Assembly (NCBI GenBank): GCA_017511465.1
Contig: JAFWJU010000017.1
Coordinates: 1-64,000, forward strand
DNA: 64,000 nucleotides
Direction of reading: 5' to 3'
From: Eggerthellaceae bacterium
Lineage (GTDB): Bacteria; Actinomycetota; Coriobacteriia; Coriobacteriales; Eggerthellaceae
Below the pieces are notes generated by a model. That model was not told the origin of the DNA, searched no databases, and saw only the letters and a program-made list of their open reading frames with translations. Positions 1 to 64,000 of the stretch are shown here, in pieces. Every line of letters starts with the position of its first letter. Position 1 is the stretch's first letter. Position numbers and translations under genes: made by a program.

Positions 1-28
1 AGGCGCACCAAACGCACACATTCCAAAG

Positions 29-57
29 TTGACTTGGCAGTTCACGGCTGATAAAGT
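29..57 (+). promoter_or_regulatory. Candidate sigma-70-type promoter for rplU-rpmA
   Basis: A -35 box TTGACT at 29-34 is followed after exactly 17 bases by a -10 box TAAAGT at 52-57. The transcript would carry a leader of about 90 bases before rplU, including a small hairpin (TTGCGT / ACGCAA, about 66-83). The match is by eye only. Confidence 0.5.
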
Positions 58-155
58 ATCGGTTTGCGTCTTTGCACGCAACGCACAGATGGCGCGTCAG
101 TCACCCATACGTGTCGTCGTGTTGGAAAGCTTTTCGTTGAGCAAGGAGAAAGCAT

Positions 156-512
156 ATGTACGCAGTAGTTAAAACGGGTGGCAAGCAGTACAGGGTCGCT
201 CCGGGCGACGTCATCGAAATCGAGAAGCTCGATGTCGAGGAAGGCGCCGAAGTCGAGCTGCCGGTCATTTTCGTGGCCGACGGCGACGCGATTGAAGCTG
301 ATCCCGAAAAGGCTGCAGCCACGAAGGTAACCGCAAAGGTTCTCGCCCAGTTCAAGGGCAAGAAGCAGCTCGTCTTCAAATTCAAGAAGCGCAAGGGCTA
401 CAAGAAGCTGAACGGCCATCGCCAGCAGCTCACCCGCGTGCGCATCATGTCGGTCGGCTCCGAGAAATGGGAGAAGCCGGCAAAGAAGGTCGAGAAGGCC
501 GACGAGGAATAA
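156..512 (+). CDS. rplU: 50S ribosomal protein L21
   Basis: Large-subunit ribosomal protein L21, which binds 23S rRNA. The 118-residue product opens [14 protein letters not shown], the typical L21 start, and contains the conserved basic stretch with [11 protein letters not shown] and [11 protein letters not shown]. Length is slightly above the usual ~103 because of a Lys/Glu-rich C-terminal tail (KKVEKADEE). The ATG has a strong ribosome-binding site (AAGGAG, about 8 bases upstream). It is the first gene of the rplU-rpmA pair, 15 bases ahead of rpmA, with the GTPase gene obgE following in the order common to many bacteria. Confidence 0.97.
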
Positions 513-527
513 AGGAGGGGATTCAAG

Positions 528-791
528 ATGGCACATAAAAAGGGTCTTGGTTCATCCCGTAACGGTCGCGATTCCCGCGCGCAGCGACTTGGCGTGAAGA
601 AGTTCGCCGGCGAGTACGTGAAGGCCGGCAACATCATCGTGCGCCAGCGTGGCACGAAGTTCCATCCCGGCGATAATGTTGGCCGCGGCAAGGACGACAC
701 GCTGTTCGCCAAGTGCGATGGTCATCTGGTTTTCACCAAGGGCATCAAGCGCCGCATCCATGTGCGCCCGCTGGAGGCCGACCAGGCCTAA
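528..791 (+). CDS. rpmA: 50S ribosomal protein L27
   Basis: Ribosomal protein L27, whose N-terminus reaches the peptidyl-transferase centre. The 87-residue product begins [16 protein letters not shown], so the glycine-rich N-terminus starts directly after Met. There is no Firmicutes-type N-terminal extension needing cleavage by the Prp protease. [10 protein letters not shown] and the C-terminal VRPLEAD region are family hallmarks. An AAAGGAGG-type ribosome-binding site lies in the 15-base gap after rplU. A factor-independent terminator follows, so rplU-rpmA probably forms its own transcript. Confidence 0.97.
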
Positions 792-819
792 GCATAAGGC
801 GGCACACGCACGCAGCTTA

Positions 820-851
820 AGCGCCCTCTGACGATCAGGGGGCGCTTTTTG
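820..851 (+). terminator. Rho-independent terminator after rpmA
   Basis: A GC-rich stem (AGCGCCCTCTG paired with CAGGGGGCGCT) is followed by a run of five T at 846-850. It lies 29 bases after the rpmA stop codon and separates the ribosomal pair from obgE. Confidence 0.85.
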
Positions 852-856
852 TTACG

Positions 857-891
857 AATAACCAATTGGGGACTGTCCCCAATTGGTTATT
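857..891. repeat. Perfect 16-bp palindrome with 3-base loop
   Basis: AATAACCAATTGGGGA (857-872) is followed by CTG and then its exact reverse complement (876-891). It lies between the rpmA terminator and obgE, overlapping where the obgE promoter should be. It has no T-tract of its own. The GGGGACTGTCCCC centre suggests a REP-like element or a protein-binding dyad. Confidence 0.8.
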
Positions 892-912
892 AGGTTCCGC
901 TCGTCTTGGTAG

Positions 913-2321
<1,409 letters not shown>

Positions 2322-2322
<1 letters not shown>

Positions 2323-3437
2323 TGAAACGTCTGGTGGTGAAAATCGGATCGTCCACGCTGACGACCGGCGAGGGACGCATCGACCACGCATACCTCGATT
2401 CATTTGCGAAACAGGTCGAAACCGTCCGCGATATGGGATGGCAAGTCGTCATCGTGTCATCGGGCGCCATCGCATGCGGTCTCGAACGACTCGGGATGAG
2501 CGGCAAGCGTCCTGACGATATGCCCACATTGCAGGCTGCCGCATCCGTGGGGCAGGGCCTGTTCGTCAGCGCCTGGGGAGATGCGTTCGCAGCTCATGGC
2601 ATGATCACGTCGCTTGTCTTGCTGACACGGCGCGATACTGCCGACCGCACGGCGTACCTGCATGCTCGTGACACGCTCGAGCGCTTGCTCGACCTGGGCG
2701 TCGTGCCCATCGTCAACGAGAACGACACGGTATCGATCGAGCAGATCCGCTTCGGTGACAACGATACGCTCAGCGCGCTCGTGGCCTGCCTCATCGGCGC
2801 AGACCTGGCTGTGATCCTTTCCGATATCGACGGCCTGTACGATGCCAATCCCGCTGTTGACCCGAATGCCAAGCTGATCAAGCGCGTCGACCACATTGGC
2901 CAGGACATCATTTCCGCGGCGGGTGATGCCGGTTCGGCTATGGGGTCGGGCGGCATGGTAACCAAGGTGAAGGCGGCGCGTGCCCTCGGCGTCGCGGGTA
3001 TCCCGCTCGTCATCTGCGCCGGCCGTCGCGAAGGCGCCATCGTGGACGCTGCAGCTGGCCGCGAGGTCGGCACACTGTTCGCGGCTGAGGGCATGTTGCA
3101 TGAGATCACGCCTCGCAAGCTTTGGATCGCCCTGGGCGATTCGTCGCGTGGGACCATCACGATCGACGAAGGCGCGAAGCAGGCGCTCTTGCGCAAGGGC
3201 AGCTCGCTGCTCGTCGTGGGCGTTGCCGACGTGTCGGGCGATTTCGAGGACGGCGACATCGTCGACATCATCGACAAGTCGGGCTATCTGTTCGCGCGGG
3301 GCCGTGTGTCGGCAAGCCGCGACGAGACGGAGCTTGCCCTCGGGCGCACGCGCGAAGAGCTTTCCCGCAATCGCCTGTTGGCCGAAATGGCCGAAAAACC
3401 ACTCGTCCATCGCGACGACTTGGTAATATTCGAATAA
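2322..3437 (+). CDS. proB: Glutamate 5-kinase
   Basis: ATP-dependent phosphorylation of glutamate, the first step of proline synthesis. The N-terminal amino-acid kinase domain shows VVKIGSSTLT, VSSGAIACG, NENDTV and LSDIDGLY, and the GSGGM motif is present. A C-terminal PUA domain (about res. 280-371) follows, so this is the long form typical of E. coli rather than the short kinase-only form. The ATG overlaps the obgE stop codon. No proA is seen in the window. Confidence 0.95.
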
Positions 3438-3464
3438 GTGAATTCGGCGATGGAGTAACTGTCT

Positions 3465-4820
3465 GTGGCGGTAGTTAGCGAGCGTTTCGACAACTTGGGA
3501 GCCGACGGCGCTCCCGTGAGACTTGGCTTGATGGGCGGCACGTTCGATCCCGTCCACAACGGCCATTTGCGCGTTGCCGAGGAGATGCGCGAGGCCCATG
3601 ACCTCGATGCTGTGCTGTTCATCCCCGCAGGCATCCCCGTGTTCAAACGCGATCAGCACGTCACCGATGCGCAAGCGCGCTTCAACCAGGTACGGGCGGC
3701 GGTAGCCGACAATCCGTATTTCGACGCGAGCCCTATCGAGATCCAGCGCGAAGGCGACACGTTCACGGTTGACACGCTGCACCAGCTGCGCGAGCACTAT
3801 CCCGAAAACGTCGAGTTCTACTTCATCGTGGGCTCCGATTCGGCAGTGACCGTGGGGAAGTGGCGCGGCAGTGCCGAAATCGCCAAACTCGCCCATCTCG
3901 CCGTCGCCGTTGGACGTCCAGGCTCTGCTGGCGAAGACGAGCTGCGCGAAGCCATCACCGCCGCCGGGCCCTTTGACTATCACTTAGTGCGAGTCAGTAT
4001 CCTGGAGATATCCTCAACCGATATCCGCGCGCGCTTGGCCGAGGGCAAGTCGGTGCGTTACCTGATGCCCGATGCGATACGCGCCAAATACCTGTCACAA
4101 GGTGAGCGCGCCAAAAGTCAGGCACTTGCCGTGTCTTCGGCAGAACCGGGTGACGATGACGTCTTCTCCAAGGCTTTCTACGAGGCCCGCAAGGCCGAAC
4201 TCGAGCAACGGGTGTCAGCGAAACGGTTCAAGCACAGCTTGGGAGTTGCCGACGCATGCGCCCAGCTTGCCAAGCAGTACGGCGTTGACGTCGACAAGGC
4301 GCGGCTAGCAGGCCTGCTGCATGATTGGGATAAGGGTTACAACGACGATCAGGCGCGTGCACGCGTATACGAGTTGAACATGCAAGGCGAAATCGATCCC
4401 CAAGTCGTAGCGGACATGCCGGGAACTTTGCACGGCATCACGGCCGCTCGCGCCCTTGGGCAGCAGTATCCGGGTATTCCCGCGGATGTGCTGCAGGCAA
4501 TCAGTCGGCATACGACTGCGGCGATTGACATGTCACCGCTCGACATGGTGCTCTACATCGCCGATGCCATCGAGCCCAACAGGCAATTTGGTCGCATCGA
4601 CGAACTCCGCGCCAAGGTCGGCAAGGTGACGCTCGAGAAGCTCTACTTCGAAACCTATGAATATTGGGTCTTTCTACTGTTCGAGCGCAGGAAGCCACTT
4701 CACCCTGATACGATAACCATTTGGAACGACTACGCGAAACGGCTGCCCCGCAAGGGCCCACGCGGCTCGGGCGACGAATCCGTTTCGGCGAAAAAGCATA
4801 AGGACAAGGACAAGAAATGA
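3465..4820 (+). CDS. nadD: Bifunctional NadD-YqeK fusion: nicotinate-nucleotide adenylyltransferase plus HD phosphohydrolase
   Basis: Two enzymes in one 451-residue chain. The first ~210 residues are NadD (NaMN + ATP to NaAD, NAD synthesis), with the nucleotidyltransferase motif GGTFDPVHNGH and the C-terminal ISSTDIRARL motif. The second half (about res. 235-430) is a YqeK-type HD domain, with RFKHSLGVADAC and LLHDWDKG supplying metal-binding His and Asp. YqeK homologues hydrolyse Ap4A symmetrically. In many bacteria nadD and yqeK are separate neighbours, usually followed by rsfS as here. The start is a GTG; an earlier in-frame start is not supported because proB ends only 27 bases upstream. 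The tail is Lys/Asp-rich. Confidence 0.93.
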   Translation: MAVVSERFDNLGADGAPVRLGLMGGTFDPVHNGHLRVAEEMREAHDLDAVLFIPAGIPVFKRDQHVTDAQARFNQVRAAVADNPYFDASPIEIQREGDTFTVDTLHQLREHYPENVEFYFIVGSDSAVTVGKWRGSAEIAKLAHLAVAVGRPGSAGEDELREAITAAGPFDYHLVRVSILEISSTDIRARLAEGKSVRYLMPDAIRAKYLSQGERAKSQALAVSSAEPGDDDVFSKAFYEARKAELEQRVSAKRFKHSLGVADACAQLAKQYGVDVDKARLAGLLHDWDKGYNDDQARARVYELNMQGEIDPQVVADMPGTLHGITAARALGQQYPGIPADVLQAISRHTTAAIDMSPLDMVLYIADAIEPNRQFGRIDELRAKVGKVTLEKLYFETYEYWVFLLFERRKPLHPDTITIWNDYAKRLPRKGPRGSGDESVSAKKHKDKDKK

Positions 4821-4868
4821 GGAACGGCGCCAATTGGGCGCTGGATAACTGAAAGGCGAAGCGAAACC

Positions 4869-5336
4869 ATGATTGAAAACGCGACACCGAAGGACATGGC
4901 CATCATCGCGGCACGTGCCGCCGACGAGAAGAAGGCGACGGACATCGTCGTGCAGAACGTCGGGGACCTCATCAGCGTGACCGAGTATTTCGTCATCGTC
5001 ACGGCGTCCAACAATCGCCAGGTCGGCGCCATCATCGACGAGATCGAGGAGCAAGAACGCGTTCAGGCTGGCATGAAGCCCCTGCACCGCGAGGAAACGC
5101 GCGACGGCTCGTGGGAATTGCTCGATTACGGCAGCGTCGTCGTGCACGTCTTCCAGCCCGAGACGCGCGAGTTCTATCGCCTCGAGTCGTTATGGAACGA
5201 TGCTCCCGTCATGGACCTTGTCACCGAAGCGGGCATCACCGACGCCGTGTATTCCGATCGCATCGCCGCCATGCTCGGCAGCCGCGATGACGCAGCTGAT
5301 CTCGAGGAAAACCGCCAGGAAGCGCCTGAAGAATAG
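4869..5336 (+). CDS. rsfS: Ribosomal silencing factor RsfS
   Basis: RsfS (Iojap/DUF143) binds L14 on the 50S subunit and blocks subunit joining in poor growth conditions. Family signatures include ADEKKATDIVVQNVGDL, TASNNRQVGAI and the WELLDYGSVVVHVF / FYRLESLW segment. At 155 residues it is longer than the usual 105-120 because of a C-terminal acidic extension (from about res. 118). It closes the obgE-proB-nadD-rsfS cluster, with 48 bases after the nadD fusion. Confidence 0.94.
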   Translation: MIENATPKDMAIIAARAADEKKATDIVVQNVGDLISVTEYFVIVTASNNRQVGAIIDEIEEQERVQAGMKPLHREETRDGSWELLDYGSVVVHVFQPETREFYRLESLWNDAPVMDLVTEAGITDAVYSDRIAAMLGSRDDAADLEENRQEAPEE

Positions 5337-5436
5337 GTTCTAGGCAACGTCGAAGCGCGCTTTTTGCCCCGTTTTGCATTCACCGTTGATTCGCCAAGGT
5401 CAATGAGAATCTGCCTTTTGCCACGTATTTGGGGTG

Positions 5437-5464
5437 TTGCGTTCGCGCGGGCATTTGCTATAAG
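5437..5464 (+). promoter_or_regulatory. Candidate promoter for the BTAD regulator gene
   Basis: TTGCGT (5437-5442) and TATAAG (5459-5464) are separated by 16 bases in the 174-base gap after rsfS. They lie about 46 bases before the ATG of the regulator. The gap otherwise shows no gene. Confidence 0.35.
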
Positions 5465-5510
5465 ATAACGCCACTTCGACCAAAGCCGGGGCTCCGGGAA
5501 CGGAGCGCCC

Positions 5511-8078
5511 ATGCGTACATCTGGGTATATCTCTAAAGCCGCCTGTCGCGGCTACCGTCCGAGTCGGCATGTTTCCCATCAGGGCAGGCAACGGCCCCAT
5601 CTTATTGCGCGCCTTGCAAAAGAGCGGTCCATTGCCCGGTTCATCGTGGCGCCCGACGGGTATGGCAAGACGTGCTTGGCCCTCGACTATGCGGAAACGA
5701 TGTTCGAGTGGACGCACGTGTTTTGGTTCAACGCCCAAAGCCCGTGCTTCATACGCGATCTTGACAACGGCGAGCTCGTCGATGCGTGCCTTTCCGTCGA
5801 TCCCGACGCGAGGCTCGTCGTTATCGATGCGCTTCCGCAGCTTGATACAGCACGAGCGCAACAGCTATCCCAAGCTGTGGACAAGCTGCTTGCCCGGAAA
5901 GTCGAAGTCGTCGTCACGTGTGCACCCCCATGCGATCTGTTCGGCGCCCTGCAAATCGATCGTTTGCGCATTGGCGCAGCCGACTTGTTGTTGAACGACG
6001 AGGAAATCGACGCCGTGCGCACCGAAGAAGAGCGCTCGCGCCTCGCAGCCCCGTTCGTCCCTCCATCATGCCGTGTTCCCGTGCTGGTGTGGGACGGCCA
6101 GCCCGCTTCCGTGGCGGCGTTTATTGCAGGATGCCTCGGCGAGGGGTTGCCCGCCGACTTGCTGTTGGCGGTGTCGAGCGCATTCGCGCTGCAGAAAGGG
6201 TCGATTGCGGATTTGTCTCCGCTCGGCCCCATCGACGTGCAGCTCGTCGCCGACGTGCTCTGCGATTACCCGCATCTCGGGTTTGACGTCGAAACGGGTC
6301 ATTTCGAAGCGCCGGTTGTCGAGCCCGAATCGCTTGCACGTGCCGTCCGTCCGCGCTTCGACGCCATCGTCGAGCGGTCTCGGTGCGACTCCCGCGACGA
6401 GTTGGTGCGGGCATGGGCAGGTGTGCTGTTGGACAGGGGCTCTGCTGCCGCGCGGGCATGCGATTTGGTGAGAACGCTCTGTCCCGCGAAACGCCGGGCC
6501 AGCTGGTTGCTCGAGCACGCTTACGAATTAGCCCGATACGGTTGCTTTCAACCGACGGAGCGGTTGATAAGCAGCTTGAAAGGGGCTAGTTTCGAAGGAA
6601 GGGACCGCATCCGCGCCGTGCATGCGCTGTGTTGCAGGATGCTCGGCGATGCGGATACCGCTTTGCGCCATGCCAAGAAATGCGGCTTCGAGATCTCTAC
6701 GTCCGATGATGCCCGTGCAATTGGCTTGATGATAGTCGCCCACATTGGACCTGGAGAATTGCGCGCCAATGCAGAGGCTGCGCTCACGAGCTGGGCTTGC
6801 GCCCTGACGGAAAACGGGCTGAAGCTATCGCCTTGGCACGAGGCGCTCGTCGTCGTGTGGGCTGCCCGCATCGGCGGCATCGACAAACTCGGTCACATGT
6901 GGAAATCGCTCTACGACGCCTCGGCAGACGACGATGTGCTATGCCTGGCGGCGTCGTGGCTGTTCACCCTTGTCAGCGATATGCCCGATGGGTGGTTTCC
7001 GCCTGATGCGAACCTGCTCGAAGGTCCCGAGCGATACGTGCGGTCGCGGTTATCCGACGAAGAGGCCGTCATCACTGACTTTTTCGCCGCGTCTGCCGGC
7101 CTTTCAATGGAAGCGGCGCACACGTGGGGAATGCAGTATGCAGCCGGCCCCCTCGAGGCCGGTGTCTTGCTGGGGCTTAGGCGCGTCGAGATGGCGATGC
7201 TCATGCAGAAGCAGACGTATGACCGCATTCGACGCGACGAGCAGGTAAGGCGCAGCGTTCTCTCGCCCGAAGGCTCGCTCTACGGAAGCCGGAGGACGAA
7301 CACGACGCCGTCTTTTGCCCATGCCGTGCCGACACTCGAAGTCAAGCTGTTCGGCCATCTCGAGCTGTCGGTTGGAGGCGCGATCGTCGACCCGAGCCTC
7401 ATAGGCCGCAAGCAAGCGCGCGTGTTGTTGGCCATGCTGGTGGCCAATCGGGGACGAGACCTTTCGCGCGACGCAGTCGCACAGGCCATGTGGCCGACGA
7501 AAGACATCATCAGCGCCCGCAAGAACTTCTACACCGCATGGTCTCAGCTGCGCAGCGCCCTCACGCTTTCAGATGGCACCTGCCCTTATCTCGTGCGGCA
7601 CCACTTCGGGTGCCGTCTCGACGAGCGATTCGTGAAAAGCGATGTCGCGCGTTTCGACGACATCTGCCGGGAGCTGCTGTTCGGCAAGCTCGATTTCGAG
7701 GAATGGCGCGACATGTACAACGAGCTCGATCGCGACTTTTCAGGCGAGTTCATGCCGGTCGAGGAGCGCAACGCGCTTATCGACAGCGTGCGGGAAGACC
7801 GGCGCAACCGCCTTATCGACGCGCTCGTGACGGCATCGTCTCGACTGGTCGAGGCTGGCAAGCCGCAGTGGGGGATATGGTTTGCGCGTTCGGCAATCGA
7901 GCGTGGGAAAACGAGGGAAGACGCCTACGTTGCGCTGATGCGCGCGCAAATCGCCTCGGAGCAGCGTACGGCGGCCATGATGACGTACCTCAACTGCCGC
8001 CGCATACTCGCCGAGGAACTGGGCATCGACCCTTCTCCCGAAATGACGGCGCTATACGAGAGCCTGCTCGGCGCCTAG
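5511..8078 (+). CDS. Large SARP/BTAD-family transcriptional regulator with N-terminal NTPase
   Basis: Probable multidomain transcriptional regulator of 855 residues. A P-loop (APDGYGKT, about 47-54) begins an NTPase module followed by FWFNAQ and VVIDALPQLD (Walker-B-like). The middle (about 300-590) is helical, like the repeats of AfsR/MalT-type ATPases. From about res. 605 a winged-helix DNA-binding segment (KLFGHLELSVGG, GRKQARVLLAMLVANRGRDL) is followed by a bacterial transcriptional activator (BTAD) domain (about 690-855, ending ELGIDPSPEMTALYESLL). It stands alone between rsfS and secA, so its target is unknown. The DNA-binding domain is C-terminal, not N-terminal as in classical SARPs. 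The ligand cannot be inferred. Confidence 0.8.
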   Translation: MRTSGYISKAACRGYRPSRHVSHQGRQRPHLIARLAKERSIARFIVAPDGYGKTCLALDYAETMFEWTHVFWFNAQSPCFIRDLDNGELVDACLSVDPDARLVVIDALPQLDTARAQQLSQAVDKLLARKVEVVVTCAPPCDLFGALQIDRLRIGAADLLLNDEEIDAVRTEEERSRLAAPFVPPSCRVPVLVWDGQPASVAAFIAGCLGEGLPADLLLAVSSAFALQKGSIADLSPLGPIDVQLVADVLCDYPHLGFDVETGHFEAPVVEPESLARAVRPRFDAIVERSRCDSRDELVRAWAGVLLDRGSAAARACDLVRTLCPAKRRASWLLEHAYELARYGCFQPTERLISSLKGASFEGRDRIRAVHALCCRMLGDADTALRHAKKCGFEISTSDDARAIGLMIVAHIGPGELRANAEAALTSWACALTENGLKLSPWHEALVVVWAARIGGIDKLGHMWKSLYDASADDDVLCLAASWLFTLVSDMPDGWFPPDANLLEGPERYVRSRLSDEEAVITDFFAASAGLSMEAAHTWGMQYAAGPLEAGVLLGLRRVEMAMLMQKQTYDRIRRDEQVRRSVLSPEGSLYGSRRTNTTPSFAHAVPTLEVKLFGHLELSVGGAIVDPSLIGRKQARVLLAMLVANRGRDLSRDAVAQAMWPTKDIISARKNFYTAWSQLRSALTLSDGTCPYLVRHHFGCRLDERFVKSDVARFDDICRELLFGKLDFEEWRDMYNELDRDFSGEFMPVEERNALIDSVREDRRNRLIDALVTASSRLVEAGKPQWGIWFARSAIERGKTREDAYVALMRAQIASEQRTAAMMTYLNCRRILAEELGIDPSPEMTALYESLLGA

Positions 8079-8189
8079 GCAGTCTGCGCATTGTCTGCAG
8101 CATGTCAACGGCTTGGTAGCAGGACTCGGGGGTGTGGTAGAGTTTCTAAGATTGCACAAATGAAGCGTGAGAATAGGACGGCACATTTC

Positions 8190-11072
8190 ATGGCAGGGTT
8201 TTTCTCGAAACTGTTGAGGGTTGGCGAAGGCCGCCAGGTAAAGGGCTACGAGAAGGTCGTCGCCCGCATTGGCGAGCTCGAATCGGGTATGATGGCGCTT
8301 TCCGACGAGGAGCTGGCGGCTTTAACCGTGAAGTTCCGCGAGCGTCTCGAACGGGGCGAAGAGCTTGACAATCTGCTGCCCGAGGCGTTCGCCGCCGTGC
8401 GCGAGGCATCACGTCGCGTGTTGGGCATGCGCCATTTCGACGTGCAGCTGATCGGCGGCATGGCACTCCACGACGGTCACATCGCCGAGATGAAAACCGG
8501 CGAAGGCAAAACGCTCGTGTCGACGCTTGCGGGTTACCTGAATGCGCTGCCGGGCAATAACGTCCATATCGTCACCGTCAACGACTACCTGGCCAAACGC
8601 GACAGCGAGTGGATGGGCAACATCTACCGGTTCATGGGCATGAAAGTGGGCCTCATCCAAAACGGCATGCGTTCCGAGCTTAAAAAACCCGCTTACGCCG
8701 CCGATGTCACATATGGCACGAACTCGGAATTCGGCTTCGACTACCTTCGCGACAACATGGTCGTGCGCGCCGAGAACCGCGTGCAGCGCGGCCATCATTT
8801 CGCCGTCGTCGACGAGGTCGACTCCATCCTCATCGACGAGGCACGTACACCGCTCATCATCTCTGGTGCAGGCAGTGCGGCAGCCGACACGTACAACAAG
8901 TTCGCTAAAGCGGTCGTCGGCCTCGTACGCGATGTCGACTATCAGATGGACGAAGCCAAGCGCACGATCAACGCCACCGAGCTCGGCCTCGAGCGCATCG
9001 AGGCAATCCTCGGCATCGACGACATTTACGCCGACCCCTCGGGCGCGCTGGCAAACCACCTGCAGCAATCGCTGCGTGCCCAGTACCTGTTCCACCGCGA
9101 CATCGATTACGTCGTCACCAACGGCGAAGTCAAGATCGTCGACGAGTTCACGGGCCGCATCATGGAAGGCCGCCGTTGGTCCGAGGGCCTGCATCAGGCT
9201 GTCGAAGCCAAAGAGCATGTGCGTGTCAAGGAAGAGAACCAGACGCTGGCCACTATCACGTTGCAGAACTATTTCCGCCTGTACGACAAGCTTTCGGGCA
9301 TGACGGGTACCGCCATGACCGAGGACTCCGAGTTCCGCCAGATTTACAAGCTCGAGGTCACGGCCATCCCGCCTAACAAGCCGGTAATCCGCGAAGACCG
9401 CAACGACCAGGTGTACCGTACAATCGACGCCAAATTCAACGCCGTTGCCGATCACATTGCCGAGCGAAACGCCATCGGCCAACCATGCCTGGTGGGCACC
9501 GTCTCGATCGAAAGCTCGGAACGGCTCAGCCGCTTGCTTGACAAGCGCGGCATCAAGCACGAGACCCTCAACGCGAAGAACCACGAACGCGAGGCGCATA
9601 TCGTTGCGCAAGCGGGGCGCGTGGGCGCTGTCACCATCGCCACGAACATGGCAGGCCGTGGTACCGACATCCTGCTTGGCGGCAACCCCGAGGTTCTGGC
9701 AGAGGACATGCTGCGCAACCGCGGCTTCGACCCCGACGCCGATCCCGAGATGATCGAGCAAATCCGCGCCGCTGTCACCGAGGACCTCAAATCGGCCGAT
9801 CCCCGCAAACGCGCGAAAGCGAAAGAGACGCTCGACCAGATGGACGAGGCATTGCCGGCACCCACCGAGGAAGCCCTCGAGCAAGCGTTCGAGGAGGCAT
9901 CCGCCATCACCGCCGCAGAGCGCAAACAGGTGATTGAAGCCGGTGGCTTGCTGGTCATCGGCACCGAGCGCCACGAGTCGCGCCGTATCGACAATCAGTT
10001 GCGCGGCCGTTCCGGACGTCAAGGCGACCCCGGCGAGTCGCAATTCTACCTGTCGCTCGAGGACGACCTCATGCGCCGGTTCGGCGGCGATCGCATGGAC
10101 GGCATCTCCCGCATGATGGAGAGGACCCAATTGCCCGACGACCAACCGATTCAGGCCGGCATGGTTTCGAAAGCCATCGAAAGCGCCCAGCATTCGGTCG
10201 AGAGCATGCATTTCGCAGCCCGTAAGAACGTCCTCGAGTACGACGACGTCATGAACCTGCAGCGCCAGGCCATCTACGAGGAACGCAACGCCATCCTCGA
10301 CGGCAAGGACATGACCGAGCGCATTCCCGAGATCATCGCGGATTGCGCGCGCGACATCGTCAACGAGAACTGCCCCGAGCGCTCCGTTGCCGATGAATGG
10401 GATGTCGCTTCGATTGACGCATGGGTCACCAGCATGACTGGCCGTGAAGGCTTCCATGTCGATCAGCTTGACCATGACGAAGACGCCGACCGCCTGGCAG
10501 AGATCATCGAAGAGTACCTCACCGCCGTATACAACGAGAAGGTGCAGCTTGTCGGCGAGTCGGTCATGCGCACGCTCGAGGCGCAGGTCATGTTGCGCAT
10601 CATGGACACGCGTTGGATGGCCCACCTGCAAGACATGGACTATTTGCGCACGGGCATCGGCCTGCGTGCTATCGGTCAGCGCGACCCGCTCACCGAGTAT
10701 CGCGAGGAAGCCTACCTGGCCTTCAAGAACATGACGGCATCGATGTACGAGGACTACCTGCGCACGCTTCTGCGTCTTCAGGTTGCAACGAAACCGCAAA
10801 TCGAGGAGCCCGAACAAGAAGACCCGCTGGCAGGCCGCAAGGTCAGCTATTCGAACCCCGAACAGGCGCTTAACGCCCCGAGCGAGTCCGCTCCCGCGCC
10901 TGCTCCCCGCCAGGTGGGCGGCATGCCCGCCGAGGCTCCCAAACCCACGACCAAGGCGAAGACGTACGTCAAGGACAAGAACGATCCGTATGCCAACGTC
11001 GGCCGCAACGATCCATGTCCCTGCGGCAGCGGCAAGAAGTTCAAGAAGTGCCACGGCATGTACCAAGATTAG
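8190..11072 (+). CDS. secA: Preprotein translocase ATPase SecA
   Basis: Motor ATPase that pushes unfolded proteins through SecYEG. The 960-residue product starts at MAGFFSKLLRVGEGRQ, the usual SecA N-terminus; the open frame continues upstream but those residues are not SecA-like. Motifs: Walker A MKTGEGKT, DEVDSILIDEARTPLI, TNMAGRGTDILLGGNP and LRGRSGRQGDPG. The C-terminus carries the zinc/SecB-binding motif CPCGSGKKFKKCHG. A ~60-residue insertion rich in Glu/Ala lies after GGNPEVLAEDM (about res. 510-575), as in several actinobacterial SecA proteins. prfB follows. Confidence 0.97.
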   Translation: MAGFFSKLLRVGEGRQVKGYEKVVARIGELESGMMALSDEELAALTVKFRERLERGEELDNLLPEAFAAVREASRRVLGMRHFDVQLIGGMALHDGHIAEMKTGEGKTLVSTLAGYLNALPGNNVHIVTVNDYLAKRDSEWMGNIYRFMGMKVGLIQNGMRSELKKPAYAADVTYGTNSEFGFDYLRDNMVVRAENRVQRGHHFAVVDEVDSILIDEARTPLIISGAGSAAADTYNKFAKAVVGLVRDVDYQMDEAKRTINATELGLERIEAILGIDDIYADPSGALANHLQQSLRAQYLFHRDIDYVVTNGEVKIVDEFTGRIMEGRRWSEGLHQAVEAKEHVRVKEENQTLATITLQNYFRLYDKLSGMTGTAMTEDSEFRQIYKLEVTAIPPNKPVIREDRNDQVYRTIDAKFNAVADHIAERNAIGQPCLVGTVSIESSERLSRLLDKRGIKHETLNAKNHEREAHIVAQAGRVGAVTIATNMAGRGTDILLGGNPEVLAEDMLRNRGFDPDADPEMIEQIRAAVTEDLKSADPRKRAKAKETLDQMDEALPAPTEEALEQAFEEASAITAAERKQVIEAGGLLVIGTERHESRRIDNQLRGRSGRQGDPGESQFYLSLEDDLMRRFGGDRMDGISRMMERTQLPDDQPIQAGMVSKAIESAQHSVESMHFAARKNVLEYDDVMNLQRQAIYEERNAILDGKDMTERIPEIIADCARDIVNENCPERSVADEWDVASIDAWVTSMTGREGFHVDQLDHDEDADRLAEIIEEYLTAVYNEKVQLVGESVMRTLEAQVMLRIMDTRWMAHLQDMDYLRTGIGLRAIGQRDPLTEYREEAYLAFKNMTASMYEDYLRTLLRLQVATKPQIEEPEQEDPLAGRKVSYSNPEQALNAPSESAPAPAPRQVGGMPAEAPKPTTKAKTYVKDKNDPYANVGRNDPCPCGSGKKFKKCHGMYQD

Positions 11073-11138
11073 GAGCTTTGTCCCTTCGAGCGCGTCGGAC
11101 ATCACGTGCCTGACGCGCTCTGCGGCATCATGTTTGCT

Positions 11139-12233
11139 ATGGAAATCGACGCGAAGACAATCACACAACTAGACCAGCGGCTCGCTGACGCGCGGGCGTA
11201 CCTGCACCTGGATGAGAAGATTGCCGAACTCGCAAAACTTGACGAGGAAACGGCTTCTCCCGGATTTTGGGACGACACGGCGCATGCGCAGGCTGTGTCG
11301 AAGCGCGCGGGCAATTTGCGCGATGCCATCCGCGAATACAACGAAGCTGCACAGCTGCTCTCCGATGCTCAGGCGGCATTCGAGCTCGCCGTCGAGGACG
11401 ATGCATTTGGCCAAGAGGCTGACGAAGCGTGCGATCGCCTGTCCGGCATGCTCGATGCGCTCGAGCTGGCATCTTGGTTCACAGGCCAATTCGACGAAGG
11501 CGATGCCATTCTCACGGTCAATCCAGGGCAAGGCGGTCTCGAAGCCAACGATTGGGCCGACATGCTGTTCAAGATGTACTCGCACTATGTCGAGGACAAG
11601 CCGGGATGGAAGCTGCAGGTGCTCGACGTGACGTACGCCGAAGCGATTGGTATCGACCGCGCCACCATCCAGGTGGAAGGCCGCAACGCCTACGGCATGC
11701 TACGCTCGGAAATAGGCGTGCATCGCCTGGTCCGCATTTCGCCAACCGATGCGAAAGCGCGCCGCCATACCACCTTTGCCAGCGTGGAGCTTTTGCCCGT
11801 GCTTCCCGATGACGTGGAAGTCGACCTGGATCCAAATGACGTTCGCGTCGACGTGTTCCGCGCGAGCGGCCCAGGCGGCCAATGCGTCAACACAACGGAT
11901 TCAGCCGTGCGCCTGACGCACATTCCCACGGGAATCATCGTCACATGCCAGAACCAGAAGTCGCAGCTTCAGAACAAAGAGGCGGCGTTCCGCGTGCTGA
12001 AGGCCAAGCTTTACGAGCTCGAGGAGCAAAAGCGCCGAGCCGAAATCGACGAGCTGCGCGGCGAGCGCATGGAAAACTCGTTCGGCAGCCAAATCCGCAA
12101 CTATGTGCTGTATCCCTACCAGATGGTCAAGGACCTGCGCAGCAACTACGAGACTGGCAACGTCGACGCCGTGCTGGCAGGTGATATCGATGCTTTCGTC
12201 ATCGCTTACCACAAATGGAAGGCCTCGCAGTAG
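11139..12233 (+). CDS. prfB: Peptide chain release factor 2
   Basis: Class-I release factor. The GGQ motif (res. 246-248 from the chosen start) is intact inside SGPGGQCVNTTDSAVRL. The stop-codon recognition tripeptide, SPF in canonical RF2, here reads Ser-Pro-Thr (res. 201-203). The gene is one open frame: the internal UGA and +1 programmed frameshift of E. coli prfB (around RGYLDYD) is absent, the equivalent being RAYLHLDEK. The start is taken as ATG 11139 (MEIDAK); ATG 11130 and GTG 11106 are in frame. It follows secA, as in many genomes. Confidence 0.93.
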   Translation: MEIDAKTITQLDQRLADARAYLHLDEKIAELAKLDEETASPGFWDDTAHAQAVSKRAGNLRDAIREYNEAAQLLSDAQAAFELAVEDDAFGQEADEACDRLSGMLDALELASWFTGQFDEGDAILTVNPGQGGLEANDWADMLFKMYSHYVEDKPGWKLQVLDVTYAEAIGIDRATIQVEGRNAYGMLRSEIGVHRLVRISPTDAKARRHTTFASVELLPVLPDDVEVDLDPNDVRVDVFRASGPGGQCVNTTDSAVRLTHIPTGIIVTCQNQKSQLQNKEAAFRVLKAKLYELEEQKRRAEIDELRGERMENSFGSQIRNYVLYPYQMVKDLRSNYETGNVDAVLAGDIDAFVIAYHKWKASQ

Positions 12234-12358
12234 GCATGTCATATGACAGGTGCCTTGCACTTGCAACACCTACGTCACGATATCGGCAATTGACCTAATT
12301 CACCGCGTTCCCAGCCTACGCGCATTGTACAATGTGCAGGTTGAGAGAAAGGTGCCCC

Positions 12359-14311
12359 ATGTCTGGTGAAGCGTTGATCAAAACCGCTAATGACCTGCGG
12401 ATAGACATTGTCAAAATGATCGGTGCGGCTGGTAGCGGCCATCCCGGTGGATCCCTGTCCTGCGCCGACATCATGACGGCGCTGTATTTCGGTGGCGTGA
12501 TGGATTACGACGTTGCCGACGAGCAGGCGCCGAGCGACCGTTTCATCATGGCGAAAGGCCATGCGGCGCCGGCTTTATATGCCGCGCTCGCACACGCCGG
12601 CTACTTCCCGCGCGAAGAGCTCATGTCGCTGCGCAAATTCGACTCCCGCCTACAAGGGCATCCCGATTCCAATCTCGTGCCCGGCGTCGAAGTGTCGACC
12701 GGCTCGCTCGGGCAGGGCCTTTCCATCGCAGCGGGCCTGGCTGCAGGCTTGCGTTTGAACGACGACGATCATGCGGTGTTCGCGCTCCTTGGTGACGGCG
12801 AATGCCAAGAAGGACAGGTATGGGAAGCGGCCATGTTCGCCGCGCATCAAGGCCTTGACAACCTGGTTGCCATCGTCGACCGCAACTGCCTGCAAATTGA
12901 CGGCAACACCGGTGACGTGTGTGATCCGGGTGACCTGGGAGCCAAGTTCGCCGCATTCGGTTGGGAAGTGGCCGAAGTTGACGGCCACGACATCGATGCG
13001 GTTATCGAAACGCTGAACGCTGCCAAGGCAACCCGTGCCGGCAAACCGCATGTCATCATCGCCCACACCATCAAGGGCAAGGGCGTCAGCTTCATGGAGG
13101 ACCAGGCGGGCTGGCATGGCAAGGCACCCAATGCCGATCAGCTTGCAGTGGCCTTGGCCGATTTGGGTTATAACGCTGCTGCAGAGGAGCCTTCGGAACC
13201 CGCCTCAGCTCCCGCTCCTCGCTCCGAGCTAAGCAGCTGCGGAACTCGCTCGCAAAGCTCGCTCGAACAGTCCTCGCTCCCGCTTAGCTCTACGCTCGTC
13301 GCAGCTTCAGAGGGTTCCTCAGGCTCCTCCGCAGCCGCAGCACCTAAGCTTCAAACTAACCCCGATATGCCGAAAAAGGCCACTCGCGCGGCGTATGGCG
13401 TGACGCTTGCGCAGCTCGCCGACGAGGGGCTTCCCATCGTGGCGGTCGATGCCGATCTCACCGGCTCCACCACGACGGCCAAGTTTGCCGCGGCCAAACC
13501 CGAATATGCCAATCGCCTGTTCAATTGCGGCATTGCCGAGCAGAACATGACCGATGTGGCTGCCGGCTTGTCTCTGGCAGGCAACATCGCCTTCACGGGC
13601 AGTTTCGCCGTGTTCGGCACCGGGCGTGCGTACGACCAGATTCGCAACACCGTGTGCTATTCGAACCTCAACGTCAAAATCGCCCCGACGCATGCCGGCA
13701 TTTCGGTGGGTCCCGACGGTGGTAGCCATCAGATGCTCGAGGACATCTCGCTCATGCGCGGTCTTCCCAACATGCGCGTTCTCGTCCCGTCGGATTACGC
13801 GACGGCAGCCGCCGCCATTCGCCTGGCAGCCAACACGCCGGGTCCGTTGTACGTGCGCATGGGCCGCGAATCGGTTCCGTGCGTGTACGCCGACGACACC
13901 GAGCTCACGCTCGGTGGTTCGTTCAGGCTGCGCGAAGGCGCCGATGCCACCATCGTGGCGTGCGGTCTCGAGGTGCGCGAAGCTCTCATCGCCGCAGACA
14001 TGCTGGCTGAAGAGGGGATATCGGTCGACCTCATCGATGCGTACAGCGTCAAGCCGCTGGATGCGCAGGCCATCGTCGCATCTGCGCAAAAGACGGGCTG
14101 CGTCGTCACCGCCGAGGAGCACAGCGTGATTGGCGGTTTGGGTTCAGCTGTTGCCGAAGCGCTTGCGTCTGGCTGCCCCGTGCCCATCGAATTCGTCGGA
14201 ATGAAGGACAAGTTTGGCAAGTCTGGCGGCTATGCCGAGCTGTCTGCGCACTTCAAGATGGATGCTGCTGCGATTGCTGATGCTGTGAAGACGGTTATCG
14301 CCCGCAAATAG
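12359..14311 (+). CDS. tkt: Transketolase with N- and C-terminal halves joined by a repeat-derived linker
   Basis: Thiamine-diphosphate enzyme of the pentose phosphate pathway, 650 residues. The N half (1 to ~270) has the TPP-binding signature GDGECQEGQVWEA through IVDRNCLQIDG, plus GHPGGSLSCAD. The C half (337-650, starting MPKKATRAAYGV) has the pyrimidine-binding and transketolase C domains (NCGIAEQNMTDVAAG, YVRMGRESVP). Many bacteria encode these halves as two genes. Here a Ser/Ala/Pro-rich linker (about 272-328) joins them, encoded by a palindromic element also found elsewhere in the window. The ATG has AAAGGTG upstream. Residue 337 is a Met without a ribosome-binding site, so separate translation of the C half looks unlikely. 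Confidence 0.92.
   Translation: MSGEALIKTANDLRIDIVKMIGAAGSGHPGGSLSCADIMTALYFGGVMDYDVADEQAPSDRFIMAKGHAAPALYAALAHAGYFPREELMSLRKFDSRLQGHPDSNLVPGVEVSTGSLGQGLSIAAGLAAGLRLNDDDHAVFALLGDGECQEGQVWEAAMFAAHQGLDNLVAIVDRNCLQIDGNTGDVCDPGDLGAKFAAFGWEVAEVDGHDIDAVIETLNAAKATRAGKPHVIIAHTIKGKGVSFMEDQAGWHGKAPNADQLAVALADLGYNAAAEEPSEPASAPAPRSELSSCGTRSQSSLEQSSLPLSSTLVAASEGSSGSSAAAAPKLQTNPDMPKKATRAAYGVTLAQLADEGLPIVAVDADLTGSTTTAKFAAAKPEYANRLFNCGIAEQNMTDVAAGLSLAGNIAFTGSFAVFGTGRAYDQIRNTVCYSNLNVKIAPTHAGISVGPDGGSHQMLEDISLMRGLPNMRVLVPSDYATAAAAIRLAANTPGPLYVRMGRESVPCVYADDTELTLGGSFRLREGADATIVACGLEVREALIAADMLAEEGISVDLIDAYSVKPLDAQAIVASAQKTGCVVTAEEHSVIGGLGSAVAEALASGCPVPIEFVGMKDKFGKSGGYAELSAHFKMDAAAIADAVKTVIARK
13172..13342. repeat. 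Palindromic repeat element, copy 1, in frame inside transketolase
   Basis: An imperfect palindrome of about 171 bases. Outer arms GCTGCAGAGGAGCC and GGCTCCTCCGCAGC match at 13 of 14 positions, and the inner GAGCTAAGC / GCTTAGCTC is a perfect 9-bp pair. The core shares AAGCAGCTGCGGAACTCGC and AACAGTCCTCGCTCCCGCTT with the intergenic copies at 19395-19553 and 55550-55730. It contributes a multiple of three bases without a stop. The peptide includes SSCGTRSQSSLEQSSLPL. Confidence 0.85.
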
Positions 14312-14364
14312 GTTTGGTAGAATCACCTTTGTCTCAGTAAACGACTATCTGAACGGAGCATTCT

Positions 14365-15192
14365 GTGACAGAAGCCACCAGCCAGGGGGCTCAGCAGTTG
14401 CGCCAGGCAGCTGCAAATCAGTCGATGCGTTCGGCGCCTGACCTTTCGACGGCGTTGCCAGCGCTCGAAGTCGACGATATTCCCCAGCAGGGAACCCCCG
14501 TCATCTCATTCGATCGTGTATCCAAGGTGTATCCTGCCCAGCCGAACAGGCCGGCGCTCGAGAACATCTCGCTTCAAATCTATCCTGGCGAATTCGTCTT
14601 CCTCGTAGGCCATTCCGGTTCGGGTAAATCGACGCTCGTGCGCCTGATCATCCGCGAGCTGCGTCCCAGCTCGGGCACGATCACCATTGCCAACGAGGAT
14701 CTGGGCAGCATGCGCAACTGGCGCGTGCCGTACCTGCGCCGCAACATCGGCTGCGTGTTCCAGGACTTCAAGCTGCTGCCGAACAAGACCGTGTACGAAA
14801 ACGTCGCGTTCGCCCTCGAGGTTATCGGCAAAAAGCGCAACGTCATCCGCACGCAGGTGCCCGAGGTTCTGCGCCTCGTCGGCTTGCAGGACAAGCTTGA
14901 CAAGCTGCCCGACCAGCTGTCCGGCGGCGAGGCTCAGCGCGTATCCATCGCGCGCGCCATCGTCAACCGTCCGCCGTTGCTGGTGTGTGACGAGCCCACC
15001 GGCAACCTCGACCCGCAAACGTCGCGCGGCATCATGGACCTGCTCGAGCGCATCAACCGCACGGGCACCACGGTGCTTGTCGCCACGCACGACCGCGAGA
15101 TGGTCGACAACATGCGTCGTCGCGTCATCGCGCTCGAACGCGGCCACCTAACTCGCGACCAGCAGAGGGGGGTGTACGGTTTCGATGTCTAG
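14365..15192 (+). CDS. ftsE: Cell division ABC transporter ATP-binding protein FtsE
   Basis: Cytoplasmic ATPase of the FtsEX complex, which activates peptidoglycan hydrolases at the septum. Walker [11 protein letters not shown]-loop [20 protein letters not shown], signature [14 protein letters not shown] and Walker [13 protein letters not shown] are all present. The 275-residue product has a ~45-residue polar N-terminal extension before [12 protein letters not shown] that is absent from E. coli FtsE. The start is GTG 14365 with GGAG upstream. It overlaps ftsX by 8 bases. prfB and ftsEX also lie close together in many Gram-positive genomes; here tkt intervenes. Confidence 0.95.
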
Positions 15193-16090
15193 TTTCGTCT
15201 ATTTCTTCAAGCAATCCCTTCAGGGCTTTGCACGCAACCTGTCCACCACGCTGGGCTCTATCATCACGATATTCCTGTCGCTGTTCATCATCGGCGTGTT
15301 CCTCGTGGGCGCACTTGTTGTCGACAACATCGTCAAGTCGGTCGAAAACGAGGTGTCCATCACGGCGTACATCGCCGACGATGCAAGGCAGTCCGATATC
15401 GATGCCACCGAAGAATACATCCAGGGTCTCGAAGGCGTTTCCAGTGTGACGTTCACCACCAAGGAAGAAGCGCTCGAGAATTTCCGCAACATGTCTTCAA
15501 ACGCGGCTATCGTCGATGAGCTGGGCGGAAACCCGCTGCCGGCTTCCATCAACGTCGAGCTGTCCGACCCGCAACTGGTTCAGCAAGTTGCGAACGAGAT
15601 CGAGTCGAGCGAGCTGTTTGCCAAGATCGCGGACGAAGAAAACCCGGCAGATTCGCTGAAGTACGGTCAGCGCACGGTTGAGCGTTTGTTCTCCGTCACG
15701 AACTACATCCGCTACGTCGGTCTTGCGCTCATCATCTTACTGGTGTTCATCTCGCTCGTGTTCATCAACAACACCATCCGCTTAGCCATCATGGCGCGTC
15801 GCAAGGAAATCGCCATCATGCGCCTGGTAGGTGCGTCGAACGGGTTCATTCGCGGGCCGTTCCTCATGGAAGGCGCGCTGCATGCTGTAATCGGCGCCCT
15901 GTTGGCGGCTGGGTGCATCGAGCTTTTGCGTCAGTTCGCCTTGCCGCGCCTGCAGCAATCGCTCGCGTTCTTGCCCATCAGCATCGATGGCAGCACGTTC
16001 CTGCTGATTTACCTGGTCCTGCTCGTAGCAGGCCTGATCATCGGCCTCATCGGATCGGCGTTTGCCATGCGTCGTTACCTGAAGGTGTAA
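15185..16090 (+). CDS. ftsX: Cell division protein FtsX
   Basis: Membrane partner of FtsE. The 301-residue product has the FtsX topology. One N-terminal membrane helix ([21 protein letters not shown]) is followed by an extracellular domain (about 55-165, [19 protein letters not shown]). Three more helices form the C-terminal permease domain ([42 protein letters not shown] begins it). The extracellular loop would contact a hydrolase regulator. It is translationally coupled to ftsE, and an S41-protease homologue with an extracellular PDZ domain follows 22 bases later, as in many Gram-positive bacteria. Confidence 0.95.
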
Positions 16091-16112
16091 CAGCGGAAAC
16101 GGAATTTGGCTT

Positions 16113-17408
16113 ATGGCCGACCGTGGAAACAACCAACGTACAGCTGCGCGCACGCGGAAAAGGCGTGCGCGCAGTTACCGTCTTATCAGGGTGTTTCTCG
16201 CCGTCATCCTCATGTGCGCTGCTTTTGCGGTTGGCTTCGTCGTGCGCGGTCACAGCGGATTCTTGCAATCGCTCGGTTTCCCCTCCGCGATAACGGGCAT
16301 CGATTCTACCGAAACAGCCGAACAGGCGGCTGCGAAGAAAGACGTGTACAACGCCCTTTCGGCGCGCGTGGCCGAAGTCGAGGACATTTTATCTACCGAT
16401 AGCCTCGACACGTACAATTTGGACGAGGTGACCGAAAGCGCGTTATCGGCATTTGGACCGGCTTCGAACGATCCCTACTTGCGTTACTACTCTTCCGATC
16501 GGTATAACGCTTTGCTGAATACGCAAGACGAAGGCTATGCCGGAATCGGCGTGCTGTTCTCCGAATACAACGGTCAGGCATACGTGGTCGACGTGTTCGA
16601 AGAAGCTCCTGCCCAGCTCGAGGGTGTGCAGGAGGGCGACTTTGTCGTGGCGGTCAACGGCGACCGTTCCCAGACATGGTCGCGTAGCGAAGTGGCGGCA
16701 GTGCTCAGCCAATCCGAAGGCTCGACCGTTGTCATCACGTGGCGCCGACCCGAATCGCTCGAGGCTGATGGCGGTGAAGAATTCACGACCACGCTCGAGT
16801 GCGCGGAATACAACGAGGAAAACGTCACGACGGAATACAATTCCGATAGGCGCGTCGGCTACATTAAGGTGAAGCAGTTCACGCAAAACTCGGCAACGCT
16901 CGTCCAGGATGCGCTTGTCGACCTCGAAAGCCAGGGCGCTCGCGCGTTCGTGCTCGACTTGCGTGACAATCCCGGTGGCTACCTCAGCCAGGCTGTCGAC
17001 CTCGCCAGCTTGTTCATGAGCAGTGGCACGGTTGTCGAAGTGCAAACAGTTGACGGCCAATCGGCCAAGGCGGCATCGGGGCAACCTGCGACGAATATGC
17101 CGCTTGTCGTCATTACGAACAAGAACACAGCCGCTGCCGCCGAGGTCGTCGCAGCCGCCCTGAAGGAGAGCCAGCGTGCGACGCTCGTTGGTACGACCAC
17201 GCTTGGCAAGGGGTCGGTACAGGTTTTGCACGAGCTGACGTTCGGCGGTGCCATGCGTTACACGGCCGCTTATTACCTAACGCCCGAAGGCCATGCTATC
17301 GACCAGGCGGGCGTCACGCCAACGGTATCGCTCGACAATTCGGGCGATGGCGACGCGCAAAAAGACTACGCCATCGAAGCAGCGGCATCCCGCATTCAGG
17401 CGGAATAA
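16113..17408 (+). CDS. S41-family C-terminal processing protease homologue, predicted inactive
   Basis: Membrane-anchored CtpA/CtpB homologue of 431 residues: an N-terminal transmembrane helix (about 24-47), PDZ domain (about 130-215, GYAGIGVLFSEYNGQAYV), then the peptidase fold. The catalytic Lys and Gln are present in LGKGSVQ (Lys366, Gln370). The Ser of the usual SASAxE motif lies 25 residues before the Lys and is Ala341 here (NTAAAAEVV, codon GCT at 17133-17135). The neighbouring positions are also Ala, so no nearby Ser can obviously substitute. It may act as a PDZ scaffold with FtsEX rather than a protease. A sequencing error (TCT read as GCT) cannot be excluded. Confidence 0.85.
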   Translation: MADRGNNQRTAARTRKRRARSYRLIRVFLAVILMCAAFAVGFVVRGHSGFLQSLGFPSAITGIDSTETAEQAAAKKDVYNALSARVAEVEDILSTDSLDTYNLDEVTESALSAFGPASNDPYLRYYSSDRYNALLNTQDEGYAGIGVLFSEYNGQAYVVDVFEEAPAQLEGVQEGDFVVAVNGDRSQTWSRSEVAAVLSQSEGSTVVITWRRPESLEADGGEEFTTTLECAEYNEENVTTEYNSDRRVGYIKVKQFTQNSATLVQDALVDLESQGARAFVLDLRDNPGGYLSQAVDLASLFMSSGTVVEVQTVDGQSAKAASGQPATNMPLVVITNKNTAAAAEVVAAALKESQRATLVGTTTLGKGSVQVLHELTFGGAMRYTAAYYLTPEGHAIDQAGVTPTVSLDNSGDGDAQKDYAIEAAASRIQAE

Positions 17409-17411
17409 TCC

Positions 17412-19376
17412 ATGGCTCGCAAGCGGTCCCACACGCGGCGCTCGCCGCGTAGTAACCCGCGTGGTCGGCTCGATGTGCGCCGTGGGGGATACGGCTTCGT
17501 GCAGACGGCTGAAGGCGAGTTCTTCGTTCCCGGCAAGAAGATGCGCGGTGCGTTTCCCGGCGACGTTGTGGAAATCGCTCCCGTTAACGACGAAAGACGT
17601 TATGGACGTACGCCGGGCAAAGGCGAACGCAAACGCGTAGCTCGCGTGGTGCGCGTTATCGAGCGGGCCCATGATGAATTGGTCGGGTACTTCCGCCATG
17701 CCGAGCCGTTTGGCGTGGTCGAACCCGTCGATCCGTTAATCCAGCACGATATTTTCACGCAGTTGTCCGAGCATCCCGAAATTCCCGATGGGGCAGTGGT
17801 GCGTGTTGTCATTCGGATGTGGCCCGACCGCAATACGGCGGCAACTGGCACCGTTGTCGAAGTGCTCGGAGACGAGGATGACGAACGCGTGGCCATCGAC
17901 CTCATCGTGGCACGCCACAAGCTTGAGACATCGTTTTCGGCAGAGGCGCTTGTGCAGGCAGAAGCTGCCGAGGTGGAAGCTGATGGCGCGCTTGCCGAGG
18001 GGTATCGCGATTTGCGCGATCGTTTCGTTTTCACCATCGACCCCGCCGACGCCCGCGACTTCGACGATGCTGTTTCAATCGAGCCCGTTGGTAACGGTTG
18101 GCGCATAGGCGTTCACATAGCCGATGTTTCACATTATGTGCCGTGGGCCTCGGCGGTCGATTTGGATGCCCGCAAGCGGGCGACCAGCGTGTACTTGGTC
18201 GATCGCGTCGTGCCCATGCTGCCCGAGAAGCTATCGAACGACGTGTGCTCGTTGCGGCCTGGCGAAGACCGGCGCACGATGACCGTTGACATGCAAGTGG
18301 ATGAGCGGGGGAGGGTCGTCAGTAGCGAGGCGTATCCAGCGGTCATCTGCTCGAATGCCCGCCTTACATACGACGAGGCCCAGGCGTGCATCGACGGAGC
18401 GGATGGGTTGGGTTCCGATTTGCAAGTTCGTATTCGTCGGTTATCCCATATTGCCAAACAGCGCGATGCCTTGCGCAAAGAGGTGGGCGGGCTCGATTTC
18501 GACACAGTCGAGGCCAAAGTGCGGCTTGACGAGCAAGGCTATCCGATTGACATTGACCTGCGCGTGAAGACAGATGCGACTCAGCTAATCGAGGAAGCCA
18601 TGATCATGGCCAACGAGGCAGTGGCCCGCATGCTCCGCGATGCAGACTTCCCATGCTTGTACCGCGTTCACGAAAAGCCGGCGCGCGATAGCCTGGAGGG
18701 CCTCGTCCCCGTTTTGCAGGAATTCGATTGGTTCAAGCAAGTTGATGCGGGTTTGTTCATGGCCGGCAATCTACACGCCATTGGCACCGTGCTCGAAGCC
18801 TGCAAGGACAGGCCCGAGGCGACGCTCGTCACCACGCTCGTGTTGCGGTCGATGAAGCGCGCCGTGTACAGCCCCGTCCTATCGGAGCATTACGGGTTGG
18901 CAAGCGCGGCATACGCGCACTTTACATCGCCTATCAGGCGTTATCCCGACTTGGTTGTGCATCGCATGCTGCGCGCCCTGTTGACGAAGCGACCCCAAAA
19001 GTTCGATCAGGAAGTGTCAAACCTTCCAATGATTGCCGAGCATTCGTCCGAAATGGAGCGCGTTGCCGAACAAGCTGCCCGCGAATCGCAGGAGGCGAAA
19101 ATCGTCGAGTTGCTGGAAGCGCGTATCGGCGAGACGTTTTCGGCAATCATATCCGGAGTTGCGACATTCGGGCTTTTCGTGCGTCTTGACAACACCGCCG
19201 AGGGAGTTATCGAGATGGACGATTTGGGACACGAGTACTTCATTCTCGATCCCGTAAGGCACACGCTGACCGGGTCCGATTCCGGAAAGCAATTCCGCCT
19301 TGGGCGCCGCATAGCCGTGCGTCTCGTCGAAGCCGACCGCCGAACACGCCAACTCCGCTTTCGCTTAGCGAAATAA
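17412..19376 (+). CDS. rnr: Ribonuclease R
   Basis: Processive 3'-5' exoribonuclease of the RNB family, 654 residues. An N-terminal cold-shock-like region (GGYGFVQTAEGEFFVPGKKMRGAFPGDVV) precedes the catalytic RNB domain with FTIDPADARDFDDAVSIE, which holds the metal-binding Asp residues. HFTSPIRRYPDLVVHR and a C-terminal S1 domain (from about res. 570, FSAIISGVATFGLFVRLD) follow. It starts three bases after the protease-homologue stop. RNase R cooperates with tmRNA-SmpB in degrading non-stop mRNA. smpB and ssrA lie 2.5-5 kb downstream, consistent with the common rnr-smpB neighbourhood, here split by ldt. Confidence 0.95.
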   Translation: MARKRSHTRRSPRSNPRGRLDVRRGGYGFVQTAEGEFFVPGKKMRGAFPGDVVEIAPVNDERRYGRTPGKGERKRVARVVRVIERAHDELVGYFRHAEPFGVVEPVDPLIQHDIFTQLSEHPEIPDGAVVRVVIRMWPDRNTAATGTVVEVLGDEDDERVAIDLIVARHKLETSFSAEALVQAEAAEVEADGALAEGYRDLRDRFVFTIDPADARDFDDAVSIEPVGNGWRIGVHIADVSHYVPWASAVDLDARKRATSVYLVDRVVPMLPEKLSNDVCSLRPGEDRRTMTVDMQVDERGRVVSSEAYPAVICSNARLTYDEAQACIDGADGLGSDLQVRIRRLSHIAKQRDALRKEVGGLDFDTVEAKVRLDEQGYPIDIDLRVKTDATQLIEEAMIMANEAVARMLRDADFPCLYRVHEKPARDSLEGLVPVLQEFDWFKQVDAGLFMAGNLHAIGTVLEACKDRPEATLVTTLVLRSMKRAVYSPVLSEHYGLASAAYAHFTSPIRRYPDLVVHRMLRALLTKRPQKFDQEVSNLPMIAEHSSEMERVAEQAARESQEAKIVELLEARIGETFSAIISGVATFGLFVRLDNTAEGVIEMDDLGHEYFILDPVRHTLTGSDSGKQFRLGRRIAVRLVEADRRTRQLRFRLAK

Positions 19377-19394
19377 TTAAGGGCGAGCGTTGCG

Positions 19395-19553
19395 CATTCC
19401 GAAGCGCCGTTCGGTGACTCGTGGGCTGCGAGGAAGTGCAGGCGAAGCGGGAGCGAGGACTGTTTGAGCCCGCGTAGCGGGCGAGTTCCACAGCTGCTTC
19501 GCCGGAACGACGAGCGGTTAGCCCACGTCGGAGCCGAACAGCGTTTCGGAATG
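19395..19553. repeat. Palindromic repeat element, copy 2, between rnr and ldt
   Basis: A ~159-base imperfect palindrome fills the gap between two convergent genes. Outer arms GCATTCCGAAGCG and CGTTTCGGAATGC are nearly complementary, middle arms GGCGAAGC / GCTTCGCC are exact, and the centre is GCCCGCGTAGCGGGC. The reverse strand matches the core of the copy at 55550-55730 almost base for base, including the 20-base block AACAGTCCTCGCTCCCGCTT. It could act as a bidirectional terminator, though there is no T-run. Confidence 0.85.
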
Positions 19554-19590
19554 CCTCGAGCGAAGCTTGCGTTTAGCCGGTTTCGGTTTC

Positions 19591-21381
19591 TTAGTAATGG
19601 GCGATGACCACTTCGCCCCAATCGGCGATTTCGTACAGCGAAGCTGCGGCATCGTAGGGCAGGTTCACGCAACCGTGGCTGCCGTAGCCGTTCGCGTACA
19701 TCGATCCGCCGAACGAAGGCTGCCATGTGGCATCGTGCAAACCGATTCCATTGCCCTCGAAGGCCATCCAGTACGACACGGTGGTCTCGTATTCCTTCTG
19801 GCCGTTAGGCAGGTAGCCGATGAGCTTCGAGGGGCTTTCCTTGTTGGTGATGTACCAAACGCCTGGCCAGGTGTTGTGCTGCCCGTCAGGCGATCCCGAA
19901 ATGCAGGCGCTTTCCCAGATGACGGAGTCGCCATCATAGAAGCGGACGTATTGCTCGGAAAGGTCGACGTCGATGTAGCGGCTGCCCCAGTCGGGTTTGC
20001 CCGGTCCGTTGTACACGGCGGCGGTTTGCTCGCATGGGATGTCGATCGTGGTGGTCTCGCCCTTCTTCACGGCCTCGACCACTTGCTCTTTCAACGAGGG
20101 AGCATCGGTGCTCCAACCGTAAGCGCCGCCGCTGATGGTGATTTCCTTGCCGTCAGGACGCGTGTAAGTGCGCTCGGTGCCCACGGTGTCGAATCCGTTC
20201 GAAAGGTCGGTGACCCACTGGTCGAGGGCTTCCTCGTCAAGCGTCACGCCCAAGTCGTCGTTCATCTGGATGAACGACGAAAGGTTGCTGCCGTCGATTT
20301 CAGCCACTTTCTGCTCGGCCATGGTCAGCGTGACATGCGCAGAGACCAAGCCGGTTGCCAGTTCAGCCGAGTTGACAAGCCGCTCGTCGTCCCTGAACAC
20401 GTTCGGTTGAATCAGATCCGCACTCGTCAGCTTGATCTTCGGTTCGAGCGTGGAGATCGCATCGTTCATCGAGGCAAGCACGACGTGCGAATCGTATTGA
20501 GTGCCCGGCACCTCGTCAACGATCGTGAACTTCTTCTGCTTCTCGTCGTAAGCGATGGTGGCATCGACTGGCGCAGTGGCGTCTTTGTTGTATTCGGAAA
20601 TGGCGTTAATCAGCTTGGAATCGTATTTCGTCAGATCATACGAAACGGTTAGCATGTCGGTTTCGTCATGGCTTTCCTGGAAAATGAGCACTGGCCAGGT
20701 CCACGGGTTCAGGTCTTCGTGCATGGCTGCAACGACGTTTTCCGAATCGATGGACAAGCCGACGTCTTTGCCGTCTGCGTGGAAATTGAATTCGGTCCCC
20801 ACGATGTCGAGGGAGTACGAGTCGACTGCGTCATCGAGCAACTGCACGACTTCCTCGTTGGGCATCATCGAAATGTCATGCCCGGCAATGCTCGTGTTGG
20901 GGAAGAAGCGCCCCATGAACACGATGGCTCCGGCGATGTAGGCAATAAGCAGTACGCCGATGATGACGCCGAACGTGATGCCGACTACCTTGCCGACGGG
21001 GGTCTTCTTCTGCAGGACCACGCCTTCGGATGTGACGGGAGCCCAAGCCCCGGTTTCGGGATCCTTGAAATTGCTCAGGTCGCTGGCGTCGAAAGCCTCG
21101 CTCTCGGCGGCTTCGCCATCTGCAGGCTGTTCGCCCTCGTCCGTCGTCTCGACGGCGCCTTCCGTTTCCGCTTCGGCTTCGGGAGCCTCGTCAGCAGCCT
21201 GGTCAACAGCCTCTTGGGCCGCGTCTTCAGCGGTTTCCGCCGCTGCCTCGGGTTGCGCGTCTTCAGCTGTCTCGGCGTCCTGTTCGGTTGCAGGAGCCTC
21301 CTCGACCTCTTCGACTTCTATGTATTGGGGTTTGGCATGCGCTCCTTGCGCGTGCTTGCCCTTTGATTTAAACAGGCCCAT
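19591..21381 (-). CDS. Membrane-anchored L,D-transpeptidase (YkuD)
   Basis: Peptidoglycan cross-linking enzyme of 596 residues. The N-terminal ~105 residues are cytoplasmic and very rich in Glu/Ala/Asp. A membrane helix spans about 131-157. The extracellular part contains a helical peptidoglycan-binding-like (VanW/PG_binding_4-type) region, then the YkuD catalytic domain with GIGLHDATWQ and SHGCVNLP (about 568-575; His569 and nucleophile Cys571). The start is ATG 21381 (MGLFKSKG) with GAGGTAG upstream; the frame extends to a TTG at 21459 but without support. It is convergent with rnr across repeat copy 2. Confidence 0.92.
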   Translation of the reverse strand: MGLFKSKGKHAQGAHAKPQYIEVEEVEEAPATEQDAETAEDAQPEAAAETAEDAAQEAVDQAADEAPEAEAETEGAVETTDEGEQPADGEAAESEAFDASDLSNFKDPETGAWAPVTSEGVVLQKKTPVGKVVGITFGVIIGVLLIAYIAGAIVFMGRFFPNTSIAGHDISMMPNEEVVQLLDDAVDSYSLDIVGTEFNFHADGKDVGLSIDSENVVAAMHEDLNPWTWPVLIFQESHDETDMLTVSYDLTKYDSKLINAISEYNKDATAPVDATIAYDEKQKKFTIVDEVPGTQYDSHVVLASMNDAISTLEPKIKLTSADLIQPNVFRDDERLVNSAELATGLVSAHVTLTMAEQKVAEIDGSNLSSFIQMNDDLGVTLDEEALDQWVTDLSNGFDTVGTERTYTRPDGKEITISGGAYGWSTDAPSLKEQVVEAVKKGETTTIDIPCEQTAAVYNGPGKPDWGSRYIDVDLSEQYVRFYDGDSVIWESACISGSPDGQHNTWPGVWYITNKESPSKLIGYLPNGQKEYETTVSYWMAFEGNGIGLHDATWQPSFGGSMYANGYGSHGCVNLPYDAAASLYEIADWGEVVIAHY

Positions 21382-21620
21382 AGTTGTTAATCTACCTCGC
21401 GTTATATGGTTCTCGCAATCAATTCTCCATTGTAACAATCTACGCCCGATTTGCTCCAACTATGCCAAGTCTGGCCCGATTTGTAACGTTTATTCACAGT
21501 TGACGGCGAAGGCGTACGCCGCTTTCCGCGAAGACAACGCTTTAGGGCACGTCATAGGGGTGTTTTAGGCAATCGTGGTATCATTCCCCTAATCGACAAA
21601 CGAACAGGAAATGCACCACC

Positions 21621-21899
21621 ATGACGACCTACCTCGCACACTACCAATCACCTGCCGCCGCTGACGTGCACGGCGTTGGATCGTTCGAGTTCGAAAGCGA
21701 CGCCCGAGTGGGATCGAAGGAGAACCTGCGCGATGCCCGCATGAAGATGCTCGAGACGTTTGGGAAAGATGCGGCATCATGGCAAATCAGGCAAGTCGAA
21801 CGCAAGACCGCCAAAAGCGAGGTGCTCGACGGCCAGCTGCAGTTGGATTTCAGGCCTGAGAAAAAACGGCGCAAGCGCCGCACAAAGGAGTACTGGTAA
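21621..21899 (+). CDS. Uncharacterised small protein upstream of smpB
   Basis: A 92-residue protein that I do not recognise. It starts with ATG 21621 behind AGGAAA, and its TAA abuts the ATG of smpB with no gap, so the two are surely cotranslated. It has no membrane segment. The N-terminus is mildly acidic and polar (MTTYLAHYQSPAAADVHGVG); the last 15 residues are strongly basic (PEKKRRKRRTKEYW), suggesting RNA contact. Position and basic tail make a role near ribosome rescue possible, but that is inference only. Confidence 0.7.
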   Translation: MTTYLAHYQSPAAADVHGVGSFEFESDARVGSKENLRDARMKMLETFGKDAASWQIRQVERKTAKSEVLDGQLQLDFRPEKKRRKRRTKEYW

Positions 21900-22367
21900 A
21901 TGGAGCGCCGCGAAAAGAAAACAATTGCGAAGAACCGCCGCGCGTTCCACGAGTACGAAATCCTCGAGACGTACGAAGCCGGCTTGGTGCTGACTGGCAC
22001 CGAGGTGCGGTCCCTGCGCGAGAACAATTGCCAGCTCACCGATTGCTATGCGCTCATTCGCGGTGGCGAGGCATGGCTGCATGGCGTGCACATTGCCCCA
22101 TATCGAAACGGCGGGTGGGACAACGTCGATCCCGACCGCAAACGCAAGCTGCTGCTGCATCGTCGAGAAATCCGACTACTCGAGCAAAAAGTCCGCGAGA
22201 AGGGCCTGGCTCTTGTGCCCATCTCGATGTACTTCAACGAGGATTCGCGCGTGAAGGTCGAGTTGGCAATCGCACGCGGCAAGAAACTACACGACAAGCG
22301 TCAGGCCATGGCCGAGCGCGATGCCAAGCGCGACATCGATCGCGCGCTGAAGGAAAGGAACCGGTAA
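21900..22367 (+). CDS. smpB: SsrA-binding protein SmpB
   Basis: Partner of tmRNA in rescue of stalled ribosomes. The 155-residue product has the SmpB fold: KTIAKNRRAFHEYEILETYEAG, LTGTEVRSLRENN, the LHGVHIAPY segment and LHRREIRLL. The C-terminal tail (KLHDKRQAMAERDAKRDIDRALKERNR) fills the empty mRNA channel in the family model. It follows the unknown 92-residue gene without a gap, and the tmRNA gene itself lies 1.9 kb downstream on the other strand. Confidence 0.97.
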   Translation: MERREKKTIAKNRRAFHEYEILETYEAGLVLTGTEVRSLRENNCQLTDCYALIRGGEAWLHGVHIAPYRNGGWDNVDPDRKRKLLLHRREIRLLEQKVREKGLALVPISMYFNEDSRVKVELAIARGKKLHDKRQAMAERDAKRDIDRALKERNR

Positions 22368-22412
22368 ATGCAACAGGGGCCCTGCGCCCGTTGCATTATG
22401 GAAAGGACCGAC

Positions 22413-22973
22413 ATGGCCGAAGAATTCGAGACCATCGAACTTGAGTATTCCGAAGATGACATCCTGTACTACATCGAAGACGAGGATGGTGTCGAGATCG
22501 GTTTCGCGCTCGAGGAAGACGGCAGCGAAGTCGAGTATTACTACGAGGGCTTTGATGCCGAAGACTACGAGGTCGTAAGCGAACCGGAGCCTTCTGAGCC
22601 AGCGGTTGCAGCTGCGTCTGAAGAGCCTGTCGAGCATGGCTACTTGTACAAGATGGCTTCCATCGTGGGGCATGAGGGCAATAAGAAACGCAAGGTTGCC
22701 GAGGAAAAACTCGACGTGGTGCGCGGTAAGGCCGAAGTGGGCTTCAGCAAGGCGAAGGATGTCGCGACCGAGCAGGCCGGCAAAGCCAAGGCCAAGAAAG
22801 ACGAACTCGGCATCGGCATCTCGCGTGAGGACGTCACCGAGATGACGACCGACCTCAACGCTATCGCCAAGGAAGGCGCCGAAACCGCCAAGGAGTTAAA
22901 AGAGGCCTACAACGACATCATGGAGAACTTCGGCTTCCTCGTGCCTAAGAAAGTCCGTCGTCGCTTGCCGTAG
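22413..22973 (+). CDS. Uncharacterised acidic protein downstream of smpB
   Basis: A 186-residue product from ATG 22413 (GGAAAGGA upstream). The frame opens earlier at 22368, directly after smpB, but that stretch has no ribosome-binding site. The first ~65 residues are highly acidic with a β-rich look (FETIELEYSEDDILYYIEDEDG, DGSEVEYYYEGFD). The rest is helical and Lys/Ala/Glu-rich (about 90-170), likely coiled-coil or apolipoprotein-like. There is no signal peptide or membrane segment. Function is unknown. It may share the smpB transcript. Confidence 0.65.
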   Translation: MAEEFETIELEYSEDDILYYIEDEDGVEIGFALEEDGSEVEYYYEGFDAEDYEVVSEPEPSEPAVAAASEEPVEHGYLYKMASIVGHEGNKKRKVAEEKLDVVRGKAEVGFSKAKDVATEQAGKAKAKKDELGIGISREDVTEMTTDLNAIAKEGAETAKELKEAYNDIMENFGFLVPKKVRRRLP

Positions 22974-23003
22974 CCAGAATCAAAACGGCAGCATACAGGC
23001 CCA

Positions 23004-24107
23004 TCAGCTCACATAGCTCTCCAGAATGGTGATGAGGACATCGTCGGGACCTCTGAAGGAGAAGCGCCTTGTTCCCTTGAAAGCGTCGGCTTCAATGGGG
23101 CCGACGTCAATGCCGTCGTCGAGAAAGCGCGCACGTACCTTCTCGAGTTTTCGTGCGGAAATGTTCAGATGCTGTTCGGGGAGCGTCTCTTCGGTATTCG
23201 AGCATCGAATCTCGACTTGAAGCTGTCCCATCTGGAAAAGCAGCGTCGTATCGGGGCTATCGAGGGGAACCACCTGACCAACCTGCCTGAACCCCAGTCT
23301 TTCAACGTAAAAGTCGTGAATGGCATCCTCGTTCGTGCCAAGCAGAGTCGTCCGCGAAAGATCGATGCCATTTGCGAAGGGATACAACGTCCGTTGCTTG
23401 GCTGTTTTGCGCCATCGGCGGTACGACGCAAGGTCCCGCCTCCATTTCGGGTTCGTCACGACAAACGCGAACGCCATAAACAGGGCTTGGCCGATGAAGC
23501 CTCCGATCGTATTGGTAATGAGGTCATCGATATCGTAGTAGCCGAGCTTCGATATGAGTTGGATGTTCTCGGTGGCAAGTGAGATGAGAAAGCATGCCAG
23601 CACGGTGCGACGCCGCGTGTGCTCGCGGAACCAGCGGAATACATAGGGGAGCAGGTACCCGATGGGCACGAAAAGCATAATGTTGAGGTATACCTCGGCC
23701 ACTTTGCCGAAGTTGACTATTTTGATGTGGGAGAAAGCTTGCACTGGACCTTCGGTGAAAATCGATAGCAAGAAACCGAGCACACCGAAATCGATGTCGA
23801 AATCGACGGCGTTCGCCAGGTTCGCGAACAGGTTGATATGGATCTTGTAGTTCTCTGACATAGGACGAGAGAAAAGAACTATGTAAGCGAAGATGGCAGC
23901 GTAAAGGATGAGCATCACCACGAGAATCGCCTTACGCACCTGCAAGAGGCGCGTGGCGTTCGGGTTCGTCCCCGAACCGGTTTGAGGCGAGATGCCAATG
24001 CGGGCGCAAATTTTCATGTCGAGGGCAGGTAGGACAACCACGAAAAGCGCGACGGCTACCGTCACGAAAACGCTTGTCCACACATTGCCCGCAGGAAGAA
24101 GGTCCAT
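23004..24107 (-). CDS. VanZ-like membrane protein fused to a glyoxalase/VOC domain
   Basis: A 367-residue two-part protein. Residues ~1-215 form a VanZ-like membrane domain with several hydrophobic helices (VWTSVFVTVAVALFVVVLP, AILVVMLILYAAIFAYIVLF) and the conserved NIMLFVPIGYLLP and DIDDLITNTIGGFIG motifs. Residues ~243-367 form a soluble VOC (glyoxalase-like) module (GTNEDAIHDFYVERLGFRQVG, FSFRGPDDVLITILE). The VanZ family includes a teicoplanin-resistance protein, but most members have no known role. The C-terminal module could bind a small ligand or metal. I know of no described pairing, so function is not assigned. Confidence 0.8.
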   Translation of the reverse strand: MDLLPAGNVWTSVFVTVAVALFVVVLPALDMKICARIGISPQTGSGTNPNATRLLQVRKAILVVMLILYAAIFAYIVLFSRPMSENYKIHINLFANLANAVDFDIDFGVLGFLLSIFTEGPVQAFSHIKIVNFGKVAEVYLNIMLFVPIGYLLPYVFRWFREHTRRRTVLACFLISLATENIQLISKLGYYDIDDLITNTIGGFIGQALFMAFAFVVTNPKWRRDLASYRRWRKTAKQRTLYPFANGIDLSRTTLLGTNEDAIHDFYVERLGFRQVGQVVPLDSPDTTLLFQMGQLQVEIRCSNTEETLPEQHLNISARKLEKVRARFLDDGIDVGPIEADAFKGTRRFSFRGPDDVLITILESYVS

Positions 24108-24162
24108 AACTCATTCTCTATGTATCTTAAATCCCATTGATTATCTCATTTTGATGCCAAGG

Positions 24163-24190
24163 TATGGACCGGAGTTCGATTCTCCGCGCC
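24163..24190 (+). repeat. Inverted copy of the tmRNA 3' end
   Basis: These 28 bases are the exact reverse complement of 24242-24269, the T-arm and acceptor part of the tmRNA gene. They lie on the far side of the tmRNA terminator, so a read-through transcript could fold back on the tmRNA 3' domain. Confidence 0.9.
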
Positions 24191-24204
24191 GTAACCCGAA
24201 AGCA

Positions 24205-24226
24205 GAAGGCCGCGTTAGCGGCCTTC
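24205..24226 (-). terminator. Hairpin terminator after ssrA
   Basis: GAAGGCCGC / GCGGCCTTC with a GTTA loop lies 9 bases after the tmRNA CCA end. On the minus strand it is followed by a loose T-rich stretch (TGCTTTC) rather than a perfect T-run. Confidence 0.6.
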
Positions 24227-24234
24227 GGAGTGAG

Positions 24235-24602
24235 TGGTGGAGGCGCGGAGAATCGAACTCCGGTCCATAGCGAATCCCTGGTCAGGCTCTACAAGCTTAG
24301 TCAATGCTCGGGTTTAAAGATTGATCGGCGCATCGACGTGCGTCGCAACCTCGAGTCGGTTCTGTCTTTCCTTCGACCATACCGGCTACGTGCCGAAGGG
24401 CATTTCCCTAAAATGACACCGCATCCAGGGCGGGAAAGCACCTGAAATTGGCGTGCCGACTTATGTTATGCGGCAAGGGCGAGTTGACGCCCAGAAGTTT
24501 GAGTTTTGCCAATTAATTTTGACAGTACCCCTGTTTATCGTGGCGAGGAGACCACGACCTGCTCCTCACCTCAGACCCACCATGTCGAAACCAGTCGCCC
24601 CC
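24235..24602 (-). ncRNA. ssrA: Transfer-messenger RNA
   Basis: Minus-strand gene of about 368 bases. The 5' end reads GGGGGCGACTGGTTTCGACA, the tmRNA hallmark, and the 3' end has a T-arm (GGAGTTCGATTCTCC) and encoded CCA (complement of 24235-24237). The 7-bp acceptor pairs with one G-T. The tag reading frame (24466-24510, minus) ends in Leu-Ala-Leu-Ala-Ala-stop and reads GKTQTSGRQLALAA if it resumes at GGC. The resume codon is inferred only from the frame and the length. Its partner gene smpB is nearby. Confidence 0.95.
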
Positions 24603-24698
24603 GAAAATCGGGGAGCCGCTGAGCTCCACCTTGTCAATGTGCGTTACGAATGGTAGCACAGCACGCCCGTTGTGTGCGCAATCGTCAACACGCTGCCA

Positions 24699-25187
24699 TC
24701 ATACGGTGATGTCGGCGAAGGTTAAGCCGACGAGCGATGCCAGATCGTCGGGCGCCATCTCCACCTGGCAGCCGATGCGGCCGCCCGAGAACATGATGGT
24801 GTCATGCAGCTGAGCTGTCTCGTCGATTGCCGTGGGAAATGCCGTTTTCATGCCGATGGGCGAGCAGCCCCCGTGCACGTAGCCGGTTAGCGGCAACAGG
24901 TCGCGCGCCTTGATCATGGCTACGGCTTTCTCGCCGACGACGGCTGCTGCCTTCTTCAGGTCGAGCTCGCAAGCAACGGGTACCATGAACACGTAGTGTT
25001 GCCCCGATTTCGCCTGCGTCACAAGCGTCTTGAACACGCGGTCAGGATCTTCGCCCAGCTTAGCGGCCACATCAACGCCGGAAAGCGCTTCCTCACATTC
25101 GAACGTGATAAAGCGGTGCGCTATGCCTGCAGCTTCGATTTCGCGCAACGCGTTCGTCTTGCTTGCTTTGTCCTTTTGCTTTGCCAT
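24699..25187 (-). CDS. ybaK: YbaK/EbsC-family Cys-tRNA(Pro) deacylase
   Basis: Editing factor that hydrolyses misacylated Cys-tRNA(Pro). The 162-residue product has the YbaK signatures KTNALREIEAAGI, LGEDPDRVFKTLVTQ, HYVFMVPVACELDLKKAA and LTGYVHGGCSPIGMK. The start is ATG 25187 (MAKQKDKASK); a longer reading to 25226 would overlap rdgB and adds non-conserved residues. It lies 10 bases after rdgB on the same strand, so the two probably form an operon. A tRNA-Pro gene is close by at 25883, which may be coincidence. Confidence 0.92.
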   Translation of the reverse strand: MAKQKDKASKTNALREIEAAGIAHRFITFECEEALSGVDVAAKLGEDPDRVFKTLVTQAKSGQHYVFMVPVACELDLKKAAAVVGEKAVAMIKARDLLPLTGYVHGGCSPIGMKTAFPTAIDETAQLHDTIMFSGGRIGCQVEMAPDDLASLVGLTFADITV

Positions 25188-25197
25188 CGGCGTGTGC

Positions 25198-25818
25198 CTA
25201 CAGCTCTTCGCGCTTGGCTTGCGCAATTTGCAGCTTGAACTTCAGGGCCTTCAGGGCATTGCCCCGATGCGACACCTCGTTTTTACGGGATTGCGGGACT
25301 TCGGCCAGCGTGCACTCGCCACCGAACACATCGGGCCAGAACAACGGGTCGTAACCAAATCCTCCATCGCCCTGAAGCTCGTACCCGATACGGCCTTCCA
25401 CCGTGCCGCGCGATGAAACCTCGGAACCATCCTCGTCGATGAACACGAGCGTGCACACGAATCGTGCGGTGCGTTCGTCATCTGGCACGTCAGCTAAATC
25501 TGCGAGCAGTTTGTCGTTGTTGTCATCGTCGGTCGCGTCTTCGCCTGCGAAGCGCGAGGAATACACGCCAGGCGCTCCGTTTAAGGCGTCAACCTGCAAT
25601 CCCGAGTCGTCGGCGAGCGTCGCCATGCCGCCGCTTGCCTCATGGGCGGCAAGGGCTTTAATGCGCGCATTGCCCAAAAACGTATCCGCATCCTCTTCGG
25701 GATCGGACTCGATGCCCGCCTCGCGCAGCGTCATGAATTTCCAACCGGGAAAGTCGAGGGCATTCGATATTTCAGACGCTTTATGCGCATTGTTCGTTGC
25801 AAGGATGACGGTTTTCAT
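25198..25818 (-). CDS. rdgB: Non-canonical purine NTP pyrophosphatase (RdgB/HAM1)
   Basis: House-cleaning enzyme that hydrolyses dITP/XTP to monophosphates. The 206-residue product begins MKTVILATNNAHKASEI and contains LADDSGLQVDALNGAPGVYS, the metal- and substrate-binding signature, and the GYDPLFWPD and SHRGNALKAL motifs. An unusual acidic insert (DATDDDNNDKLLADLADVPDDE) follows RFAGE, in the position of a normal loop. It is first of the rdgB-ybaK pair. Confidence 0.95.
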   Translation of the reverse strand: MKTVILATNNAHKASEISNALDFPGWKFMTLREAGIESDPEEDADTFLGNARIKALAAHEASGGMATLADDSGLQVDALNGAPGVYSSRFAGEDATDDDNNDKLLADLADVPDDERTARFVCTLVFIDEDGSEVSSRGTVEGRIGYELQGDGGFGYDPLFWPDVFGGECTLAEVPQSRKNEVSHRGNALKALKFKLQIAQAKREEL

Positions 25819-25882
25819 GGTTCCCGCCCTTCGTTCGTTACATTCAGTCTTGCGTGCTATAATCCGTAAACGCTGCTTGCGT

Positions 25883-25959
25883 CGGGGTGTGGCGCAGCTT
25901 GGTAGCGCGCCTGCTTTGGGAGCAGGATGTCGCAGGTTCGAATCCTGTCACCCCGACCA
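25883..25959 (+). tRNA. tRNA-Pro (TGG)
   Basis: A 77-base cloverleaf with acceptor CGGGGTG / CACCCCG, anticodon stem CCTGC / GCAGG around loop TTTGGGA (anticodon TGG, codons CCA/CCN), T-arm GCAGGTTCGAATCCTGT and encoded CCA at 25957-25959. Confidence 0.97.
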
Positions 25960-26026
25960 TTCTAGCGAACGCTAGGACGATGGCAATTCTAGCGCATGGT
26001 TGGGGTACAATATCCCAGCGTGAATT

Positions 26027-26100
26027 GCGGGTGTAGTTCAATGGTAGAACCGGAGCCTTCCAAGCTCCTGACGCGGGTTCGATTCCCGTCACCCGCTCCA
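26027..26100 (+). tRNA. tRNA-Gly (TCC)
   Basis: A 74-base cloverleaf with acceptor GCGGGTG / CACCCGC, anticodon stem GGAGC / GCTCC around CTTCCAA (anticodon TCC, codon GGA), T-arm CGGGTTCGATTCCCG and encoded CCA at 26098-26100. Its 3' end and following bases are duplicated at 26354-26388. Confidence 0.97.
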
Positions 26101-26388
26101 GTTTTCTCCCAACGACAATAAACAAGCTAGTTGTGGTTGTTCCAGCTGGTTCACGGGAATCGAACCGATGAGGGTTCGAGCGCCCGGAAAACAGCACGGT
26201 GTGCTGTTTTCAGCGAGAACGGGCGAGCTTAAGCTCGCCCCAGGTACAAGCTTTGATTTGTGGAAAGCCGTTAAGCAAACAGCCCAGTGGGCTGTTTGTA
26301 GGCTTTCGGTCGGAGCGCTTTAGCGCGGAGACGTTATTTCGCGCAGCGAAATGGATTCCCGTCACCCGCTCCAGTCTTTCTCCCAACG
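26101..26388 (+). repeat. tRNA-Gly-associated hairpin-chain element bounded by a tRNA 3'-end duplication
   Basis: The tRNA-Gly 3' end plus flank (26081-26114) recurs at 26354-26388 with a one-base indel. Between lie an inverted T-arm-like segment (26151-26174, ACGGGAATCGAACCGATGAG) and five hairpins: 26188-26210 (AAAACAGCAC arms), 26221-26240 (perfect palindrome GGGCGAGCTTAAGCTCGCCC), 26276-26298 (CAAACAGCCC / GGGCTGTTTG), 26315-26326 and 26336-26352. The last three and the T-arm segment align in order with the element beside tRNA-Arg at 51.1 kb. There is no coding capacity. It fills the 390-base gap before glmS. Confidence 0.85.
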
Positions 26389-26490
26389 GCCTCAGGGTCG
26401 TTTTTCTTTTCTCTGTCTTTGTTTGTAACAGGCTGTTCATCCTAGTGCCTTACAATTGCCGCGTTCGTTTCCACGGAAAAGGAGCAGCAT

Positions 26491-28326
26491 ATGTGCGGAA
26501 TCGTGGGATACACAGGCGAGAAAGCGGCAGCACCGGTCCTGCTCGACGGCTTGGCCAAGCTCGAGTACCGCGGCTACGACTCGGCGGGAATCGCCGTGCT
26601 CGAAAAGGAAGGGCTGCAGGTCGTGCGCCGTAGGGGCAAGGTCGCCGAGCTTGCGCATACGGTTGGACATTTCGACTTGACGGGGACATGCGGCATCGGC
26701 CACACACGCTGGGCCACGCATGGGCGTCCTTCCGAAGCCAACGCGCACCCGCATGCATCATGTGCAGGCGATATCGCGGTTGTGCACAACGGCATCATCG
26801 AGAATTTCGCCGAGTTGCGCGAAGAACTCGAAGGTCGTGGTCACGTGTTCCGCAGCGAGACCGACACCGAGGTGGTGTCCCACCTGATCGAGGAAGCCTA
26901 TGTCGCAAATCCCGATATCAGCTTGGTCGAAGCTTTGCGCCTTGCCTGCACGCGCCTCGTCGGTTCGTATGGTTTGGCTGTGACGTGCGAGCGAGAACCG
27001 GGCGTCATCGTGGTCACGCGCCAGGACATGCCCATCATCATCGGCGTCGCTTCCGATGGAGCTTATGTGGCATCGGACGCCATCGCCGTCATCGGGGCGA
27101 CGCGCGACGTCGTCTTGCTTGCCGATCAGCAGTACGCCAAACTCACGCCCGAAGGCGCCGAGTACACCGACGAGCGCGGACGCGCAATCGAACCGCAGCT
27201 CACGCACATCTCGTGGGACGTCGATGTCGCCGAGAAGGGCGGCTACCCCGACTTCATGCTGAAGGAAATCTACGAGCAGCCGCGCGTCATCCGCGACACG
27301 TTGGCTGGTCGCCTCATCGGCGGCAGGCTCGAAATCGACGAGCTTGACATGACGTCTGAAGAGCTCAATCTGGTTGACCGCGTGTACGTCATCGCTTGCG
27401 GCACAAGCTACCATGCGGGCCTCATAGCCAAGGAGCTCATCGAAGGTTGGGCACGCATTCCCACTGAGGTCGAGGTGGCAAGCGAGTTCCGCTACCGCAA
27501 CCCGATCATCACGCCGACGACGCTTGTCGTGGCCGTGTCCCAGTCGGGTGAAACGGCCGATACGCTCGCCGCCATCCGCGATGCCCGTATCAAGGGCGCC
27601 CGCGTGTTCGGCATCACCAACGTGCTCGGCAGCCCGGTTGCGCGCGAGTCCGATGGCGTCATCTACACGAAGGCCAACAAGGAAATCGCGGTCGCTTCCA
27701 CCAAGTCGTTCCTCGGGCAGATTGTCAGCCTGACGCTTTTGGCCATGTTGCTGGCCCAAGCCAAGGGCAAGCTGCGCATGAACCAGATTCGCCTGCTGTT
27801 CCGCGAGCTCGCAGACACCGCCGAGCAAGTCGAGCAGATCCTCGCCGACACGTCCGATATCCAGAAGGCGGCTACGGCTTGCGTCGACGCCACGAGTGCG
27901 CTGTTCATTGGCCGTGGCATGGGTGCCGCCATTGCAAAGGAAGGCGCCCTGAAACTCAAGGAGATTAGCTACCTGCATGCCGAGGCGTACGCAGCTGGCG
28001 AGATGAAACACGGCCCCATCGCGTTGATCGAAGACGGTTTCCCGGTTATTGCCATCGCCACTGACAGCCCCGTGTACGATAAGGTTGTTTCGAACCTGCA
28101 AGAGAGCAAGGCGCGCGGTGCGTGTATCATTGTCATTGCAACGGAAGGCAATGAGCACATCCGCGAGCTTGCAGATTACGTCATCTACATTCCAAAAGTT
28201 CGCGATGGGTTCTCTGCCATCACGGCGACCGTGCCGTTGCAGTTGTTGGCCCGGTCGATTGCCGTCATGCGCGGTTGCAATGTCGATCAGCCGCGCAACT
28301 TGGCGAAGTCCGTGACGGTTGAATAG
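26491..28326 (+). CDS. glmS: Glutamine-fructose-6-phosphate aminotransferase
   Basis: Makes glucosamine-6-phosphate, the first step toward UDP-GlcNAc. The 611-residue product begins MCGIVGYTG with the N-terminal nucleophile Cys after Met removal. A glutaminase domain (RYDSAG-like YRGYDSAG, GHTRWATHG) is followed by two SIS domains (CGTSYHAG, SQSGETADTLAA, STKSFLGQ) and the conserved end QPRNLAKSVTVE. The start has GGAGCAG-type spacing. No glmS ribozyme is evident upstream; the leader instead holds the tRNA-associated repeat. Confidence 0.97.
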   Translation: MCGIVGYTGEKAAAPVLLDGLAKLEYRGYDSAGIAVLEKEGLQVVRRRGKVAELAHTVGHFDLTGTCGIGHTRWATHGRPSEANAHPHASCAGDIAVVHNGIIENFAELREELEGRGHVFRSETDTEVVSHLIEEAYVANPDISLVEALRLACTRLVGSYGLAVTCEREPGVIVVTRQDMPIIIGVASDGAYVASDAIAVIGATRDVVLLADQQYAKLTPEGAEYTDERGRAIEPQLTHISWDVDVAEKGGYPDFMLKEIYEQPRVIRDTLAGRLIGGRLEIDELDMTSEELNLVDRVYVIACGTSYHAGLIAKELIEGWARIPTEVEVASEFRYRNPIITPTTLVVAVSQSGETADTLAAIRDARIKGARVFGITNVLGSPVARESDGVIYTKANKEIAVASTKSFLGQIVSLTLLAMLLAQAKGKLRMNQIRLLFRELADTAEQVEQILADTSDIQKAATACVDATSALFIGRGMGAAIAKEGALKLKEISYLHAEAYAAGEMKHGPIALIEDGFPVIAIATDSPVYDKVVSNLQESKARGACIIVIATEGNEHIRELADYVIYIPKVRDGFSAITATVPLQLLARSIAVMRGCNVDQPRNLAKSVTVE

Positions 28327-28334
28327 AAGGACAT

Positions 28335-28961
28335 GTGGAAGAACTGACAATCGAAGCCGCACGCGACCTCATCATGCAAGAGGCCGTATCCGGCGAGGCT
28401 CCAGTTGAGGATGCTCCTGCAGAAGCGGGTGCTGATGCCCCCGCAGGGCAAGAAGAAGCCGTGCAACCAGACGATGCCCGAACCTACGATGAGAACGCGG
28501 TTGGCTTGGGTGTCGATATCGTCGAAATCGAGCGCATGAAGCGCATCCTGGAGCGCACGCCGTCGTTTGCCGAGCGCGTGTTCTCGCCTGATGAGCGTGC
28601 GTATTGCGACCGTATGGCCACTCCCGCGACGCATTATGCCCTCCGCTTTGCCGCAAAGGAGGCAGTTGTCAAGGCATTGGGCACCGGGTTCGCGGATGGC
28701 ATTGGCGTGCGCGACATCGAAGTCGTTCGAGTCAAGAGCGGCCGTCCCATCGCCAAGCTATCGGGACGCGCGCTGCAAGTGGCCCAAGAGCAAGGTGTTC
28801 GCGAGCTTGCCATTTCGCTGTCATATACCCATACCGATGCCGTGGCATGTGCCATGGTCGTGACGGAAGCGTCCGTACGCGCCAGCGAGAAGCGCAAGGA
28901 TCCTATGGAAGAATTGGCCATGCAGTTCAAGGAAGTGCGGGGGATGCTCGATGAACTTTAG
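28335..28961 (+). CDS. acpS: Holo-[acyl-carrier-protein] synthase with N-terminal extension
   Basis: Transfers 4'-phosphopantetheine to acyl carrier protein. The core (about 55-185) has GLGVDIVEIERMKRIL, FSPDERAYC and the FAAKEAVVKALGTG motif with the metal-binding Glu. The 208-residue product is much longer than the usual ~125. An acidic Ala-rich N-terminal tail of ~55 residues and a ~25-residue helical C-terminal tail flank the core. The start is GTG 28335 with AAGGA upstream; an internal start near VGLGVD is not seen. The last 11 bases overlap nnrD. Confidence 0.9.
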   Translation: MEELTIEAARDLIMQEAVSGEAPVEDAPAEAGADAPAGQEEAVQPDDARTYDENAVGLGVDIVEIERMKRILERTPSFAERVFSPDERAYCDRMATPATHYALRFAAKEAVVKALGTGFADGIGVRDIEVVRVKSGRPIAKLSGRALQVAQEQGVRELAISLSYTHTDAVACAMVVTEASVRASEKRKDPMEELAMQFKEVRGMLDEL

Positions 28962-29781
28962 CCCCGAAGCGTTTCGCCCAGCGCCTGATGCCAACAAGTA
29001 CACGCGCGGCAAGCTAACCGTCATCGCGGGTAGCGCACGTTACCCGGGCGCGGCAGCGCTGGCTGCCCGTGCGAGCCAGCGCATGGGCGCGGGCTATACC
29101 GAGGTGATTACGGCACGTGGGGCTGTAAACGTCGTGCGCATGGCGTCTCCGTCGCTCGTCGTGCGTGCATTCGACGATTGGAGCGCAAAAGAGCTTCCCG
29201 AGAACAAGGAAGGGAAGCCCTGCGCGGTTTGCATCGGGCCGGGTTTCGTAAACGATGCCGAATCCACAACGCTCGTGTTGCGCGTGCTGAAACGGGCGAA
29301 ATGCCCTGTCCTGGTCGATGGCGGGGGGCTTGCGGCCCTGGGTTCCGCGAAAGCAGTCGAGCTGCTCGCCAAACGCGCCGAGCGCAATTTGGCCACAGTC
29401 ATCACGCCGCATGGAGGGGAAGCGGCGCGCCTGTCAGCGCCGTACGGGTTGCCCGCAAGCGATCCGGAGAAGCTGGCGGCCGGCCTTTCGTTGGCCTTGC
29501 ACGCCATTGTGGTGTTGAAAGGCCCCGATACGTACGTTTCCGATAGCCGTCGGACCGAGGCAATGTGCGAGGGAACGGCTGCGCTTGCCAAGGCGGGCAC
29601 AGGCGATGTGCTTGCCGGCATGATAAGCGCGTTGCTCGCACAGGGCATGCAGCCGTTCGATGCCGCCCTCGCAGGTGCGTGGTTCCACGCCAAGGCCGGC
29701 AAAGCTGCCGCTGAGCGCCTGACCGATATTGCCGTCTGCGCCGAAGACGTCATCGAGGCGATTCCCGACGTGCTGAAATGA
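28951..29781 (+). CDS. nnrD: ADP-dependent NAD(P)H-hydrate dehydratase
   Basis: Repairs hydrated NAD(P)H. The 276-residue product is a ribokinase-like carbohydrate-kinase fold: KLTVIAGSARYPGAAALAARA, VDGGGLAAL, TPHGGEAARL, VLKGPDTYVSD and the KAGTGDVLAGMISALLAQG motif near the C-terminus. The usual epimerase half (NnrE) is not fused; this is the dehydratase alone. It overlaps acpS by 11 bases; acpS and nnr genes are common neighbours. Confidence 0.93.
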   Translation: MNFSPEAFRPAPDANKYTRGKLTVIAGSARYPGAAALAARASQRMGAGYTEVITARGAVNVVRMASPSLVVRAFDDWSAKELPENKEGKPCAVCIGPGFVNDAESTTLVLRVLKRAKCPVLVDGGGLAALGSAKAVELLAKRAERNLATVITPHGGEAARLSAPYGLPASDPEKLAAGLSLALHAIVVLKGPDTYVSDSRRTEAMCEGTAALAKAGTGDVLAGMISALLAQGMQPFDAALAGAWFHAKAGKAAAERLTDIAVCAEDVIEAIPDVLK

Positions 29782-29829
29782 GTAACGGCGATGGTTTCCA
29801 TTGCTCATGCCTAGAACCGAATGGAGTAA

Positions 29830-31929
<2,100 letters not shown>

Positions 31930-31990
31930 GATACGGGTAACGCGGCGTTAGTCCAGCCAATCGTCGAATGTTGCACGTTTCTAAGTCACC

Positions 31991-32052
31991 AGAATAATAA
32001 TTATCTTATTTTGAAAATTATTCTTGACAACAAATAATATTTCCGCTAGAGT
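31991..32052 (+). promoter_or_regulatory. Promoter with overlapping AT-rich dyad, upstream of the 48-codon ORF
   Basis: AGAATAAT (31991-31998) and its exact inverse ATTATTCT (32017-32024) are 18 bases apart. The right arm runs into a consensus -35 TTGACA (32024-32029), followed after 17 bases by -10 TAGAGT (32047-32052). The dyad overlaps the promoter and is strongly AT-rich against GC-rich surroundings, as expected of an operator. Confidence 0.6.
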
Positions 32053-32377
32053 ATAAATCGGCAAGAAAAGGAAACGTTACTCCTCCACTCCTTGTTTTCT
32101 CGCCTCACTCGTCAGGTCGGGGTCATTCTCCCCCTCAGTGGCCCCGACCAGCCTTTCCACCCTGCATGGGAGTCGCCATACATGGCGACTCCCATGCATT
32201 ATCTGGCTCTAAATAGCGTTTTGATGATTGTCAATCCTGGTTTCACGAGGGGTAATAAAGAAGTTACACCGTTCACCCAAGTCTTATTGCAACTGCGCGA
32301 AACGAGGATTAGCCTTAGTATTGACAATCAAGGTTTGACAGGTTGTCAAAAGACGAGCGAATAGATAGGAGATCATC
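32053..32377 (+). promoter_or_regulatory. Structured 5' leader of about 320 bases
   Basis: No convincing gene lies here. The leader contains an 8-bp stem GGTCGGGG / CCCCGACC (about 32116-32150) and a perfect 17-bp hairpin with a 2-base loop (32163-32198). It also holds GATTGTCAAT (32226-32235) paired at distance with ATTGACAATC (32320-32329), and a small dyad TTTGACA / TGTCAAA (32334-32350) just before the ribosome-binding site of the 48-codon ORF. A riboswitch or attenuator is possible, but I cannot match it to the Moco or any other class by eye. Confidence 0.45.
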
Positions 32378-32524
32378 ATGACTGAGATCGATGCCAAGAA
32401 GCATGCTGAGGCACTTGCTGCCGCCATCAAGGAATCCACCGACCGTTGCATCGGCGAGAAGACCCTCAACGGTGACCTGAAGCTCGAGGGCTTCCATGCT
32501 GGCACCAACCGCAAGGATCTGTAA
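32378..32524 (+). CDS. Small conserved-looking ORF of 48 residues
   Basis: A 48-residue soluble protein beginning MTEIDAKKHAEALAAAIKES and ending FHAGTNRKDL. The ATG has a good ribosome-binding site (AGGAG, 6 bases upstream), the codon use matches nearby genes, and a clear terminator follows, so it is a one-gene transcript with its own promoter and long leader. One Cys (DRCIGEK) is present. The first half is predicted helical. Function is unknown. Its place beside modD and the mop gene suggests molybdenum-linked biology, as inference. Confidence 0.7.
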   Translation: MTEIDAKKHAEALAAAIKESTDRCIGEKTLNGDLKLEGFHAGTNRKDL

Positions 32525-32562
32525 GCGACAGTTTCGGTTGTAAGACCGGATACCACACGGGA

Positions 32563-32593
32563 GAGCGCATCTGCAGGTGCGCTCTTTCTTTTT
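32563..32593 (+). terminator. Terminator after the small ORF
   Basis: GAGCGCA / TGCGCTC with an 8-base loop is followed by TTTCTTTTT. It is 38 bases past the stop codon and clearly separates the small ORF from modD. Confidence 0.88.
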
Positions 32594-32669
32594 GATGAAA
32601 AATATACTTCAATAAAAATATATAACAACGGATATAATACGTTGCGTGCTCGATACGAGAGGAAACCCC

Positions 32670-33515
32670 ATGGTCCATATTCCAGATGCCAGGCTTGACT
32701 ACTTCGTGGCCGAGGATGTGCCATACGCTGACTTGACGACCGTGGTGCTCGGCATTGCCAGTGCACGTGGCGAGATGGAGTACTACACGCGTGAGGAGTG
32801 CGTCGTCGCGGGCATCGAGGAAGTTGTGCGTATTGCCGAGAAACTGGGCTGCAAGGCAGATTGCCTGCGTTTGTCAGGAGACAAGGTTCGCGCAAACGAA
32901 TCCATCGTGAGGGTTACCGGCAAGGCGGGCGACTTGCATCAAGTGTGGAAAGTCGGCCTGAACCTGCTTGACCACATGTCAGCCGTGGCCACGAAGACGC
33001 GCAAAATGGTGAGGGACGTGCATGCGGTGAACCCGCAGTGCGAAGTCCTGACCACCAGGAAATCGATGCCAGGCGTGAAAGACCTGCTCACCGAAGCCAT
33101 CATGGTGGGCGGAGCATTTCCGCACCGAATGGGCTTGTCTGAAACCGTGCTCGTGTTCGAGAACCACATGGAGTTCATGGGCGGCTTCAACGTGTTTGTC
33201 GAAAAGCTCCCCGAAATCCGCCGTCGATGCATCGAGAAGAAGCTGTTCGTCGAGGCGACACCCGCACAAGCCCGCGTGCTTGTGGATGCAGGTGTCGATG
33301 GAATCCAATTCGACAAGACGACGCCCGAGGAGCTGAACGCGATCGTTCCCGAGCTGCGCGCCATCGATCCCCGTGTCTCGCTTGTGGCAGCGGGTGGAAT
33401 CAATCTCGACAACGCAGCGGAATATGCCGCAACGGGCGTCGATGGGCTGGTGACCACATGCTTGTTCACTGCCAAACCGCTCGATATGTCGGTTCGCATG
33501 TACTGGATGGGGTAG
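32670..33515 (+). CDS. modD: ModD, nicotinate-nucleotide-pyrophosphorylase-like protein of molybdate clusters
   Basis: ModD is a paralogue of quinolinate phosphoribosyltransferase (NadC) found with molybdate transport genes; its reaction is not established. The 281-residue product follows the NadC/ModD fold: YFVAEDVPYADLTTVVLG near the start, HQVWKVGLNLLDHMSAVATKTRKMV, TTRKSMPGVKDL, the HRMGLSETVLVFENH motif and AAGGINLDNAAEYAATGVDGLVTT. The start is ATG 32670 behind GAGAGGAAA; the frame extends to 32646 without a ribosome-binding site. TATAAT at 32633-32638 is a likely -10. Confidence 0.88.
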   Translation: MVHIPDARLDYFVAEDVPYADLTTVVLGIASARGEMEYYTREECVVAGIEEVVRIAEKLGCKADCLRLSGDKVRANESIVRVTGKAGDLHQVWKVGLNLLDHMSAVATKTRKMVRDVHAVNPQCEVLTTRKSMPGVKDLLTEAIMVGGAFPHRMGLSETVLVFENHMEFMGGFNVFVEKLPEIRRRCIEKKLFVEATPAQARVLVDAGVDGIQFDKTTPEELNAIVPELRAIDPRVSLVAAGGINLDNAAEYAATGVDGLVTTCLFTAKPLDMSVRMYWMG

Positions 33516-33572
33516 GGCGGTCAGTCCTACTGTTCGCCTAAGCGGAAGATGCTCTTTCGCTTGAAAAATAAA

Positions 33573-33601
33573 AAAGCGCCCGCGGGGTACGCGGGCGCTT
33601 T
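33573..33601. terminator. Bidirectional terminator between modD and mop
   Basis: AAAGCGCCCGC and GCGGGCGCTTT form an 11-bp stem with A and T tracts on the two sides, between convergent genes. Confidence 0.85.
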
Positions 33602-33619
33602 GCGGTTTTCTACGAGAGA

Positions 33620-34042
33620 TTAGTCAACGGCGACCATGACGTCGGTGGCCTTGACGATGGCGACGGCCTTGGCGCCTTCCTTGATGCCCAGGTCCTCGAT
33701 GGCCTCGTTGGTGATGGAGCCGGAGACCTTCACGCCGTCTGCGTCTTCGATGGTCACATGGCCGTTCACGGCGCCTTCCACGACCTTCACAACCGTGCCC
33801 TCGATCTGATTACGGGCAGAGAGGCCGGGGAGCTTCTCGGTGGCGAACATCACGTTCGTAGCCTTGATGACGGCGTAGCACTCCTTGCCCTCTTCCAGGC
33901 CGAGGTCCTTGACGGCTTCCATGGTGATGTCTGCCTTGATGGGGTTGTGGTTGCCGCGGCAGATGACGACGACGGCGTTGACCGCACCCTCCTTGATGGA
34001 CTTGACGGTGCCCTTGATCTGGTTGCGTGCGCTGATCTTCAT
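33620..34042 (-). CDS. mop: Molbindin, two tandem Mop domains
   Basis: Cytoplasmic molybdate/tungstate-binding protein of 140 residues. Two Mop (TOBE) units are visible: residues 2-68 begin KISARNQIKGTV and end VIKATNVMFA; residues 70-140 begin SARNQIEGTV and end IVKATDVMVAVD. Tandem molbindins form trimeric rings that store oxyanions. The start is ATG 34042 with AAGGAAA 9 bases upstream; the open frame to 34180 has no Mop-like residues. It lies convergent with modD and divergent from the HTH regulator gene. Confidence 0.93.
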   Translation of the reverse strand: MKISARNQIKGTVKSIKEGAVNAVVVICRGNHNPIKADITMEAVKDLGLEEGKECYAVIKATNVMFATEKLPGLSARNQIEGTVVKVVEGAVNGHVTIEDADGVKVSGSITNEAIEDLGIKEGAKAVAIVKATDVMVAVD

Positions 34043-34398
34043 GATGGTGTTTCCTTTCTGTCGGTGGTGCCTTGATATATCCAGTAGGCTTGTGCCTTTG
34101 CTGGCATCTAGTTTGACTCCGCGCTTGGGCTTTAATGGCATCGCATAACGGCAACCACAATTCGCGTCTCGCTTCGTCACGGTTCGTTTAACGCAGCGCT
34201 AAGGAGCGTCTCATTGCCAAGACCGCTGCTGCATTCCTGAAAGGGAAGGGGAGAAACTCGCAAGGGGCCAAGGAGTGCGGCAGCGGCCTTATGGCATTCG
34301 AGGAGCTTGGCACCGGCATCGTCACTGCCAGTTGAAAAACTCTCCGTCTAAAAATATACTAAAAGAAGAATAGACTATCAAGAGAATAAGGGAAACTC
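34043..34398. promoter_or_regulatory. Intergenic region between mop and the HTH regulator, with candidate operator
   Basis: Near the right end, GTCTA (34346-34350) and TAGAC (34371-34375) flank an AT-rich stretch containing TATACT (34355-34360), a likely -10, and AGAAGAATA. A similar AGAAGAATA lies in the modA promoter. In the middle a frame without stops (about 34190-34336, containing KTAAAFLKGKGRNSQGAKEC) ends GIVTAS-stop but has no normal start codon. AAGGAG precedes an ATT, so it is more likely a gene remnant than a gene. Confidence 0.4.
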
Positions 34399-35367
34399 AT
34401 GCGCTCAGATGACTTCATGAATGCCGAGGATGTTGCGCGCTACCTGAACCTGGGCAAGAACACGGTGTATCAGCTAGCGAAGACGGGAAAACTGGCTTCA
34501 TATCATGTGGGGCGAAAGCTGAAGTTCACGCTCGAAGACGTTGAGGCATACGTTTCGTCCATACATCATGCTCCGGGTGCTGTTCCAGTGCATGCTCCCC
34601 TTAGTGTTGATGCTGCCGAATCCGAGGAAAGCCTTTCCGAAGCGGCTTCGTTCGGGGATCTTGATGGCGTGCCGTTCGTCATTGCGGGAGACGATACGGC
34701 TGCCGACATACTGGCGGGCGCTATGAACTCGTCTGGGATGCCGACCGCGCGCAAGGTGTGCGGCAGCTACACCGCACTTGTTCATTTGTATGCGGGAGAA
34801 GCCGACGCTGCTGTCGTGCACCTGTACGACCAGGCATCCAATTCCTGCAATGTCCCATACGTGCGCAACCTCGCGCCAGGGGCTTCGGTCGTGGTGTTTC
34901 GCCTGTACAGTCGCTCGCAGGGTTTCATCGTGCGCTCAGGCAATCCCAAGAACATTACCACGTGGGGCGCGCTGCTGCGCGATGGCGTGAAGCTTGCCAA
35001 TCGTTCGAAAGGGAGCGGTTCGCGTGTGCTGCTCGACGAGAAACTGCGCGCTATGGAGGCCCGGGCAGAGACGATTGAGGGCTACGACTCGCATTATGCT
35101 GTCGGCGGCACGGCGATTCGCCATGTTGCAAGCGGCGTGGCAGATGTGGCAATTGGCAACGAACGCGAGATGCACGGCATAAGCGGCGTGCAATTTGTTC
35201 CCATGCAAACGGAATGGATCGACCTGGTTGTTCGCAAAACGCCTGAATCACGTCCAGCCATCAAGCGTCTGAAGGAGCTCGTGGCTTCCGAGCGGCTTCA
35301 GCAAGATATCGCCTCGCTGAAGCCGATTGATGCAAGCAAGCTCGGCGCCATCGTCTACGAATCATAA
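34399..35367 (+). CDS. HTH transcriptional regulator with periplasmic-binding-protein-like domain
   Basis: Probable oxyanion-responsive regulator of 322 residues. An excisionase/MerR-type helix-turn-helix occupies residues ~7-55 (NAEDVARYLNLGKNTVYQLAKTG). A PBP-like domain (about 90-318) has PFVIAGDDTAADILAGAMN, YTALVHLYAGEADAAVVHLYD and NRSKGSGSRVLLDE. The same domain type recurs in ModA-like and ligand-sensing regulators of molybdate clusters. No ModE-type regulator is present, so this is the best candidate sensor for the mod genes. It lies between mop and the DUF4213/DUF364 gene. Ligand identity is inferred. Confidence 0.82.
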   Translation: MRSDDFMNAEDVARYLNLGKNTVYQLAKTGKLASYHVGRKLKFTLEDVEAYVSSIHHAPGAVPVHAPLSVDAAESEESLSEAASFGDLDGVPFVIAGDDTAADILAGAMNSSGMPTARKVCGSYTALVHLYAGEADAAVVHLYDQASNSCNVPYVRNLAPGASVVVFRLYSRSQGFIVRSGNPKNITTWGALLRDGVKLANRSKGSGSRVLLDEKLRAMEARAETIEGYDSHYAVGGTAIRHVASGVADVAIGNEREMHGISGVQFVPMQTEWIDLVVRKTPESRPAIKRLKELVASERLQQDIASLKPIDASKLGAIVYES

Positions 35368-35440
35368 CGGGACGCGAAGCGCAGTTTGATATACCATTTG
35401 AGCGACATCAGATAGCGGCAATGCTAAAAGGGGGTTCATC

Positions 35441-36262
35441 ATGGGCATGTGCGAAGGACACGAACGTATTCCTGGCTGGGCAGAAATGCAACAGCTGCCT
35501 TCTCAGTGGGATATGTACAAGCGCCTAGTCGAAGGGGTGCCCGAGGGCATTGCCGTTAAGGACGTTTGCGTTGGCAACCACTGGGTGTTTGTCGAAGCCG
35601 AGAGTGGTTGTGGCATGGCGCTTGTCGTCAGCGGCGGTCGTGGCTTGTATCGCCTGGGTTCCAATGTGCTGCACATGAGCCTTCGCGACCTTGCCGCACA
35701 ATGCGCAAGCTGGAATTTCCTCGAGGCAAGCGTTGGCGTGGCGGCGTTGAATGCCTGGTACTCGACATCCGAGAACGCAACGGCAGTTGGCATGAAGATC
35801 GAGGAAAAGGGCAGCAACGACGGTTTCGAGCTGTACCGTCGCTTGTGTGCGGGCAAGCGGGTGACAGTCGTCGGGCACTTCCCGCTCATCGAGCGTCTGG
35901 CCGACGAATGCGAGCTCACGATTCTCGAGCGCGTTCCCCGCGGGGATGATTATCCCGATCCAGCATGCGAGTTCATCATCCCGCATCAGGACTTCACGTT
36001 CATCACCGGCATCACGCTGACAAACAAGACGATGCCGCGCTTGCTGCAATTATCGAAGGATTCGGATGGCAGCGTCATCCTCGTCGGCCCGAGTGTCGTG
36101 CCGGCACCGCTGTTGTTCGAGTACGGCGTGGACTGCATGGCCGGCTCGGTTATCGAAGACCCCGAACGCGCCAAGGCAGCCATCCTTCGGGCCGAATCGT
36201 CCGGCATCTTCAAGCACGGCGTGCAAAAGATGCGCGTCGAGCGTCCGGGCTGGGTTGACTGA
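35441..36262 (+). CDS. DUF4213/DUF364 protein, putative heavy-metal chelation family
   Basis: A 273-residue protein. The N-terminal third (about 15-105, GIAVKDVCVGNHWVFVEAESG) resembles DUF4213. The rest (about 125-255) matches DUF364, with VGHFPLIERL, the FIIPHQDFTFITGITLTNKTMPRLLQL stretch and VILVGPSVVPAPLLFEYGVDCMAG. The family is described as a putative metal-chelation or metal-cofactor protein and is often found beside molybdate transport genes. The ATG has GGGGG upstream. It is 73 bases after the HTH-PBP regulator and 11 bases before thpR. Confidence 0.78.
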   Translation: MGMCEGHERIPGWAEMQQLPSQWDMYKRLVEGVPEGIAVKDVCVGNHWVFVEAESGCGMALVVSGGRGLYRLGSNVLHMSLRDLAAQCASWNFLEASVGVAALNAWYSTSENATAVGMKIEEKGSNDGFELYRRLCAGKRVTVVGHFPLIERLADECELTILERVPRGDDYPDPACEFIIPHQDFTFITGITLTNKTMPRLLQLSKDSDGSVILVGPSVVPAPLLFEYGVDCMAGSVIEDPERAKAAILRAESSGIFKHGVQKMRVERPGWVD

Positions 36263-36273
36263 TCGGGGGCGTC

Positions 36274-36795
36274 GTGAGGCTGTTCATAGCGGCGGAATTG
36301 CCCGAAGCCGTTCTCGAGGCGTTGGCAGAAACCTCGGGGTTGCTGCGCGGCTGTATCCGAGGACGCTATGTTTCGTCCGACTCGTTTCATATAACGCTCG
36401 CGTTTTTGGGGGATGTGGAAGGCAGCCGGGTGGATACCGTGATCGATGCCCTTGACCGTGGATGCGCGGGGTTTGCCCCTTTTGACATATCGCTCGGCGA
36501 TCTCGGAAGCTTCGGCAAGCGGTCCAAGGCGACGCTTTGGCAGGGTCTTCAAGGTGCTGGCGATTTGCCCGCAATTGCGCAATCGGTCAGGGCGTCTTTG
36601 AACACCGCCGGCATCGCGTTCGACGGGAAAGCGTTCCGCGCGCACATCACGCTCATGCGGGCAGCTGACCTAAGGGAAGGCGCATTGCCCACACCCGCGC
36701 TTGCGCAGGGCACCGTTGAGCGCATCACGTTGTTCCGCTCGGATTTATCGGGAAGCAGGCCTGTGTACGACCCGTTACACGTCGTATGCCTTTAA
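36274..36795 (+). CDS. thpR: RNA 2',3'-cyclic phosphodiesterase
   Basis: 2H phosphoesterase (formerly 2'-5' RNA ligase) of 173 residues. Both catalytic motifs are present: FHITLAFLG (about 35-43) and AHITLMRAA (about 124-132), and the chain opens with RLFIAAELPEAV. The start is a GTG at 36274, 11 bases after the previous stop, so it is probably cotranscribed. It is an unexpected guest in the molybdenum region. Confidence 0.92.
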   Translation: MRLFIAAELPEAVLEALAETSGLLRGCIRGRYVSSDSFHITLAFLGDVEGSRVDTVIDALDRGCAGFAPFDISLGDLGSFGKRSKATLWQGLQGAGDLPAIAQSVRASLNTAGIAFDGKAFRAHITLMRAADLREGALPTPALAQGTVERITLFRSDLSGSRPVYDPLHVVCL

Positions 36796-37115
36796 CTAAA
36801 CGCAAGTTCCTTAGAGCTTGCTCGAAACGCACGCCACGCGGTCGACTTTGTCGACATAAACCAAGTGCTGTTCTGTGCCGTACAGCTCACGTCACGTTTC
36901 GTTTGCGAAGGGGAAAGGTGAGGATTGTCACTCCATGCCGAGGAAACGCTCGACCTCGTCGCAATGGCCTTCGTCGAAAAGGCGGCTGGCATCAAACGCC
37001 CATCGCGTCTCTCCCATCGGCGAATGGGATGTCGCACAAGGAGAAGAGATCGAACTCGAGTTGCTTCGCGGTTTAGAGTGGTTATAAGCTGAAGGGCACC
37101 GGCAAGCGCGTGCGT
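36796..37115. other. Gap with a possible decayed gene
   Basis: No intact gene is supported. One frame reads LHAEETLDLVAMAFVEKAAG (about 36930-36990) and a second, shifted frame then reads PIGEWDVAQGEEIELELLRG up to a TAA at about 37087. The pair looks like a frameshifted gene end, but I could not identify the family. No terminator or promoter stands out. Confidence 0.3.
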
Positions 37116-37604
37116 TTAGCGGATGCGACGTGAATGCTTGCGGCCCTTGCGATGATGCTTGCGGCCCTTCTTCTTGCCGTCAACGCCAGCTTCCTTGCAG
37201 CTGGTGATGAGCTTCTCGCAGATGGCGTCGAGCTGGGCAGCTTCGTCGGCAGAAAGAGCGGACATAATCTGGTTAGCGGCTTCGTTCTGTGCCGTCTCGT
37301 GCTTTTCAGCGAGTTTGCGGCCTTCGTCAGTTAGGGTCACTGTGTACAGCTTCTTCTCATCGGTTTTCTCAATGACCACATAGCCGTTGCGCCTTGCCTT
37401 ACGTACGACATCCTTCAGGGATGCGCGGTTCAGGCCAAGTTTGGACACGAGTTCACGTTGCGAGACCCCGTCGTTTTCAAGCAGCGTGCGCAGGAGGGCA
37501 CCTTGACCGCGCTTGTAGCTTTTAGGCCCGTTTTTGCGCTGCGCCAGGCGGACGAGCTTGCCCGCTTTCTTCATTTTTGCGAGTGTTTTTGCAGAATCGT
37601 TCAT
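37116..37604 (-). CDS. MarR-family winged-helix regulator with His/Lys/Arg-rich tail
   Basis: A 162-residue regulator. The winged helix spans about 35-105 (QGALLRTLLENDGVSQRELVSKLGL, NRASLKDVVRKARRNGYV, KLYTVTLTDEGRKLAEKH). The last ~20 residues are extremely basic and histidine-rich (GKKKGRKHHRKGRKHSRRIR), which could bind nucleic acid or metal; this tail is not part of the MarR fold. The start is ATG 37604 with AAGGA upstream; the frame extends to 37661. It is divergent from mihF across an AT-rich gap. Confidence 0.85.
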   Translation of the reverse strand: MNDSAKTLAKMKKAGKLVRLAQRKNGPKSYKRGQGALLRTLLENDGVSQRELVSKLGLNRASLKDVVRKARRNGYVVIEKTDEKKLYTVTLTDEGRKLAEKHETAQNEAANQIMSALSADEAAQLDAICEKLITSCKEAGVDGKKKGRKHHRKGRKHSRRIR

Positions 37605-37963
37605 AATTTGTCCTTCGTTTCCATATCCGAAAATGTGGGTTTTACATGCGTCATTCCACAATGCGCCGCGTTACTATAGCGCTGGCTTGGTGCGATGATG
37701 CATTTATTCATATAACATTCAATAACAATGTAAAAAACCAGGTCATAGGCAATAATGAATTATTCACGAACATAATTAAAGCGTCATGATTCGTACCAAA
37801 ATGCACCGTTCTATCACGAATATCCATCCAACATATCACCAGCAACCGTTTGTCAGCTGCCTCTTCGCAGATGAACGGGTGAAATGTTGTGTTTGACACA
37901 GAGCGGGCTGTTTCTGTTAGTATGCCTTAGTCAGTATCAACCACAAGTAAAGGAGTTCTGAAC
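37605..37963. promoter_or_regulatory. AT-rich divergent regulatory region between marR and mihF
   Basis: This 359-base gap is far more AT-rich than its surroundings, especially 37690-37850. It holds AATAAT-GA-ATTATT (37751-37764), a perfect small dyad. A candidate mihF promoter has TTGACA (37893-37898) and TAGTAT (37918-37923), but with a long 19-base spacer. A 63-codon minus frame here has only a GTG start and no ribosome-binding site, so I do not call a gene. Confidence 0.4.
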
Positions 37964-38272
37964 ATGGCATTGCCCCAGATGACTGAAGAACAGCGTGCTG
38001 CCGCTCTCGAGAAGGCTAAGGAAACCCGTCGTAAGCGCGCTGAGGTTCGTGAAAAGATCAAGGCCGGTAAGCTGACCGCCAAGAAGGCACTCGCCAAGCG
38101 CGACGACCCCATTTACGGCAAGATCAAGGTTGCGCAGTTTATCGAGTCTTTCCCTGGCTATGGCAAGGCCAAGGCCGAGAAGCTGATGGCCGAGATCGGC
38201 ATCGCCGAAGGCCGCCGTCTGTCCGGCCTGGGCGAGAAGCAGGTTGCCGCCCTTATCGAGGCTCTCGACTAG
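37964..38272 (+). CDS. mihF: Integration host factor, actinobacterial type (mIHF)
   Basis: Nucleoid-associated DNA-binding protein of 102 residues. It resembles mycobacterial mIHF: a Lys/Arg-rich N-terminal helix (AALEKAKETRRKRAEVREKIKAG) followed by the helix-two-turn-helix core (VAQFIESFPGYGKAKAEKLMAEIGI, RRLSGLGEKQVAALI). This family is essentially actinobacterial, which supports the taxonomic placement. The start has AAAGGAG upstream and a strong terminator follows, so it is monocistronic. The Lys codons are strongly AAG-biased, as expected of high expression. Confidence 0.93.
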   Translation: MALPQMTEEQRAAALEKAKETRRKRAEVREKIKAGKLTAKKALAKRDDPIYGKIKVAQFIESFPGYGKAKAEKLMAEIGIAEGRRLSGLGEKQVAALIEALD

Positions 38273-38295
38273 TTCTCAGCGAACAGATAACTATA

Positions 38296-38325
38296 AAGGC
38301 CCTCCCAACGGGAGGGCCTTTTCTT
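38296..38325 (+). terminator. Terminator after mihF
   Basis: AAGGCCCTCCC and GGGAGGGCCTT form an 11-bp stem with a short loop, followed by TTCTT, 24 bases after the stop codon. Confidence 0.88.
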
Positions 38326-38377
38326 AGCTTTCGGAAGGCTTCATGTCACATTTCGTAACGGTTCGTACCGTATTATA

Positions 38378-38444
38378 CCTAAATAAAAAATAATCTAAAT
38401 TTAGGATATTCGTGATTGACCATAATTTAGAAGAAGAATAATAT
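38378..38444 (+). promoter_or_regulatory. modA promoter with upstream dyad
   Basis: CCTAAAT (38378-38384) and ATTTAGG (38399-38405) form an inverted repeat with a 14-base spacer. Directly after come TTGACC (38416-38421), a 17-base spacer containing AGAAGAA, and TAATAT (38439-38444). The element does not resemble the E. coli ModE box. The HTH-PBP regulator at 34399 is the plausible binder, as inference. Confidence 0.6.
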
Positions 38445-38509
38445 TAATTAATCATCCGACGACGAGGAGTTAAGGCGTCGGAAAGGGTAAACAATAGGAA
38501 GGAACGTAC

Positions 38510-39451
38510 ATGAAGCGCATGAAATCAATTCTTGTGGCGATGTGCGCTGTTGCCCTTGTGGCAGCATTCGCGCTCGTCGGATGCTCGTCGGGTTCCGGCT
38601 CGTCGAGCGCTGCGACTAGCTCGTCGGCAGCAAGCACGTCGGCTTCGGCAAGCTCTGCCGCAGCCTCTGGCGAGACCGTCGAGCTGCAGATCTTCGCAGC
38701 CAATTCGCTGACGAAGGCCTTGGCTGAGGCTCAGGACCTCTACACGCAGCAGAACCCCAACGTCACGTTCGCTGACACGCAGTACAAGAGCTCCGGCGAG
38801 CTGAACTCCATGCTCGAGGCTGGCTCCTATGCCGATATCGAGATCACCGCATCCAAGGGCACGATGGACACGGCTGAGGAAGCGGGCTATATCGATCCTG
38901 CGACTCGCCTCACGATGTTCAAGAACGACCTTGTCATCGTCACCAAGGCTGACAACGCCGATATCACCGAGGTCACGCTTGACGATGTTGCCGCCGGCAA
39001 GTACACCATCTGCGTGGGCGACGACTCCGTGCCCGCCGGCAACTATGCCAACCAGTCCCTGAGCACGGTCGGTTGCTTCAACGACCCGGACGGCAAGGTC
39101 GGTTCCGAGAGCGCTGGCAAGGCCAACGGCACTGACGCATATGCCGGCACCCCGATCGAGGGCAAGGTCGTTACCGATACCTCCGTGGGCAATGTCTGCC
39201 AGCATGCCGCTTCCGGCGACGTTGACATCGCCTTCGTGTACACCTCTGACGTCGAGCGCTTCGCCGAGAAGTCTCCGGTCAAGGTCGTCGGCACGGTTCC
39301 CGCCGACACCCACAAGAACATCACCTATCCTGGTGCTGTGTGCGCCCAGTCCAAGAACGCCGAAGCAGCTGCTGCGTTCCTCAACTGGTGCGTGACCGAC
39401 AAGGATTGCGCTGAGATCTGGCAGAAGTGGGGCTTCGAGCTTGCTGCGTAA
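38510..39451 (+). CDS. modA: Molybdate ABC transporter, substrate-binding lipoprotein
   Basis: Extracellular molybdate/tungstate-binding protein, 313 residues. A signal peptide ends in the lipobox LVGC (Cys25), followed by a Ser/Ala linker. The mature domain starts ELQIFAANSLTKALAEAQDLY, typical of ModA, with the KSSGELNSMLEAGSYADIEITASKGTMD, VGDDSVPAGNYANQSL and DIAFVYTSDV segments. The start may be ATG 38510 or ATG 38519 (MKSI). It leads modA-modB-modC, with a hairpin between modA and modB that would reduce downstream transcription. Confidence 0.94.
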   Translation: MKRMKSILVAMCAVALVAAFALVGCSSGSGSSSAATSSSAASTSASASSAAASGETVELQIFAANSLTKALAEAQDLYTQQNPNVTFADTQYKSSGELNSMLEAGSYADIEITASKGTMDTAEEAGYIDPATRLTMFKNDLVIVTKADNADITEVTLDDVAAGKYTICVGDDSVPAGNYANQSLSTVGCFNDPDGKVGSESAGKANGTDAYAGTPIEGKVVTDTSVGNVCQHAASGDVDIAFVYTSDVERFAEKSPVKVVGTVPADTHKNITYPGAVCAQSKNAEAAAAFLNWCVTDKDCAEIWQKWGFELAA

Positions 39452-39504
39452 AGCTGCTGGATAATACCAATCTACGATACGAATATTCTAAGACTGGTAC
39501 AATA

Positions 39505-39535
39505 AGAGGGGCCGGAAGACCGGCCCCTCTTTTGG
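39505..39535 (+). terminator. Hairpin between modA and modB, likely attenuating terminator
   Basis: AGAGGGGCCGG / CCGGCCCCTCT with loop AAGA is followed by TTTT. It is only 14 bases before modB, so partial read-through would give more ModA than ModB/ModC. Confidence 0.8.
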
Positions 39536-39549
39536 ATAAAGGAACGCCC

Positions 39550-40932
39550 ATGCGAAAACGCATCTTCCCAGTGGCCGTTGCGCTCATGTTGGCGTGCGCC
39601 TTCTTGGTTGCGCCAACGGCATACGCGGCTGATATCGAACCGATGAGCTCCACTAAGTCAGATGTGAGCGCCGATGACGTGACAGTGTCGGCAGACGCCG
39701 ACGATCTGGCAGCTGTCATTGACGGATGCGCGTTTGCTTTGGGCGATTTCCAGCGTGCCAGCAAAGGGTCGAATCGCGACATCGATGGAGAATACCGCGG
39801 ATACGCTTACTACATCGGCAACAAATCCGACACGCTCATGTACATGGTAACCAGCGATACCGTCATGGTGTACGTAGACCCGGCTGCCGCGAAAGCTGCA
39901 GGATTCGACCTGTCCTCGCAAGACGACCTTTCCCAACTGCAACGACTAATCGTTAAGCTCGATGCGACAGCCGGTGGCGGTGGGGCCCTCATCGGCGAGA
40001 AAGCCACGTGGTATTTCACCGAACAGCAGGAAAACGAACTCGATGGGGTGTTGTACAAGTTCAACCAGGAAATTGACGGCAGCGCGTACAACTTGATTGT
40101 CGGCGAGGACGGCAGCGACGTAACCGATACGGCTAACGCCAACTACGTGCAGACGTCGTTCGGATGCTTTGCGGCGCTTATGCCGGCAAGCGAGGCGGTT
40201 ATCGCAGCAGAGCCCACATGGTTCGAGTCTTTGGGCGTGTTCATGTCGAAACTCGACTGGTCGCCGTTGTTCGTCACGTTGCGCACGACGTTCACGGCAA
40301 TCGTGTTCATTTTCCTCTTGGGCTTGGCAGCAGCGTATTTCTGCCTGCATCGCTCGCCCAAGTTCCGCAACATCTTCGACACCATCTTCACCATACCAAT
40401 GGTGCTTCCGCCCACGGTTTGCGGTTTCTTGCTGCTGTTGGCGTTGGGTAGCAACACGGCGTTGGGCCAATGGTTCATCGACATAGGGTTCCCGCTCATC
40501 TTCAGCTGGCCCGCAACGGTCATCGCCGCCGTGGTCGTGGCATTCCCGCTGATGTACCGCGGTGCGCTCGGTGCATTTGACAATCTGGATCCCAACATGC
40601 TTGACGCGGCGCGTACGCTCGGTTGGTCCGAGTCGAAGATTTTCTTCAAGCTCATGCTGCCGCTGTCGTGGTCGTCGATTGCCGCCAGCACGGTGCTTGC
40701 GTTTGCCCGTGCACTCGGCGAGTTCGGCGCCACGTTGTTCTTAGCGGGCAATTACCTGGGCATCACGCGCACAATCCCAATCGCCATCTACTTTGAGTGG
40801 ATGAACGGCAACACCGATATCGCCATCTTCTGGACCATCATCCTGGTCATTTTCAGCTTCATCGTCATCATGTTCATCAACCTTTGGTCGCAACATACGA
40901 CGCGTTACCGGAAGGGGGCGGTTGAAGAATGA
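39550..40932 (+). CDS. modB: Molybdate ABC transporter permease with an N-terminal extracytoplasmic domain
   Basis: A 460-residue product. The C-terminal ~220 residues are a normal ModB permease (TTFTAIVFIFLLGLAAAYF, PMVLPPTVCGFLLLL, the EAA-like loop GALGAFDNLDPNMLDAARTLGWSE, RALGEFGATLFLAG). In front lie a cleavable-looking signal peptide (MRKRIFPVAVALMLACAFLV..AYA, 1-26) and ~200 residues predicted outside the cell (YRGYAYYIGNKSDTLMYMV, ENELDGVLYKFNQEIDG). Ordinary ModB has no such domain. The start is ATG 39550 with AAAGGAA upstream. It overlaps modC by four bases (ATGA). Confidence 0.9.
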   Translation: MRKRIFPVAVALMLACAFLVAPTAYAADIEPMSSTKSDVSADDVTVSADADDLAAVIDGCAFALGDFQRASKGSNRDIDGEYRGYAYYIGNKSDTLMYMVTSDTVMVYVDPAAAKAAGFDLSSQDDLSQLQRLIVKLDATAGGGGALIGEKATWYFTEQQENELDGVLYKFNQEIDGSAYNLIVGEDGSDVTDTANANYVQTSFGCFAALMPASEAVIAAEPTWFESLGVFMSKLDWSPLFVTLRTTFTAIVFIFLLGLAAAYFCLHRSPKFRNIFDTIFTIPMVLPPTVCGFLLLLALGSNTALGQWFIDIGFPLIFSWPATVIAAVVVAFPLMYRGALGAFDNLDPNMLDAARTLGWSESKIFFKLMLPLSWSSIAASTVLAFARALGEFGATLFLAGNYLGITRTIPIAIYFEWMNGNTDIAIFWTIILVIFSFIVIMFINLWSQHTTRYRKGAVEE

Positions 40933-42047
40933 CGCTCGAAGTCGACATCAAGAAGACGTTTGGATCGTATTCCCTCGACGTCAGCTTCAAGGCCGAAGAC
41001 GAGGTGTTCGGCCTACTCGGCGCCTCCGGTTGCGGCAAGTCGCTGACGATGCGCTCCATTGCGGGAATCGAGACGCCCGACGAGGGCCGCATTGTGGTGA
41101 ACGGCCAGGTGTTCTTCGACAGCGAGCAGGGCATCAACCTGAAGCCGCAAGAACGCAAGACCGCCCTGCTGTTCCAAAACTACATGCTGTTCCCCAATCT
41201 GACGGTCGAGCAGAACGTGGCTGCGGGCATCCCCAAGGAAACGCCGAAAAGCGAGCGCGACGTCATCGTCGCCGAAGAGCTGCAGCGCTTCGATGTGGCG
41301 GCATTTGCCAAACGCTATCCCGCCCAGCTTTCGGGTGGCCAGCAACAGCGCGTGGCGTTGGCGCGCATGCTGGCGGCACGCCCCGGCATTCTCATGCTCG
41401 ACGAGCCGTTTTCGGCGCTTGATTCGCATTTGAAGAGCGTGTTGGAACAAAACCTCACGGGATTGTTCGAGCTCTTCGAAGGCACCATCTTGTACGTGAG
41501 CCACGACATCGACGAGGCGGTGCGCTTTTGCGACACCATCGCGGTCATGGAGCAGGGCAAGCTGATGGAAATCGATAAGGGCCGCGAGCTCATCGAGAAC
41601 CCGAAGAGCCTTGCCGGCATCAAATTAGGCGGCTGCAAGAATGCGCCTGATGCCGTGTACGTCGACGACCATACGGTGTACTGTCCCCAGTGGGGTGTCG
41701 AGATTCGCACGAGCCAGGTAGTGCCAAAGGACGTGAAGGCCATCGGCTTGCGCGCATTCAACCTTTCGCTTGCCGATGGGCCTGGCGAAGGCGTGTACCG
41801 CATGCGAGTCGACCGCGTAAGCGATTCGCGTTTCGACCGCATGGCGCTGTTGGAGTTTCTTGATCGACGCGAAGACGCCGACGAGCTCGTGGGTGCTTCC
41901 GAACAGGAAATGCACTACCTGCACCAACGTGTGTTCTGGCGCATTGATGCCGGTGTGGGCAAGAGCGGTTGGGACGAGTTGCCCAACAGGGGCGATGAGC
42001 TGTGGGTGCGCATTCCCGAAGGCAAGATCTACATCGTGAACAAGTAA
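40929..42047 (+). CDS. modC: Molybdate ABC transporter ATP-binding protein
   Basis: ATPase of the Mod importer, 372 residues. Walker A GASGCGKS, Q-loop LLFQNYMLFPNLTVEQNVA, signature LSGGQQQRVALARM, Walker B GILMLDEPFSALDSHL and H-loop SHDIDEAVRFCD are all present. A C-terminal ~130-residue regulatory part (DDHTVYCPQWGVEIR, GVYRMRVDRVSDSRFDRMALLEF) replaces the usual Mop/TOBE domain and is only loosely TOBE-like. The ATG overlaps the modB stop, so the two are translationally coupled. Convergent nth follows. Confidence 0.93.
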   Translation: MTLEVDIKKTFGSYSLDVSFKAEDEVFGLLGASGCGKSLTMRSIAGIETPDEGRIVVNGQVFFDSEQGINLKPQERKTALLFQNYMLFPNLTVEQNVAAGIPKETPKSERDVIVAEELQRFDVAAFAKRYPAQLSGGQQQRVALARMLAARPGILMLDEPFSALDSHLKSVLEQNLTGLFELFEGTILYVSHDIDEAVRFCDTIAVMEQGKLMEIDKGRELIENPKSLAGIKLGGCKNAPDAVYVDDHTVYCPQWGVEIRTSQVVPKDVKAIGLRAFNLSLADGPGEGVYRMRVDRVSDSRFDRMALLEFLDRREDADELVGASEQEMHYLHQRVFWRIDAGVGKSGWDELPNRGDELWVRIPEGKIYIVNK

Positions 42048-42096
42048 TCGCCCGTCACGGACAAATGGAGCAGGGGACGGGTTTTTGTTCCACGTT

Positions 42097-42750
42097 CTAC
42101 TTACCGCAACTCGGGCACAGGTCTGCGAGGAAGCAGCTGTCGCAGGCTGGTTTCTTGGCGTTGCAGATTTGGCGACCGAACAAGATCCATTGGTGGTTCA
42201 CGGGCTCCCAAAGCTCTTGGGGAATAATCTTCAGCAGGTCCTGCTCGGTCTTGCTCGCGTCTTTGGCGTTCGACAGCTTCAGCTTATGGGCGATGCGGAA
42301 CACGTGCGTGTCCACGGCGATGCCCTCCACAATGCCGAATCCGGCGTTCATCACGATGTTTGCAGTTTTGCGACCCACACCTGGCAATCGTTGCAGGTCT
42401 TCGTAGGTGTGCGGCACTTCACCGCCGAATTCGCCGAGCACCATCTGCGCGCATTTGATGCAGTTCGCTGCCTTCGTGCGGAAGAAGCCGATGGAATGCA
42501 AGATGTCGGCAACATCGTCGACGTTAGCCGAAGCCAAGTCTTCGATGGCGGGGTAGCGCTGCCACAATACCGGCGTCACCTTGTTCACGGCGGCATCGGT
42601 CGTTTGCGCCGATAGCAGCACGGCAATGGTCAAACGGAACGGGTCGCCTCCGAAATCGAGCGCTGGCTGGGCGTTGGGATAATGCTCGCCCATGCGCTCG
42701 CAAACGGCCAAAGCGCGTTCCCGTTTAGCTTTCATCGATTCGCGTGGCAT
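42097..42750 (-). CDS. nth: Endonuclease III
   Basis: DNA glycosylase/AP lyase for oxidised pyrimidines, 217 residues. Markers: LLSAQTTDAAVNKVTPVL, the HhH motif LQRLPGVGRKTANIV with catalytic Lys, VDTHVFRIAHKL with catalytic Asp, and a C-terminal four-Cys cluster (CNAKKPACDSCFLADLC) for [4Fe-4S]. The start is ATG 42750 behind AGGAGA; the frame runs on to 42915 but has no family residues. It lies downstream of engB on the same strand, 32 bases apart. Confidence 0.95.
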   Translation of the reverse strand: MPRESMKAKRERALAVCERMGEHYPNAQPALDFGGDPFRLTIAVLLSAQTTDAAVNKVTPVLWQRYPAIEDLASANVDDVADILHSIGFFRTKAANCIKCAQMVLGEFGGEVPHTYEDLQRLPGVGRKTANIVMNAGFGIVEGIAVDTHVFRIAHKLKLSNAKDASKTEQDLLKIIPQELWEPVNHQWILFGRQICNAKKPACDSCFLADLCPSCGK

Positions 42751-42782
42751 ATGCTCTCCTGGTGTCGGGCAACCACTTAGCT

Positions 42783-43376
42783 TTACTGAATGCTCTTGGC
42801 TATTTCGCGGCGCAGCTCGTCCATGCCGCTTTTCTTGAGAGAGGACGTGATGACCATGGGCACCTCGTCGGGGAGATTCAGTTGGCGGCGAATGGCGCTG
42901 CGCTGCTGCAGGCACTTCGACTTGGAAAGCTTGTCGCCTTTGGTCAGCACGACGAGGAAGGGCAGTTCGGCTTCCTGAAGGAAGCCGATCATGTTCTCGT
43001 CAAGGTCGCTTGCGGGGTGGCGGATGTCAACCAGCGAGCAGACGAGCGCGAAATTGCGCTCTTGGTTGAAATAGCCCTCGATGAGCTCGGCCCACCGCTC
43101 ACGCTCGCTTTTCGACACTTTGGCGAAGCCGTAACCCGGCAAGTCGACGAAGCGCGCGTCGTCGGTCAGGAAGAAGTTGATGGTCGACGTCTTGCCCGGC
43201 GTCTGCGACACCTTTGCCAGTCCCTTGCGGTTGAAAAGCGTGTTGAGCAGCGACGACTTGCCGACGTTCGATCGGCCGGCGAACGCTATTTCGGGCAGGG
43301 TCGAAGGCGGTAGTTGTTTTGACGTGCCGAACGAGCGCTCGAATTGCACCTTGTTGAAATTCACGGGACACCTCAT
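42783..43376 (-). CDS. engB: Ribosome-assembly GTPase EngB (YihA/YsxC)
   Basis: Essential GTPase for 50S biogenesis, 197 residues from ATG 43376. P-loop FAGRSNVGKSSLLNTLF, switch KTSTINFF, DLPGYGFAKVSKSERERW, VDIRHPASDLD and the specificity motif LTKGDKLSK are present. The start is not certain: MRCPVNFNK at 43376 fits the family length, while ATG 43406 and 43463 are in frame upstream; none has a strong ribosome-binding site. It is divergent from moaA. Confidence 0.94.
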   Translation of the reverse strand: MRCPVNFNKVQFERSFGTSKQLPPSTLPEIAFAGRSNVGKSSLLNTLFNRKGLAKVSQTPGKTSTINFFLTDDARFVDLPGYGFAKVSKSERERWAELIEGYFNQERNFALVCSLVDIRHPASDLDENMIGFLQEAELPFLVVLTKGDKLSKSKCLQQRSAIRRQLNLPDEVPMVITSSLKKSGMDELRREIAKSIQ

Positions 43377-43551
43377 TACTGCGGCTTTCTGTTGGCATTC
43401 TATCATGCCCTGCAACAGGCTCTTTTTCGTGGAAGGGAGTCGGTTCGTGGCGAAACGTGACAAAAGCTATGCATTGCGAAGATTATATCTAGCAAAGAAT
43501 GAATCAAGCAGCTACACTGAGGTCTCGAACATTTCGAAGGGCGAGGAAGCC

Positions 43552-44556
43552 ATGAAGGATAGCCACGGACGGGTAATCGATTACCTACGCATATCGCTAA
43601 CGGACAAGTGCAATTTCAGGTGCATTTACTGCATGCCTGCAGATGGCGTGCAGCCGATGGGGCATGACGAGCTCCTGCGAATCGAAGAAATCGAAACCAT
43701 CGCGCGCGTTGCGACGCGAATCGGCATTCGCAGCGTGCGCCTGACAGGCGGCGAGCCGCTCGTGCGCAAGGGCGTTGTCGACCTGGTCGCCTCGCTGCAC
43801 GACATGGACGGTATCGTAAACGTGTCCATGACCACGAACGGCGTGTTGTTGCCCGATATGGCTGCCGACTTGAAAGCCGCCGGCCTTTCGCGCGTCAACA
43901 TCTCGCTCGACACGCTCGACCCCGAGCAGTTCACGTACATCACGCGCGTGGGCAGGCTCGAATCCACGCTCAGGGGCATCGACGCGGCGCTAGAAGCGGG
44001 CTTCAACCCCGTGAAGATCAACGCCGTCACCGTGCGCCGCCTTAACCAGGATTTCCTGGCATTCGCGAAGCTTTCCATCGACAGGCCGTTGCATGTGCGC
44101 TTCATCGAGTACATGCCCGTAGGCGAGTCGACGGGTTCCGATGGTACGGGATGGGATCGCTCAGACGTCATTCCCAGCGAGGAACTGCTCGGTATCATCA
44201 ATGAACGCGCCGTCGCCGAGGGCCTGCCCGAACTCGTTTCGACAGGGGACGACGGCAAGCCGATTGGCTGGGGTCCCGCGCGGTACTACGAGTTCCCGGG
44301 CGCCAAGGGCACGGTCGGCTTCATCTCGCCGTTATCGCGCCATTTCTGCAGCCAGTGCAACCGCCTGCGCCTGACAGCTGACGGCAAGCTGCGCCCGTGC
44401 CTGTTCTCGGATCGCGAAATTGACGTGCGATCGGCGTTGCGCAAAGGTGGGGAAGACGCCGTGTACGACTGTTTCCTGGAGGCCCTCAACATGAAGCCCG
44501 ACGATCATCATGATAAGGTGGGCACCGAACGCAACATGTCCCAAATCGGAGGTTAA
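43552..44556 (+). CDS. moaA: GTP 3',8-cyclase MoaA
   Basis: Radical-SAM enzyme of the first step of molybdenum cofactor synthesis, 334 residues. The N-terminal SAM cluster motif CNFRCIYC (Cys20, 24, 27), the GGEPLVRKG motif, the C-terminal cluster cysteines CSQCNRLRLTADGKLRPC, and the conserved C-terminal Gly-Gly are all present. The start is ATG 43552 behind GAGGAA. moaC follows two bases later. The enzyme works with MoaC to yield cPMP, linking this cluster to the modABC importer. Confidence 0.95.
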   Translation: MKDSHGRVIDYLRISLTDKCNFRCIYCMPADGVQPMGHDELLRIEEIETIARVATRIGIRSVRLTGGEPLVRKGVVDLVASLHDMDGIVNVSMTTNGVLLPDMAADLKAAGLSRVNISLDTLDPEQFTYITRVGRLESTLRGIDAALEAGFNPVKINAVTVRRLNQDFLAFAKLSIDRPLHVRFIEYMPVGESTGSDGTGWDRSDVIPSEELLGIINERAVAEGLPELVSTGDDGKPIGWGPARYYEFPGAKGTVGFISPLSRHFCSQCNRLRLTADGKLRPCLFSDREIDVRSALRKGGEDAVYDCFLEALNMKPDDHHDKVGTERNMSQIGG

Positions 44557-44558
44557 CG

Positions 44559-45062
44559 ATGTCTGACGAGCAGAAACTCACCCACATCGACGAAAAGGGC
44601 GACGTGCGCATGGTCGATGTGTCGGCCAAGCCCGATACCGAGCGCATTGCGGTGGCTGAAGGCTTCATTGCCATGCACCAGGAAACGCTCGACCTGATTG
44701 TCGAGGGTAAAGCCGCGAAGGGCGACGTGCTGGCATGCGCGCGCGTGGCAGGCGTCATGGCTGCCAAGCAGACGTCGAGCCTCATTCCGATGTGCCATCC
44801 GCTGAACATCACGAAGGCCAAGGTCGATTGCGAACCGGTGCAAGCTGGCCAGCGCGAAGACGGCCGTGTGGGCATCCATATCACCACGACATGCGGTGTC
44901 ACGGGCAAGACTGGCATCGAGATGGAGGCGCTCACGGCAGCCAGCATCGCGTGCTTGACGGTGTACGACATGTGCAAGGCCGTCGACCGCGGCATGGAGA
45001 TCATGGACGTGCGCCTGCTGAAGAAAGACGGCGGCAAAACCGGCTTGTGGCTAAGGGATTAG
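44559..45062 (+). CDS. moaC: Cyclic pyranopterin monophosphate synthase MoaC
   Basis: Converts the MoaA product to cPMP. The 167-residue product has LTHIDEKGDVRMVDVSAK, the KGDVLACARVAGVMAAKQTSSLIPMCHPLNITKAKVD block with the catalytic CHPL, MEALTAASIACLTVYDMCKAVDRGM and a C-terminal LLKKDGGKTG. It is tightly coupled to moaA, with the next gene starting one base after its stop codon region. Confidence 0.96.
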   Translation: MSDEQKLTHIDEKGDVRMVDVSAKPDTERIAVAEGFIAMHQETLDLIVEGKAAKGDVLACARVAGVMAAKQTSSLIPMCHPLNITKAKVDCEPVQAGQREDGRVGIHITTTCGVTGKTGIEMEALTAASIACLTVYDMCKAVDRGMEIMDVRLLKKDGGKTGLWLRD

Positions 45063-45063
45063 C

Positions 45064-45696
45064 ATGGCTAAGTCACAAATAAAAATGGGCGCCACCATAT
45101 CCAACTATCATCAGGTGCGCTTCGGGGCGGGCGTTATGCTCTCACCGCAAGCGACCGTGTGCGGCGACGTGACCATGGGCGCCGAGTCCTCGGCGTTCGC
45201 CGGCGTGCAGATTCGCGGTGACTGCGAGCCTGTTCGCATCGGTGCCAAGACGAACATCCAGGAAAACGCGTGCCTTCATGTCAGCGTGGGCAGCAAGCTG
45301 ACCGTGGGCGATTGCGTAACGGTTGGCCACGGCGCAATCCTTCATGGCTGCACCATCAATGACAACGTGCTCGTGGGCATGGGGTCCATCGTGATGGACG
45401 ACGCCGTCATCGGCAGCGACTGCGTTATCGCGGCGGGTTCGGTTGTCACGCAGGGCAAGGTCTTCGAGCCACGTTCGCTCATCATGGGCTCTCCCGCACG
45501 TTTTGTGCGCGAGCTGACTGACCAGGAAGTCGAAGACATGGTCACCGTAGCGGCCGACGCGTATGTCGACGTTGCGCGTGCCATGCTGAACGACGGGTTG
45601 ATGGCAACCCCGCCTGTAGGTGCCAACGTATGGCCCCTTCCGCGTGTTGCCGACGATTTCGCGGCAGGCGGCATGATGATCGGCGGCATGTTCTAA
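45064..45696 (+). CDS. Gamma-carbonic-anhydrase-like left-handed beta-helix protein
   Basis: A 210-residue hexapeptide-repeat protein of the YrdA/PaaY/CaiE group. Repeats run from about 25 to 150 (VRFGAGVMLSPQATVCGDVTMG, CEPVRIGAKTNIQENACLHV). The three likely zinc ligands are the His of LHV and the two of VGHGAILHG. It starts immediately after moaC, probably cotranslated, so a Moco-related use is possible. In most genomes this family is unlinked to Moco, so I do not assign one. Carbonic anhydrase activity is not proven for this branch. Confidence 0.82.
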   Translation: MAKSQIKMGATISNYHQVRFGAGVMLSPQATVCGDVTMGAESSAFAGVQIRGDCEPVRIGAKTNIQENACLHVSVGSKLTVGDCVTVGHGAILHGCTINDNVLVGMGSIVMDDAVIGSDCVIAAGSVVTQGKVFEPRSLIMGSPARFVRELTDQEVEDMVTVAADAYVDVARAMLNDGLMATPPVGANVWPLPRVADDFAAGGMMIGGMF

Positions 45697-45731
45697 GCGT
45701 CCGATTCGCACGACTTTTTTGAATCTCCCTC

Positions 45732-45776
45732 TTGCAAAGGGTAACATTTGTCTCTATAATAATAGACAAATGTTAC
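45732..45776 (+). promoter_or_regulatory. Strong promoter buried in a perfect 13-bp operator
   Basis: TTGCAA (45732-45737) and TATAAT (45755-45760) are separated by 17 bases. The -10 box sits in the 10-base spacer between GTAACATTTGTCT (45741-45753) and AGACAAATGTTAC (45764-45776), which are exact inverse complements. A second small dyad GTAACAGTTAC follows a few bases later. Such a site overlapping the -10 is a typical repressor operator. The TetR gene at 47275-47856 is the obvious candidate binder. Confidence 0.85.
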
Positions 45777-45856
45777 TAATGTAACAGTTACGGAAGTAAC
45801 GAAGGGCACTTGGAAGGAGCTTTCAAGTGCGCGGGAAACGACCGAATGGGGGAGTC

Positions 45857-47293
45857 ATGAACGCTGCGAACAACAATGTGTATCCCGTGCCGCCGGCTGG
45901 CTGGGTTCCCAGCCAACCCAATGGGGTGCCGATGCCGAACGCGCCGGCGCCTATGCCCCAGATTCAGCCGACGCAAAGCACCTCCGCCGAAGACGACGGG
46001 TTCGAGTTCTGGGTCGGTCGCAAGGCTCTCGGCGTCATCGCGGCATTCCTCGTGTTGCTCGGCATCGCGCTTTTCGGCGTCACCGTCATTCCGTATCTAA
46101 CCGACGAGCTGAAGGTCGGCCTCATGTTCGCGCTCTCGGCGGGCTTGATGAGCGCTGGCGGCGCGTTGTCCATCACAAGGGGAGGAAACCTCGGCTCGGC
46201 TGTCATGGGATGCGGTGCAGCGTCATTGTTGGTCACCGTCCTCATCGCGCATGTTCACTATGCTTTCATCGGCGAAGCGCTTGCCTTCGGCTTGCTCATC
46301 GCCTGGATGATTGCCTGCCTGGCGCTCATACGTAAAACGCAGTCGCTTTCGCTCGCCATCGTGTTGCAGGTGGGCTTGGCTGTTTCGGTCTGCGTAGGCT
46401 ACGTCAACGACTTTGCGCCAGACAAGCTCGGCATACTCTTGGCGTATCAAGCCGCGGCAAGTGCCATCGTGGTCTTTGGGAACAAGTTGTTCTACCGCAG
46501 GGCTTTTCGGTCGAGTGCGGTGCTCGCCTTTGCCATGAACCTGGCGGCAAGCCTGTTCATCTTCGCATACTGCGGCAGGCACGATCCGCTTATGTCCCTG
46601 GGAGAGTTTGGCATACCCGCCGCCTGGCTCGCCGGGGCATGTGCAGTTCAGCTCGTTTGCGCAGGCGTGCTCGCGGGACTTCTTGCGAAATCATCTGTCG
46701 ACGCCGCATCCGATATGCCTAAGACGGGTCATGGGCGCGAGACGGCTCTGCTCGTCGTGGCTGCGCTCGCGTGGTGCGCGGCAGCAAGGCTCAACGTCGT
46801 GGGCGCTCTCGATTACTGCGCGCAGGCGGCACCTGGCTGGCTCGGCGGGCTGGAATCCGCTCAGGGTGCCCACGTGGTTTACGCAGCCATCGCTGCCATG
46901 TTGCAAGTCGCGTTTGCCGCGGGCCTTGCCTGGTATGCGCTCAAACGCTCGGTGAAGGCATCGGATGTCCCGGTTATTGTCGCAGTGGTCATAGCGCTCA
47001 CGGCCGGCATGATGACAATGCTCGAGGTTGCCATTGAAGGTGGCACGGTCTGGAGCGTCTGCCTCATGGCCTGCACGCTTGCATGCGTCGCCGCGGGGTT
47101 CCGCTTCCACGTTGGGGGACTGCGCCTGTACGGCCTCGTCATGGCGCTTATCTGCGTTGCGAAGCTGGTCCTGTTCGACATTGAGTTGTCCGACCCTGCC
47201 AGCAGGGCGATTGCCCTTATGATCGGCGGGCTCATCTGCTTCGCCATCAGCGCCTTGTACAACCGCGCGTGCCGCTACCTCGCTGACGAGTAG
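45857..47293 (+). CDS. Multi-pass membrane protein, DUF2339-like
   Basis: An integral membrane protein of 478 residues from ATG 45857 (GGGGGAG upstream). After a Pro/Asn-rich cytoplasmic N-terminus (PMPNAPAPMPQIQPTQS) come about 14 hydrophobic helices, beginning KALGVIAAFLVLLGIALFGV and ending IALMIGGLICFAISALYN. The pattern resembles DUF2339. Function is unknown. It is expressed from the operator-controlled promoter at 45732, and its 3' end overlaps the convergent TetR gene by 19 bases. An export or stress role under TetR control is a guess from context. Confidence 0.75.
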   Translation: MNAANNNVYPVPPAGWVPSQPNGVPMPNAPAPMPQIQPTQSTSAEDDGFEFWVGRKALGVIAAFLVLLGIALFGVTVIPYLTDELKVGLMFALSAGLMSAGGALSITRGGNLGSAVMGCGAASLLVTVLIAHVHYAFIGEALAFGLLIAWMIACLALIRKTQSLSLAIVLQVGLAVSVCVGYVNDFAPDKLGILLAYQAAASAIVVFGNKLFYRRAFRSSAVLAFAMNLAASLFIFAYCGRHDPLMSLGEFGIPAAWLAGACAVQLVCAGVLAGLLAKSSVDAASDMPKTGHGRETALLVVAALAWCAAARLNVVGALDYCAQAAPGWLGGLESAQGAHVVYAAIAAMLQVAFAAGLAWYALKRSVKASDVPVIVAVVIALTAGMMTMLEVAIEGGTVWSVCLMACTLACVAAGFRFHVGGLRLYGLVMALICVAKLVLFDIELSDPASRAIALMIGGLICFAISALYNRACRYLADE

Positions 47294-47856
47294 GCACGTG
47301 CCCGATGCGGGTCGGCGATGTGCATCAGCATCTTCGCTTGGGCTATGACATCGTCGACTGGCTGCTCGGGCCGCACCAGCAGCCACCGTTGCACAATGCC
47401 GAACAACCCCGACACCGCAAAGTAGAACAGGGCTTCAACGTCTGCAGGCGGCATGTCGGGGTTGGCCTGTTCCCACGATTCGCGGTACTGCGCGAACAGG
47501 TCGTCGAGCACGCGGTCGATGAAGTTGCCCGGTCCGCGATTCTCGAACGCGGCTTTCACCAACACCTTGTTATCGTCGACGAAGCGAATGAGCGTCGGCA
47601 TGACATGGTCCACGTCTGCCGGCTGTTCGGCAGTGCGCTCGCGGTAGTCTTCGAACAGGTCGTCTTGCATGGCCGCCAGCAACGCGAACGGATCGGAATA
47701 ATACTTGTAGAACGTCTTGCGCGACACGCCCGCCAACTCGCAGACCTCGATGACCGTGATGTCGCTCACAGGTTTTTCAGCGAGGAACTGCATAAACGCG
47801 CTGTACAGGCATTCTTTTGTGTAGCGCAACCGCGAGTCGCGGGGATGTCGTTCCAT
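47275..47856 (-). CDS. TetR/AcrR-family transcriptional regulator
   Basis: A 193-residue repressor-type protein. The N-terminal TetR DNA-binding domain (about 8-58) reads YTKECLYSAFMQFLAEKPVSDITVIEVCELAGVSRKTFYKYYSDP in two overlapping helices; the C-terminal domain (about 75-185) is a TetR_C-type ligand region. It is convergent with the membrane-protein gene, whose 3' end it overlaps by 19 bases. It probably binds the perfect dyad at 45741-45776. The start is ATG 47856 with AAAGGACC upstream. Confidence 0.88.
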   Translation of the reverse strand: MERHPRDSRLRYTKECLYSAFMQFLAEKPVSDITVIEVCELAGVSRKTFYKYYSDPFALLAAMQDDLFEDYRERTAEQPADVDHVMPTLIRFVDDNKVLVKAAFENRGPGNFIDRVLDDLFAQYRESWEQANPDMPPADVEALFYFAVSGLFGIVQRWLLVRPEQPVDDVIAQAKMLMHIADPHRARAYSSAR

Positions 47857-48064
47857 GGCAGGTCCTTTCGCAGGGATTCCTCAAATGCTTTTCGTAGAAT
47901 AATGATACCAAGTAAACATCATAGGATTCATGTCATTTAAGGAAAAAGCTTGCAGATGGCGCATGTCGTGCTATCATGGCAAGGCTAAATCAAGCGGGGG
48001 CAAAAGCCCTCCACCTGGTTCGGCGCCTTTACGGCAGCTGATGGGTTCGCGAATACGAGATGTG

Positions 48065-48117
48065 TCGGGCGTTTTCCGCCCGATGTTCGCAGCCCGCCGC
48101 CGTGCGGGTTTTTTATT
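48065..48117 (+). promoter_or_regulatory. infC-rpmI-rplT leader with terminator-like hairpin
   Basis: TCGGGCG / CGCCCGA (about 48065-48083) precedes CCCGC / GCGGG followed by six T (48093-48114). It lies 37 bases before infC. In many bacteria this operon is controlled by L20 or attenuation through its leader; the layout here fits an attenuator. Confidence 0.6.
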
Positions 48118-48153
48118 GGTAGCGTGCAAGCGCCCGAAGAACGTAGAAAGTAG

Positions 48154-48732
48154 GTGAGCGCGATAGCAGCTCAGGAGCCCAGGCTCAACGAACAGATTAC
48201 CGTGCGCGAATGCCGGCTGATCGGTTACGACGGAAACCAGATGGGTATTTATCCCACCGTACAGGCCCGCCGCATTGCCGAGGATGAGGGCTACGATCTG
48301 GTCGAGATCGCCCCGAATGCCGATCCACCTGTTTGCCGCATCATGGATTACGGCAAGTACAAGTACGACCAGGCGATCAAGGCCAAGCAAGCGCGCAAGA
48401 ACCAAAGCAAGATCGAGACCAAGGAAATGAAGTTCCGCCCGAAGATCGACGTGGGCGACTACAACACGAAGAAGAAGCACGTGCTGCGCTTCCTCGACGC
48501 AGGTAACAAGGTCAAGATCACCATCATGTTCAGGGGACGCGAGATGTCGCACCCCGACCAGGGTTTGTCTATCCTCGAGAAACTCGCCGACGACCTGAAG
48601 GACGTTGCGGTTATCGAGAGCGCGCCGAAGATGGAGGGCCGCAACATGCACATGCTGATTGCGCCGCTGCCCGCTTCGGCCAAGAAGAAGAACAAGGCAG
48701 AGTCGAAAGACGACGAAGGAAAGGACGAATAA
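48154..48732 (+). CDS. infC: Translation initiation factor IF-3
   Basis: Prevents premature subunit joining and monitors the start codon. The 192-residue product has the IF3 N domain (LNEQITVRECRLIGYDGNQMG, DLVEIAPNADPPVCRIMDYGKYKY), a Lys-rich linker, and the C domain (KEMKFRPKIDVGDYNTKKKH, FRGREMSHPDQG). The start is GTG 48154, overlapping GTAGGTG-like purines; IF3 genes often use rare start codons, so ATA 48163 or others cannot be ruled out. It heads infC-rpmI-rplT, directly abutting rpmI. Confidence 0.95.
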   Translation: MSAIAAQEPRLNEQITVRECRLIGYDGNQMGIYPTVQARRIAEDEGYDLVEIAPNADPPVCRIMDYGKYKYDQAIKAKQARKNQSKIETKEMKFRPKIDVGDYNTKKKHVLRFLDAGNKVKITIMFRGREMSHPDQGLSILEKLADDLKDVAVIESAPKMEGRNMHMLIAPLPASAKKKNKAESKDDEGKDE

Positions 48733-48930
48733 ATGCCCAAGATGAAGACGCATCGCGGTTCCGCCAAGCGTTTCCGCGTCACCGGATCCGGCAAGATCAT
48801 GCGCGCAAAGGCTTACAAGAGCCACATTCTCACCAAGAAGAGCCCCAAGCGTAAGCGCAACTTCCGCAAGGAAACCGAGTTGGCCAAGGCCGACAACAAG
48901 GTCGTCGCTCGCAACCTCGGCCTTCGCTAG
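48733..48930 (+). CDS. rpmI: 50S ribosomal protein L35
   Basis: A 65-residue basic ribosomal protein. [21 protein letters not shown] and [16 protein letters not shown] are canonical L35. Its ATG follows the infC stop with no gap, and rplT follows after 53 bases with its own ribosome-binding site. Confidence 0.97.
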
Positions 48931-48983
48931 TAGTCAACCCACAGAAGTTGCATCACGCAACCTGAGTTCTAAGGAGATAAGAA

Positions 48984-49340
48984 ATGGCTCGTGTTAAGCG
49001 TTCCGTCAACGCGCGCAAGAAGCGCCGCACCGTCCTCGATCGTGCCAAGGGTTACTACGGCGCGAAGTCGCGCACGTATACGAAGGCCAAGGAACAGGTC
49101 CAGCACTCGCTGCAGTACCAGTACCGCGATCGCCGCAACAAGAAGCGCGAAATCCGCAAGCTCTGGATCACCCGCATCAACGCCGGTGCCCGTGCCAACG
49201 GCATGTCCTATTCCGTGTTCATGAACGGCCTGAAGCAGGCCGGCGTCGAACTCGACCGCAAGGTCCTTTCCGACATGGCGATCAACGACCCCGCTGCGTT
49301 CACCCAGCTGGTCGAGATTGCCCGCAAGGCGCTCGCCTAA
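48984..49340 (+). CDS. rplT: 50S ribosomal protein L20
   Basis: A 118-residue ribosomal protein needed for early 50S assembly, also an autoregulator of this operon in E. coli and B. subtilis. [30 protein letters not shown] and the [21 protein letters not shown] block are diagnostic. AAGGAG precedes the ATG. A strong terminator follows. Confidence 0.98.
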
Positions 49341-49366
49341 TCGGCTTGCCACAGATCGTATAAACA

Positions 49367-49395
49367 AGAAAGCCCCTTCGGGGGCTTTCTTTTTG
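49367..49395 (+). terminator. Terminator after rplT
   Basis: AAGAAAGCCCC / GGGGCTTTCTT with a TTCG loop and a following T-run. Confidence 0.93.
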
Positions 49396-49398
49396 TTA

Positions 49399-49481
49399 AG
49401 GGGAACGCCTTGCGGGATTCGACCAAAGCCCAGGGCCCCGTTTGATCTGCAAAATCAAAGGGATGCCGGCGGCGTTCCCCT
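49399..49481. repeat. tRNA-like palindromic element
   Basis: AGGGGAACGCC (49399-49409) and GGCGTTCCCCT (49471-49481) are exact 11-bp inverse ends. Inside, TTTGAT-CTGCAAA-ATCAAA (49441-49459) has the look of a tRNA anticodon arm (the loop on the plus strand equals a tRNA-Cys GCA loop), and GCGGGATTCGACC resembles an inverted T-arm. Neither strand folds into a full cloverleaf, so I do not call a tRNA. The remainder up to 49678 is AT-rich with nothing recognisable. Confidence 0.5.
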
Positions 49482-49678
49482 GCGCCAGAATTGTACCAAT
49501 TAAGTAATAATTAATTAAAATAATCAGTGAATATATTATAACAAATTGGAATATAAGCGGAAAAACGCGGGGAATGTAATGCCGCGTTTACGTTTTCGCG
49601 ATTTTGGGAACGACGAACCTTCGCCATCTACACAATAGCGCAAGCTAACAGCTGCTTTATGCGAGTTGTTTTAGCTGG

Positions 49679-50995
49679 CTATGCAGGCGAAAGGAAGCTC
49701 ACCGTCTCGACATGGTACGTCTGGGGGAACATGTCAACCGGCGTCGCGCTGTCCAAGACGTAGCCATTCGCCTCGAAACGGGCGATGTCCCGTGCCCATG
49801 TGATGGGGTCGCAGCTGACATACGCGACACGTGCCGGCATGGCTGCCGCTATGTCGCCAACGACGCTTTCGGCTAAGCCAGCGCGCGGAGGGTCCACCAC
49901 AAGCGCATCCAATTCTCCCAAGCCAGCCAACTCGCGTGCCGCATCGCCGCCGACGACGTCGATGTCCACGCCGTTGTTCTCGGCGTTGAACCGCAGGTCG
50001 CGTACCGACGAGCCAGCTGATTCCACGGCGACGACATCCGCGCCGGCCAAAGCCAACGGAATCGAGAACGTGCCGCCCCCGGCATACAAGTCGGCGACGT
50101 ACATATCTCCCAGATCACCGAGGCCCTGCATGACGACGTCGACAAGCTTGCCCGCCTGCGCGGTGTTCACCTGGAAGAACGAGGGAGCTTGCGTTGAGAA
50201 TTCGGCTTCGCCGATGCGCTCGCGCCAATAGCCGCGCCCATCGAGGATTTCGACTCCCTTGATCTTGCGTGCTTTGCCCGGATCGGCCAACACGCGCACA
50301 ATGCTCGTGGTTTTGCAAGCGGTCGAGAGCGTCTTGGCGAACAGGTTACGCGGGAATGCGCCGGGCTTTGTCCACAACGCCACCTCGAGTTCGCCTGTCG
50401 CCAGGCTGTGGCGCACGCCGACGCGGAATATTCCCAGGTCTTGGTTTCCCTGGGCATAGCGGATAGCGCCGCCTAAGGCCTTGGGAGCACGTTCGATTTG
50501 CTTGTGGGCCAAATGTGACGATTCCGCGGGAACAAGCTCGTTCGTTCCCTCACGGAAGAATCCGAGCACGAACTTACCGCCGGCATCATGGCCGCATCCA
50601 AGCTCCAGCTTGTTGCGATAGTTCCATTCTCGCTTGCTGCCGACGCATTCCGCCACGACGGCCTGTGCGCGGTCTTGAACGAAATGCGCAGTGTGCACGA
50701 GCGCGCCCACCACGTTGTCCCGTTTCGCGGCGCATTGCGCGCTGTACGACAGGTGCTGCCAGGGGGCTGTGCCACATACCTGGTCGATGGGCGATTCGGG
50801 GCACACGCGCAAGCTCGAGGCCTCGCTTAGCTCCACGATAGTCGCGCGTGCGAAGGAGCCCTTGTCTTCGGTGATTTCGACGATAGCCACGTCGCCCGGC
50901 GCCCCGCCTTCGACGAACACGGTCTTGCCATCGGCAAGGTGTCCGATGGCATCGGCTCCATAGGCCATGCGCTCGATTTCGACGGTGTGCTTCAT
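49679..50995 (-). CDS. 23S rRNA (uracil-C5)-methyltransferase, RumA/TrmA family
   Basis: SAM-dependent RNA methyltransferase of 438 residues. An N-terminal TRAM domain (VEIERMAYGADAIGHLADGKTVFVEGGAPGD) is followed by three cysteines (CPESPIDQVC...C) in the place of the RumA Fe-S cluster. The C-terminal catalytic domain has DLYAGGGTFSIPLALAG, DALVVDPPRAGL and the catalytic Cys in YVSCDPITWARD. Which uridine it modifies cannot be told. A downstream tRNA cluster is read from the opposite side. The ATG lacks a strong ribosome-binding site. Confidence 0.9.
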   Translation of the reverse strand: MKHTVEIERMAYGADAIGHLADGKTVFVEGGAPGDVAIVEITEDKGSFARATIVELSEASSLRVCPESPIDQVCGTAPWQHLSYSAQCAAKRDNVVGALVHTAHFVQDRAQAVVAECVGSKREWNYRNKLELGCGHDAGGKFVLGFFREGTNELVPAESSHLAHKQIERAPKALGGAIRYAQGNQDLGIFRVGVRHSLATGELEVALWTKPGAFPRNLFAKTLSTACKTTSIVRVLADPGKARKIKGVEILDGRGYWRERIGEAEFSTQAPSFFQVNTAQAGKLVDVVMQGLGDLGDMYVADLYAGGGTFSIPLALAGADVVAVESAGSSVRDLRFNAENNGVDIDVVGGDAARELAGLGELDALVVDPPRAGLAESVVGDIAAAMPARVAYVSCDPITWARDIARFEANGYVLDSATPVDMFPQTYHVETVSFLSPA

Positions 50996-51022
50996 GAGTG
51001 CCCCAGTACTCGAGGTTGAAAA

Positions 51023-51201
51023 TGGCGTCCCCTGCGGGATCCATAGTTCTGGTGTCCCCTGCGGGATTCTGTTTTGCTTCGCAAAACAACGGCTTCGCGC
51101 TAAAGCGCTCCGCCCGTCAGCCTACGAAATGCCCACTGGGCATTTCGCTTGACGGCCTCCGACCTCATCGGTTCGAATCCCGTGTGAGATTACCATAGTT
51201 C
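51023..51201 (-). repeat. tRNA-Arg-associated hairpin-chain element bounded by tRNA 3'-end duplications
   Basis: The tRNA-Arg 3' end plus flank recurs at 51041-51069 (28 of 29 bases match 51193-51221), and a shorter third copy lies at 51023-51040. Between are hairpins GTTTTGCTTCGCAAAAC (51071-51087), GCGCTAAAGCGC (51097-51108) and CGAAATGCCC / GGGCATTTCG (51125-51147), then a T-arm-like segment (51160-51187). The order and motifs match the element beside tRNA-Gly at 26101-26388. Confidence 0.85.
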
Positions 51202-51278
51202 TGGCGTCCCCTGCGGGATTCGAACCCACGGCCTTCTGCTCCGGAGGCAGACGCTCTATCCAGCTGAGCTAAGGGGAC
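51202..51278 (-). tRNA. tRNA-Arg (CCG)
   Basis: A 77-base minus-strand cloverleaf: acceptor GTCCCCT / AGGGGAC, anticodon stem TCTGC / GCAGA with loop CTCCGGA (anticodon CCG, codon CGG), T-arm GTGGGTTCGAATCCCGC, G73 and encoded CCA. Confidence 0.96.
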
Positions 51279-51383
51279 GCAACCGCCCAATTATAAGGCA
51301 ATTACATTGTTCGTGTGGGCACGTATTCTCCATTTGCAAATGCGCAGATGCTCTGCGATAATATGCAGGCTGTTTTGCAGTGG

Positions 51384-51458
51384 GTCCCCATAGTCTAGAG
51401 GTCAGGACGCGGCCCTTTCAAGGCTGAGACACGGGTTCGATTCCCGTTGGGGGCACCA
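51384..51458 (+). tRNA. tRNA-Glu (TTC)
   Basis: A 75-base cloverleaf: acceptor GTCCCCA / TGGGGGC, anticodon arm CGGCC-CTTTCAA-GGCTG (anticodon TTC), T-arm ACGGGTTCGATTCCCGT, and encoded CCA at 51456-51458. Confidence 0.96.
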
Positions 51459-51468
51459 GAAATCTTCA

Positions 51469-51493
51469 AGGCCGCCCGCGTGGCGGTCTTTTT
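51469..51493 (+). terminator. Terminator after tRNA-Glu
   Basis: AGGCCGCC / GGCGGTCTT (with G-T pairs) is followed by TTTTT. It lies just before the ribosome-binding site of the helicase gene. Confidence 0.7.
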
Positions 51494-51505
51494 ATTGGAG
51501 GACTC

Positions 51506-52957
51506 ATGACATCGTTTAAAGACCTCGGTCTTTCCGAAAAAGCGTTGGCTGCCGTCAAGCGCTTGGGTTACGACACGCCTACGCCGGTGCAAGAACAGGC
51601 AATCCCGCTCGTGCTGCGCGGTCGCGACATCATCGCGGCGGCGCAGACGGGCACGGGCAAGACGGCCGCGTTCTGCTTGCCCGCGATGGACAAGCTCGGC
51701 CATGCCAAGAAAGGATCCGGCCCGCTTATGCTGGTCGTCACGCCCACGCGCGAGCTGGCACAGCAAATAGGCGAAGTGGCCGACCATATGGCGGTTTCCA
51801 CGCACCACCGCATCACGACCGTCGTGGGCGGCCTGTCCTACAAACCGCAAATCGAGCGCCTTTCGCGTGGCACCGATGTGCTCATCGCCACGCCGGGCCG
51901 CCTCATCGACCTCATGGACCAGAAGGCCGTCGAGCTGGGCAACGTGCAAGTGCTCGTGCTCGACGAGGCTGACCGCATGCTGGACATGGGCTTCCTGCCT
52001 TCGGTGAAGCGGATCGTGTCCGCAACGCCCAAGTCGCGCCAGACGCTGCTGTTCTCGGCGACCATCGACCGAACGATCCAGGAAATCACTGGCAAGATGC
52101 TGCGCGATCCGGCAACGGTCGAAATCGCGCGCAAGGGCGATATCGCGGCGACCATCGACCACTACATCATCCGCGTGCAGCAATCGGTCAAGCCGGCGTT
52201 GCTGAAAGGTTTGCTCGAGGAGAAGGGTTTCTTCCGCGTCATCGTGTTCGCACGCACCCGCAGCCGTGCCGATACGGCATGCCGTCGCCTGCGCCGCGCC
52301 GGGTATGCCGTCGAGACGATTCATTCGGACCGAAGCCAGAACCAGCGCAAGCGTGCGCTCGACAAGTTCGCAAAAGGCGACATCAACATCATCACCGCCA
52401 CCGACGTGCTTGCACGGGGCATCGACGTGAGCGACGTCGATTACGTCGTCAACTTCGACGTGCCCGAGCAGCCCGAGGACTACATCCACCGCATCGGCCG
52501 CACGGGCCGTGCGGGCGCCCGCGGTTTCGCCGTCACGTTCGTCACGCCCGAAACCGAGTCGCAGCTGCGCGACATCGAGAAGCTGATCAAGCAGAAGATT
52601 CCCGAGATGAAGCTGCGCGATTTCGATATGGCTGCTGCCGAAGCCGAGGCAGCCGCAAACTCCATCACTGCACAGGCCAAGCGAGACCCGGAGGTCAACC
52701 GCGCCAAGCGCGAGCTTGCGAACAAAGCCCGCAAAAAGGCCGAAATCGCCGCCGAGCGCCAGGCAAGCCGCGAGCAGGAAAAGCGCAACAAGAAGAACCG
52801 CCAAGGCCAGGGGAAGGGGCAGGGCGCCGGCAAGCCGAAGCGCCAAGGCCAACCCCAGGGCCAACGTCGCAAGAAGACCCAGCAATCAGGGGATTTCAGA
52901 CCGGGTCGCGCGCATCGCGCCGAAGTGCAGCGCGCTCGTCGCGGCAAGCGCCGCTAG
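51506..52957 (+). CDS. DEAD-box RNA helicase, RhlE/CsdA-like
   Basis: ATP-dependent RNA helicase of 483 residues. Q motif (FKDLGLSEKALAAVKRLGYDTPTPVQEQAI), motif I AQTGTGKT, Ia PTRELAQQ, II DEAD, III SAT, V RGIDVSDVDYVVNFD and VI HRIGRTGRAG are all in place. The C-terminal ~110 residues are Lys/Arg/Gln-rich and low in complexity (QGQGKGQGAGKPKRQGQPQ), a non-specific RNA-binding tail. The start is ATG 51506 with TTGGAGG upstream. It probably helps ribosome assembly or mRNA turnover. Confidence 0.95.
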   Translation: MTSFKDLGLSEKALAAVKRLGYDTPTPVQEQAIPLVLRGRDIIAAAQTGTGKTAAFCLPAMDKLGHAKKGSGPLMLVVTPTRELAQQIGEVADHMAVSTHHRITTVVGGLSYKPQIERLSRGTDVLIATPGRLIDLMDQKAVELGNVQVLVLDEADRMLDMGFLPSVKRIVSATPKSRQTLLFSATIDRTIQEITGKMLRDPATVEIARKGDIAATIDHYIIRVQQSVKPALLKGLLEEKGFFRVIVFARTRSRADTACRRLRRAGYAVETIHSDRSQNQRKRALDKFAKGDINIITATDVLARGIDVSDVDYVVNFDVPEQPEDYIHRIGRTGRAGARGFAVTFVTPETESQLRDIEKLIKQKIPEMKLRDFDMAAAEAEAAANSITAQAKRDPEVNRAKRELANKARKKAEIAAERQASREQEKRNKKNRQGQGKGQGAGKPKRQGQPQGQRRKKTQQSGDFRPGRAHRAEVQRARRGKRR

Positions 52958-52993
52958 GGACGGGTTTTCAGAAACGAGTTTGAAGTCTGGCCA

Positions 52994-54373
52994 TTACTCG
53001 CTTTTGGCCTTCGACTTCTTTTCCTTGCGCACGACGGTATGGTCGGTGAAGGCCATACGCGCGTCGTCGCGGCGGATCCAGCGGGCGAGTGCCGAGCTTT
53101 CCTTGTTCACCAGAAGCGTCAGCGTCATGCCCAACACGATGGGCAGGTAGAACGTGAAGAAGCGCCAAATGAACGTGGTGAGGGCCACGATTGCGGGGTC
53201 GCCGTACACGTAGTTGAAGAACGTGATGTAACTGGCTTCCGAAGCGCCGATGGCACCCGGCAGGGGCACGAACGACATGATGAGGTACACGAACGCCTGG
53301 CATGAAACGACTGTGAAGTAGTCGTTGGCCTCGAGCCCGAACCCGGCGAAAATGACCCACGATAGCGAGAAGAACACGGTAAGCTGCACGAACGTGACTA
53401 GCGATACCCTTATGAGCACCGATGGGCGTTTCAGCAAGAACTGCATGCCCTCATACGACTCTTCGAGCGATTTCGTCGCAGCTTTAAGCGTGCTATCGGC
53501 ATCCTTGAAGATGCCGATGCGGCCGAGCAGGTTGATGACCCATGTGGTCACGCGGATGACGCCGTTTTTGGCGAAGGCAAGCGTCAGCAACATGGCCATG
53601 AGCACGAATCCGCCGACAAAGCCGATTGCCACCAGATACATGATGGGCCTCAAGTCGTGCATGAAGTAACCGAAGCGCAGGATCAAAACGATGATGGCAT
53701 ACACCGTCATCGTCATTTGGTACACGATGAAACGGCATAGCAGCATGGGCATTGCATGCTCGACTGGCAAGCCGAACCGCTGGTAGTAATACGCCTGCAT
53801 GGGCTGGCCGCCGCTCGAAAGCGGGGTGATGCAATTGAAATACTGCCCGATGACAGTGACCAAGAAGGTCTTGAAGAACGAAAAGCCCCTGAACAGGTCG
53901 TTGCAGATAATCTGCATGCACACTGCTTCCAAAAGCCAGTAGACGACGATGCCAACAAGCGCGATAAGCAAGAAAGAGTAATTGAACGACGCGAAGGCGT
54001 TAAGTGTCTGCTCGCCCTCGCCGGCAATGAACAAGTAGCCGAACATCACGACGAACGCTATGGCGCATAGCGCGATGTTCACTTTGCGGCCGAGCGAATG
54101 AGCTGTGCCCTTGTCGGGAATCTTCTCGTCGTCGGCGATGGCGGTGAGGTCGATGTCGGTCAGGTCAAGCTTCAGCCCCGATTCCGATTCGTCGGAATTC
54201 GTGCTGTCAGAGGAGATGGAATGCATCCAATGGCCGGCATCGGCGTAGACGTCTTCTTCCTCGTTGTCGGGGCTTGCGTTTACGGGATACAGCTGTCCAG
54301 TCGCGCTCGAAGGGGCAATCGACCCTCGATCAGACTCGGGCATGAGCTCATCTGTCTGGTGAGCGTCGTCCAT
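52994..54373 (-). CDS. Lysylphosphatidylglycerol synthase TM region / UPF0104 flippase-like protein
   Basis: An integral membrane protein of 459 residues. A ~100-residue acidic N-terminus (MDDAHQTDELMPESDRGS, SDSTNSDESESGLKLDLTDI) precedes ~8 hydrophobic helices of the UPF0104/LPG_synthase_TM family (NIALCAIAFVVMFGYLFI, FKTFLVTVIGQYFNCITPLSSGG, MSFVPLPGAIGASEAS). The family includes MprF flippase domains and polyprenyl-linked transport proteins. There is no synthase (aminoacyltransferase) domain, so lipid-lysylation is not implied. It lies 42 bases after the glycosyltransferase gene on the same strand, suggesting cell-surface polymer export. Confidence 0.85.
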   Translation of the reverse strand: MDDAHQTDELMPESDRGSIAPSSATGQLYPVNASPDNEEEDVYADAGHWMHSISSDSTNSDESESGLKLDLTDIDLTAIADDEKIPDKGTAHSLGRKVNIALCAIAFVVMFGYLFIAGEGEQTLNAFASFNYSFLLIALVGIVVYWLLEAVCMQIICNDLFRGFSFFKTFLVTVIGQYFNCITPLSSGGQPMQAYYYQRFGLPVEHAMPMLLCRFIVYQMTMTVYAIIVLILRFGYFMHDLRPIMYLVAIGFVGGFVLMAMLLTLAFAKNGVIRVTTWVINLLGRIGIFKDADSTLKAATKSLEESYEGMQFLLKRPSVLIRVSLVTFVQLTVFFSLSWVIFAGFGLEANDYFTVVSCQAFVYLIMSFVPLPGAIGASEASYITFFNYVYGDPAIVALTTFIWRFFTFYLPIVLGMTLTLLVNKESSALARWIRRDDARMAFTDHTVVRKEKKSKAKSE

Positions 54374-54415
54374 TAATTCCCTCTCGTAGCGCCTTCCACA
54401 AGCCTAGCTTTGACG

Positions 54416-55459
54416 CTAGGCGAACTTGTAAATCTTCTTGGCGAGGAAATAGCCGCCTCGCGCCAATATCCGACCGAGTGCCGTCTTGCGGTTTGCCCAG
54501 CCTGCCCACGAACGCTTGACCTTGGTGTGCAGGGCGGGGTTCTTCTCTTTCAGGTACGCCCAAAGCTCTTTGTTCTTCGCCAGCGAGTCGGGCGTGTTTA
54601 TCATGAACAGGTGCAGGGTCGATACGTTCATCATACACGACACGTAGCCCGTCATGAGCATAGCGCAGTTGGGCTTGGTTTCGTACAAGACGGTGTAATC
54701 CACATCATCGATGGCAAGACGCGTGGCCATGATCTGCTGGTCGATGTGCTTCTTCACAACTTCGATTTCGACCGACTGCCCCTCGCGCCCGATGATGTAG
54801 TGATATGGGTTGATGTTGAGATACAAAAGCGTCTTGACGTAGGGCATGGGATGCAATAGCAGCAAGCTGTCCATATACGACACGCCTGTGGGAAGCTTCA
54901 CACCCGATTCTCGCAATATGGCGGTTTTGTACCAGGCAGCGTGGATCATGATGAACTTGTCCAGCCCGGGCCGGCCCATCGCATCCCACGTGAACACGTG
55001 TCCAGCGGGGAAGAACTTGCGGTATTGCATGATGCGTTCCGAATGGCTTGCCAGGTGGTCGTACACGTAGTTTGTGATGAGCAGATCGGGAGGCGTGCCG
55101 GCTTCGACGGTGGCAGCCAGCGTGTCGAGCGCTTGGCGCAGTGCCTTCACATCGAAATAGTCATCCGAGTCGAGCACCTTCATGTACATGCCCTGCGCGA
55201 GCTCGATTCCATGGTTGATGGCGCCGCCCCAGTTGGCGTTTTCCTGGTCGACTGCCACGATGTATTCGTGTTCGGCGGCATATGCGTGGATGACTTCGCT
55301 CGTATTGTCCTTAGAGCCGTCGTTGACCAGGATTACCTCGCAAGGGTAGTCGATCTCGTCGATAACGGAGACCAGGGAACTCACCCCGCGATCCATGAAG
55401 GACGCCGAGTTATAGCATGGCATGACAAACGTGACCAACGGCTGGCCTGTGTTGTCCAT
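54416..55459 (-). CDS. Family 2 glycosyltransferase
   Basis: A 347-residue GT-A glycosyltransferase. LVTFVMPCYNSASFMDRGVSS opens the nucleotide-sugar-binding fold, with CEVILVNDGSKDNT, the NANWGGAINHGIELAQG region and DXD-like VLDSDDYF. The start is ATG 55459 (MDNTGQPL), which has GAAGGG six bases upstream; longer starts at 55465 and 55543 lack support. No membrane segment is seen. It is probably cotranscribed with the flippase-like gene; acceptor and sugar are unknown. Confidence 0.88.
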   Translation of the reverse strand: MDNTGQPLVTFVMPCYNSASFMDRGVSSLVSVIDEIDYPCEVILVNDGSKDNTSEVIHAYAAEHEYIVAVDQENANWGGAINHGIELAQGMYMKVLDSDDYFDVKALRQALDTLAATVEAGTPPDLLITNYVYDHLASHSERIMQYRKFFPAGHVFTWDAMGRPGLDKFIMIHAAWYKTAILRESGVKLPTGVSYMDSLLLLHPMPYVKTLLYLNINPYHYIIGREGQSVEIEVVKKHIDQQIMATRLAIDDVDYTVLYETKPNCAMLMTGYVSCMMNVSTLHLFMINTPDSLAKNKELWAYLKEKNPALHTKVKRSWAGWANRKTALGRILARGGYFLAKKIYKFA

Positions 55460-55549
55460 CTGCATCCCTTCATGGACTTTTACGGATACGTCATTATACC
55501 TCGCGCTCTCATCAGGCTTGATGACGAACACGAAACGCTTCAAGAGGCG

Positions 55550-55730
55550 AGAAGGTGTTGCGTCGCGGCGTCACTCTCGCCTCCAGCGCGGACTAACCGC
55601 TCGTCGTTTCGGCGAAGCAGCTGCGGAACTCGCCCGCTTCGCGGGCTCAAACAGTCCTCGCTCCCGCTTCGCCTTCACTTCCTCGCAGCCCGCGAGTCGT
55701 TGAGAGCGACGTCGCGGCGCAACATCTTCT
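55550..55730. repeat. Palindromic repeat element, copy 3
   Basis: An imperfect palindrome of about 181 bases. Its outer arms are AGAAGGTGTTGCGTCGCGGC (55550-55569) and the near-complement GCGGCGCAACATCTTCT (ending 55730). Inner arms are GGCGAAGC / GCTTCGCC, and the centre is GCCCGCTTCGCGGGC. The core is nearly identical to copy 2. The remaining ~110 bases up to 55843 hold no clear feature beyond the cyclophilin ribosome-binding site. Confidence 0.85.
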
Positions 55731-55843
55731 TGTGCTTGCAAATGCAGGTCGGCGTGAATATTGAGAGTATTTCCCAGGTGCTTTGGCCATCGCTGATAAA
55801 ATTTTGACAGTTATGTGCTTGTGAACACGAGAAGGAGAACAAC

Positions 55844-56374
55844 GTGACCTCACTTTACACTCCAGCCTATCAGCCCACGGGTGACGAGATTGCTGTCGTC
55901 AACACATCGCAGGGCACCATTCGCGTGCAGCTGGCCGGCAAGGACGCCCCCATCCATGTGGGCAACTTCGTCGAGTTGGCGCAGAAGGGCTACTACGATG
56001 GCCTGAAGTTCCACCGCTACGTGCCCGGCTTCGTCATTCAGGGCGGCTGCCCCTACACCCGCGACATGACCCCCGCTGAGGTTGCCCGCGGCGAGCGTGG
56101 CCCGCAGGGCAGGCCCGGAACCGGCGGTCCCGGCTATCACATCAAGGGCGAGTGGAGGACCAATCCCAACAACGTCCACGAAGACGGCGCTCTTGCAATG
56201 GCCCGTTCGCAGGACCCCGATTCGGCTGGCTCGCAGTTCTACTTCTGCTTGGGCCCCCAGTATGGTCTCGACTTCAACTACACGGTGTTTGGCCAGACCA
56301 TCGAAGGCCTAGATGTCATCGCCAAGCTTCGTGCAGGCGACGTCATCGAGAGCATCACGATCGAGAACGCTTAA
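55844..56374 (+). CDS. Peptidyl-prolyl cis-trans isomerase, cyclophilin type
   Basis: A cytoplasmic cyclophilin of 176 residues. The fold is evident from the GNFVELAQKGYYDGLKFHRYVPGFVIQGG segment (catalytic Arg in FHR), the GTGGPGYHIKGEW loop, ALAMARSQDPDSAGSQFYF and the VFGQTIEGLDVIAKL end. There is no signal peptide. The start is GTG 55844 behind AGAAGGAGAA. The next gene is 58 bases away. Confidence 0.94.
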   Translation: MTSLYTPAYQPTGDEIAVVNTSQGTIRVQLAGKDAPIHVGNFVELAQKGYYDGLKFHRYVPGFVIQGGCPYTRDMTPAEVARGERGPQGRPGTGGPGYHIKGEWRTNPNNVHEDGALAMARSQDPDSAGSQFYFCLGPQYGLDFNYTVFGQTIEGLDVIAKLRAGDVIESITIENA

Positions 56375-56432
56375 GGGTTGCAACTGACTGGCGCAAAAAC
56401 GAACCAGAAACACGAGGCGTAAGAAGGTTCCC

Positions 56433-57785
56433 ATGAACAACGAGTTATTCCAGCAAGCAAAGGCGTCTGCCGTCGCGCTCGACTACAACAAGGCGCTCGA
56501 GTTGTATGGCAAGTGCCTGCAGGACAACGAGAATCCGCCGCAGGTTGGCGAGCTCGGCTTGGTTTACCACCAAATCGGCAACTGCTTGATGAAACTCCAG
56601 AGCTACTACGAGGCCATCGAGGCTTATACGCAGGCTGCAGCCGATACGGCTTACGACGCAGTGGGCACGGTCAACTGCAACCTGGGCATGGCATACGCTG
56701 CCCTTCGCGACTGGAACAACGCAGTGAAGCATTTCGAAATCGCTGTTTCGGATCGCAATTACCCCACGCCGTACAAAGCGTACACGGGCATGGGCAATGC
56801 GCTCTTGAAGCAGGGCAAGTCGGCAGAGGCCGGCGTCGCTTTCCGCGAGGCGGCACTCGACGAGTCGAACCCCGACCCCACCAAGGCGCTGCTGAACCTG
56901 GGCGTGTGCTTCATGGCGCTTAACCGTCCGGCCGACGCTGTGGCATCGTACGAAAGCGCGATGCAGTTCGACATGCCCGAAGAGACCCGCAACAAGATGT
57001 ACGCGAGCCTTGGCCAGGCGTATGTCGCATCGGGTCAGATGGCGCAGGCGGTTGACGCATTCGAGCGCGCCATCGCCGACAAGACGTATTTCCTGTCCGA
57101 CTCGGCAAGCGTCGACTACCAGCGCGCAGTCGCCGCCGTCGCCCAGGGCAATGCCGAAAACACGCAGGCGCTTCCGGCCATCGCCGACATGTCGGGTCTC
57201 GACGTGGCATCTGATGGCTCGGTCATCACCGAGCAAGATCCCTACGTCGTTGACGAAGAGGCGGTTTCCGAGGATTACTACTTCGCTGACCAGTACGCCA
57301 AGCAGGGCGACTACGCGCCTTCCAACGAAGAGCGTTTCTTCAACGCGTCTGACGAAGAGCTCGAGCAATGGTCCGACGGCGTCGTGAAACTGGAGCGCAA
57401 GCGCCGTGGCACGGGCTTGAAGGTCCTGCTCGTCATCGTCATCCTGGTGCTGCTCGTGCTCGCCAGCGGCTTGTTCCTGTACACGCAGGGATACGGTTGG
57501 CCGATGCAGGATGCAGTCGCCCAGCAGCTGTTCGAAGACCCGACGAATGAATCGGTGTACGCGAGCAGCCTGTCGTCTGACGACATCGCCGCCATCTCGT
57601 CCATCATCCCCGATGGCGCAACCATCGACGTTGACGGCGTCAACAAGTCGATGAGCACGTCGACCGCATACGTCACCGCCACGACGGCGCAAGGCGGCGA
57701 AGTCGAATACGCGGTGTCGCTCGTGCGCGACATGCTCGGCTGGAAAGTGTCAAACGTCGAATTGTATTTCGCGAGTCAAAACTAA
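56433..57785 (+). CDS. TPR-repeat membrane protein
   Basis: A 450-residue protein. Residues ~1-240 are tetratricopeptide repeats (ALDYNKALELYGKCLQDNE, GLVYHQIGNCLMKLQSYYEA, NLGMAYAALRDWNNAVKHFE), likely cytoplasmic. A charged segment is followed by one membrane helix (about 328-350, GLKVLLVIVILVLLVLASGLF) and a ~100-residue extracellular domain ending NVELYFASQN. It probably scaffolds a protein complex at the membrane. Function is unknown. It is flanked by cyclophilin and ndk. Confidence 0.8.
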   Translation: MNNELFQQAKASAVALDYNKALELYGKCLQDNENPPQVGELGLVYHQIGNCLMKLQSYYEAIEAYTQAAADTAYDAVGTVNCNLGMAYAALRDWNNAVKHFEIAVSDRNYPTPYKAYTGMGNALLKQGKSAEAGVAFREAALDESNPDPTKALLNLGVCFMALNRPADAVASYESAMQFDMPEETRNKMYASLGQAYVASGQMAQAVDAFERAIADKTYFLSDSASVDYQRAVAAVAQGNAENTQALPAIADMSGLDVASDGSVITEQDPYVVDEEAVSEDYYFADQYAKQGDYAPSNEERFFNASDEELEQWSDGVVKLERKRRGTGLKVLLVIVILVLLVLASGLFLYTQGYGWPMQDAVAQQLFEDPTNESVYASSLSSDDIAAISSIIPDGATIDVDGVNKSMSTSTAYVTATTAQGGEVEYAVSLVRDMLGWKVSNVELYFASQN

Positions 57786-57843
57786 GAGGGAAACAGGCGT
57801 TGCAGGTTCAAGCGCCTGTCACGTGAACGGAAAGGAAACAACC

Positions 57844-58248
57844 ATGGCAATTCAAAAGACTTACACGATGATCAAGCCCGACGGCGTGCGCAACGGCCAC
57901 ATCGGCGAGATCGTCAACCGCTTCGAGCGCGCCGGCCTGACGATCGAGCAGATGCGCCTCGAGATGGTCACGCCCGAGCAGGCCAAGGCCAACTACGCCG
58001 AGCACGAGGGCAAGCCGTTCTACGAGGGCCTCATCGCCTACGTCACCAGCGGCCCGGTCGTCAAGATGGTCGTATCCGGCGAAGGCGCCGTGTACAAGGT
58101 CCGCACGCTCATGGGCGCCACGAACCCGGCTGACGCTGCTCCTGGCACCATCCGCGGCGATTTTGGCTTGACCATGGACGAGAACGTCATCCACGGCTCC
58201 GACTCGCCCGAGTCCGCCGAACGCGAAATCGGCGTTTTCTTCGGATAA
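57844..58248 (+). CDS. ndk: Nucleoside diphosphate kinase
   Basis: Transfers the gamma-phosphate between nucleotides via a phosphohistidine. The 134-residue product opens MAIQKTYTMIKPDGVRNG and contains the active-site His in NVIHGSDSPESAEREI, plus the TNPADAAPGTIRGDF motif. The start is ATG 57844 with GGAAAGGAAA upstream; the GTG at 57823 is not family-like. It is followed by a long inverted-repeat element. Confidence 0.97.
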   Translation: MAIQKTYTMIKPDGVRNGHIGEIVNRFERAGLTIEQMRLEMVTPEQAKANYAEHEGKPFYEGLIAYVTSGPVVKMVVSGEGAVYKVRTLMGATNPADAAPGTIRGDFGLTMDENVIHGSDSPESAEREIGVFFG

Positions 58249-58274
58249 GGCGGTCTGTCCTCCTGTCTGCCCAG

Positions 58275-58398
58275 TTTGAAGCTGAGGGGACGGGCGAAGG
58301 GGTTCGGGCTTGTCCTCGGCTAAACTGATGCGAACGATTCAGTTTGTGTCTGCGGAATCGCCCTTCACCCCTTCGCCTGTCCCCTCTGATTCAAAGGG
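58275..58398. repeat. Long inverted repeat between ndk and the hydrogenase operon
   Basis: GAGGGGACGGGCGAAGGGGT (58284-58303) and ACCCCTTCGCCTGTCCCCTC (58367-58386) are complementary at 19 of 20 positions, extended outward by TTTGAA / TTCAAA. A smaller hairpin AAACTGA / TCAGTTT lies in the loop. The GGGGACNG centre recalls the palindrome at 857-891. This is the main content of the 286-base gap; no gene is present. Confidence 0.8.
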
Positions 58399-58534
58399 CT
58401 TTGCGCTTCCCTTGCTACTTTTTGAGCGGTCGACCGAGCAGGTTGGCCGCTCCTTTCTTTTGCGTGAACAAATGCCGTAGACGATGGTAGAGTGGACATG
58501 TCGAGAAGGCGCTCTTTAAGAGAGAGGGGCTGCC

Positions 58535-59572
58535 ATGCTGTACCGCGTCATGGACAAGCGTGAACTTCCGGCGCTCGTCCGTGCATTCATGGAGTCGTAC
58601 GAGGTTGTCGCGCCTGTCAAACGGGGTAGCGGGTATATCTTTGATGTCATCGGCTCGCCCGAGGAAATCGAGCTCGATTACACCCAGACGGCCTCGTCTC
58701 CGAAGAAATACCTCATGCCGCCAACCGAAACCCTCATGAAGTTCGATGCGAACATGAACCTCGTCGAGGATTTCATCGAGCAAGTGACACCGCGCGTCAT
58801 CTTCGGGGTGCACACATGCGACATCAACGCGCTGAACCGCCTGGATGTCGCGCTAATCGGCGGGAAGTACGTCGATCCGTACTATCAAGCGCGCCGCGAT
58901 GCCACGATCGTCGTCGGCATCAGCTGCGTGCCCAACGAAAACTGCTTCTGCCACCTGTGGGGCGCCGACGAAGCGCAGTTTGGGTACGACCTGTTCCTGC
59001 ACGATATCGGCGATAAGTACCTTGTCTCGATGTCGAACGTCGAGGCGACGAACATCCTCGAGGCTGCCTGCGAACTTTCAGAGGCGACTGACGAGGACCG
59101 CATTGCCTTCCGCCAGGCGACCCGCGTGCGGCAATCGGCATTCAACAAGGACATCCCCGACGTGCAGGATGTCGCCATGCTCATGGACGTGTTCCATTCC
59201 GACCCGTTCTGGGAGGAGCTTGGAAAGAAGTGCCTGTCATGCTCGGCGTGCGCCAGCGTGTGCCCGACGTGCTTCTGCTTCGACATCCGCGACGTGTTGA
59301 CTCCCGATGGCAAGACGGGCGAGCGGCAGCGTACGTGGGATGCCTGCACGAACCCCGGGTTCGCAATGGTCACGGGTGGCCATAACTTCCGCCCGACGGG
59401 CCGCGAACGCGTGCGGCACCGCATGTACCACAAGCTGAACGGCTTCTTCGTCAACCACGACCGGATGCTTTGCGTCGGTTGCGGCCGTTGCGTGACAGCT
59501 TGCAAGACGGGCATCAATCCCATCGAAGTGCTTCGGTTCTTCAAGCGGAAGGGGGCCGATCATGCAAAGTAA
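58535..59572 (+). CDS. Hydrogenase/sulfhydrogenase beta-type Fe-S subunit
   Basis: An electron-transfer subunit of 345 residues, like HydB of sulfhydrogenase and AsrA of anaerobic sulfite reductase. The N half is the AsrA-like domain (PEEIELDYTQTASSPKKYLMPP, VIFGVHTCDINALNRLD). The C half has two Fe-S motifs: CLSCSACASVCPTC and CVGCGRCVTACKTGIN. The second lacks the usual Pro after the last Cys. The ATG is at 58535 behind GAGAGAGGGG. It is the first of four genes and overlaps the next by 11 bases. Confidence 0.9.
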   Translation: MLYRVMDKRELPALVRAFMESYEVVAPVKRGSGYIFDVIGSPEEIELDYTQTASSPKKYLMPPTETLMKFDANMNLVEDFIEQVTPRVIFGVHTCDINALNRLDVALIGGKYVDPYYQARRDATIVVGISCVPNENCFCHLWGADEAQFGYDLFLHDIGDKYLVSMSNVEATNILEAACELSEATDEDRIAFRQATRVRQSAFNKDIPDVQDVAMLMDVFHSDPFWEELGKKCLSCSACASVCPTCFCFDIRDVLTPDGKTGERQRTWDACTNPGFAMVTGGHNFRPTGRERVRHRMYHKLNGFFVNHDRMLCVGCGRCVTACKTGINPIEVLRFFKRKGADHAK

Positions 59573-60473
59573 CATGTCACGCGGCATCATCGAAGTCGAT
59601 GCCCTGCGCGAGGCGACGCCTTCCATGTCGGGCAAGGAGATGCTGCTCGGCAACGCGTACCGTCCATGGCCTGCGCGCATCACGTCGATGCGCGATTTGA
59701 CGGCCAACGAGAAGCTGGTCGAGATGCGCTTCATCGACGAGCGCGTCCGCGAGGCGTTCGTGCACGAACCCGGCCAGTTCTTGGAGCTGTCGTTGTTCGG
59801 CGTGGGCGAGGCGCCCATTTCGATTACCAGTTCGCCGACCAAGCAAGGGTTCGTCGAGCTGTGCATCCGCCGTGCCGGCACGGTCACGGGTGCTCTGCAC
59901 AGCATGCATGCCGGCGACATCGTGGGTATCCGCGGGCCGTTCGGCCGTGGGTTCCCGGTCGACAAGTTCCGCGGCAACGACGTGCTCATCGTGGCGGGCG
60001 GCTTGGGCATCGCGCCAGTGCGCTCGCTTATCAATTACATCCACGACAACCGTTCCGATTTCGGCAAGGTCACCATCGTGTACGGTTCGCGCACGCCGTC
60101 TGACATCATGTTCCGCGACCAGTTCGAAATGTGGCGCCATCGCAAGGACTTCGAGTTGTACCTGACCGTCGACCAGCCAGACGACACATGGGACGGCGAG
60201 GTCGGCGTGGTGACCGAGCCCATGAAGCGCCTCGACTTCAATCCGGCGAACACGTATGGCGTGGTGTGCGGACCGCCCATCATGTACAAGTTCGTCGTGC
60301 AGGTCATGCGCGAGAAGAACATCGACTACGACCACATCTACCTCGATTTCGAACGCCACATGAAATGTGGCATGGGCAAGTGCGGACACTGCCAGATCGG
60401 GCATCAGTACTGCTGCATCGATGGCCCGGTCTTCAACTATTGGGAAGCCAAGAACATCCAGGGGTCGATGTAA
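59562..60473 (+). CDS. Hydrogenase/sulfhydrogenase gamma-type FAD/NAD(P)-binding subunit
   Basis: The flavin subunit, 303 residues, of the ferredoxin-reductase-like family (HydG/AsrB). FAD-binding and NAD-binding halves are visible (PGQFLELSLFGVGEAPISITS, IVAGGLGIAPVRSLI, VVCGPPIMYKFV). A C-terminal Cys cluster (CGMGKCGHCQIGHQYCC) binds [2Fe-2S]. It would pass electrons between NAD(P)H and the Fe-S subunits. The start is ATG 59562, overlapping the beta-subunit gene. Confidence 0.91.
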   Translation: MQSNMSRGIIEVDALREATPSMSGKEMLLGNAYRPWPARITSMRDLTANEKLVEMRFIDERVREAFVHEPGQFLELSLFGVGEAPISITSSPTKQGFVELCIRRAGTVTGALHSMHAGDIVGIRGPFGRGFPVDKFRGNDVLIVAGGLGIAPVRSLINYIHDNRSDFGKVTIVYGSRTPSDIMFRDQFEMWRHRKDFELYLTVDQPDDTWDGEVGVVTEPMKRLDFNPANTYGVVCGPPIMYKFVVQVMREKNIDYDHIYLDFERHMKCGMGKCGHCQIGHQYCCIDGPVFNYWEAKNIQGSM

Positions 60474-60474
60474 C

Positions 60475-61269
60475 ATGGGTGCCTTCAGCTTGATTACCGA
60501 TACCGAGCGTCGCGTGCCGCGCGTCGTCGTGGTGGGGTTGGCGAGTTGTTTCGGATGCCAACTGCAGATTACGAATGCCGAGCAGTACCTGATGCAGATA
60601 CTCGGGCAGATCGACTTGCAGTATTGGCAGTTGGTCACGTCCGAGGACATGCCCGACCAGTACGATGTCGCCATAATTGAGGGCGCTGTGACCACGCGCG
60701 AATCGGAAGAGACGTGCAAGGCAGTGCGCGCCAAGGCAGCCCATGTCATGGCCATCGGCGCATGCGCCACGACAGCGGGCGTCACGGGCATGGCCATGCC
60801 CGGCCTGGATGGCCGCATCGCCGAGGTATATGGCGACGGCTTGCCTGACGCTAGCGGCGAGTTCATCGCCCCGCGGCCGGTCAGCGCCGTTATACCGGTC
60901 GATTCCGAGGTGCGCTGCTGTCCGATTGACCCACTCGATTTCGTCGCCATGTTGCAACGCGCCCTGTTCGGCAGCAACCGCAGCCTCGACACGCGCACGC
61001 TGTGCAGCGACTGCAAGCGCAACGAGACCGAGTGCTTCTACAACTCGGGCACGCTGTGCTTGGGCCTTGTCACGCGCGCGGGATGCGGTGCCCGTTGCGT
61101 CAACTTGGGCCGTCCGTGCAACGGATGCGCCGGGTTATCGCCCGACGCCAATTTGGATGCCGCACGTGCCGCCTGCGACACCTATGGCGTGTCACGGGCC
61201 GACTTCGACAAGGCGCTCGAGATGTTCAACCAGGTGAATCCCGTCTTGGCCGAAAGCGGTGATGAATAA
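60475..61269 (+). CDS. [NiFe] hydrogenase small subunit (delta type)
   Basis: A 264-residue Fe-S subunit that pairs with the catalytic subunit. It contains LASCFGCQLQITNAEQYL for the proximal cluster, GACATTAGVTGMAMPG, and a Cys-rich C-terminus (CSDCKRNETECFYNSGTLC, CGARCVNLGRPCNGC) for further clusters. The start is ATG 60475, one base after the gamma-subunit stop; the frame extends upstream but is in the overlap with gamma. It overlaps the catalytic gene by one base (ATAATG region). Confidence 0.92.
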   Translation: MGAFSLITDTERRVPRVVVVGLASCFGCQLQITNAEQYLMQILGQIDLQYWQLVTSEDMPDQYDVAIIEGAVTTRESEETCKAVRAKAAHVMAIGACATTAGVTGMAMPGLDGRIAEVYGDGLPDASGEFIAPRPVSAVIPVDSEVRCCPIDPLDFVAMLQRALFGSNRSLDTRTLCSDCKRNETECFYNSGTLCLGLVTRAGCGARCVNLGRPCNGCAGLSPDANLDAARAACDTYGVSRADFDKALEMFNQVNPVLAESGDE

Positions 61270-62555
61270 TGCGCGCTGCCATCAACGTCGACCACATCGC
61301 ACGAATCGAAGGACACGGCAACGTTCACGTCGTGATAGAAGATAACGCGGTCAAGACCGTTCAAATGGAGGTCGTCGAGCCGGCGCGCCTGTTCGAGAGC
61401 ATGGTGCGCGGCCGCAGCTTCACCGAGGTGTCTTACATCTCGTCGCGCATTTGCGGCATCTGCTCGGCAAGCCACACCATCACCGACCTGCTGGCCATCG
61501 AGCGCATTTTCGGCGTTCAGGTGACCGATCGCGTGAACGCGTTGCGCGAGCTTCTGGTGTACGGGTCGTATTTGCAGAACCACGGCACGCACCTGTTCGT
61601 TCTGGCTGCTCCCGATTTCCTGGGACAGAAGAGCGTGTTCCCCGTCGAGCAAATTGCCCCCGAGCTATTCGACAACGCGCTTGCTCTGAAGCAGTTGGGC
61701 AACGAGCTGTGCACGGCTGTCGGAGGTCGCTCGATTCACCCGATCACAGCTGTGGTCGGTGGGTTCACGCACGAAATCGGCCCGAGCGAGTACCTGGCGT
61801 TCGCAGAGCGCATGGAGGCTATGCTGCCGTTCGCGCTCGAGACGGTCGACTTGTTCAACTCGTTCCCCGTGCCCGACATGCAAAGCAACGGCGACGTGCT
61901 GGCTATGTACGCTCCCGACAAGTATGCCGTGTGCGACTCGCGCATTGCCAAGTTCATCGATGCCGACGTCGCGTTCGACGCCGATGATTGGACCGACTAT
62001 GTCGAAGAGTACAAGGTGGCGCATTCCGGTGCCTTGTTTGCACGTGTGCGCTCAACGGGCCGTCCGTACATGACGAGCGCGTTGGCTCGCATTAACCTGT
62101 CGTGGCCGCTCTTGTGCAAGCAAGCCAAGGTCGCCGCCGCCAAGGCTGGCCTGCGTCCGCCCGAGCGCAACCCGTTCCGCAACAACGTAGCCCAGGCGGT
62201 CGAGCTGGTCGACGCCCTCGAGCGCTGCATTATCCTGTGCCGCCGTTTGGCCGCTGACGAGTTCGAAGGCGCCAGCACGCCTGCCAAGTTCGAAGTGCGC
62301 GCTGGTCGCGGAGTGGGTTACACAGAAGCTCCGCGCGGCGTCGTGCTGCACGAGCTCGAGCTCGACGATGACGGTCGCGTGGTGCATGCGTCCATCGTCA
62401 CCCCGACTTCGCAAAACGTGGCGGTCATTGAGGACGACATGAGGCAGCTAGCCGAGCTGTTGCTGGCCGAAGGCGCTGACGAGCCCGCGATCAAACTCGA
62501 GGTCGAGAAGCTCGTGCGCGCTTATGACCCCTGCTTGTCCTGTAGCGTGCATTAA
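61269..62555 (+). CDS. [NiFe] hydrogenase catalytic large subunit, no C-terminal extension
   Basis: The nickel-iron catalytic subunit, 428 residues, of group-3b-like cytoplasmic hydrogenases. The first Ni motif RICGICSASH (Cys62, Cys65) and the second DPCLSCSVH (420-428) are intact. The protein stops directly at the final His428. In most [NiFe] hydrogenases a short C-terminal peptide after this His or Arg is cut off by a dedicated endopeptidase; here nothing remains to cut. No hyp or endopeptidase genes are in the window. The ATG overlaps the previous stop. Confidence 0.93.
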   Translation: MRAAINVDHIARIEGHGNVHVVIEDNAVKTVQMEVVEPARLFESMVRGRSFTEVSYISSRICGICSASHTITDLLAIERIFGVQVTDRVNALRELLVYGSYLQNHGTHLFVLAAPDFLGQKSVFPVEQIAPELFDNALALKQLGNELCTAVGGRSIHPITAVVGGFTHEIGPSEYLAFAERMEAMLPFALETVDLFNSFPVPDMQSNGDVLAMYAPDKYAVCDSRIAKFIDADVAFDADDWTDYVEEYKVAHSGALFARVRSTGRPYMTSALARINLSWPLLCKQAKVAAAKAGLRPPERNPFRNNVAQAVELVDALERCIILCRRLAADEFEGASTPAKFEVRAGRGVGYTEAPRGVVLHELELDDDGRVVHASIVTPTSQNVAVIEDDMRQLAELLLAEGADEPAIKLEVEKLVRAYDPCLSCSVH

Positions 62556-62669
62556 CGCGGCATAAGACGTCGTTGCAGGGCAGCTGCTCTTGACGAAGCG
62601 TCATGCGGTGCTCGGTATCGCGGCTTGCGGTAAGATGCTTGCGTGCGTTTTATCGAAGGCGAGGCGTTT

Positions 62670-63188
62670 ATGGAAGAGCTCATCGACATCTACGATGCGG
62701 ATCGCAACTTCACGGGAAAGACCATCCCGCGCGAAGGTGCGTTCCTGCATGAGGGGGAGTACATGCTGTACGTGCTCGCCATCGTGCAGAACGCGCAGGG
62801 CAAGTACCTCATAACGCAGCGCTCGCTCGACAAGCACTGGGCTGCTGGTTGGTGGGAGGTTACCGGCGGCGGTGTGCTGACCGGCGAGACGTCCAAGCAG
62901 GCTGTCGTGCGTGAAGTGCGCGAAGAAGTGGGTTTGGACGTGTCGGCCGAGCCGCTCGATCCCGTGTACGTGTACGAGAACGTCGACCTCAAACGCGGCG
63001 ACAACTACATCGTCGACATCTACCACTTCCACCTGAACGCGAACGAAGACGACGTGACGCTGCAAGATTCCGAGGCCATCGGCTGCAAGTTCGCCACGTG
63101 GGAAGAGATCTGCGCGCTCGCCGAGCAAGGACTATTCCTGCATTTCAGCCGCTTGCAGCAGGCTCTTGCCGCTGAAGGCGTCCTGTAA
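62670..63188 (+). CDS. NUDIX hydrolase
   Basis: A 172-residue NUDIX pyrophosphohydrolase or isomerase-like protein. The NUDIX box fits GX5EX7REUXEEXGU (GVLTGETSKQAVVREVREEVGL is split here as GVLTGETSKQ and REVREEVGL). DIYDADRNFTGKTI and the W-rich AAGWWEVTGGG are typical of the YfcD-like group. The substrate is unknown. The start is ATG 62670 behind GAAGGCGAGG; an in-frame GTG at 62643 is less likely. A shared terminator lies after it. Confidence 0.87.
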   Translation: MEELIDIYDADRNFTGKTIPREGAFLHEGEYMLYVLAIVQNAQGKYLITQRSLDKHWAAGWWEVTGGGVLTGETSKQAVVREVREEVGLDVSAEPLDPVYVYENVDLKRGDNYIVDIYHFHLNANEDDVTLQDSEAIGCKFATWEEICALAEQGLFLHFSRLQQALAAEGVL

Positions 63189-63204
63189 TCGTCCCAAATA
63201 AAAA

Positions 63205-63251
63205 CGCGTCCCCGAGCGCTTCCATCATGAATGGAAGGCGTCGGGGACGCG
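63205..63251. terminator. Bidirectional terminator between NUDIX and methyltransferase genes
   Basis: CGCGTCCCCGA (63205-63215) and TCGGGGACGCG (63241-63251) form an 11-bp base stem with further imperfect pairing inside and A/T tracts outside. It serves two convergent genes. Confidence 0.75.
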
Positions 63252-63287
63252 GTTGAAAACGTTACCCAGAATTCCGGGGATTACCGC

Positions 63288-64000
63288 TTAGCCGAACAGG
63301 ATCTGCAGCGGAAGACGTGCGTCTTCGATCTCTTGCTGCGTGAAGCCGAACTTCTCGCAGTTGTACTGGTCGATGTACTTGCACAGCTCGGCGTAGGTGC
63401 CGCTGAACGTGGAGCCTGGGCCGCCTTGCGTGATGCACGGGATGTAGCCTTGGAAGTCGTAGCCGTCCAGGTGCTCGTAGGCGACTTTCTTGATGTCCTC
63501 GGGTGTCCAGCCGTGGAAGTCGACGTCCTTGTTGTCGATGTTGCCCATGAAGGCGATTTGGCCCTTGTACTTCTCGAGCAGCGCGGGGACGTCGTTGGAT
63601 TCCATGGTGCCCTGCCACACGTCGATGCCCATCTCGATCATGTAGTCCACCAGGTTAGCCGAATAGCTGTCGTTGTGATGGAAGATGAACTCGACGCCAT
63701 GGTCCTTGTAGTAGCTGTAAATTTCCTTGTAAGGCTCGACGAAGTAGTCGGCGAACATCTCGGGACGCAGGAACGAGTTGTTCTCGGTGCCCCAGTCGTC
63801 ATGATGGAACAGCGCTTCGGGATGCAGGTGGTCGCAGATGCCCTCAGCGATCCTCAGCTCGAACTCGGTGATGTACTTGATCATGTCCTTCATGCTGTCT
63901 TCGTCGGTGATGTAGTAGACGAGCGCATCGTCGATGGCGCACAGGTAATGCGTCATCTCGAACAGGCTGGTCACGTACAGCGGCGCCGCATACGCCTTGC
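63288..64000 (-). CDS. Uroporphyrinogen-decarboxylase-like methyltransferase, C-terminal part
   Basis: The C-terminal ~237 residues of a URO-D-family protein; the frame runs off the window end (KAYAAPLYV precedes the last internal GTG), so the start is missing. LHPEALFHHDDWGTENNSF, FHHNDSYSANLVDYMIEMGIDVWQG and GNIDNKDVDFHGW fit the corrinoid-dependent methyltransferase group (MtaA/CmuA-like) rather than haem synthesis. His residues near HHDDWG and HHND may bind zinc. Substrate cannot be told. Confidence 0.82.
   Translation of the reverse strand, partial: KAYAAPLYVTSLFEMTHYLCAIDDALVYYITDEDSMKDMIKYITEFELRIAEGICDHLHPEALFHHDDWGTENNSFLRPEMFADYFVEPYKEIYSYYKDHGVEFIFHHNDSYSANLVDYMIEMGIDVWQGTMESNDVPALLEKYKGQIAFMGNIDNKDVDFHGWTPEDIKKVAYEHLDGYDFQGYIPCITQGGPGSTFSGTYAELCKYIDQYNCEKFGFTQQEIEDARLPLQILFG

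Follow-up and report, generated by a model that had tools for sequence, protein, structure and literature searches.

The linker between the two halves of a fused transketolase in an Eggerthellaceae bacterium contains one copy of a dispersed, structured palindromic repeat, which is a passenger in a permissive part of the protein. The window, a 64,000-nucleotide stretch of contig JAFWJU010000017.1 of assembly GCA_017511465.1 in which all coordinates are given, is contig C73 of the 1.89-Mb draft genome G000. Its tkt open reading frame spans positions 12332–14311, with a likely ATG start at 12359, and encodes a full-length transketolase with a Transketolase_N domain at residues 18–283 and a Pyr domain beginning at residue 349 (Pfam/NCBIfam). 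The two chains of the split-gene transketolase of Carboxydothermus hydrogenoformans (PDB 6yak and 6yaj; PMC7661550) match the halves flanking the tkt linker and align to residues 9–270 and 334–646; the linker therefore sits exactly at the natural break. By contrast with the C. hydrogenoformans enzyme, the halves form one open reading frame here, joined by a variable linker of 68 residues. An imperfect palindrome encodes residues 273–327, as the first-pass annotation of this DNA had claimed, and window positions 13175–13338 constitute one of 26 copies in the genome. The reading frame was said to be kept through the element, and the tkt frame is indeed intact. The features of the window are as follows.

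12359..14311, + strand: tkt, fused transketolase of 650 amino acids, host gene of a repeat copy (Pfam/NCBIfam domains; 6yak/6yaj break at the linker)
13175..13198, + strand: left outer arm of the tkt copy, copy-specific (inverted repeat I1; no other occurrence in the genome)
13199..13319, + strand: palindromic repeat core of the tkt copy (covariance model R1, 105 bits)
13234..13277, + strand: conserved centre CAGCTGCGGAACTCG..CTCGAACAGTCCTCGC of the tkt copy (near-invariant columns; the motif recurs across phyla)
13320..13338, + strand: right outer arm of the tkt copy, mirroring the left (inverted repeat I1)
19411..19531, − strand: intergenic repeat copy with its own arms at 19394–19414/19534–19554 (I5; R1, 131 bits)
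55583..55703, + strand: intergenic repeat copy with its own arms from 55550 to about 55730 (R1, 133 bits)

The repeat core is a palindrome of about 120 nucleotides with covarying stems and a conserved centre of 45 nucleotides, which is bulged and nearly invariant, reading CAGCTGYGGAACTCG...CTCRRACAGTCCTCGC (also CTGCGGAACTCG...CTCRRACAGTCCTCGC). The covariation of the stems is strong: 15 of the 33 consensus pairs in the aligned cores contain compensated changes, and 98 cells are changed on both sides, compared with 32.5 ± 4 after shuffling and at most 10 with the partners slid. The inverted repeat I1 of the tkt copy has 36-nucleotide arms (13175–13210 and 13303–13338) that are 78% complementary, and the copy folds with a minimum free energy of −74.7 kcal/mol (z = −3.8 relative to dinucleotide shuffles). 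The covariance model R1, which was trained on 27 copies, scores the tkt copy at 105 bits, with an E value of 1.4e-25 for the window search and of 4e-24 for the genome search. A DNA search and the covariance model identified the same 26 loci in G000, mostly intergenic, of which 24 are complete. Because both genome searches give these 26 loci and the tkt copy has an E value of 4e-24, its core match is far above background; the model search was a check proposed with the first-pass annotation. The core blocks that had been reported to recur at 19.4 and 55.6 kb do so, both exactly at 55.6 kb and with one mismatch in the first block at 19.4 kb, and in BLAST comparisons the tkt core is 78% (E = 2e-18) and 81% (E = 3e-17) identical to these copies, respectively. 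Cores within one genome are on average 86% identical. Two of the 26 copies (L025 and L026) are interrupted by another palindromic repeat (GGACCGAGCGCCCGGAAAA..), which lies within the core, or substitutes for part of it, both there and in the murD copy L086 of genome G008. No Rfam family covering the repeat scored above its gathering threshold in the window or the loci, and a literature search for the literal repeat sequence returned only primer-like matches in unrelated papers.

The element lies precisely where split transketolases are divided, which invites the explanation that it fused tktN and tktC by bridging both genes, and in the relatives examined outside the genus transketolase is encoded by two adjacent genes. 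However, fusion is not restricted to genes containing the element. A comparison of tkt among relatives, with the linker measured from residue 270 to 339 in all genes compared, identified nine congeners (G007, G014, G004, G001, G011, G012, G008, G006, and G009) with a fused tkt that lacks a repeat copy and has a different linker of 42–58 residues: 46 in G004, 58 in G007, and 42–54 in the others. The gene is split in congeners G003, G005, and G010. Genome G004, the closest relative by linker sequence, has the fusion and the same C-terminal linker end as G000 (AAPKLQT.PD.PKK; AAPKLQTDPDLPKK versus AAAAPKLQTNPDMPKK), but no element. An unfiltered model search revealed no decayed copies of the repeat in other tkt linkers. 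The tree of tkt proteins requires three changes between the fused and split states, none of which is tied to the element; therefore, fusion or re-splitting occurred more than once. The earlier suggestion that the element created the fusion thus fails, and it is very improbable that the two genes were joined in this way. Since fused congeners, including G004 with its shared linker end, lack the element, the sequences indicate that the fusion came before the element, which inserted into a linker that already existed and was changing fast. As the tkt fusion is common to congeners without it, the element is a passenger in this permissive segment. The other suggested role, an expansion of the linker, is supported: the element made it longer, by about 22 residues relative to that of G004. 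Transketolase alternates between split and fused forms within this one genus (L055–L084), and the sister genomes G003 and G007 have split and fused genes, respectively. The tkt linker of G007 contains a palindrome unrelated to the repeat.

At least four genes of G000 contain copies with intact reading frames: tkt, murD (L022; TIGR01087, 359 bits), a U32 peptidase gene (L015), and an ABC transporter gene (L019), the last three of which were assigned from Pfam/NCBIfam. The copies are located in loops or inter-domain linkers, in MurD between residues ~222 and 280, in the U32 peptidase behind the DUF3656 part, and in the ABC transporter between the membrane and ATPase domains. After orienting, the four genic copies share one reading orientation, in which two of the three frames are usually stop-free (39 and 47 of 50 copies), so that translation can continue through an element inserted in this way. 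This pattern would fit random insertion followed by selection for the readable, harmless cases. The phase encoding SSCGTR... is used in the tkt and U32 peptidase copies, and that encoding AAEL.R...SDSPRSR in the murD and ABC transporter copies. The first-pass annotation placed the tkt peptide in the same phase in other copies, which is correct for the U32 peptidase (SSCGTRSLRELKQSSLTASPTLLAAS) and not for the two further copies in the window, which are intergenic and untranslated. The murD site is empty in G005 and G010, and in G003 and G007 it contains species-specific repeated hairpins unrelated to the repeat family. These hairpins (L087 and L088) belong, in each of the two genomes, to a separate REP-like family of about 30 nucleotides with dozens of copies, and lie in frame in the same murD loop.

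The repeat is kin to known intragenic palindromic repeats, and what is new is its anatomy with copy-specific arms. A resemblance to Rickettsia palindromic elements had been proposed and holds for behaviour: both are dispersed palindromes that occur in frame within unrelated protein genes, here the four named above, where the encoded peptide is tolerated at permissive places. The likeness is one of behaviour, since the present repeat has a core of about 120 nucleotides, long private arms, and a conserved bulged centre, and belongs to a different lineage. REPs resemble the repeat in being short palindromes, mostly intergenic but in some cases within open reading frames, and their dimers are common (PMC3733652); they measure 20–40 base pairs and have a GTAG or CGTC tag. 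By contrast, the present repeat is far longer (about 120 nucleotides plus arms) than a 20–40-base-pair stem and does not flank the resident Y1 transposase gene. CGTC is present within its core, though not as an end tag. The repeat does not have the shared fixed terminal inverted repeats and direct target-site duplications of MITEs, as its ends are conserved for only about 9 nucleotides, its arms are copy-specific, and the clearest comparison with an empty site shows a mirrored flank rather than a direct repeat.

Besides G000, the repeat family occurs in 12 of the 14 congeners listed and, in a scattered way, elsewhere in the order. An exact search for the centre motif returned at least 118 stretches, and the matches listed belong to Coriobacteriia, many Betaproteobacteria, Patescibacteria, Gastranaerophilales, and Myxococcota. 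The centres from other phyla (L172–L251 and further loci) have different stems and often form inverted pairs 200–1100 nucleotides apart; the open reading frames between paired proteobacterial copies, considered as possible genes of the mobilising enzyme, had, by eye, nothing obvious in common. Mobilisation as a REP element by a RAYT (Y1) transposase would be in keeping with a palindromic, dispersed, mostly intergenic repeat that in other phyla sometimes occurs in inverted pairs, and intragenic REPs encoding 20–30 amino acids are on record (PMC3733652). However, the sole Y1 gene found in G000 (G000:C129) lies between GAATAACCAWTTGGGGAC palindromes rather than copies of the repeat, and G007, which is 96% complete, has the repeat and zero Y1 matches. 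The repeat is therefore not placed among REP/RAYT elements, and this origin is unlikely; the search did not identify a mobilising enzyme.

The repeat has short conserved ends (ACGCTGAAGC.. and the reverse complement TCTCTGAAGC..), and the arms beyond are specific to each copy. The two arms of one copy often pair perfectly over 25–37 nucleotides, and nearly every copy has such private arms, each complementary to its partner but not to the arms of other copies. Among 49 copies from G000 and related genomes, most of which are draft assemblies, 41 have own arm pairs above the 99.9th percentile of pairs combined from different copies. The private matching arms hint at an unusual insertion route. 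Two sources of the arms have been rejected: copying from elsewhere in the genome, as none of the 24 G000 copies tested has arms with a second occurrence, and derivation from phages in the manner of spacers, as there were zero matches in a phage collection. The proximal 22 nucleotides of the arms contain a weak register-specific signal (34% identity versus 28% in shuffled arms, z = 11.5) that is absent further out, so the arms may partly consist of old element sequence. In the ortholog pair L037/L050, the arms decay uncorrected, with six of 30 positions different between the left arms and one of 30 between the right arms.

At several sites, one arm extends into the end of a neighbouring gene and is mirrored by the other. 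In L031 of G005, the last 15 coding nucleotides of a gene (..LVVE*) form part of the left arm and recur inverted in the right, the two arms being identical at 56 of 57 positions; a gene end (..KSVE*) is likewise mirrored across L021 of G000, and the arms of L032 in G009 are identical at 64 of 64 positions, stop codon included. The cleanest pair of filled and empty sites, L052 in G003 and L125 in G007, differs by a 193-nucleotide insertion between TTTAG and ACGCG that ends in CTAA. The five flanking bases TTTAG are mirrored as CTAAA, and the stop codon of the neighbouring gene is supplied by the mirror copy. The inner 33 nucleotides of the arm are absent from the empty site; thus, plain flank duplication does not explain the whole arm. 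The L032 locus of G009 (L129 and L130) is 97–99% identical in G005, far above the general similarity of the genomes, which suggests recent transfer. Another mirrored flank in the window involves sequence near the 3′ end of the tmRNA, of which a perfect 28-nucleotide inverted copy is located outside the gene (24163–24190 and 24242–24269). The window also contains a second kind of hairpin at 58275–58395, with 29-nucleotide arms that are 90% complementary and a 63-nucleotide middle (CGGGCTTGTCCTCG..TGCGGAATCGCCC), and G003 (L107) and G007 (L109) have similar middles between different arms. An intergenic, terminator-like hairpin of 24 base pairs with a 5-nucleotide loop is located at 63202–63254.

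The stem pairing, mirrored gene ends, and mirrored TTTAG are predictions of fold-back or template-switch synthesis. During or after insertion, one arm would arise as a fold-back copy of the other, and the copying would extend into a little of the adjacent flank, which would leave perfect arms and an inverted flank duplication at the site. The most probable account of the tkt copy is, in our judgement, that a hairpin repeat settled as a passenger in the linker of an already fused gene and gained its private arms by such copying. A template-switch process producing a reverse-complement copy has been described in general (PMC8794818), and the hairpins formed by it likewise have a stem created or repaired in one event and mirrored flanks. 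That work concerns RNA genes and sporadic events, whereas in the present family such arms belong to nearly every copy.

The arms might instead be those of long hairpins, terminators or REP-like sequences, that were present before the core inserted into their loops. Long hairpins that lack the core do occur in the genus, among other places at L035 and at the murD position also occupied by the repeat, the L017 site has different cores in related arms, and the short-loop hairpin of 24 base pairs at 63202 would be a target of this kind. However, the empty sites corresponding to L019, L017, L021, L004, and L052 contain no hairpin with those arms, none of the G000 arms is a copy of a repeated hairpin, and a pre-existing terminator would not be expected to contain mirrored coding sequence from gene ends (L031 and L021), so that this reading is rather unlikely. 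Slightly less so, although still doubtful, is a scheme in which arms and core move as one element, the arms diverge fast with their pairing restored by template switching or selection, and their uniqueness reflects age. It could account for the signal in the proximal 22 nucleotides, the compensatory changes all along the stems, and the L017 arms of G000 and G003, which share TGGTGGGAGGG and differ in compensated ways; at L052, moreover, the arms arrived with the core. The scheme is difficult to reconcile with cores that are on average 86% identical in one genome and arms that are near 34%, and with the slow, uncompensated arm change between L037 and L050, and many arms are 100% paired, which suggests youth. 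The fold-back account of the tkt copy may be extended, tentatively, to a mode of spreading: a hairpin with the bulged 45-nucleotide centre found across phyla would gain one of its arms, whenever it inserts, as a fold-back copy of the other arm and its flank. If this were true, the arms of each copy would be private and perfect, and the target would be duplicated in inverted rather than direct orientation. We know of no precedent for the insertion of a small element by fold-back arm synthesis at each insertion.

The congeners show that a palindromic repeat is able to settle in the linker of a central metabolic enzyme whose halves it did not fuse, and the repeat has likewise settled in murD, a U32 peptidase gene, and an ABC transporter gene. 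The copy-specific arms and mirrored gene ends are a natural record of how a hairpin repeat inserts or grows. The spread of small palindromic repeats without a known transposase thereby becomes testable by strain comparison, and the centre shared across phyla provides a sequence handle toward the mobilising enzyme.
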